Origin: Gloeopeniophorella convolvens
Taxonomy: Eukaryota; Basidiomycota; Agaricomycetes; Russulales
DNA length: 33,816 nucleotides
NCBI GenBank assembly: GCA_022496205.1
Contig: WTXD01000130.1
Location: forward strand, 1 to 33,816
Reading direction: 5' to 3'
The notes below the pieces were generated by a model. It did no database searches and had not been told where the DNA came from. It was given only the letters and a program-made list of their open reading frames with translations. Below, in pieces: positions 1-33,816 of the stretch (position 1 is its first letter; each line of letters starts with the position of its first letter). The position numbers and the translations under genes are program-made.

Positions 1-1038
1 GTAGGTCGGTTCCGAGGAAGCAGGCGCGCACGCGGGATACAAGTGTGCGGTTCAGGCGTTCAGCAACACCATTCTGCGATGGGGAGTCATGCACAGTGAG
101 TTCGTGCTTCGTTCCGTGGCTCGCGAGGTAGTCCTTGAACTCCGTGGACATATACTCGCCACCACGATCGGTTCGCAGAATTTTGATCTTTACGTGGCGG
201 TGCGCTTCCACCCAGGCCTTGAACATGGTGTAGGCCTTGAAGACATCGCTCTTGGCGGCTAGGAAGTATAGCGTGACCTCGCGCGAGTACTCGTCGGTGA
301 ACGTAAGCATGTATTCACGTCCACCAATGCTGTGGACAGGTGCTTGCCCCCAGACGTTGGAATGCACACGTCCACCGTAGACTGTGGCGCACGGTGTCGT
401 ACTCTCTTTTGGGAAGGGTGCTTCCGAGGGTTTGGCCCGCTGGCACTCGATGCAGAGTGTGGCAGCGGCGCGCGGGTTGGTAAGTCGGATTCCAGCGACC
501 ATTCCGCGTCTGACAGCCTCCCGACAGGCCTCCACGCCGACATGACCAAGACGGCGGTGCAAGTCGTCGATTGACACCGCAAGGTCGGGTTTTGAAGCCA
601 CGGCTGCAACTGCTGGTGCCGCAAGATCTCCCCCTGGCATGGCGATTCGGTATAACCCATCAGATAGGGGGATCCGTGCGATTTCGACGCCACATGGTGA
701 GGTGATGATGGAGGTGCCGCCGCGCTGCATAAGAGTGTAACCAGCGTGGTCCATGAGCGATGTGGAGATCAGGGTGAAGGCGAGTCCAGGATAGTACAGA
801 ACGTCCTTCAGGAGAGCTCGTGTCGATGAGTTTCCGTCTGGCAGGTCGAGTTCAATGTTCCCCCGCCCAACTGCTGAGAAATCGCGCTTGTCCGCAGCCG
901 TGATTGGCGTTGGTGCGATAGGCTCAAAGTTCTGGAAGAGATCTCAGTACGGTGAGATGTGGACAGTGCAACCGCTGTCCAGAATGGCCATCCGGGTGCC
1001 AGGAGTGACGTAGCCAGCAAAACCGATGGCTGTAAAGG
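1..1038 (-). pseudogene. Copia-1 pol fragment: protease, pre-integrase and integrase (partial, broken)
   Basis: Reading the minus strand from 1038 to the left edge gives a Ty1/Copia pol. The aspartic protease active site appears as AILDSGCTVHISPY (about 990-949). The pre-integrase zinc-binding region follows with DDLHRRLGH and CIECQRAKPS, then integrase core motifs TDEYSREVTLYF, RTDRGGEYMS and HDSPSQNGVAERLNRT. Reverse transcriptase and RNase H would lie beyond the window. The frame is open apart from a TGA at 944-946, just after the protease motif (TCA CCG TAC TGA GAT), where the family normally has Tyr-Arg, so CGA-to-TGA is likely. The 5' end is separated from its gag by the solo LTR at 1039-1564. 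Removing that LTR and one target copy restores a continuous reading (EAFTAIGFAGYVTPGT). The domains are certain; the copy is dead. Confidence 0.88.
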
Positions 1039-1564
1039 TGTTGAGACGGACAGGACTCAGGACAGGAAGGACGTCTCTGATTAGATTAGATAAGGGACTC
1101 GGTGATCTGCGAGCTATCTGATCTACAATGTATATGACATCATTATGTTCTAGCCCCTAAGGCTGTACCTACTTTCGTTCCTGTTCTAGATTCTTCCGGG
1201 CTCTTCCATGACCCACATGCAGTTCCGGGTTGACCCACCTGCAGTTCCGGTCGACCCACTTTAGTTCCGCTTTCACATGGGTCTCTGGTTATCACATGTT
1301 GCTGTTGTTTATCACATGCAAACCACACTCCTTTTGTGTATATAAAGGACGCTGTTTTCGCCCTTGTAGCCTCAGTCTGTTGACTTCACTGACTGAGGCA
1401 AGTACTTTACTTCCGGAACTTCCGGACTTGCGCTTACCTAGTTACTTTAGCTTTGCTCTTGCTTGCCTAGGTATTGCGCCAATGACATTTAGTCTGTTGA
1501 CTTCACTGACTGAGCTTTGCTCTTGCTTGCCTAGTTGGCACCCTGTTTCTGCTGCGCTTCAACA
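1039..1564 (+). mobile_element. Solo Copia-type LTR, family A, with 5-bp target duplication
   Basis: The element begins TGTTGAGACGG and ends GCGCTTCAACA. It is flanked on both sides by AAAGG (1034-1038 and 1565-1569), a perfect 5-bp target-site duplication, so this is a solo LTR left by recombination. A TATA box (TATATAAA, 1339-1346) precedes the predicted cap site at A1374 in a TCAGTC context. Downstream are an exon-intron-exon module and its intronless copy (annotated separately). It resembles LTR family B in termini, TATA context and hairpin but is diverged in much of U3 and in exon2. It interrupts Copia-1 between gag and protease. Confidence 0.93.
1374..1534 (+). other. LTR-A leader: predicted intron plus tandem spliced copy
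   Basis: Exon1 is 1374-1397 and starts at the predicted cap site. A 53-nt intron-like segment 1398-1450 begins GCAAGT, has CTTAC about 18 nt before its end, and ends TTTAG. Exon2 is 1451-1470. A spacer starting GTATTG (1471-1490) follows. Then 1491-1534 repeats exon1 and exon2 joined, identical over 44/44 bases and lacking exactly the intron-like segment. The second copy ends in TAG and is followed by TTGGCACC. So the spacer plus second copy (1471-1534, 64 nt) also reads as a GT-AG intron. Sequence relations are seen directly; splicing is inferred. Confidence 0.8.
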
Positions 1565-2603
1565 AAAGGCTTCCGGGTTTGTGCCCTTTGGGGTGACGTC
1601 CTGCTTCATCTCCGCGCTGTTCGCAGATCCCTGCGAACCTTTCGACTGCGCGTTCCCCCCACTTCCGCACTTCCACCCTGCTGACCGTTTCTATCACCAG
1701 ACCCCTTCGATTTGTCCCTAGCGCGCTGCTTCGAAGACTTGCAGTCGCGCTTGATGTGGCCCGTCTTGCCACACTTGAAACAGGTGCGCTTGTCTGTTGA
1801 TTTGGATGATTTGCTGCCACCTGAGCTGCCGCCGGCTTTGTCTGGCAGTGTGAATGAGTACAGCACCAGATCCGATCCGCTGGAAGGTTCACCACGTCGA
1901 TTTGACGCATTTTCGATTTGCCGACAATGTACTCGCTAGCAGCATGGTTCATGACCATTGAGGGGGTGAGCGACCTCCCTGCAACTTCTGCTGCTGCCGT
2001 GATTGATGCGAACAGGTAGCTGTACGTTTTCGGCAACGATTTGACCAGGATTGCAGCGTACTCGTCGTCCTCGAGTCTGACTCCCATGCCTGAAAGTTCT
2101 TCATGCATGTACCACATGCGATCAAGGTGCTCCCGTACGTTCGTGGTTTCAGCACACTTTGCAAGGTTGATCCGATTTCACAGATCGTTGACGACAGCCT
2201 GCGTGCGGCCTTCGAAGTCGGAACGGAGGGCCTCCCACATCTCCTGAGCGGTGTTGAGATGCTGAATCCGAATCAGGATCATGTCGGATAAGGTGGTGAG
2301 GAGCTGCTGTTTGACAATGAACTCCCAGGTCTCCCAATCGTCCATGGCTAGCTCGTAAGCTACCATTGCTTTCTCGTACTCCTCCTTCTCGTCTTTGGTG
2401 GCGCCCTTTGCAGGTGCTGCCGGTTCAGCAGGTGCCTTCACGCATCCATCAAGGTGCCGATGGAGGAGCCCACGCGACCCGAGTGACGTTGTGATGCGAC
2501 TCTTGTACGTGACCCAGTTTGCACCATTCGGGAGAAGTCGGGGGATGGAGAGGAGAGATGAGGATTGGGAAAGGAGGGTATCGGGGATAGCTTCAGGGCC
2601 CAT
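1565..2603 (-). pseudogene. Copia-1 gag with CCHC zinc knuckle (broken)
   Basis: The start ATG at 2603-2601 lies inside the primer-binding site directly after the 5' LTR. The N-terminal part (2603-2178) contains the usual capsid-like helical region (NGANWVTYKSRI, WETWEFIVKQQL, EMWEALRSDF). A TGA at 2178-2180 interrupts it, and the frame then continues with NRINLAKCAETTNVREHL and the segment LDRMWYMHEELSGMGVRL. A frameshift near 1866 moves the reading to the frame carrying the nucleocapsid zinc knuckle CFKCGKTGHIKRDC (CX2CX4HX4C, about 1790-1750), followed by a basic Lys/Arg/Gly-rich tail. A second frame change is needed before the protease. Gag would form the virus-like particle that packages element RNA. 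Identity is firm; the copy cannot make intact Gag. Confidence 0.88.
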
Positions 2604-2607
2604 AACC
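2593..2607 (-). promoter_or_regulatory. Copia primer-binding site, initiator tRNA-Met anticodon-arm type
   Basis: Immediately inside the LTR end (CAACA) the minus strand reads GGTTATGGGCCC. This is complementary to GGGCCCATAACC, the anticodon arm and loop of eukaryotic initiator tRNA-Met with its CAT anticodon. Drosophila copia and yeast Ty5 are primed by that half-tRNA region rather than by the tRNA 3' end. The gag ATG pairs with the anticodon. The same block recurs at 13011-13022. Confidence 0.75.
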
Positions 2608-2815
2608 TGTTGAGCAACGGTTTCGGTGGCGGGGGAACTAGATAATAAGCAGACGACTCAGTCTCTGACAAGAAGACTCAGATTGCACTTTGTATGTACC
2701 TAGATAATAAGCAGACGACTATCTAGAGTGAGAAAAGACATTTGGAATAGAAGTACTGTAAGCTACTCACCTCAGTCTCTGACAAGAAGACTGAGGTATT
2801 ACATTGGGCAAGCGT
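2608..2815 (-). mobile_element. 5' LTR remnant of Copia-1, family E
   Basis: On the plus strand it starts TGTTGAGCAACGG next to the primer-binding site. Read on the minus strand it holds the 3' part of an LTR: a leader module with intron-like segment, the intronless copy, then a C-rich tail ending CAACA. The outer (U3) boundary is not visible. No TATA box is seen about 30 nt upstream of the cap position, and beyond about 2815 the sequence looks unrelated, so U3 is probably truncated. The end coordinate is approximate. Confidence 0.7.
2638..2792 (-). other. LTR-E leader: predicted GT-AG intron plus tandem spliced copy
   Basis: On the minus strand exon1 is 2792-2771. A 52-nt segment 2770-2719 begins GTGAGT, has CTCAC about 15 nt before its end, and ends GATAG. 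Exon2 is 2718-2700. The spacer 2699-2679 begins GTACAT. The joined copy 2678-2638 equals exon1 (22/22) plus exon2 (19/19) with the segment missing, and ends CTAG before TTCCCCC. This is the same layout as LTR families A and B, here with a canonical GT donor. Confidence 0.8.
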
Positions 2816-2999
2816 TGAAGCTATGCCCCCGGAGTTGAATTATTATCGAGTGAAATCAGTAATTGATCAAAACGGCCGCTATCGGCTTTGCATTCGAGTC
2901 CGCGTTGGTACGACCGGGAACGCGTCGGCGCAAGCGCCGGTCCGGCCCGGGCTCTCGCGCGACTTGCGTGTTTGCCAACTCCAACACAAGAGAGAAACA

Positions 3000-3365
3000 T
3001 ACAATGCTCTTCTGCGTTCTCGATACGCACCGTTCAGGTCAAGTAAAATGAATACCTAAGCATCGATGTCAGCGAATATACGAGTGCGGGAGGCTCACAA
3101 GACTCACAACCATGGGTACATCGGATAATGTAACAACCACGAGCCACACGAGGCCCTGATTGTATAAAAAGCGCCGGATTCCGCCCGCGCTCCACTCGCC
3201 GTCCCAACGGAGCAGCCCGCCAAGCATCAGCCCCAATAAGGAGATGTCCGTCGCGAGTACGATAAGAACGTTCGCTTTGAACTGGTCCGTGTTAAGCACC
3301 ATGCAGAAGCCATACACCACCGAAAAGATCAATCTTCCTGGGGTTGATTCAGCGACGACTTAGCA
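3000..3365 (-). pseudogene. Fragment of an Agaricomycete multi-pass membrane protein gene
   Basis: The minus strand from about 3350 reads IFSVVYGFCMVLNTDQ, then NVLIVLATDISLLGLMLGGLL, then GGIRRFLYNQGLVWLVVVTL and SDVPMVVSL: three hydrophobic stretches separated by short loops. This matches my memory of an expanded family of small fungal membrane proteins of unknown function. A predicted intron (GTGAGC to GCTTAG, ending near 3060) joins to VFILLDLN, the expected continuation of the family motif, followed by a second donor-like GTGCGT. No convincing downstream exon is found before the Copia-1 LTR at about 2815, and no start exon is found upstream, so the gene is truncated. Confidence 0.5.
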
Positions 3366-4597
3366 GAGGCCACCCTGAATAGTGTAATCAGCTTATCTTT
3401 GTCAGTCAACCATAGGATTGGACAATAATAGATTCCGTTGATTACCAAACACTTCCATCGTATGGACAACTACCCGGGCTGAGTGTGGCCCTAAATACTA
3501 CTCAGGAGCCAGTAAGCGTTGCGCGGAGCGGCATGTAGCACGCCTATCCGTTACAAAACTCAATGACCCTCGGCAACTTCACCAAGTCATCCTGGCGACG
3601 CGACTGAAAGCATCCTCAGGCTTGATGAGCTCTGTCCTGAGGCCTTTGCGGATCCGCGCCCAGTTCCAAATATGTCACCACCGCAAGCTGCCAGAATTCA
3701 GCACTCGGCACTGTACCGGGATCGAATCTCGAGCTTGCGGTTGAGATCACTGAGTACCAGCTCATGATAAGGCGCAGCAGTGGCGGGAGGATATGCACAA
3801 GGCAAGTGATTGGATGGCCCAGGGATTCGGAGTACAAAGCCCCAAAGTGTCACGAACTGTACGATACATTTTCTTTTTCTTCCTTATCGTGACTGTACGA
3901 TACGAGCTCCGTTCCGACTCCATGACTCGGGGATGCTTATCTTTCACCCGTCATACGATTCCTTCATTCTTCTTGACGCGCCCCTTATGCCATTGGGTCC
4001 TTATTGTACTTCTACCTAGGAGACCCACCTTGAGTCCGTTCTGACTCGGTATGACTCGATACTAGGACGTTATGTAAACCATTTCTCTTGTAGTACTTAA
4101 GGCGTAGCAGTTGTACTCTAAAGCCTTAAGCCTGTTCTCCTTTGTCAATCGACGAGGTTACCAGGGAATCCGCGTGAGGGACTTGTTCGCCCAAGCATCG
4201 CGAGGTCTTCAGCTTTGAACTCAACGTACCGGAGGCCGATTGCCTCCAAGCTTCAGACATCACGTCTTATCCAGGATCTCGTGCACATTCCCGTGCGCCT
4301 TCGAGGACCGGCTCACATCGAGACTGACTTACCGAACCTCGCTCGTCTCAGCCCTCGCCAGCTCCGCTCGCGCCGGCTCAGGCTGTGACACAAAGTCTCT
4401 GGGCTTCCTGTGTGGATGCTGACATAGCTGATCCTGAGTTCAAGTTGTCAGACATCTGCGCGCGACAGTTTGAGTTGTCCATCGCTCGTCGTTGTTTTCA
4501 CCAGAGGCTTTGTATCGGTCATTCCGTGACAGCAGTTGCTCAGATGAATGCCATGATGTATTTGATGTTAAAAAAAAACAGTACAGATGCGCACGAA
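3366..4597. other. Spacer with no recognisable gene
   Basis: Only short unconvincing frames occur. Visible structure is limited to a direct repeat ACTGTACGATAC (about 3857 and 3892) and an 8-bp inverted repeat CTTAAGGC/GCCTTAAG (4096-4103, 4123-4130). It lies downstream of the gene 2 stop codon. Confidence 0.6.
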
Positions 4598-4905
4598 CTA
4601 CAGGGTCCCAAGAATCGCTGCCATGCTACCAATCGCACCAGATGACGAGCTCTGTTCATGTGTACCTCCGGGACCACCACCAGTAGGGTTTGCTGCTGTG
4701 TCACCGGGCTGGAAGTCATCTAGGAATGGGTTCGCGATGGGAATGGGCTTGAGCCTTGTGTAGTCGCGTTCGAGAGTCTCGCCGATATACCTAAGTTGAT
4801 AGTGAACAAATTGTGAAGCCTATGTTAGTTCCACATCTTCAAATACGAAAGGGAGACCATAACTTACTTTGACCACCCAGGCGACGACCAAGATACCCCA
4901 AGCTG
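4598..4905 (-). pseudogene. Gene 2, 3' part: C-terminus separated by the Copia-2 insertion
   Basis: The minus strand from 4905 reads LGVSWSSPGWSK, then a donor GTAAGT and a short intron with acceptor TAG near 4792. It then reads YIGETLERDYTRLKPIPI, PFLDDFQPGD and a Gly/Ser-rich tail to a TAG at 4598-4600. Joined to the exon at 13508 it gives ARMQPEQLGVSWSSPGW, the usual C-terminal FW...WS(T/S)PGW...YI..T signature of this family. The Copia element therefore sits inside the codon region after MQPEQ. Flanks AGCTG (4901-4905) and AACTG (13508-13512) are a one-mismatch target duplication. Confidence 0.75.
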
Positions 4906-5390
4906 TGTTGAAGTGCAGCAGAGGGTGGAGTGACAACTGAAGGACACAGAGTGACGCTCAGTCAGAGAAGGTCAAAAGACTTATACATTAGTGCAATACC
5001 TGAAGGACACAGAGTGACGCTACAAGGTAGGGTAAGCATAAGGTAGAAGTGAAAGGAGCGGTAGTGTACTTGCCTCAGTCAGAGAAGGTCAAAAGACTGA
5101 GGCTACAGAGGCGAAGAAAGAGGTCCTTATATACAGTAAGGAGCGACAGATAGCATGTGATAAACACTGCTTAGAAAGCCTAGGAGACCCACATGAAACG
5201 GAGTAAGAGTGGGTACCGGAGTACAAGGTGGGTCATGGAATGCCCTAGAATAGTCCAGAACATGGAAACGAATGTGGGGCTGAGCACAGCCTTAAGTCTA
5301 GAACATTATGTACACAAGATAAGATAGTCCTTGATCATTAGGTCCATATCTAATCTAATCAGAGCCGCCAGGACACTGTCCGTCTCAACA
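4906..5390 (-). repeat. Copia-2 3' LTR (family B, copy B1)
   Basis: 485 bp, TGTTGAAG to CTCAACA on the plus strand, in minus orientation. TATA box at 5133-5126, intron-like segment at 5073-5020 (GCAAGT to TAG), and joined exon1-exon2 copy at 4981-4937. The same layout is present in all three family-B copies of the window. Confidence 0.92.
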
Positions 5391-5402
5391 TCCCCCCGTG
5401 AT
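5391..5402 (-). promoter_or_regulatory. Copia-2 polypurine tract
   Basis: On the minus strand ATCACGGGGGGA lies directly before the 3' LTR start TGTTGAG. This is the expected place for the plus-strand primer of reverse transcription. Confidence 0.75.
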
Positions 5403-5413
5403 CAAGACATCCA

Positions 5414-5609
5414 TCATCCTACTAAACCCATTTGCCCAGAGAGCAGGGAGTGGCGTGATTTGGCAAGTGACTTTGTTAAGCCATCTGCTACCATGTCCTC
5501 TGTCTTGGTGCGAACCAGATCTACGACGTTGTTTTGAACGTACTCGCGGATCTTGTGGTGCTTTAGCTGGATATGTTTGGATCTCCTGCCAGTAACTGGT
5601 TTGCTGGCT
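5414..5609 (-). pseudogene. Copia-2 RNase H C-terminal end
   Basis: The minus strand reads SKPVTGRRSKHIQLKHHKIR, then EYVQNNVVDLVRTKTEDMVA and DGLTKSLAKSRH, ending GQMGLVG and a TAG at 5414-5416. This is the last conserved block of Copia RNase H (the KHI...HHKIRE and D(M)(V/L)AD(G/I)LTK motifs). It continues GDNKGSVDLAL at 8149-8180 across the inserted element. Removing the insertion gives an in-frame join LALASKPVTG. Confidence 0.85.
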
Positions 5610-7379
5610 CTACAAAAACCCCCCTGTCTTACTCCTTGCTTACCGTGCTTACCAGTCTTAGTCATTCTTAGTACTCTTAGATTGTTCTTGAAGCTAAATT
5701 AGGGCCTGCTTGTGGTCATCTTACGACCTCCAGCTTACCTGAGTCTTCTGCTTAGCTTCTGCCTTCCTTACATCTGAAAAACCCTCCCTAATAAGATTGC
5801 ACATAATATTTAATAGATACATCTGCGAGGTCTCCGCCTGCCACAGTCTCCTGTGTGTGCCGCCGCCGATCTCACACTCGCTGCCACCGTTCCCACGCGC
5901 ACCACCACCGCCGTTGTGGCCTTGATCTCGTTGTCGCAGTCGTGGGTGATGGTGCTAGCGTCACTGGTGCCGCTGGCATTGTTGTTGTTGCGGCTGTGCT
6001 ACGTTGCAGCGTGTCGCGACCACTGTCATCGTCATGGGCACACCATGTCGCATCGCCACCGCACTGCGTCGTGCAGCCGCGTCGTCATTGTTGTCGGGGC
6101 CGTGCTGCTCCGCACAGCCTCGCAACGTGGTTGCGGTGCCACCGCTCCCACTCACACGGGGAGCAGACACAGGGCCATGGGGCGGGCCTAGTGGTCAGCG
6201 GGAGTACTACATATTGGGTACACAGGCGCACCTCGTTGCGTCCTTTGCGCCAGGTCATTGGCCATGCCGCAAGCGCCATGAGCACAGCAGGCCGGCGGAG
6301 AGGACGACGAGGGGCGGGCGCGCGGGAGTGTGGCCGTGCCCGAGTGTGACGGCGAGGCACACCTTGTCCGCGTGGCACGGCGCGCCGGTGCATGCGTCGA
6401 GGACAAACGTACTGCCTGGGTGTGGCCCGGGACGCCATCAGCAGCACTCAAACTTGGGCTACTGGTGTGGCTGCGCTCATCAGGGAGTGGCGGTGATTTG
6501 GCGCGGGGTGGTGTCAGCGATGTCGCGGCGATGGCGTGTATTGCGTACGGCCGTCGCTGTTTGGGCTTGCAAAGTTGGCCTCGTGCGCGAAAGATTGCGG
6601 CGGCGGCGTTGTAGCAAACTGGAAGGCCGGCACGATAAGGGACGCGCGCTCGCTGTGTTTGTCCACACAACTTTGCAGTGGTGACCGCACTTTGAGGCGC
6701 GCGTCACTGTGCCACATCGTGGTCGTGTTACGCAGTGAACTCTCCTGCGCCCGCACGTCGGGGTTGTGGTTCGGTGCCAGGTCATGCGAGGCGAGTCATG
6801 GCGGCGTTTTGGCGCCCGGCCAGGCGAATGTGACAAGGATGGACAATAGCAGGTGGGGAGGAGGTTGGTGGGAAAGGCAGTGAGGGAGATGGGGATGGCA
6901 AAAGGGCCGGGGACAGGCGGTTCAGGAGGAGCGGGAACGAGGGAGCGAAGGATAGCGTACCTGCGTGTGCCAGCGCTGACACGCGCGGATCGGTGCAGTG
7001 CTATTTGCGGGCGACGCGGAAGGTGAGGGCGGTGAGCCAGGTGAGGGTGCGCCGGGCGAGCTCGCAGGCAGCGAGCCGGAAAGTGAGCCGGGAGAAGGCG
7101 GCGATATGGGTGCAGGGGACAGGGTTGGGGGCGTACCGTCAGGCGCGGTCGCCGACATCGCCCAGGAGCGCCTGGCGGGGCAGGAGGCGAGGGCTGCGTC
7201 ACGGCACAATTCTTCGTCACTAAGAGGGGCAAAGAGTGAGTGTGGGATAGCGGAGAGTGCGAGTGGGCGGTGGTCAGTACGTGTGAGCGGACAGTGTACA
7301 TAGCAGGTGCACCTTAGTACTTACTACCGTTTTCGAGAAACGACAAGTCGAACTGTTGACTCGCGCGGCAAGAACACAT

Positions 7380-7399
7380 CACGTGTCACGTGTCACGTG
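7380..7399. promoter_or_regulatory. Three evenly spaced CACGTG boxes
   Basis: CACGTG occurs at 7380-7385, 7387-7392 and 7394-7399, a 7-bp tandem (TCACGTG). CACGTG is the core site of bHLH factors such as Cbf1 and Pho4 in fungi. Function here is not shown. Confidence 0.4.
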
Positions 7400-7798
7400 T
7401 GGTGTGTATCCGGCCGAACCCGGTGTCGTACGACTTTCATGATTCCGCACGATGCCACGTTGCTTCACTCTTTTCTCCTCCCTCCATCTTCCCGCATTTC
7501 CCCTCCCCCGTTTCTCCTTCCCTTCCCCTCCTGCCATACCTGCAAGCCCACCACCTGCAAACCAAGGTCAGTATAGGAAGGAGCTGGGGATATGGGTGAG
7601 CATTCAGCACATCCTACACGGTTTTGCTAACTTACTGTTAGTACAACACTTTGCTGGCTTGCTGCTGCCTGCATCTCCCTGTTGGTTCTCGCTCCTCTGA
7701 CTGACATAAGGTATGTCTCCTTCCTGCTCTTTCATGTACTATTGTTGACTTTGTTGAGCACAGTCTCTTTGATCCCCAGCTGGATGACTTGTGGCTGA

Positions 7799-7851
7799 GG
7801 GTTAGGGTTAGGGTTAGGTGTTCAGGGTGAGGGGATATTAGGGTTAGGGTT
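7799..7851 (+). repeat. Interstitial telomere-type repeats (TTAGGG)
   Basis: Three tandem TTAGG(G) units at 7799-7818 are followed by a degenerate stretch, then two more units at 7838-7851. TTAGGG is the telomere repeat of most filamentous fungi. They lie inside the inverted-repeat element, not at a chromosome end. Confidence 0.8.
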
Positions 7852-8148
7852 GACATTAGTTACCTTAATAGTGTATAATGTTAGTAGTATAGTGGAATAT
7901 TAGCTTCCTTTTTACTGCTTCTACATTATAGTGTGATCATGTTTTGACTAGCTTATTCATGTCTTATTGTGTGCCTCATCATTGACAGTTCTTTTTAACT
8001 TCTTTTAAAGATGCCAATAAGATGTAGGTCTTATGACTAGTGTGGCAATTTAGATGGATAAGGAAAAAATAAGCTCAGTTCCCAATAATCACTTACTAAG
8101 AGCAAAAAAGATCTTATTGAGTGTCATAAGAGCAGGGGGTTTTTGTAG

Positions 8149-8812
8149 AGGGCGAGGTCAACTGAACCTTTATTGTCGCCATGCAAGAGGATTGGATCTT
8201 CAACATTGTATCCTAGCTCAGAGTAAAAGCTCTGATACCACGCGGCTTGATTGCCAGTGTCGGTTAAGGCCATGTACTCGGCTTCAGTGGTGCTGAGGGC
8301 GATGGTCTTTTGCTTGCGCGAGGACCAGGAGATTGCGCCTTCTGCTAGAAGGAATACGTAGCCAGAGGTGGAACGATAGTCGTCTGGGTTGTCTCCCCAG
8401 CTTGAGTCGGAGTAACCATAAAGTCCGACCCCATTGGCCCCATCATAGCGGATGCGATAGTTAATAGTCCCCTTGAGGTATTTGAGGACATATTTTGCAA
8501 GGCTTAGATGTTTTGGTGAGGGATTTGCTGCGTACTGGGCAAGGCGTCCCACAGCAAAGGAAATGTCCAGTCTAGTGCCAAGGTTTGCATAGAGCAAACT
8601 TCCGATGAGAGATTGAGAGTACTGTCTCTCTTCAGCGGATGCCTCCTTATCTGACTTGACAAGGTGCACTTCGGCGCCGGCAGGAAGGGGGGTGAGGTTA
8701 GGATCGGCACCATCTAGCTTGAATTGCTTCAGCTTGTGGAGGATATATCCTGACTGGTCAATCTCTAGGCGGCGTAAGGGTCGATCGCGAGTAATGCGAA
8801 CCCCGAGGTAGG
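8149..8812 (-). pseudogene. Copia-2 reverse transcriptase end and RNase H N-terminal part
   Basis: The minus strand carries LIGSLLYANLGTRLDISFAV, GYSDSSWGDNPDDYRSTSGY, SWSSRKQKTIALSTTEAEYM and LLHGDNKGSVDLAL. These are the connection domain and RNase H motifs of Copia (D of YSDSSW, E of STTEAEYM, D of GDN). Upstream it reads GYILHKLKQFKLDGADP up to the solo LTR at 8813. The frame is open over about 540 bases until the inverted-repeat element cuts it at 8148. RNase H degrades the RNA template during cDNA synthesis. Confidence 0.88.
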
Positions 8813-9464
8813 TGTCACGAACACTAAGGCCTCAAGGAGGTCGAACTGCTTAGAACACTAGAGCAAATCCAGCCCTACCAGTAAATACCCTACGCGTCGC
8901 TCACAATGCGACGCGTACCACTCACATTGCGACTACAAGTTGAAATACATCATGTGACCCTTCACCCCCATTCCTCACCCTACTCCCTAATGGCCAATTA
9001 ACCCTGGAATACCCCCAAGATCCCGGACTAGGGATCTCTCAGAATGGCCATATTACTCGTCCCAAAGTAACCAGAACCTTGATCAAGGTGAAACACTTCA
9101 TGCGTCCTCTTTGGGACTCTGATCATCAAGAACTCCATGGGGCCTCAAGCCCCACTCTGCGATGGAATCTAAGAAGCGTATCAGAGAGGAGAGGTTATGG
9201 GGAATCCCCTCTGGAATCCCCATCAGTAATTAGACCAGATTCGTCTGGGGGATCTCCAGTAGTATATAAGACCCCCATGTATCGCCCAGTGGTCCTCAGA
9301 CTGTCCATCTGTGGCACTCTCATCTGTACCTAGCACTGCAATAGCACTGTTAGTGTGTTCCCTCTCTGCTCCTGCATATCGCAGCTCATCTTCTGTCTAT
9401 CCCCCTCGACGCTCTCCAAACTCTGCTATCCTCTCTGCGCGCACTCCGCGAGTGAGTCCTGACA
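8813..9464 (+). mobile_element. Solo LTR-C (copy C1), Ty3/Gypsy family, perfect target duplication
   Basis: 652 bp, TGTCACGAACACTAAGG to GTGAGTCCTGACA. GTAGG flanks both ends (8808-8812 and 9465-9469). TATA box TATATAAG at 9263-9270. U3 holds an inverted repeat ACGCGTCGC/GCGACGCGT (8892-8900, 8908-8916). It interrupts the Copia-2 reverse transcriptase shortly after the YVDD block. The family is the LTR of the Gypsy element at 31653-33816. Confidence 0.93.
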
Positions 9465-11944
9465 GTAGGACTGGATTTCTCCAAGATCCGTCATCTCATA
9501 GCGCGCACTAAGAGCAGTCTTGATGCGAGTAACCTGAGATAGGGAGTTCCCCATCAAAGTGATGTCGTCAACGTATAGAATAATGATGATTTTTATATCC
9601 CCCCACGTTGAAGATACACATAGATCCCAGCATCTGAGACCGTGCGCGTGAAGCCGAGTTCCTCAAGAACTCCATGGAATTGCAAGTTCCATGCGCGTGA
9701 AGCTTGTTTGAGACCGTAGATTGCCTTTTTAAGGCGGCAGACCTTGTTCTCCTGGCCTGGTACTGCGAAACCTTGTGGTTGCTCCATATAGATCTCTTCA
9801 TCCAGGTTGCCATGAAGGAACGCCGACTTGACATTCATCTGGTGGATTTCCCAATCCTCTAGCACAGCTAACGCTAGCAAGAGTCGTAGTGACTCAAATC
9901 TGGCAACTGGAGAGAAGGTTTCGTCGTAGTCTATCCCAGGGACTTGTGTAAAGCCCTTTGCCACCAACCGAGCTCGAAAGTGTCCATCTGCTTTGAGCTT
10001 GAAAACCCATTTGGATTTTACAGCTTTGCGACCTGCAGGGAGATCCATTAACTCCCATGTGCCGTTCTTGACAAGAGCGTCCATTTTATATTGCACGCTT
10101 CAGTCCATTCCTCCGCGTTTTCAGACCGCATTGCCTCTTTATAAGTGGCAGGATCTTCACCAATTGCAGCTGCAAGTAGCTCTGCAATTCCCAGACGTCC
10201 AGACCGGAATTCAGCATTATCTCCAGAGTAGTACTTGGGGTTAGGACGATGCGGACGCGCAGTGCGCCGCACAGGCCGAGCCTCATCCATTTCCCTAAGT
10301 AGCCGGCTACGTTGCGTGGTATCCCCCCGCATTTGCTCAGGAGTTGGGCAGGGTGGATCTACTACTGGCGGCTGAATTATGGGTTCCAGTCTCTCCATGT
10401 GTGGAGATACCACGGCTGGCCGGTGAACTGGCCGTGTGGTGCGTCTTTGAGGGGTCTGAGGGACCGGTGTTTGTCTGAACAGAGGTGGAGGAGTGACAGG
10501 TCGCTGTACAATGAAGGGGTTTTCTTCCTGTTTTTCTTCCTTTGCAGGCGGATTAGGCGGCGCAGGAGAGGGAACAGGAGGTGGTGGAGGCGGTGGATTC
10601 GCCGGTGGGATAGCAAGTTGTACCGTTGGCACTGGTAAGACAACTAGGGCTTGTTGGAGAACAGTAGAGGACGGCTCAGGCCTCTGCTTAGATGGGAATG
10701 TGCTCTCATCAAAGGTCACATCGCGGGACACTTCAATGGAGTGAGTACGTCCATTCCATAGTCAGTAGCCCTTAGAACCCGACTCGTACCCAACAAACGT
10801 GGTCTCAATCGCCTTAGCGTTGAGTTTCCTACGCTTGTCACTAGGCACATGTTTATATGCCAAGCATCCGAAGACGCGAAAGTAAGAGACATCAGGAGTG
10901 TGACCAGCACTCCAGCGCTCAATGGGTGTGCGCCACTCAAGCGTTCTGGTAGGGGTACGGTTATAGACGTGCACAGCAGCGCCTACTGCTAATTCCCAGA
11001 AGCCGAAAGACAGTCCAGCATGATGTAGCATGGACAGTGCCTTATCCATAATGGTGCGGTTAAACCGCTCAGCTTTACCATTCTGCTGAGGTGACCCTGG
11101 CATCGTGGTGTGATGCTCAATTCCCTTCTCCTGAGGATCTCCTTGACAGTGCCTGACAGGTACTCGCCACCTCGGTCTGAATGCAGAGCCTTTAGCGGTT
11201 GGGCAGTTTGAGTTTCCGCCCATGCTAGGAACTTCCTGAAGGCTGCAGCAAACTGATCCTTGGTTTTAAGGTAAAAGACGACTGCATGACGCGAGTAGTC
11301 GTCTATGAAAGTGGCTGTGTACCGGGCACCTTAGATGGAGTCCTTCTGCATAGGCCCTGCAAGATCGCTGTGAACGATCTCTAGAATGCGAGAGGCCTTT
11401 TTGGAGGAGTGAGGGAAAGGAAGTCGTGTGCTCTTGCCGAATTCACAAGCCGGACAAGGAGCAGAGGGCACGACTGAGTTATCAAGTGCAAGACCCGTAA
11501 CAGAGTCTGCATGGCGCTTTAGGGTTTCATATGATACATGACCCATGCGCTGATGCCAGAGGTCCAAAGTGAGGGCAGTGGACCCAACATGTGCATTGAA
11601 GGACTGTACTGAGGCGTCTAACCAGTAAAGGTTGCCTTCTAAGTAGCCCGTTGCAACATGACTCTGGTTGACAGAGATTTTAAAGGAGCGTTCCTCAAAC
11701 GTGACAGTGGCCCCTTCTGTGCTAGAGCATGCGTAGATATAAAGTGTGTCTTGACATTTGGAATATGCAGCACATTGTTGAGGGTTATCACGGAGTTCTG
11801 TCCTGTTTTGAAGACGACGGTGCCAACACCACATTGCTCGACTGTAGAGTTGTCTCCCAGGCTTATACTGCCTTTGGTGAGGGAGTAGTCTGTGAAGTCG
11901 GAGCGATAGGGAGTGATATGGTGTGTTGCGTCAGAGTCCATCAT
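9465..11944 (-). pseudogene. Copia-2 pol: protease, integrase and reverse transcriptase (broken)
   Basis: From 11944 down the order is protease (DSDATHHITPY, with the active-site Gly changed to Asp), the pre-integrase H/C domain (LWHQRMGHVSYETLKRH, CPACEFGKSTR), and the integrase core (FIDDYSRH, HSDRGGEYLSGTVKEIL, SPQQNGKAERFNRT). Next come the GYxLW..RTHSIEVSRDVTF domain, a proline-rich linker, and reverse transcriptase (KWVFKLKADG, KGFTQVPGIDYDETFSPVAR, VKSAFLHGNLDEEIYMEQP, YGLKQASRAW, YVDD at 9575-9564). Breaks: TAA at 11331-11333 (probable CAA), a frameshift near 11130, TGA at 10762-10764 (probable CGA), a one-base loss near 10090, and an extra base in a C6 run at 9599-9604 just before YVDD. 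The solo LTR at 8813 then splits it. Identity is certain; the copy is inactive. Confidence 0.9.
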
Positions 11945-12601
11945 CTGTCAGGACTCACTCGCGGTGTGCGCGCAGAGAGGATAGCAGAGGGGTTTGGAGA
12001 GTGTCGCAAGGGGGAAGACAGAAGATGAGCTGTGATGTGCAGGAGCAGAGTGGGAACACACTAACAGTGCTATTGCAGTGCTAGGTACAGATGAGAGTGC
12101 CACAGATGGACAGTCTGAGGACCACTGGGCGATACATGGGGGTCTTATATACTACTGGAGACCCCCCAGACGAATCTGGTCTAATTACTGATGGGGATTC
12201 CAGAGGGGATTCCCCATAACCTCTCCTCTCTGATACGCTTCTTAGATTCCATCGCAGAGTGGGGCTTGAGGCCCCATGGAGTTCTTGATGATCAGAGTCC
12301 CAAAGAGGACGCATGAAGTGTTTCACCTTGATCAAGGTTCTGGTTACTTTGGGACGAGTAATATGGCCATTCTGAGAGATCCCTAGTCCGGGATCTTGGG
12401 GGTATTCCAGGGTTAATTGGCCATTAGGGAGTAGGGCGAGGAATGGGGGTGAAGGGTCACGTGATGCATTTCGACTTGTAGTCGCAATGTGAGTGGTACG
12501 CGTCGCATTGTGAGCGACGCGTAGGGTATTTACTGGTAGGGCTGGATTTGCTCTAGTGTTCTGAGCAGTTCGACCTCCTTGAGGCCTTAGTGTTCGTGAC
12601 A
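11945..12601 (-). mobile_element. LTR-C copy C2, in reverse orientation
   Basis: About 657 bp, TGTCAGGACTCACTCGC to GTTCGTGACA on the plus strand. The flanks differ (ACATC at left, GCTCC at right), unlike the other solo copies. It lies between the Copia-2 protease and a short unrecognised stretch where gag should be. This suggests that a deletion or ectopic LTR-LTR recombination removed the original flank together with most of gag. Confidence 0.88.
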
Positions 12602-13010
12602 GCTCCCACTGAAGGGCAGACGGCCAACCATTCACTAGCCAAAAAGCGTCACAAGGGGCTTCCCCCCTGCTTGCCTAAGGGGCCATAAGGGCCGCTCTTC
12701 TGGCTCCACACACAGCAGCTGACTACTGCACGCTGGTGGGTTTCCCCAGGAACATGTACAGTAGTGTATAGTAAAAGTACTGTAGGTGCGCACTGTGGGG
12801 TGAGGAAGCTTACTGTGGTTCTGCGTCGCCACGCTCCGTCCCACAGCTTGCAGGAAGTCCGGTTAGGATCCAAGTGCTATGCACAATCCCATGGCCTAGC
12901 CAGGGAAGGAGGAAGGAAAGAATGGAACAGAGGCTCGCCTTGTTGGGAGTGAAGATGCGTTGTCTTGTCAAGGGAGCTTGTGTAAATCTTCAGTGCAAGG
13001 TATTTAGGCA
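12602..13010. other. Unrecognised 0.4 kb segment in place of Copia-2 gag
   Basis: Starting from the primer-binding site, the minus strand reads ATG GGC CCT GCC TAA, so the gag frame closes after four codons. The rest shows no capsid or zinc-knuckle motif in any frame. It is either a remnant of another insertion or rearranged sequence. Confidence 0.5.
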
Positions 13011-13022
13011 GGGCCCATAACC
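13011..13022 (-). promoter_or_regulatory. Copia-2 primer-binding site (initiator tRNA-Met half-tRNA type)
   Basis: The minus strand reads GGTTATGGGCCC right after the 5' LTR end CAACA, identical to the Copia-1 site. It is complementary to the CAT-anticodon arm of initiator tRNA-Met. Confidence 0.78.
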
Positions 13023-13507
13023 TGTTGAAGCGCAGCAGAGGGTGGAGTGACAACTGAAGGACACAGAGTGACGCTCAGTCCGAGAAGGTCAAAAGACTTA
13101 TACATTAGTGCAATACCTGAAGGACACAGAGTGACGCTACAAGGTAGGGTAAGCATAAGGTAGAAGTGAAAAGAGCAGTAGTGTACTTGCCTCAGTCAGA
13201 GAAGGTCAAAAGACTGAGGCTACAGAGGCGAAGAAAGAGGTCCTTATATACAGTAAGGAGCGACAGATAGCATGTGATAAACACTGCTTAGAAAGCCTAG
13301 GAGACCCACATGAAACGGAGTAAGAGTGGGTACCGGAGTACAAGGTGGGTCATGGAATGCCCTAGAATAGTCCAGAACATGGAAACGAATGTGGGGCTGA
13401 GCACAGCCTTAAGTCTAGAACATTATGTACACAAGATAAGATAGTCCTTGATCATTAGGTCCATATCTAATCTAATCAGAGCCGCCAGGACACTGTCCGT
13501 CTCAACA
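13023..13507 (-). repeat. Copia-2 5' LTR (family B, copy B2)
   Basis: 485 bp, TGTTGAAGCGC to CTCAACA on the plus strand. TATA box 13250-13243, predicted intron 13190-13137, joined copy 13098-13054. The joined copy has one mismatch to its exons in this LTR (CAGTCCGAG versus CAGTCAGAG). This end abuts gene 2 coding sequence. Confidence 0.92.
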
Positions 13508-15188
13508 AACTGTTCTGGCTGCATGCGAGCGAGGAACCACTTTTCGACCATGGACCAAAAGTCGCTTCCTTTTGGCTGAGATGCGGAGGATGATGCAGGT
13601 GCAGCGCGCTTGCACTTTTTGCTACGTGGGGCCGCACCCGACATGGCACTGGGTGGCTGCGAACCATCTTCAGTGTCACCGTAGTCTGGTGTGGTGGTGT
13701 TTGCGCTCCGGATGTCGTCGCCCTGAGAGCCAGACTGCAAGTCATCGTCATCGATCTCCTCATCTTCACCTGCTCGGTCCAGTAGTGAGGGATGTTCCAA
13801 CGCGAATCGGCGCTAGACAGCAAAGTTAAAACCCTGTCGCAGTATAATCAAGGTGTTGCGCACTCACCAGTATTGCAATGTGTGCGATGACGGGACGCCC
13901 AAGAACCAACCGACCGAATCCAGCAGAGGAAAAGCGGTTGGCCACGTTGCACACAAAGTCATCCAATGGCAAAGTATTAGGCCCAATAACACTATCACGT
14001 AGCTGTGGATGATGTCATAAAACTGCTAATGTTTATGGGTGAATGACTGCGTACCATCTCCCGGTACGCGTTTCGCACACTTGAGCAACTATGCCGGACA
14101 GTGGTTGCTAGGAGCCGCTGTCTTGATAGGTTGCCAAATATATTGAACAGGCAAAGGTCCTTCTCGCATTCACGAAGCTTGATCTGGATATAGGGGCCGC
14201 AACAGTAAGTATCGTGAATTGAACAAAACGGGACATATGCTTACTTCTACGTCAATGTACATCTTCATATAGAGGATGCGGTTTGGATCGAGGAGGTGCT
14301 CCCCAGTGATGAGGCGAATGTTTGTCTATACATCAAATCCGAAATCAGCTAGCGACAGGAATCAAGGTCGAATGCTCACCTTCTGTTCATTGGTAAGAGA
14401 GAAATTTTGTTCGAGACGAATATGGATGTCAGACATCATTGCGCGATCAACGTGTATGCTCTCAGCCAAGGCACGGCACTCTTTGAGAATTGCATACATG
14501 ACGCCTATCTGGTAGATATCTGATTGCACATGTCCTCTAGAAATCCCCTGCGCTATCTATGACTACTTGTAAGCTATCAAGTTGAACTCATAAGATGCGA
14601 ACATACCTTTGGCACAGAGCGAAGGACATCACGGTAAGCTTCATCCACTCCTGTGAAGCCCATTGAATCCCCGACAGCTTCAATGAAGCTAGTGCTGACT
14701 ATAGGATCAGGTTCTGCGTCGAAGTCGATATCGCGAAACTGTGGCATGCCGCCAACTTGACTCAATGTAGCAGCAGGTAACCGCGGTGACCCTGATGGTC
14801 GGATGGGCTGTGGTTGTACAACCTGAGAGGGGCCAAGTGGCCGAGGTGCATCTCCCGGAGATACGACGTGGGGTTGACTTGTGCTCATGGGAAGTCTAAG
14901 GGAGGATCCAGTCTGAGAAGCTAGACTCGGAGCCAGGGGATGATGCCCATGTTGTGCATGTCCGATGGAAGCTGCGCCGTGGCGTGGTACAAAAGCTGTC
15001 GAATGATTCATGAGAGGCCCTTGTTGGGCGCCATAGAATTGATGAGGTGGTGCGGGCGTGGTGAGTGCGGAAGGTGTATAAGGTGCACCGGTGGTGGGGG
15101 GGAAAGTGGCGTCAGCAAGACCTCGTCCATTGCTAACAACTGTTGGTGTGGAAGGGGTTGGTGGAAAGTTATACTGAGGCGTCCCCAT
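13508..15188 (-). pseudogene. Gene 2 of a basidiomycete two-gene cassette, main part (split by Copia-2)
   Basis: It starts at an ATG at 15188 (MGTPQYNFPPTPSTPT) with a long Pro/Ser/Thr-rich, probably disordered N-terminus. It continues through short exons separated by small introns, for example donor GTATGT after RDVLRSVPK and acceptor CAG before DIYQIGVMYAIL. Further blocks are MMSDIHIRLEQNFSLTNEQ, ITGEHLLDPNRILYMKMYID, RQRLLATTVRHSCSSVRNAY, FVCNVANRFSSAGFGRLVLG, an acidic stretch, a basic SKKCKRA patch and KGSDFWSMVEKWFLARMQPE. Copia-2 follows at 13507, and the C-terminus resumes at 4905. I know this as an expanded Agaricomycete family without assigned function, usually next to the gene 1 family. 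The basic patch could be a nuclear localisation signal. Exon borders are approximate. Confidence 0.68.
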
Positions 15189-15602
15189 GAGCAGTTCAAG
15201 GAAAACAGCCAGGAGCTGTTGCTTTGCTGGCAGAAGTGCTGAATATTTGGAAACACATTCGCTTGGCGACGGCTGTTGGTCGTGATCGCCGGGGTGTTGC
15301 AGCCGCTGCCAGGGCCTTCATGCAAAGATTATCTTATGTCAAATCACAAAGATAAGCACTTGAGTGCTCACCAATTGCTGTCCATGTCGAAGATGAAGTT
15401 GCAGTCAATTTTAGTGAGGAAGCAGGTGGTGGTCAAAGACGATAAGATAGCGGCACTTGAGTAGTGCACACCATGTCACGCCACAGTCACACAGTTTCAC
15501 ATTCACTCAGGCTCGCTCGCATTGAGTCTGAGCTGTATGATACAGTTCCTCTGCCGATTTCTAATCAGCGGGTTATACATAGCCTAGAATACAGTGTGGA
15601 TA
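15189..15602. other. Intergenic spacer between gene 1 and gene 2
   Basis: About 0.4 kb with no convincing coding frame. It lies downstream of the gene 1 stop and upstream of the gene 2 start, both on the minus strand, so it should hold the gene 2 promoter. No clear TATA box was identified. Confidence 0.5.
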
Positions 15603-18600
15603 TCAAGATGATGGGGTTACAGGTCGACTTGATGAGTTGTGACCAGTGGACTGCCGACTAATGCCCCGCCTGCTGCCACCCTGGCCCCTTCCCAACAAAC
15701 CCTCTCCAGTTTGCTGGCTTTTACATTCATCCACCTCTTGCTGTACACCTCGAATTATCGCTGAGTTGAGATCAAGGGATTTGGGATCAATCCGAACACG
15801 CAGCTGATCAAGGCGTGCGGCATCGTGCATTCGTGCCGTGTTTAAGAGTTGATCATCTGCAGCGATATGCGAGATGATGGGTCGCGTTTGACCTGTTTCT
15901 AGCCGCTCTTGATAGACTGCCTCTGTTCCAGATGCAGCACAGTTATGGCTGTGGCATCGATGCTGGACGTTGGCGGAGCACAGTATATACTATCCACCCA
16001 AACTTAGTTGATGGTTATGCATATACTGAACTTTACATACCGAAACATCTAAGACCACCCAGTCGCTGCTAGGACATGCGCGAGGCATTTGATAAGGCGC
16101 TGAGCATGCGCCAATGTCTGCGTGCTGTAGCAATACAGCGTCAGGCCGTGGAAATCGCTGTGTCTCAGCAGTGCGCAGAGACACGATTATCTCGTGAACA
16201 CGTCCAAGTGCCGGTGTTGTATCACCTGCATTGAGTGGGAATAGAACCCAATGTCCTACATGGGATACATCACCGTTGAGCAGTATCATAGACGCGCTTG
16301 TACAAGTTGGCGACTCTAGTGAGGGAAACAATGTGGGGAAGTGTTGGGCGGTCTCTGTGTTGCCATATGGACGTGGGCTCTGCTTGTCGGGAGTGCAGGT
16401 TCCTTCATAATACTGGAGTCAGTATATGATCTTGCCCGATATGATGTCGTACCTACCAAGGCGTGTGTTTGGCTTGTTGTCGGGGCCTAAGTAGCTAGCG
16501 ATGGGAGAGCCCTCCTCGATCAGGTATGGCACGGCAGAAGAGACTTGCCGCCAGACACCTGCGTCACCTGCATGGCGGAGAGCAAGCTGCTGCCGGCACC
16601 TGGATAGGTGAAAGACTTGAACACGAGAGAGTACTTCCGGGATTGTTCACTGTCGTGGAAGGGATGACAGGCACCACTAAGGAGGTGACGAACGTGATTG
16701 TTATGGGCGAATGCTATCGCAATATCTCGAGAGGGCGCAAGGCGATTGGAATGGATACTCTTTGCCCGGATAACAGCATTGAATGATTCGAATGCTTCTG
16801 TGGCAAACAGAACTGCGGGTCCAAAACGTCGAATGTGCGCGGGAAGATGAAGGAGAATGTGGAATTTCGGCTTGTTGAACCAGCGCGGGGTCCAGCAGGC
16901 GGTGCGGAAGATGAAGTTGTGGATGGAAGAGTCAAGGCGCTTCTAGAAACCAGGCCTATGAGTCTAGACGGTGTCAAAGTACAAGACACTCACTATGTAC
17001 TCGTCAATGTTCGCGATGGCAGGCTGCCATACGAGTGGGATGAGGTTACACAGTGACACCCATGCATCAAAGCAAGGCATCGGAACCAAGTCATATAGCA
17101 CATACGGCGCAACTTGAGCAACGATCCGAAAATCTCGGCCTGTCAGAGAGCCGGCATACTGGACAAGTGTGTGTTCTAGAAGTTGTCGCCCGAGTTGAAG
17201 GCCAGAGATATCGAGAGAACTTATTCTTGTCTTGAGTAGCTCTTTCTTCTGGACATTGGTACTGAGTCGATTATGCACAATATCCCGCCAGAAGTACTTA
17301 ACAAAACCTAGAAGCACGGTGTGAAGGATCTCGACAGGTGTATCAGCGTGAGGATCGAGACCTGATGCAAGGGCGGTTACAAATGATGCGCTATTGAGAA
17401 TTAAAGGCGTACCACGGATGCGCCACACGGGGCTCAACATATTCTCCGGCAATGTGTGCTTGAAGCTATCGAGCGCATTCTGCTTGGCTACTTTCCCACT
17501 TTTGTCCTTGTACGAGAGATACATGCGCTCAAGGAACACGTCTAAGAACGTGTCCTTGATGCCTGTGTTTGTTTTGTGGGCCTTGATCTTTGTTATATTT
17601 CCCACTTGTCCTGCTTCAGTAACCATCGCATTGAGCTCCCAAAGCGTATTCTCCTTTGTCCGAAGGTTACCAATCTGCAGATACATCAATTAGGCCATGT
17701 CTGTTAAGGTACATATAATTGCAACGATACGAACACGAACAAAACGAGTCATGCGGTCAACCATCTCCTGCATCGACTCATTCCGCTTCTTCCATCCACG
17801 AGCAGGAGACTGAGTGCCATCAGCAGATGACCCACCATCACTGATGCCTGCAGGATGTCCATGTGTTTCTTCTGGTGCTCCTGACCCATCCGCGGTGACA
17901 TCCGAGCCCTTTGCGTCACAGATGCGGCAGAAAAACTTGCCTCCTTGACCAACATGGCACGCAAATTCACTCTGCATCGGATTGTCGCCGAGAAGAGCGG
18001 TGACGAAAGGGATGACGAGCACGTGGTCCTGATGGACACAGTCCCATGCCCAAATGCCGGTGTCCCATGCTGCCCTGTGGGATTTAAAACAAGTTAGTGC
18101 TTGAGACGAATCTTATAGATGGGTGACATACATACTCGAATTGCTGCACAACACCATCCATCATCTCGAGTGGAGGTGCAAGGTTGGAGGTGCAGAGGAA
18201 ATGAACATTGTACTCTTGTTGAAGGTGTGCGCGAGGGAGACCAGCTGGTGAGAACAGAAAAGAATTATGCTTGTTCCACTTCTTTGACTGGTTTCCTGAA
18301 ACGTTGTCACAGTACAGCCAGATTGGGAAGGAGTACACAGGCGCGCCGCCTGCAATGGCGCGCCAACGGTTGCCAGCCACTGGGTCAGTACGCGTCCATG
18401 GAGTAACGCTGCCGTTGGGTTCCAGCAAAGATCCTATGAACATAGCCTGAGCGGTAATTAGGCATTAGAACTTGCATGAAAGTACCGAAGATACACCTTG
18501 CGCTTGGCAAGGAGTTCACCACCTGACTGGCTACCCAGGATCCAAATGGGATGACAAGTTCAGCTTGCGAGACGTCAACCGTATTGTACTCTTCCACGAT

Positions 18601-20015
18601 CCAGCCAGTCTCGTCACCGTGGCTGACAGCACGAAGTGGCCAGGCGTGCGCCGCAATGGTCCCATCGTGGCGTAAAAACCAACGGAATGGCATAATAGCG
18701 TGGCCAGAAGCACGGATGGCTGGCTCATGAACATAGAAGTGAAGGCTGTTGATTATTGCGAGAGGTGTAACAAGAGAAGGGTCCGCGTTCTCATGCCAGT
18801 GTTGTGCGTGCCAGTATTCGCTCACGGCTTTGCCAGCATCTTCAGGGTAAAAGTGAAGGTATGGACGGACACGTGGATTAGCCATCTCCTATCCACGCGT
18901 GCTAGGTGAATCGCGCATGTTAGAGAGTGTGAAATATTTGTACCTGAGATATTATATCCGCAAGCGAGTTCACAAAGAACTTATGACCAAGCGCACCATC
19001 GTACTGGACTGTACGAATACCGCACATGTCGTGCAGGGCGGCATTGTGATCATGGATCGTCCTGGCCGATGGCACTTGAGAGGCGCCGTTTGCCTTTAGC
19101 AGTCAGAGGATCGTGTCGATCTGCCACGTCGAAAATGTGGAAAGGGGTAGATTCATGATAATGTCGAATGTGGCTTCCTATTAGAACAGGTCAGTCAGTG
19201 GCAAAGGTGTACACAGCTTGAGAGCGCAGCTGACAACTTTGCTACGCCACGGATACCAATCCTCTGATTGAGCACTGCGGGCAAGCGTTGAAACTTCATG
19301 CGATTGTAGTTCGTTGTCTACCTATATATGCCGTCTGAGGTCATCGTCTAGGGCCATCAGTTAGTCAAGCTGGTTGTACACTCGATGGTTTCACTACTGA
19401 CCTGATGGTGCATCTTCCGGCTCAGGGTCAGACCGTTCTGCAATCTCATCGGCAGACTCGGAATCACTCCGGGCAATCGCATGATAAGCAGGTGCGTACG
19501 GCTCGACCTCATAGAAACGAGATGAAGATTAATCATTAATGTGATATCTCGAACACCACACGCACCTCTGCAAAGATATCAAATGCGCTTGATAATACCT
19601 CAATGTTGTCCGGGAAAAACCTATCAGATAAGCCTGAAGTTTGGGTGATGGATGCGGAGACGTCTTGAGGCCTGATACCATCTGGTCCCACGGTTGGCTC
19701 GACTAAGGGCTGAGACATCCGATCGACATGGTATTTAGCAATACTTATGTGACTTTCAGAGTTGAGATGCCGGTTCAGATGACGCTCAAGGTATACAATA
19801 CTGTTGTTACATGTGTTGCACCTCCACTTGCCCGTAGAGTCAAAGTCCCAGCCTGATGGACACAAACACAAGCGCGCATGGGTGAGGTCGGCGAATGGAC
19901 GAGAAAGCGTCTTGAAGTCTACATACAGTTCCCTGCTGGTTGATCCGGCGCGGTGTTTGGCTTGAAGCGGTGGACATTGACGATGCTGAGAATGGGCCTT
20001 GTCAACTGCATACAC
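15603..20015 (-). pseudogene. Gene 1: large zinc-finger protein of a repeated Agaricomycete family, function unknown
   Basis: A multi-exon minus-strand gene of roughly 1,100 residues. Near the N-terminus is a C2H2/BED-like finger WRCNTCNNSIVYLERHLNRH followed by LNSESH (about 19830-19750). Then come an acidic segment (19510-19402), EATFDIIMNLPLSTFSTWQI, YDGALGHKFFVNSLADIISQ, EMANPRVRPYLHFYPEDAG, FPIWLYCDNVSGNQSKKWNK, EYNVHFLCTSNLAPPLEMM, TGIWAWDCV, LLGDNPMQSEFACHVG with CRICDAKG, and SPVWRIRG joined to LDPHADTPVEILHTVLLGFV. The later part has LVQYAGSLTGRDFRIVAQVA, TPRWFNKPKFHILLHLPAHI, FATEAFESFNAVIRAKSIHS, and a C-terminal VGHWVLFPL...NTARMHDA region ending at 15603. Introns are visible at 18943-18889, 18135-18075 (branch CACTAAC), 17412-17362 and 16993-16943. 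An in-frame TGA occurs near 19120 (ILxLLKANG, Trp expected) and another stop near 19320; one junction near 18470 does not resolve. Probably transposon-derived; no catalytic motif recognised. Confidence 0.72.
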
Positions 20016-20790
20016 AGAGAACTGGCTGGTGAGACTCAGTCCATCGTGCTGCCTATTTATTGGCGAGGGACGGCGAAACCCCAGGATATATCGAAGTAGC
20101 TCGGTGGCATAGCGGTACGACTAAACTGCGAGATTAAGCGAGCATGTCCTGAGGATGCTGGCCAACGCAACCTGAGAGAAGGCTGAGCACCAATGCGAGC
20201 ACCGTGTCACAATCAACCGGCGGCAGAGACGGGCCGAACATCGGTCCGACAGGTGATTGTCTCACGGTTCTTCCGGATTTCACACAGAGTCTCAATTCAC
20301 ATCAACCTCGTATATTCCGGGTCATAACAAGCAGGCATCCTACAGCGGCAACAAGCTTAAGATTGTCCAGGCCAACCTCTGGGCAATTAGCTTTCTTGGT
20401 GGTGTACTGCGGGTCGAACACCGCACGGGCTGTGACCGTTGCTTGGCATTCTCGTGTTAGTCTCAGCCTCGGGGGTTGGGAGAGTATATGCCCACTGTGT
20501 ACGTAGGACACAGTGCTTGTGAGCCATGTTATAGAGGCGAGGCCCACGGCGAACTTGTTGTAGTCCCAGATTGCTAAGCTGAACCGGGAGTGGAATTATC
20601 TGCGTCAATGGCGGTGGGAAGGCACGGGAGTGCAATGTACATGCGGAGCACGATGAGCGCAGAGGCCAAGATTAATGAGAGATACACGAAGGACTGTCAT
20701 GCGGGATGATTGGATGTAAGCTCCTCAACCAGGGGCTGGGGCTGTGCTCACGAAGACCGACACCACCCATCCCTGGAGAAGCCGCGAGCC
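20016..20790. other. Spacer, nothing recognised
   Basis: About 0.8 kb upstream of gene 1 without a convincing coding frame, RNA gene or repeat. It lies between the 3' end of the membrane-protein gene and the start of gene 1. Confidence 0.5.
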
Positions 20791-21915
20791 TCAATTGACG
20801 TGCCATCTGACAGAATTGAAGGCGAGGGCACGCACCACACAGTTGATCTTGTGACTGACGTTGAAACCGACGAGCATGACCGCCATGCAAAGGACAGGCC
20901 ACCACCGACAGCCCAGGTACAACTGTGATATCAACATCGTAATTCTTTGAATAACCGTGATTCATCGCTGAATGTGCAGGGCGATGACGTACCATGAAGG
21001 TCCAACGGATCTTCCGTTTGTTTGTGAAGACGGAAATGTCGGAGGGCAGGTTGATCAGAAAGTTCCAGCTGCCGTATATCAGGCCCATCGTGTCTACTGC
21101 GAAGGGCAAAGACGAACACACTCACACGAGGACGCCCATCATGACGTGAGCCAGCTTGATGAGCGCCACTGCAACGCCCAAGGTTGTTGAGGTCAGCCTC
21201 ACGGAAATGAGGAAAGGGAGCTCGGCGATCCACGTACTGTAGTCCGCAGCGACGCGAACAGGGTCCCGCCAATTAGTCATCGTGAGGTGAGCGTCGGCAA
21301 AGCGCAGAAGCGGCGGCAGCGACACGGAAGACCGCAGGACCAAGGGGCAAGGTAGACTAGTTGGAAATAACTGAGGATGGTATACACCACTGACCCACCT
21401 GCGCGATTTTAAGCCGTACCGCTCAGCCTGGCATTGTGACAAGCCAGGAAAGGAAGGATCAGTGCATGCACAGATGGCAACGGCGATCGTACACACCGCT
21501 ATAAACGGATGGGGTGAGCTGGGAACATCACAGGCTGGGACGGGTCCTTCAAAGGTCGTGAACATCGTCGAAGTGTAGAAGAGGACAAGCCAGAGCCTGT
21601 CCAATGGGACATATGGCATGCCCGGACATGCATCGCAAACCCAACTTGCTTCTTTGGAACATCATTGTCCCAGCAAGTGCACAACAGATCAGCGGGGATA
21701 CGGTCAACAATAATAGTACCGCGCCGAGGAATAGCCAAGTCGGAGCTGTATGCGATGCGCACCCATCAGGTAATCATTCTTCGAGAATCGCACCTCAAAT
21801 AACACCGAATTTGCAACGTGTGAGCCATAGCAGCAAGCACGAGAAAGCCCGAAAGCGCACAAAGAGAGTAGATGGTCGGAATAGCAGCCTCGCAAAGTTC
21901 AGCAGTGAGCGGCAT
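20791..21915 (-). CDS. Probable multi-pass membrane protein, Agaricomycete family of unknown function
   Basis: It starts at ATG 21915-21913: MPLTAELCEAAIPTIYSLCA leading into hydrophobic LSGFLVLAAMAHTL, then a GT..AG intron to WLFLGAVLLLLTVSPLICCA. Further blocks in separate exons are PLDRLWLVLFYTSTMFTTFE, HPFIAVCTIAVAICACTD, WRDPVRVAADYSTWIAELPF, LISVRLTSTTLGVAVALI, DTMGLIYGSWNFLINLPSDI and, after an intron (GTACGT to TCACAG), LYLGCRWWPVLCMAVMLVGF to a TGA at 20791-20793. At least five hydrophobic segments are visible, with introns of about 30-60 nt. One junction (LxxVLV/DTMG, near 21125) does not give clean GT-AG ends, so the gene may carry a small lesion. No enzymatic motif is seen. It is the best candidate in the window for a resident host gene. 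Confidence 0.5.
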
Positions 21916-23283
21916 TGGAGACCCAGATGGACCGTGTTCTAAGATGTTGCGGGCTGTTGCTTAAAGGTCGTGCACCATTGGTCGGGTGAGTAGTAATTTT
22001 AGCTGGGGTACGCAGAGCACGTGCGAATCGAACCCTGCAAACGTCCATTCGAAATGCCACTACGTCGAGGCCGTGTTGAAACTGCTTCTGTAAATCTACA
22101 TCGCACCATCAATGTCATCAACTGGCTTCGTTCCCGGATATTTTCGGTGAGGGAGAGAAGGTCGGGGGGAGGAGGGCCCGACGGGAGAAGCGCGGCACCC
22201 CGGGCTGAGAACGAAGTCGGAGTTGATCAAAGTTTCTCAATAATTATTCCCACACATCAGAAATGTGGGAATCTTGTGGAAAGTCCGACTCCGACCTCGG
22301 CATACCGCGGGCATGGCTTCCCCTAGAGCCCTCTCTGGCCCTGCCAAGTTTGCGGTACTTGCTATCATAATTGTCCACTGGCATATAGCGCCGTACTGCT
22401 AATATCATCTGCTCAATTTAAGCATAGCCTTGCATGCTGAGCATAGGTATGATGCGATGTGTGACGCAATCACTCAAGATAAGAGCTCGATCAATGTCAT
22501 CAGAAAAAAGGCGCAGGGATTGCCCCGGGTTACGCCGACCAGCCGAGCACCGAAATGGGCCGAAATAGGCCGCTGTTGGGTTAGAGTCGGTTGTAACACC
22601 GCAAAACCTTACATAACTGCAAATTGAGCCTCGCATGGCATATCCGTGCTTTCATGGCACTCCTATCACGGTTATGATAGATTGCATCTGAGTTACTGTG
22701 GGTTTTGGACAGGTTTCAATTGGGTATTGATCATACTCTATTCAACTTCTCATTTATCTGTGCTCTGACTGTGTCTGTATCCCAGCTTGATATTATTAAT
22801 GTTCTGTAGGCATTCCCATTCAGCGGTGATGAAGCCTTATACATGTTGGAGCACAATGTGGTTCCTCTAATCACTGATCTCCTTGACAGACGAAAGCTTC
22901 ATAAAAACTGTTTACCATTTTTATGTTACGGCCATACATTGGCTTCACTACTTGCTTCTCTATACCTCGTCAGTACTCTACCAGAATAATATGGCACGAA
23001 TGTCAGTCTCGTGCGTGCAAGATGCAGCCAACTCACGCGCCTTGCATGTGTGGGGTACAGCTGAGCCATATGCCTCATAGGTGCTGACTTGAACTCGTCA
23101 CGAACGGGCATATATTTGTGATGCAAACTTGTCGTGATTGGGCATGCATGTGCATACATGGTAACATTGAGCCACATGTTTCATACACATATATCAGTGC
23201 AAGCTGCATAGCTATACATGTTTGTGTACATCCGGTCTGGATTCTGCAACATATGTTCTGTCTGCTGGTCACTCCGTTCTTAC
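21916..23283. other. Spacer with one nested inverted repeat
   Basis: No recognisable gene. At 22216-22295 lies a nested inverted repeat: outer arms GTCGGAGT/ACTCCGAC and inner perfect 9-bp arms ATTCCCACA (22246-22254) and TGTGGGAAT (22264-22272) around a 9-nt loop. The last 300 bases are AT-rich and lie before a solo LTR. Confidence 0.5.
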
Positions 23284-23342
23284 TGTCAGGACTCACTCGC
23301 GGTGTGCGCGCAGAGAGGATAGCAGAGGGGTTTGGAGAGCGT

Positions 23343-26312
23343 TGTTAGGGTCCAGCGGTCTCTACGCTCGGAAACCTCGGATCTGGGTATTTTGCCCTGC
23401 GAAGCGATCGGGTTGAGCTGGGTAGCAAAGGATGTGACCCCAGACTGCCCTTGAGTGCAGATGCGAGCTTGTACGTTTGTATATTGCAGTTCCCTTTACT
23501 TCCTTTTCCTTCCTGGTTCCTTTACACTTTCGGGTTGCAGGAAACCCTTGTACCTACCGGATTTGGCTTCGGGTTCCCACGTAGTCAGTAGTACTGCATC
23601 CTGTAGTGTTTTGGATCAAAAAGCTTCCTTTCCCCGGTGCTCCCATCTCATTTCGGGTCTGCGTCGCGTTCAGAGACTCTCCCTCACTCTCTGGAGGGCC
23701 CGAGGCCTTCCAGGACCTTCGGGTCAGCTTCAGGTTGTGTTCCTGCGAGTTCGGGTCCTTCCCTTGCGTTTCCGAGCGGATCCTTGCAGTCACTAGCTCA
23801 CCCTATTGCTCATCCGACCACCCAATCCTCATCCCATCACCCCTGGCGACTATAGCAACTCCCCTCGGTCCACATCTCTAGCTGGACTCAGGATATCAAA
23901 ATGGTGACCACCGCAGGGGGTGTGGGTTTGAGGTTTTGTGTTTAGGATCCCTAGAGCATCCCCCAGAGCAAGTTGACATAGCATGCGTACCCCACGAGGC
24001 AAGACAGCGTCCCACAGGTTCCTCATGCATCCTCGACCCCTCCCGACCAGTTTCCTTCAGTTTCCGAGCGTCCCCTCTCAGTTCCGAGTGGCTGAAGAGC
24101 ACCCGAAGCATTCCCTCACATTCCTTTGCCTTTCCTCGCGTTTCCGACCCTCCCTGCGCATTTGCGAGCTGTTGGGGCATTCCTAGCCATCCCTAACGCG
24201 TTCTGGATGTTCCCCCATGCTTTCCGGCGATTCCTCACATCATCCGACTTCACCTCATGTTTCTGATGTGTTCTAGCGATCCAGGGTCTTCGCTTCCGAC
24301 CCTGAGCAGCTCTAGGCTTCCCGAGCATCACCTTATCGCTTCAGATCACATCCTTTCGCGTTTACGAGCACCCGAGAGCAAACCCGAAGGTTCCGAGCCA
24401 ATCAGAATGCAGAGATTAGAAGGAGGCTCTTGGAGAGCAACCACCACCACCAGACATCGTCCCCCTGCGCAGGAAGCAGTCAGCAGCGATCCTTTCACTT
24501 TCCCGTCCATCCCTTCGTCGTCCCGGTCATCCCCTCACGTTTCCGAGTCTAGTTTCGCATTTCCGAGTCCAGAAGACAGCTTCAGGCACCCAGTGGCATC
24601 CAGAGGCAGTGGATTGCGTCGGATCACAACGGATTGCTTCCGGTTTGCGTTCCAAGCACTTCCCTTCGACCCCTTTGCGTTTCCGGTCACCCGCACCTCA
24701 TCCTCAGTCTCGGATCAGCATCCCTCAGTCTCAGAGGCGTCCCAGCGAGTTCCTAGAGCATTTCCGAGCGGTTGCAGGCAGCAGCAAGCGATACGCAGCA
24801 CAGAAGCATCCTAGTGCAAGCCGGCAGCATCCTACTTCTCGATTTCGCAATCCAGGTTCTCCAGAGGCAATCCGAGGCTACAGGTGGTGTTTCCAGGTGT
24901 CCAGCAGTCACAGAGGCGTCGGATCGGCTCGGATCGGCATCCCTTAGCTTCCCAATCCCTTCCCTCGCATTCCTAGCCATCTCCCAGCAAGTCTAGGTCC
25001 AGATTCATGTTTTGCAGCTCGGATTTGCGTTTCTCGGTTCCAGAAGGCTTCCAGCAGTGTTTGCAAGTGGTTCCGACCTCGGATCGGGTTGAGCGCGTCC
25101 CAGTCGCGTCCCCCAGCATCCTTGAGCTTAGGGTTCCGTTTTTGGGCTTCAGGCTACGGTTTCAAGCGACGCGGAGCATCCTTGAGCGTTCCGAAGAGTC
25201 CTAAGGCATCCCGAGCAGTCATAGGCATCCAGATTGCAACCCCTCGCGTTTCCGAGCTCGAACCTGCGCTCCGGATCCATTGGAGAAGGTTCCAAGCGCT
25301 TAGAGGCAGGACCTTTATCCAGAGGTGCGATTCCTTCACCCAGAATGTGCGGCATACTTCCAGGTTGAATGGGCTTCATTTCCACCACATTCCTTCGCGT
25401 TCTGCGTCTTCTTTCGGATTCTCAACATCCCAGTGCGGCTGCGAGCAGTTAGCATCAGGTTTTAGCGTTCCGGCCACCCCTTCCACTCGTTTTCGACACT
25501 CTTTCGACGCGGACAACCCTACGACCTTTCCGACGACAGTAGCGCCAACCCGAGGCGACTCATGACCTTGTTTGATGTCTTCCGGCCACCAGCGACCCGG
25601 AGACTTGCGGTTCCCTTGCGGATTTCATTGCGGACTTTGCGGTGCGGCTTGCGGTTATTTGCGGTGCGTTCCTATTGCGGTTGCGGTTGCGGTTGCGGTT
25701 GCGGACTTTGCGTGCGGGAGAACAGAGGACTGTTCAGAGCTCAGTTGGGAGGAGGATGTTAGGGTCCAGCGGTCTCTACGCTCGGAAACCTCGGATCTGG
25801 GTATTTTGCCCTGCGAAGCGATCGGGTTGAGCTGGGTAGCAAAGGATGTGACCCCAGACTGCCCTTGAGTGCAGATGCGAGCTTGTACGTTTGTATATTG
25901 CAGTTCCCTTTACTTCCTTTTCCTTCCTGGTTCCTTTACACTTTCGGGTTGCAGGAAACCCTTGTACCTACCGGATTTGGCTTCGGGTTCCCACGTAGTC
26001 AGTAGTACTGCATCCTGTAGTGTTTTGGATCAAAAAGCTTCCTTTCCCCGGTGCTCCCATCTCATTTCGGGTCTGCGTCGCGTTCAGAGACTCTCCCTCA
26101 CTCTCTGGAGGGCCCGAGGCCTTCCAGGACCTTCGGGTCAGCTTCAGGTTGTGTTCCTGCGAGTTCGGGTCCTTCCCTTGCGTTTCCGAGCGGATCCTTG
26201 CAATCACTAGCTCACCCTATTGCTCATCCGACCACCCAATCCTCATCCCATCACCCCTGGCGACTATAGCAACTCCCCTCGGTCCACATCTCTAGCTGGA
26301 CTCAGGATATCA
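23343..26312 (+). mobile_element. Element D: young non-autonomous LTR retrotransposon
   Basis: Two direct LTRs (23343-23898 and 25757-26312, 556 bp each, TGTTAGGG to GGATATCA) differ by one visible base (GCAGTCACT versus GCAATCACT). They flank a 1.86 kb interior with a primer-site candidate TGGTGACCACCGC from 23902 and a polypurine tract GGGAGGAGGA just before the right LTR. The target duplication is GCGT, or AGCGT if the LTR ends in C. The interior has no gag, protease, integrase or reverse transcriptase motif. It is rich in degenerate TTTCCGAG and GCATCC words and ends in a TTGCGG array. It fits a large retrotransposon derivative that depends on another element's enzymes; near-identical LTRs imply a recent insertion. 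Confidence 0.88.
25675..25704 (+). repeat. TTGCGG hexamer array inside element D
   Basis: Five perfect tandem TTGCGG units, with looser copies from about 25628 to 25712. It lies about 50 bases before the polypurine tract of element D. Confidence 0.9.
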
Positions 26313-26913
26313 GCGTCACAAGGGGGAAGACAGAAGATGAGCTGCGATGTGCAGGAGCAGAGTGGGAACACACTAACAGTGCTATTGCAGTGCTAGGTAC
26401 AGATGAGAGTGCCACAGATGGACAGTCTGAGGACCACTGGGCGATACATGGGGGTCTTATATACTACTGGAGACCCCCCAGATGAATCTGGTCTAATTAC
26501 TGATGGGGATTCCAGAGGGGATTCCCCATAACCTCTCCTCTCTGATACACTTCTTAGATTCCATCGTAGAGTGGGGCTTGAGGCCCCATGGAGTTCTTGA
26601 TGATCAGAGTCCCAAAGAGGACGCATGAAGTGTTTCACCTTGATCAAGGTTCTGGTTACTTTGGGACGAGTAATATGGCCATTCTGAGAGATCCCTAGTC
26701 CGGGATCTTAGGGGTATTCCAGGGTTAATTGGCCATTAGGGAGTAGGGTGAGGAATGGGGGTGAAGGGTCACATGATGTATTTCAACTTGTAGTCGCAAT
26801 GTGAGTGGTACGCGTCGCATTGTGAGCGACGCGTAGGGTATTTACTGGTAGGGCTGGATTTGCTCTAGTGTTCTGAGCAGTTCGACCTCCTTGAGGCCCT
26901 AGTGTTCGTGACA

Positions 26914-27161
26914 CTTACATTGGAACAGATCAACATGTATTATTGGGGTAATCTATGGAGCAGACACAAAGAGTTTACGACATAGATGTGAATGCTACGA
27001 CGCTGACATGAGCAAAATGTGAGCACTACGGTGCAGGCATGAATATTCTACGCAGTCAGGGAAAGTAATCTACGAAATGATGAGGGAGAAGCATTATATG
27101 AAGAAAACATACGCATTCATAGAGCAAGCAAACAATTCGATGGAAGTGCACATCCGGAGTT
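26914..27161. other. Short spacer downstream of the DUF6698-like gene
   Basis: About 250 bases without a coding frame of note; a CTACG word recurs several times. It probably contains the 3' untranslated region of the gene to its right. Confidence 0.4.
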
Positions 27162-28302
27162 TCAAGCGCTGCCGCTAGCCTCGTCAGGTTCCATGCGCTC
27201 ATCTTCCTCATGACCGTCGGGCTCCTCGCTGGGCCTCATTTCCACGTCGTCATCAGGTTCCTCTTCGCTAGCCATGAGCTGAGCAAGCATCAAAGATAGT
27301 ACCGACGTTGGATCAGACTCTATCTCGGCAGAAATGTCGCCGTCGTCGATGTCGGCGGCGTAACCAAACAATTGACTAATGATGCCGTTGATAGTATGAG
27401 CAACATTCCAGTCACTGCAAGACAGACTTATAGATTCCACCAATCTAGCAACTCCTCACGATTGCCCTTTGGCAACTTGACATCGATGAGCCAGACAAGG
27501 AGGTTGTAGAACTTCTCATATGGCCACCTGCCTGCTTTACCTCTGGGGTAGAATGTAGCCTGGGAGCTGAGCACAAAATGTACCTGTAACCAGCCACACC
27601 AAGGCACGTTAAGTCTGATCGTAGTAACCAGGCATCGTACTTACCACAGTTGCCCCGTATGCAATAAGTCCACTTGTGACACAGCGAATACGGTGCTGCA
27701 AAGCCCTTGGCTTTGAATTGCCCCCGTTAGAGCAGATGTGGTGCGAGCGTCCGTTGGGTTCCTCATTGGCCGTTGCTGGACCGAAAAGTATCTGTTTTAC
27801 TGCCTTCACATCCAGAAGCGTTCAGTATGTTGATCGCATTGTTTGCTGCATGCATGCTCACCTTGACAAGCAGTCGGCCTCGGAGGAAGCCTTCAAAGAG
27901 GTCATCTTTGTCGGCAGTCTCGTTCTCCCATAGGAAGACTGGCCAGTCTTTGGGCCGGGTCGGATACTTCGGGTCATGAGTGATGAGGGCCTTCTGCACA
28001 CTGGGATCAAGGTTGTGTTGAGACGGACAGTGTCCTAGCGGCTCTGATTAGATTAGATATGGACCTAATGATCAAGGACTATCTTATCTTGTGTACATAA
28101 TGTTCTAGACTTAAGGCTGTGCTCAGCCCCACATTCGTTTCCATGTTCTGGACTATTCTAGGGCATTCCATGACCCACCTTGTACTCCGGTACCCACTCT
28201 TACTCCGTTTCATGTGGGTCTCCTAGGCTTTCTAAGCAGTGTTTATCACATGCTATCTGTCGCTCCTTACTGTATATAAGGACCTCTTTCTTCGTCTTTG
28301 TA

Positions 28303-28334
28303 GCCTCAGTCTTTTGACCTTCTCTGACTGAGGC
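28303..28334 (+). promoter_or_regulatory. Cap-proximal hairpin that contains the splice donor
   Basis: GCCTCAGTC (28303-28311) pairs perfectly with GACTGAGGC (28326-28334). The right arm covers the exon1 end and the first two intron bases (GC). LTR-A has the same arms (1369-1377, 1391-1399). LTR-E has ACCTCAGTC/GACTGAGGT with a GT donor, so the outer pair co-varies G-C to A-T. Confidence 0.6.
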
Positions 28335-28469
28335 AAGTACACTACCGCTCTTTTCACTTCTACCTTATGCTTACCTTACCTTGTAGCGTCACTCTGTGTC
28401 CTTCAGGTATTGCACTAATGTATAAGTCTTTTGACCTTCTCTGACTGAGCGTCACTCTGTGTCCTTCAG
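28308..28469 (+). other. LTR-B leader: predicted intron plus tandem spliced copy
   Basis: Exon1 is 28308-28332, its first base A in a CTCAGTC initiator-like context 35 nt after the TATA start. A 54-nt segment 28333-28386 begins GCAAGT, contains CTTACCTTACC and ends TTGTAG. Exon2 is 28387-28406. The spacer is 28407-28424 (GTATTGCACTAATG...). The joined copy 28425-28469 equals exon1+exon2 at 45/45 bases and ends TTCAG before TTGTCACTCC. Spacer plus joined copy (63 nt) reads as a second GT-AG intron with CTGAC as branch candidate. Removing both introns gives exactly the sequence of the joined copy followed by the LTR end. Confidence 0.82.
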
Positions 28470-29619
28470 TTGTCACTCCACCCTTTGCTGCGCTTCAACA
28501 GGTTGAGTGTCGGTTTGAGACAGGATACAGTAGTAACTAACTCACGCGGGATCATCCCAATTGTAAGATGCAGGGCAGAGTAGACATCCCATGACAGGAT
28601 GGCGGAAATTGCGGAATTCTTTGTTGTCGATGTGAGGTCCAGTGGGGCCGAAATCGTACCAATTGAGGATTGTCTTCTTAGCTGCAAATATGATGACGTT
28701 GCGCGTCTTGGAGCGGCCAACATCAATCTTTCCCATGGTGTTTTCAGTACGAGTTCACCGAGGCTCAGGAGTGAGGAAACGCACATCATCCGCAATACTC
28801 ATAGGCCCATCTTTGCCTTAATTAGCACATTCCTGGATTAGCTTCGGATGGAAACTAAGTAGCAGTTGAAATAGTTCCCAGTATTTGTTATCCCTGTGAG
28901 ATTTCAGACGCATGTTAGTAAACACCTACTTCTAAGACGTAACGAAAGTCTTACTGTGAGGAGAACATGGAGTCACTGGCGTTAGAATAATTGGAACGCT
29001 CTAGTCCATGAGTGATTATCGCGTCGAGAGGACGCCACATGTCCCCCATGATACCAAATATGCCTCCGCACGAGTCTACCACACGCCTATATTGAAGAGT
29101 CAGCTGTCAAGCCTTGCCTTCGCGGTGTAGCGTAAACATAAAGACACTGACCTGCGTGTACGTGCAGGCATTTGAACCAACTCGTCGTCCTCGTCATCTT
29201 CATCCTCATCAGGCCGAGCACGGCAACGGCCAATGATCTGGCTTCCCTGGGAAGGTGCAGAAAGGCGAGCCAGAGGGGTGGGAGTGGAAACGGGCGAGTG
29301 ACGGGGAGTGGAAGCTGCTGAGCGACGAGGAGTGGAACCCGGCAAACAGCGACGCAGAGACTGGGAAGTGCGAGGAGTCATGGTGAAGCTTTGGCACAAG
29401 AAGTAACGGTTGAGGGTGAAATCCTGAGGCGTGTCCATGAAGGTCTGCTGCTTTAAATAGGGCGACCTCCCACCGTATCCAGGCGACTCCTGTGCATCTA
29501 CACGCCAGTCTGAAATCTTGCATAAGCTAAAACAGGGTCAGAGCCATCCCCCTTCAGGTTAAGCCCATCGGAAAAGCCTTGGGATGCGGTGCGCATACCA
29601 CACAATCCTACAGTTCTTT

Positions 29620-30186
29620 GATTTACAAGCTAATGGGGATGAATGCCTCGTCTATGTCATCCTTATCCGCACCTTCTTCGTCACTAGCCGCATCGTCACC
29701 CACCACCTCGGCAACGGCTGCCTCTATGGTCTGACTACTTTCAGGAGGGACGTGGATCCTTTCTATCAGTCGCAGCCTAAGCTTTCCATGTCCAACACCT
29801 ATACCCAAAGCACAAGCAAACAGGTCCCTGTCTGCGAAGCTGTGGCACGAGTGAGTACATGCAGAGACCGCGGGCGAGATCCGTCGTACTGGTTCATATA
29901 ATAGTATGCCCATTCGGTACCCGTTGGGGAGGCTATTGACTGGATTGGCGAGGGTTGTGGACCATAGTGAAACACGGGTACAAGATGGAATCCCCGAATA
30001 ACATGTTCCAGGTTGACAAATCCATACATGTCGTCAGGCGAGCTCTGGAACTGCATGCATTCCTGGCGTGATGTTCGGATCCCAGCGCTGTCGTTGACGC
30101 GATCCAACCAACGCACCCACAGGAAATCCACTCGATGAGTGTCTGGTGAAGGAAAACAAAAGGCCTGAGTGTGGTATATACCAATA
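29620..30186 (-). pseudogene. C-terminal end of a Plavaka-like DNA transposase
   Basis: The minus strand from about 30144 reads THRVDFLWVRWLDRV, then DDMYGFVNLEHVIRGFHLVP, VFHYGPQPSPI, WAYYYMN, then a short intron (GTACGA to GCCACAG) and FADRDLFACALGIGVGH, with an acidic tail to a stop at 29623. The series RW...FGF(L/V)(D/N)P..VIR..HL(I/V)P.F..G...YY(V/M)N.F.DRD(M/L)F....G.G.GH is the characteristic end of basidiomycete Plavaka-type transposases (CACTA-like). The catalytic core is not in the window: upstream of about 30186 lies unrelated sequence and then LTR-C at 30343. It is a truncated remnant in the same orientation as the DUF6698-like gene. Confidence 0.62.
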
Positions 30187-30342
30187 ACCCAGGCATACGT
30201 CCAGGGAGCCCTCCCTATAGCATCTCCCTCAGCCTAAGGGGTGTATACAATGATGCCGCGTTTATCTGCGTTAGGGTGGATGATGTCCGCATCGCGCTGC
30301 AGGTCATATGTTGTGAAATTGATCCGAATTGTCTCGTGGCGG

Positions 30343-31652
30343 TGTCAGGACTCACTCGCGGTGTGCACGCAGAGAGGATAGCAGAGGGGTTTGGAGAGCG
30401 TCACAAGGGGGAAGACAGAAGATGAGCTGCGATGTGCAGGAGCAGAGTGGGAACACACTAACAGTGCTATTGCAGTGCTAGGTACAGATGAGAGTGCCAC
30501 AGATGGACAGTCTGAGGACCACTGGGCGATACATGGGGTCTTATATACTACTGGAGACCCCCCAGACGAATCTGGTCTAATTACTGATGGGGATTCCAGA
30601 GGGGATTCCCTATAGCCTCTCCTCTCTGATACACTTCTTAGATTCCATCGTAGAGTGGGGCTTGAGGCCCCATGTGTCACGAACACTAAGGCCTCAAGGA
30701 GGTCGAACTGCTCAGAACACTAGAGCAAATCCAGCCCTACCAGTAAATACCCTACGCGTCGCTCACAATGCGACGCGTACCACTCACATTGCGACTACAA
30801 GTCGAAATGCATCACGTGACCCTTCACCCCCATTCCTCGCCCTACTCCCTAATGGCCAATTAACCCTGGAATACCCCCAAGATCCCGGACTAGGGATCTC
30901 TCAGAATGGCCATATTACTCGTCCCAAAGTAACCAGAACCTTGATCAAGGTGAAACACTTCATGCGTCCTCTTTGGGACTCTGATCATCAAGAACTCCAT
31001 GGGGCCTCAAGCCCCACTCTACGATGGAATCTAAGAAGTGTATCAGAGAGGAGAGGTTATGGGGAATCCCCTCTGGAATTCCCATCAGTAATCAGACCAG
31101 ATTCGTCTGGGGGGTCTCCAGTAGTATATAAGACCCCCATGTATCGCCCAGTGGTCCTCAGACTGTCCATCTGTGGCACTCTCATCTGTACCTAGCACTG
31201 CAATAGCACTGTTAGTGTGTTCCCTCTCTGCTCCTGCATATCGCAGCTCATCTTCTGTCTATCCCCCTCACGCTCTCCAAACTCTGCTATCCTCTCTGCG
31301 CGCACTCCGCGAGTGAGTCCTGACACCATGGAGTTCTTGATGATCAGAGTCCCAAAGAGGAGTATGAAGTGTTTCACCTTGATCAAGGTTCTGGTTACTT
31401 TGGGACGAGTAATATGGCCATTCTGAGAGATCCCTAGTCCGGGATCTTGGGGGTATTCCAGGGTTAATTGGCCATTAGGGAGTAGGGTGAGGAATGGGGG
31501 TGAAGGGTCACGTGATGCATTTCGACTTGTAGTCGCAATGTGAGTGGTACACGTCGCATTGTGAGCGACGCGTAGGGTGTTTACTGATAGGGCTGGATTT
31601 GCTCTAGTGTTCTGAGCAGTTCGACCTCCTTGAGGCCCTAGTGTTCGTGACA
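30343..31652 (-). mobile_element. 3' LTR of the Gypsy element (LTR-C copy C4), split by another LTR-C
   Basis: LTR-C sequence at 30343-30674 and 31326-31652 in minus orientation forms one LTR. It directly follows the Gypsy polypurine tract (31653-31665) on the minus strand, so it is the 3' LTR of that element. Its left flank is GGCGG; the matching flank would be beyond the right window edge. Confidence 0.9.
30675..31325 (+). mobile_element. Solo LTR-C (copy C5) nested in the Gypsy 3' LTR, opposite orientation
   Basis: About 651 bp, TGTCACGAAC to GTCCTGACA, flanked by CCATG at 30670-30674 and 31326-31330. It is inserted into LTR-C copy C4 head-on, producing a near-palindromic pair of the same family. 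Confidence 0.94.
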
Positions 31653-31665
31653 TTATCCCCTCTTT
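31653..31665 (-). promoter_or_regulatory. Gypsy 3' polypurine tract
   Basis: The minus strand reads AAAGAGGGGATAA directly before the LTR start TG. It lies inside the end of the pol frame, encoding KEGIM. Confidence 0.85.
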
Positions 31666-33816
31666 ATAATTGTGCTGCGCCTGAAGTGCATTGATAAGTC
31701 TGTCATGAGCGAGTGATGGTGGTTGCGGCAAAGAGGGGTGTTGTTGGTGGAATGAGTGAACAGTTTCCATGGTGTGTTTCATTTCGAGTAAGGGACCCGT
31801 GAATTTTCAGAGTCAGGGTAACCTTTCCACTTGACAAGGTATTGAACGCCTCATCGGTTTCTAGTGGTTCGACTCTTGATAATTGTTTCAATCTCGTAGT
31901 GTCCTTCTTCATCGTCAATGATTTCAGGTGGGGGTGTCGAAAAGTTAGGTCCGTGAGCGGTGGTTTCTTTGTATGGGGAAATGAGTGAGTTGTGAAAGAA
32001 AGGGTGAATGTGCCAATGGTCGGGTAGTTTGAGTTTACTGGTGACTGCGTAGGAGGTGATGACTTTAAATGGTCCGTAACGTTTGGGTGCTAACTTCGCC
32101 TTTGGATGTGTTGTACGAAGGTTCTTTGCTTCTAGCCAGACAAGATCTCCTTCTTTGTACTTATGTTCTGGTCCATCAGGTCTAGTGCGTTTCATGATTT
32201 CTGCAGCGTTTTCTAAGCTCGCTTTGATTTCGGTGTGGATTTGCTCGAGTAGTATGAGACGTTGTTCGGCAGATTCGACTTTGGAACCAAGTTGTGGTGG
32301 TGGAATGAATTCGGGGAGGAAGCCATACCAGGCTAAGAAGGGTGTAATATGGGTAGCTGAGTGTTGGCGATTATTGTGTGCAAATTCCATGAACGGGATG
32401 AGGTTAACCCAGTTGTCTTGTTGATAGTTGCAGAAGACTCGTAGGTATTGTTCTAGTTCTTGGTTAACTCGTTCTGTTTCGCCGTTGGTCTGAGGGTGGT
32501 ATGCAGTACTGAGGGTGAGAGTTACTTGAAGTCGTTTCCAGACTTCTTGCATAAACTGCGATGCGAATTGTGGTCCTCTGTCAGAGATAACTTGTTTAGG
32601 AAGTTCAGTGCGCTTCCAGACATAATTGATGTAGAGGTCGGCAGTTTGTTCTAAGGTGATAGTTTTATGACAGGGAGCGATGATAGTGGCTTTGGTGAAG
32701 CGGTCAACTACAACGTAGAGTGAGTCGTATCCCTTTGAGATAGGGAGGTCGGTAATGAAGTCCATGGTGATGACTTCCCAGGGACGGTTTGGGATTTTGT
32801 TCGGATGCAGTGGAATGGGATTAGGGTGTTGTCGTTTAGTGGTTTGGCAAGTGGCACAGCCGTCAACGTAGTCTTTGACGAACTTAGATATTCTAGGCCA
32901 CCAGTACTCTTGAGAGACTAGTTCGTAAGTTTTCCATCTTCCTGGGTGGCCGGTGGCGAGTGACTCATGGTATTGTTGAACAATTTCTCGTCGTAATTTG
33001 GTGTCTTTGGGGATATAGACCTTTCCTTGATGTAAGATGAGACCGTCTTCGTAGTTCCAATCTTCTAAGCCTTTTGCTATCATACGTGGACCATTCTTCA
33101 TAATTGTTGTTAACGCTTTAGTGACTTCTTCGTCTTTGTCTTGAGATTCTCTAATGCGTCGTCGTAGGTTTTGGTCTCCAATGGTAGTGGTAGTGCCAGC
33201 GCGAGTAGCCCGAATTGCGAAAAACTTGGTGTCCAGGAGGATTTTGTTGTTGTTTTCAGTCATTATCCCCTCTTTAAGATCTGGATGGCGGGACAGATGA
33301 TCGGCGCAGTTGTAAATGCTGGGTTTATGAAGGAGAAGAACGTCGTATTGGGAAAGTTCAAGAGACCAGCGTGCTTGTCTTCGAGTGAGTTTCTGTTTTG
33401 TGGTGAAGTATGTCAGGTTGTTGTGGTCGGTCCAGATTTCAACACGGTGTTGAGCCCCTTGTAAATAGTGTCGATAGGTTTCAAGGGAACGGATAATAGC
33501 AAGGAGTTCTTTGTCGTGAATGTCGTAGTTGCGTTCTGCGTCGGTCATGGATTTAGACAGGAATGCAACTGGGTGCCAGCGATTAATTTCGTCTGGTTGC
33601 TCCAGCACAGCGCCGATGGCAAAGTCGGAGGCGTCTGTAATCAGACGAAATGGGCGAGTGTGGTCGGGGAGTGTGAGTACTGGGGCTGAGGTGAATGCGT
33701 GCTTGAGGTTGTCAAACGCTTGTTGATAGGCTGAGGACCACTGGAACGGAGTATCTTTACGTGTGAGGGTATGAAGTGGTCGTGCAATCTTAGAGAAATC
33801 CTTGATGAAACGTCTA
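31666..33816 (-). pseudogene. Ty3/Gypsy pol: RNase H, integrase and broken chromodomain (partial at right edge)
   Basis: The frame is open from the right edge to a TGA at 31851-31853 (about 655 codons). It starts in the end of reverse transcriptase (RRFIKDFSKIARPLHTL), then RNase H (LITDASDFAIGAVLEQ, DKELLAIIRSLETYRHYL, WTDHNNLTYF). Integrase has its HHCC finger (YHESLATGHPGRWKTYEL to DGCATCQTTK), catalytic motifs TMDFITDLP, SDRGPQFASQF and YHPQTNGETERVNQEL, and a GPY/F-like segment KRYGPFKVI. A chromodomain begins HYEIETIIKSR, is cut by the TGA, and continues GVQYLVKWKGYPDSEN. A second lesion follows (RVP, then a frame change to LLEMKHTMETVHSFHQ). Chromodomain Gypsy elements use this domain to target heterochromatin; here the readable protein lacks it. 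Confidence 0.92.
33261..33275 (-). promoter_or_regulatory. Internal copy of the Gypsy polypurine tract (candidate central PPT)
   Basis: The minus strand reads AAAGAGGGGATAATG, identical over 15 bases to the 3' tract plus the first two LTR bases (31665-31651). It lies between RNase H and integrase and encodes KEGIM within DLKEGIMTEN. Confidence 0.6.

Follow-up and report, generated by a model that had tools for sequence, protein, structure and literature searches.

Copia-type LTRs in which R carries a putative intron and is followed by its own joined copy: a proposed landing site for spliced strong-stop DNA

Copia-type LTRs of Gloeopeniophorella convolvens carry the R region in two forms, one of them interrupted by a putative intron and the other, a short spacer downstream, with the two exons already joined. 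We describe this arrangement as U3-R(intron)-spacer-R'-U5 and, judging from the sequence, we consider it rather probable that R, spliced at the RNA 5' end, takes R' at the opposite end as its pairing partner. The reference case is LTR-B, located in the window, i.e., the whole stretch of 33,816 nucleotides that was analyzed (contig WTXD01000130.1). Here a 45-nt sequence is present with a 54-nt GC..AG segment inside it and is found again 18 nt downstream without the segment. The features of LTR-B, and two other copies of this LTR in the window, are the following:

28016..28500, plus strand: LTR-B, solo, 485 bp, with TGTTG..CAACA ends and the 5-bp target duplication GGTTG at 28011-28015 and 28501-28505
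28273..28279, plus strand: TATATAA, 35 nt ahead of the predicted cap at 28308
28303..28311, plus strand: left arm of a hairpin, GCCTCAGTC, made of five U3 bases and the first four bases of exon 1
28308..28332, plus strand: exon 1, 25 nt, the start of R, with the predicted cap A at 28308
28326..28334, plus strand: right arm of the hairpin, GACTGAGGC, spanning the end of exon 1 and bases +1 and +2 of intron 1
28333..28386, plus strand: putative intron 1, GC-AG, 54 nt, GCAAGT...TTGTAG
28387..28406, plus strand: exon 2, 20 nt
28407..28424, plus strand: spacer, 18 nt, its final base (28424) being the hypervariable base X
28425..28469, plus strand: R', exon 1 and exon 2 joined, 45/45, the predicted acceptor of minus-strand strong-stop DNA
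28407..28469, plus strand: putative intron 2 (spacer and R'), 63 nt, GTATTG..TTCAG
28470..28500, plus strand: U5, 31 nt
13023..13507, minus strand: LTR-B as the 5' LTR of an element, adjoined by the primer binding site, X = A
4906..5390, minus strand: LTR-B as a 3' LTR, preceded by CGGGGGGA, X = A

The layout can be read directly from the DNA, as can the concerted identity of the two copies, the hypervariable base and the complementarity of the hairpin arms that are treated below. The original prediction had described the tandem block of LTR-B, and all its coordinates and counts proved correct on recheck, including the match of the joined copy (45/45). The joined copy does begin in the sequence exactly at the predicted cap, 35 nt after the start of TATATAA, and the splice features that had been noticed in the missing segment extend to relatives, with a GC or GT start and an AG end across families A, B, C and D. 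In LTR-B the segment can be shifted by 2 nt (AG stands at both edges, as is common at introns), and GC..AG is one of three placements.

Two more LTRs in the same window, LTR-A and LTR-D, share the layout of LTR-B, which the original prediction had not reported of them:

1039..1564, plus strand: LTR-A, solo, with target duplication AAAGG
1374..1397, plus strand: LTR-A exon 1
1398..1450, plus strand: LTR-A intron 1 (putative)
1451..1470, plus strand: LTR-A exon 2
1471..1490, plus strand: LTR-A spacer
1491..1534, plus strand: LTR-A R'
1535..1564, plus strand: LTR-A U5
2608..2792, minus strand: LTR-D, R to U5, found by a blind scan for local copies without an inner segment
2792..2771, minus strand: LTR-D exon 1
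2770..2719, minus strand: LTR-D intron 1 (putative)
2718..2700, minus strand: LTR-D exon 2
2699..2679, minus strand: LTR-D spacer
2678..2638, minus strand: LTR-D R'
2637..2608, minus strand: LTR-D U5
2594..2607, minus strand: primer binding site GGTTATGGGCCCTG after LTR-D, with copia gag-matching frames beyond

The distance from TATA to cap is also 35 nt in LTR-A (1339 to 1374), which has a different exon 2, intron and spacer from LTR-B within an equal layout. LTR-D is very different in sequence: across U3, intron, exon 2, spacer and U5 it shares 51–59% identity with LTR-B (shuffled 49–51%) and 52–59% with LTR-A (shuffled 45–51%), and its exon 1 is 69–72% identical to exon 1 of either. It lacks a TATA at -35, and G stands at its X. 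Its intron 1 is of the GT-AG type and 52 nt long, the spacer begins with GT, and the joined copy of exon 1 and exon 2 matches at 41/41 positions.

A search of the genome (36.7 Mb) with a pattern made of exon 1 and GCAAGT gave 265 places, and the reversed control gave 0. The whole layout, R with its intron plus R', was matched at 258 places, most of the matches being 128 or 123 long and some 120–132; length changes at the seam may have occurred among the 120–132 matches, most of which are known by pattern only. The corresponding GT-type pattern matched one place genome-wide, LTR-D itself. Outside the 75 LTRs that were read (see below) the layout is known by pattern match alone. A refined scan for local copies without an inner segment, covering the window and 90 fetched loci (some of which overlap, so that some LTRs were counted twice), gave 90 events, of which 83 were splice-like on one strand. 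Six of the seven others lay within these LTRs or between neighboring ones, and one (L072) was in unrelated repeat-rich DNA. The unrefined version of the scan had given 84 splice-like and 797 other events, including opposite-strand readings of the same LTRs. The tandem layout exceeds chance and is recurrent rather than a one-off. Two more copia-type LTR ends with the same primer site were seen in L012 (minus strand, 648) and L013 (plus strand, 2901), and in these the scan flagged no tandem copy.

We parsed 77 LTRs from the window and the loci, after merging rows in which both LTR and flanks were identical (four loci under L066, for example) and omitting 12 partial hits. Two of them were intronless and the other 75 belong to families A (38), B (34) and C (3). 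Intron 1 starts with GCAAGT in 75/75, ends with TAG in 71 and CAG in 4, and measures 52–54 nt; the stretch formed by the spacer and R' starts with GTATTG in 75/75, ends with TAG in 39 and CAG in 36, and measures 60–64 nt. GCAAGT was part of the pattern that located these 75 LTRs and GTATTG was used to parse the spacer, and GCAAGT was also present in 36/36 rows printed from a layout pattern that does not contain it. Relatives in which the missing segment has other borders, which the original prediction had named as evidence against it, were absent; the borders are kept in the 75 parsed LTRs and in LTR-D. With GT/GC..AG borders, GCAAGT or GTGAGT at the start, TAG or CAG at the end, a length of 52–54 nt and an exact absence from a cDNA-like copy, the segment in R looks like a spliceosomal intron.

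We propose that two introns are involved, intron 1 inside R and intron 2 formed by the spacer and R'. The latter had no place in the model of the original prediction. Its removal is inferred because the LTR stays the same size; losing intron 1 alone would lengthen the LTR in the next cycle, and if both introns were removed the product would be exon1-exon2-U5, which matches R'-U5. We also considered the spacer alone as a very short intron, and rejected it because 15–21 nt is too short.

The elements are Ty1/copia LTR retrotransposons, with TG..CA LTRs, 5-bp target duplications, a primer binding site, a polypurine tract and RVT_2 and gag domains. The 77 parsed LTRs comprised 36 solo LTRs flanked by identical 5-bp sequences, including the two intronless ones, as well as 15 5' LTRs, 18 3' LTRs and 8 others. 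The primer binding site GGTTATGGGCCC, which we take to match half of the initiator tRNA, follows 15 LTRs within two changes and also follows LTR-D. Beyond LTR-D a Retrotran_gag_2 match was found in 1503-2177 (42.6 bits, 5.8e-11, cut-off 27), and in 2178-2657 the same domain reached 23.7 bits, under the cut-off of 27. RVT_2 was found beside a family A 3' LTR (3.3e-44), the match being spread over two overlapping frames (L062 72-584 and 455-1546); the gag-side frame examined in this family, L063 2911-3396, had no domain match. In their LTR ends, 5-bp duplications, GGTTATGGGCCC primer site, purine tract CGGGGGGA, copia gag and RVT_2 these elements are the same as other Ty1/copia (Pseudoviridae). 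However, those have one R, the same at both RNA ends, whereas here R exists both with an intron and without it, as matched by pattern at 258 places. There were 822 related proteins, and among the best 120 of these 822 the top one is 80% identical over 74%. Comparison of LTR-B with plasmids gave no match, and comparison of the reverse transcriptase with viral contigs and prokaryote genome contigs gave no relative; as none of these collections consists of eukaryote genomes, these results carry little weight.

The two exon copies have evolved together. They are identical in 62/75 LTRs and differ by 1–3 bases in 13/75, so that R and R' within LTRs show 15 mismatches in 3339 positions, which is less than half of what pairs of LTRs show on average (0.0145 and 0.0165 per site). 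Comparison of family A with family B gives 88% identity for exon 1 and 61% for exon 2 (shuffled 52%). Some changes are present in both copies: an extra T in exon 1 of L037, an altered exon 2 in L038 and one base in L090. Because the copies agree within LTRs, shared changes included, though the families differ, the second copy appears to follow the spliced form of the first, i.e., concerted evolution would take place through the spliced form. One base change is found in R' alone in both L013 and L027 and is lacking in L002, the partner of L013; we take it as a mutation that followed insertion. The length of the spacer is fixed within each family (20 in 38 LTRs, 18 in 34 and 15 in 3). Apart from X, transitions predominate among the changes in families A (60 to 6) and B (54 to 11), as in repeat-induced mutation.

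The last base of the spacer, X, stands directly before R' and is hypervariable. Across the 258 places it is A in 107, C in 85, T in 60 and G in 6. Its nucleotide diversity is 0.679 in family A (n = 38) and 0.611 in family B (n = 34), against column means of 0.0145 and 0.0165, the top column in both families. In no other column do three bases each occur two or more times, and the neighboring columns hardly vary. The base preceding exon 1, the equivalent position at R, is C in 38/38 (A) and 34/34 (B). Otherwise identical LTRs of family A differ at X in 3/5 pairs, and among pairs with one other difference X differs in 9/16 (A) and 4/7 (B). Within elements X tends to be shared. It agrees in 3/3 pairs with equal target duplications (C/C, T/T, A/A) and in 11/15 pairs of LTRs spaced 5550–5850 bp apart, where chance is 0.33 and same-contig control pairs gave 35/100 (252 of the 258 places entered this test, one of them by hand). 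Two of the four discordant pairs join LTRs of different families (one consists of two solos, and the other was assigned to different families by match length), another (C404) has unequal target duplications and the last (C335) is unexplained. In C375 and C370, X agrees despite unequal target duplications. Since the two LTRs of an element tend to share X while otherwise identical LTRs differ, each copying cycle seems to fix X a single time, ahead of the doubling of the LTR and at the point where strong-stop DNA meets its acceptor. It is likely a fingerprint of minus-strand transfer at the seam.

There is a precedent in HIV-1. As reported in the relevant part of PMC12172438, about 5% of cycles change the base ahead of the start site, which is explained there by extension of a mismatched strong-stop end; copying of the cap, the proposed source of such errors, yields G. 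The seam is similar, but the new base in HIV-1 is G and precedes R, whereas here A, C and T prevail and the base precedes R'. We rejected X as a copy of the cap, which would give G, yet G is rare (6/258); the added base should have another source. A constraint from the splice acceptor (XAG without G) was also rejected, given that LTR-D has G at this position and the constraint is not needed.

A 9-bp hairpin can form over the 5' splice site of intron 1 between GCCTCAGTC, which consists of the last five U3 bases and four bases from the start of exon 1, and its complement GACTGAGGC. The arms pair 9/9 in 75/75 LTRs; the pattern used to locate the LTRs did not include the U3 part of the left arm. 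Of these nine pairs, 5–7 could also form at R'. In fold predictions for six LTRs and three U3 lengths, opening the 5' splice site costs 13.3–15.2 kcal/mol with U3 attached, against 3.9–6.8 when the RNA starts at the cap; with shuffled U3 tails the mean cost is 6.7–8.4 and 0–1 of 60 reach the value of the real U3. Within families A, B and C the evidence for the hairpin consists of invariance. LTR-D conserves the stem with a divergent loop, and its outer pair, at intron base +2, is A-U instead of the G-C of A, B and C (GT in D, GC in the others); this single compensatory change, in four rows, was matched by 125/500 shuffles. The RNA 5' end would lack the last five U3 bases and be unable to form the hairpin, so that the 5' copy alone should splice: according to the folding model, intron 1 could be spliced out at the 5' end but would be held in place at the 3' end, where R should be better hidden than R'. 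The predicted change of the fold at the donor by U3-derived bases resembles the gating found in foamy virus. In the account given in PMC3694450, 13 U3 bases alter the folding around the splice donor; by lengthening a stem they make the donor, which lies near the RNA start, hard to use in the 3' copy, while it stays accessible in the 5' copy. There, however, the stem controls polyadenylation, while in the copia LTRs R contains an entire intron and is followed by a copy already joined.

The cycle that we propose would run as follows. The RNA would start at the first base of exon 1, the predicted cap. At its 5' end introns 1 and 2 would both be spliced out, leaving exon1-exon2-U5, and tRNA-primed reverse transcription would copy this spliced leader as far as the cap. 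At the 3' end, which would lie beyond R', the last U3 bases would close the hairpin over the 5' splice site, so that intron 1 is kept, and the same hairpin would hide R, leaving R' as the acceptor. The strong-stop DNA would then pair with R' and not with R, and extension from R' through the spacer, exon 2, intron 1 and exon 1 into U3 would restore the layout of the LTR. Each transfer would rewrite R' from the spliced R and often leave a new base X at the seam. An unspliced leader that landed on R would be copied faithfully, and the layout would tolerate both outcomes. The start site might in this way act as a switch, transcription from the 5' LTR removing one hairpin arm and freeing the splice site while the hairpin of the 3' LTR retains the intron; the two RNA-end repeats would come from two places in the LTR and the intron would survive reverse transcription indefinitely. 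This particular reading we hold to be evenly balanced between right and wrong. Reverse transcription of spliced RNA should erase introns at the ends of retroelement RNA, and a stored, already spliced landing pad would solve this problem. If true, splicing would be part of strand transfer and of the replication cycle, the point of first-strand transfer could be read in genomic copies as a single hypervariable base, a natural record, and the U3 trick of foamy virus would serve another end.

Intronless LTRs might be expected to bear on this scheme. By pattern there are 38 + 1 LTRs without either intron, of which two were read, both solo with target duplications. Two intronless LTRs lie near whole-element spacing in C373 and C342, and less exactly in C123 (C342 also has a looser pair), and C183 and C268 each combine one intronless and one normal LTR, by spacing. 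Five places, by pattern match, keep intron 1 and have lost R'. Exact patterns fitting A, B and C found no case of intron 1 lost alone or of R' followed by a second spacer. We dropped the intronless LTRs as proof of spliced RNA, since recombination between the exon-1 copies gives the same product; both these and the LTRs that lost R' can arise by slips between the exon repeats. C precedes exon 1 in 38/39 intronless LTRs, so transfer of a full strong-stop DNA to R would not be their source if X is redrawn in every cycle.

Several other explanations have to be weighed against transfer into R'. The original prediction placed the RNA 3' end in the spacer and attached to this end, with no homology involved, the strong-stop DNA copied from the spliced leader, R' being made anew in each cycle. 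It needs the same spliced leader and yields the same LTR; X would be naturally untemplated and special to R', and the C before exon 1 in 38/39 intronless LTRs agrees with it. What has stood from it is that the second copy tracks the spliced form, now through evolution. The homology-free joining to a spacer-ended RNA is less likely and we regard the model as unlikely: the junction and spacer length are constant per family in the 75 LTRs with the last base alone hypervariable, there is no leftover tail of A's, and R' in the 3' LTR, if transcribed, offers 45 nt of homology. Given the fixed spacer length per family, the variable last base and this homology, ordinary strand transfer into R' explains the renewal. 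The identity of R and R' could also be maintained at the level of DNA. R' would then be an ancient tandem duplicate that recombination or gene conversion keeps similar to R, with no spliced RNA taking part now. Recombination between repeats would explain the 39 intronless LTRs and the five with intron 1 but no R'. However, conversion should also spread intron 1 or its loss, and loss of intron 1 alone was found 0 times by pattern; the LTRs of an element tend to share X, LTRs alike at all other positions differ in it, and GT/GC..AG borders recur across very different families. We give this possibility very little credit.

Even the spliced leader and R' being real, the hairpin might be just a promoter or initiator element, with intron 1 kept at the 3' LTR in some other way, e.g., by a weak donor that needs a nearby cap. 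GC donors are weak, and the GC pattern has 265 places against one for GT (LTR-D), but the stem is conserved with a divergent loop in LTR-D, together with the G-C to A-U exchange at intron base +2, and we find this version quite improbable. The Ty1 lariat, which is said to have been disputed later, suggests another possibility, in which a 2'-5' bond links the RNA 5' end to the base that precedes R' at the RNA 3' end, and X is scrambled when the branch is read through. The lariat proposed in PMC1266399 would connect the 5' nucleotide with the first position of R in the 3' LTR, and misreading at a branch would affect a single base. This is pure analogy, though, and any base at X seems to serve; a branched RNA is hardly credible here. 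Transfer of spliced strong-stop DNA into R' is thus the reading that we prefer.

LTR retrotransposons with an intron are found in plants as well. In Ogre and EVADE the introns are internal, outside the LTR, and the unspliced RNA is the genome RNA. These elements also bear a functional intron but, in the description provided by part of PMC12786077, their introns serve subgenomic RNAs, e.g., a short gag. In the portions of the open-licence PMC literature that were consulted, no LTR was found that combines an intron in R with a spliced copy of it.

Four family A 5' LTRs of G000 (C326, C370, C376 and C404; L070, L068, L067 and L066) have the 5' flank ACTATGCC in common, and in C370 and C404 the flank of the 3' LTR differs from this shared 5' flank, pointing to segmental copies, recombination or an assembly error. 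Another repeat, in part beginning TGTCAGGACTCACTCGCGG, occurs in both orientations in the window, with copies mostly 94–98% alike:

8803-9475, 11945-12607, 23283-23629, 25744-26923, 30342-31325 and 31364-31652, both strands: TGTCAGGACTCACTCGCGG-type repeat copies

Telomere-like AGGGTTAGGGGTTT units, together with a 24-bp tandem repeat, were also seen inside the contig, at 7798-7849 and 29280-29337 of the window.
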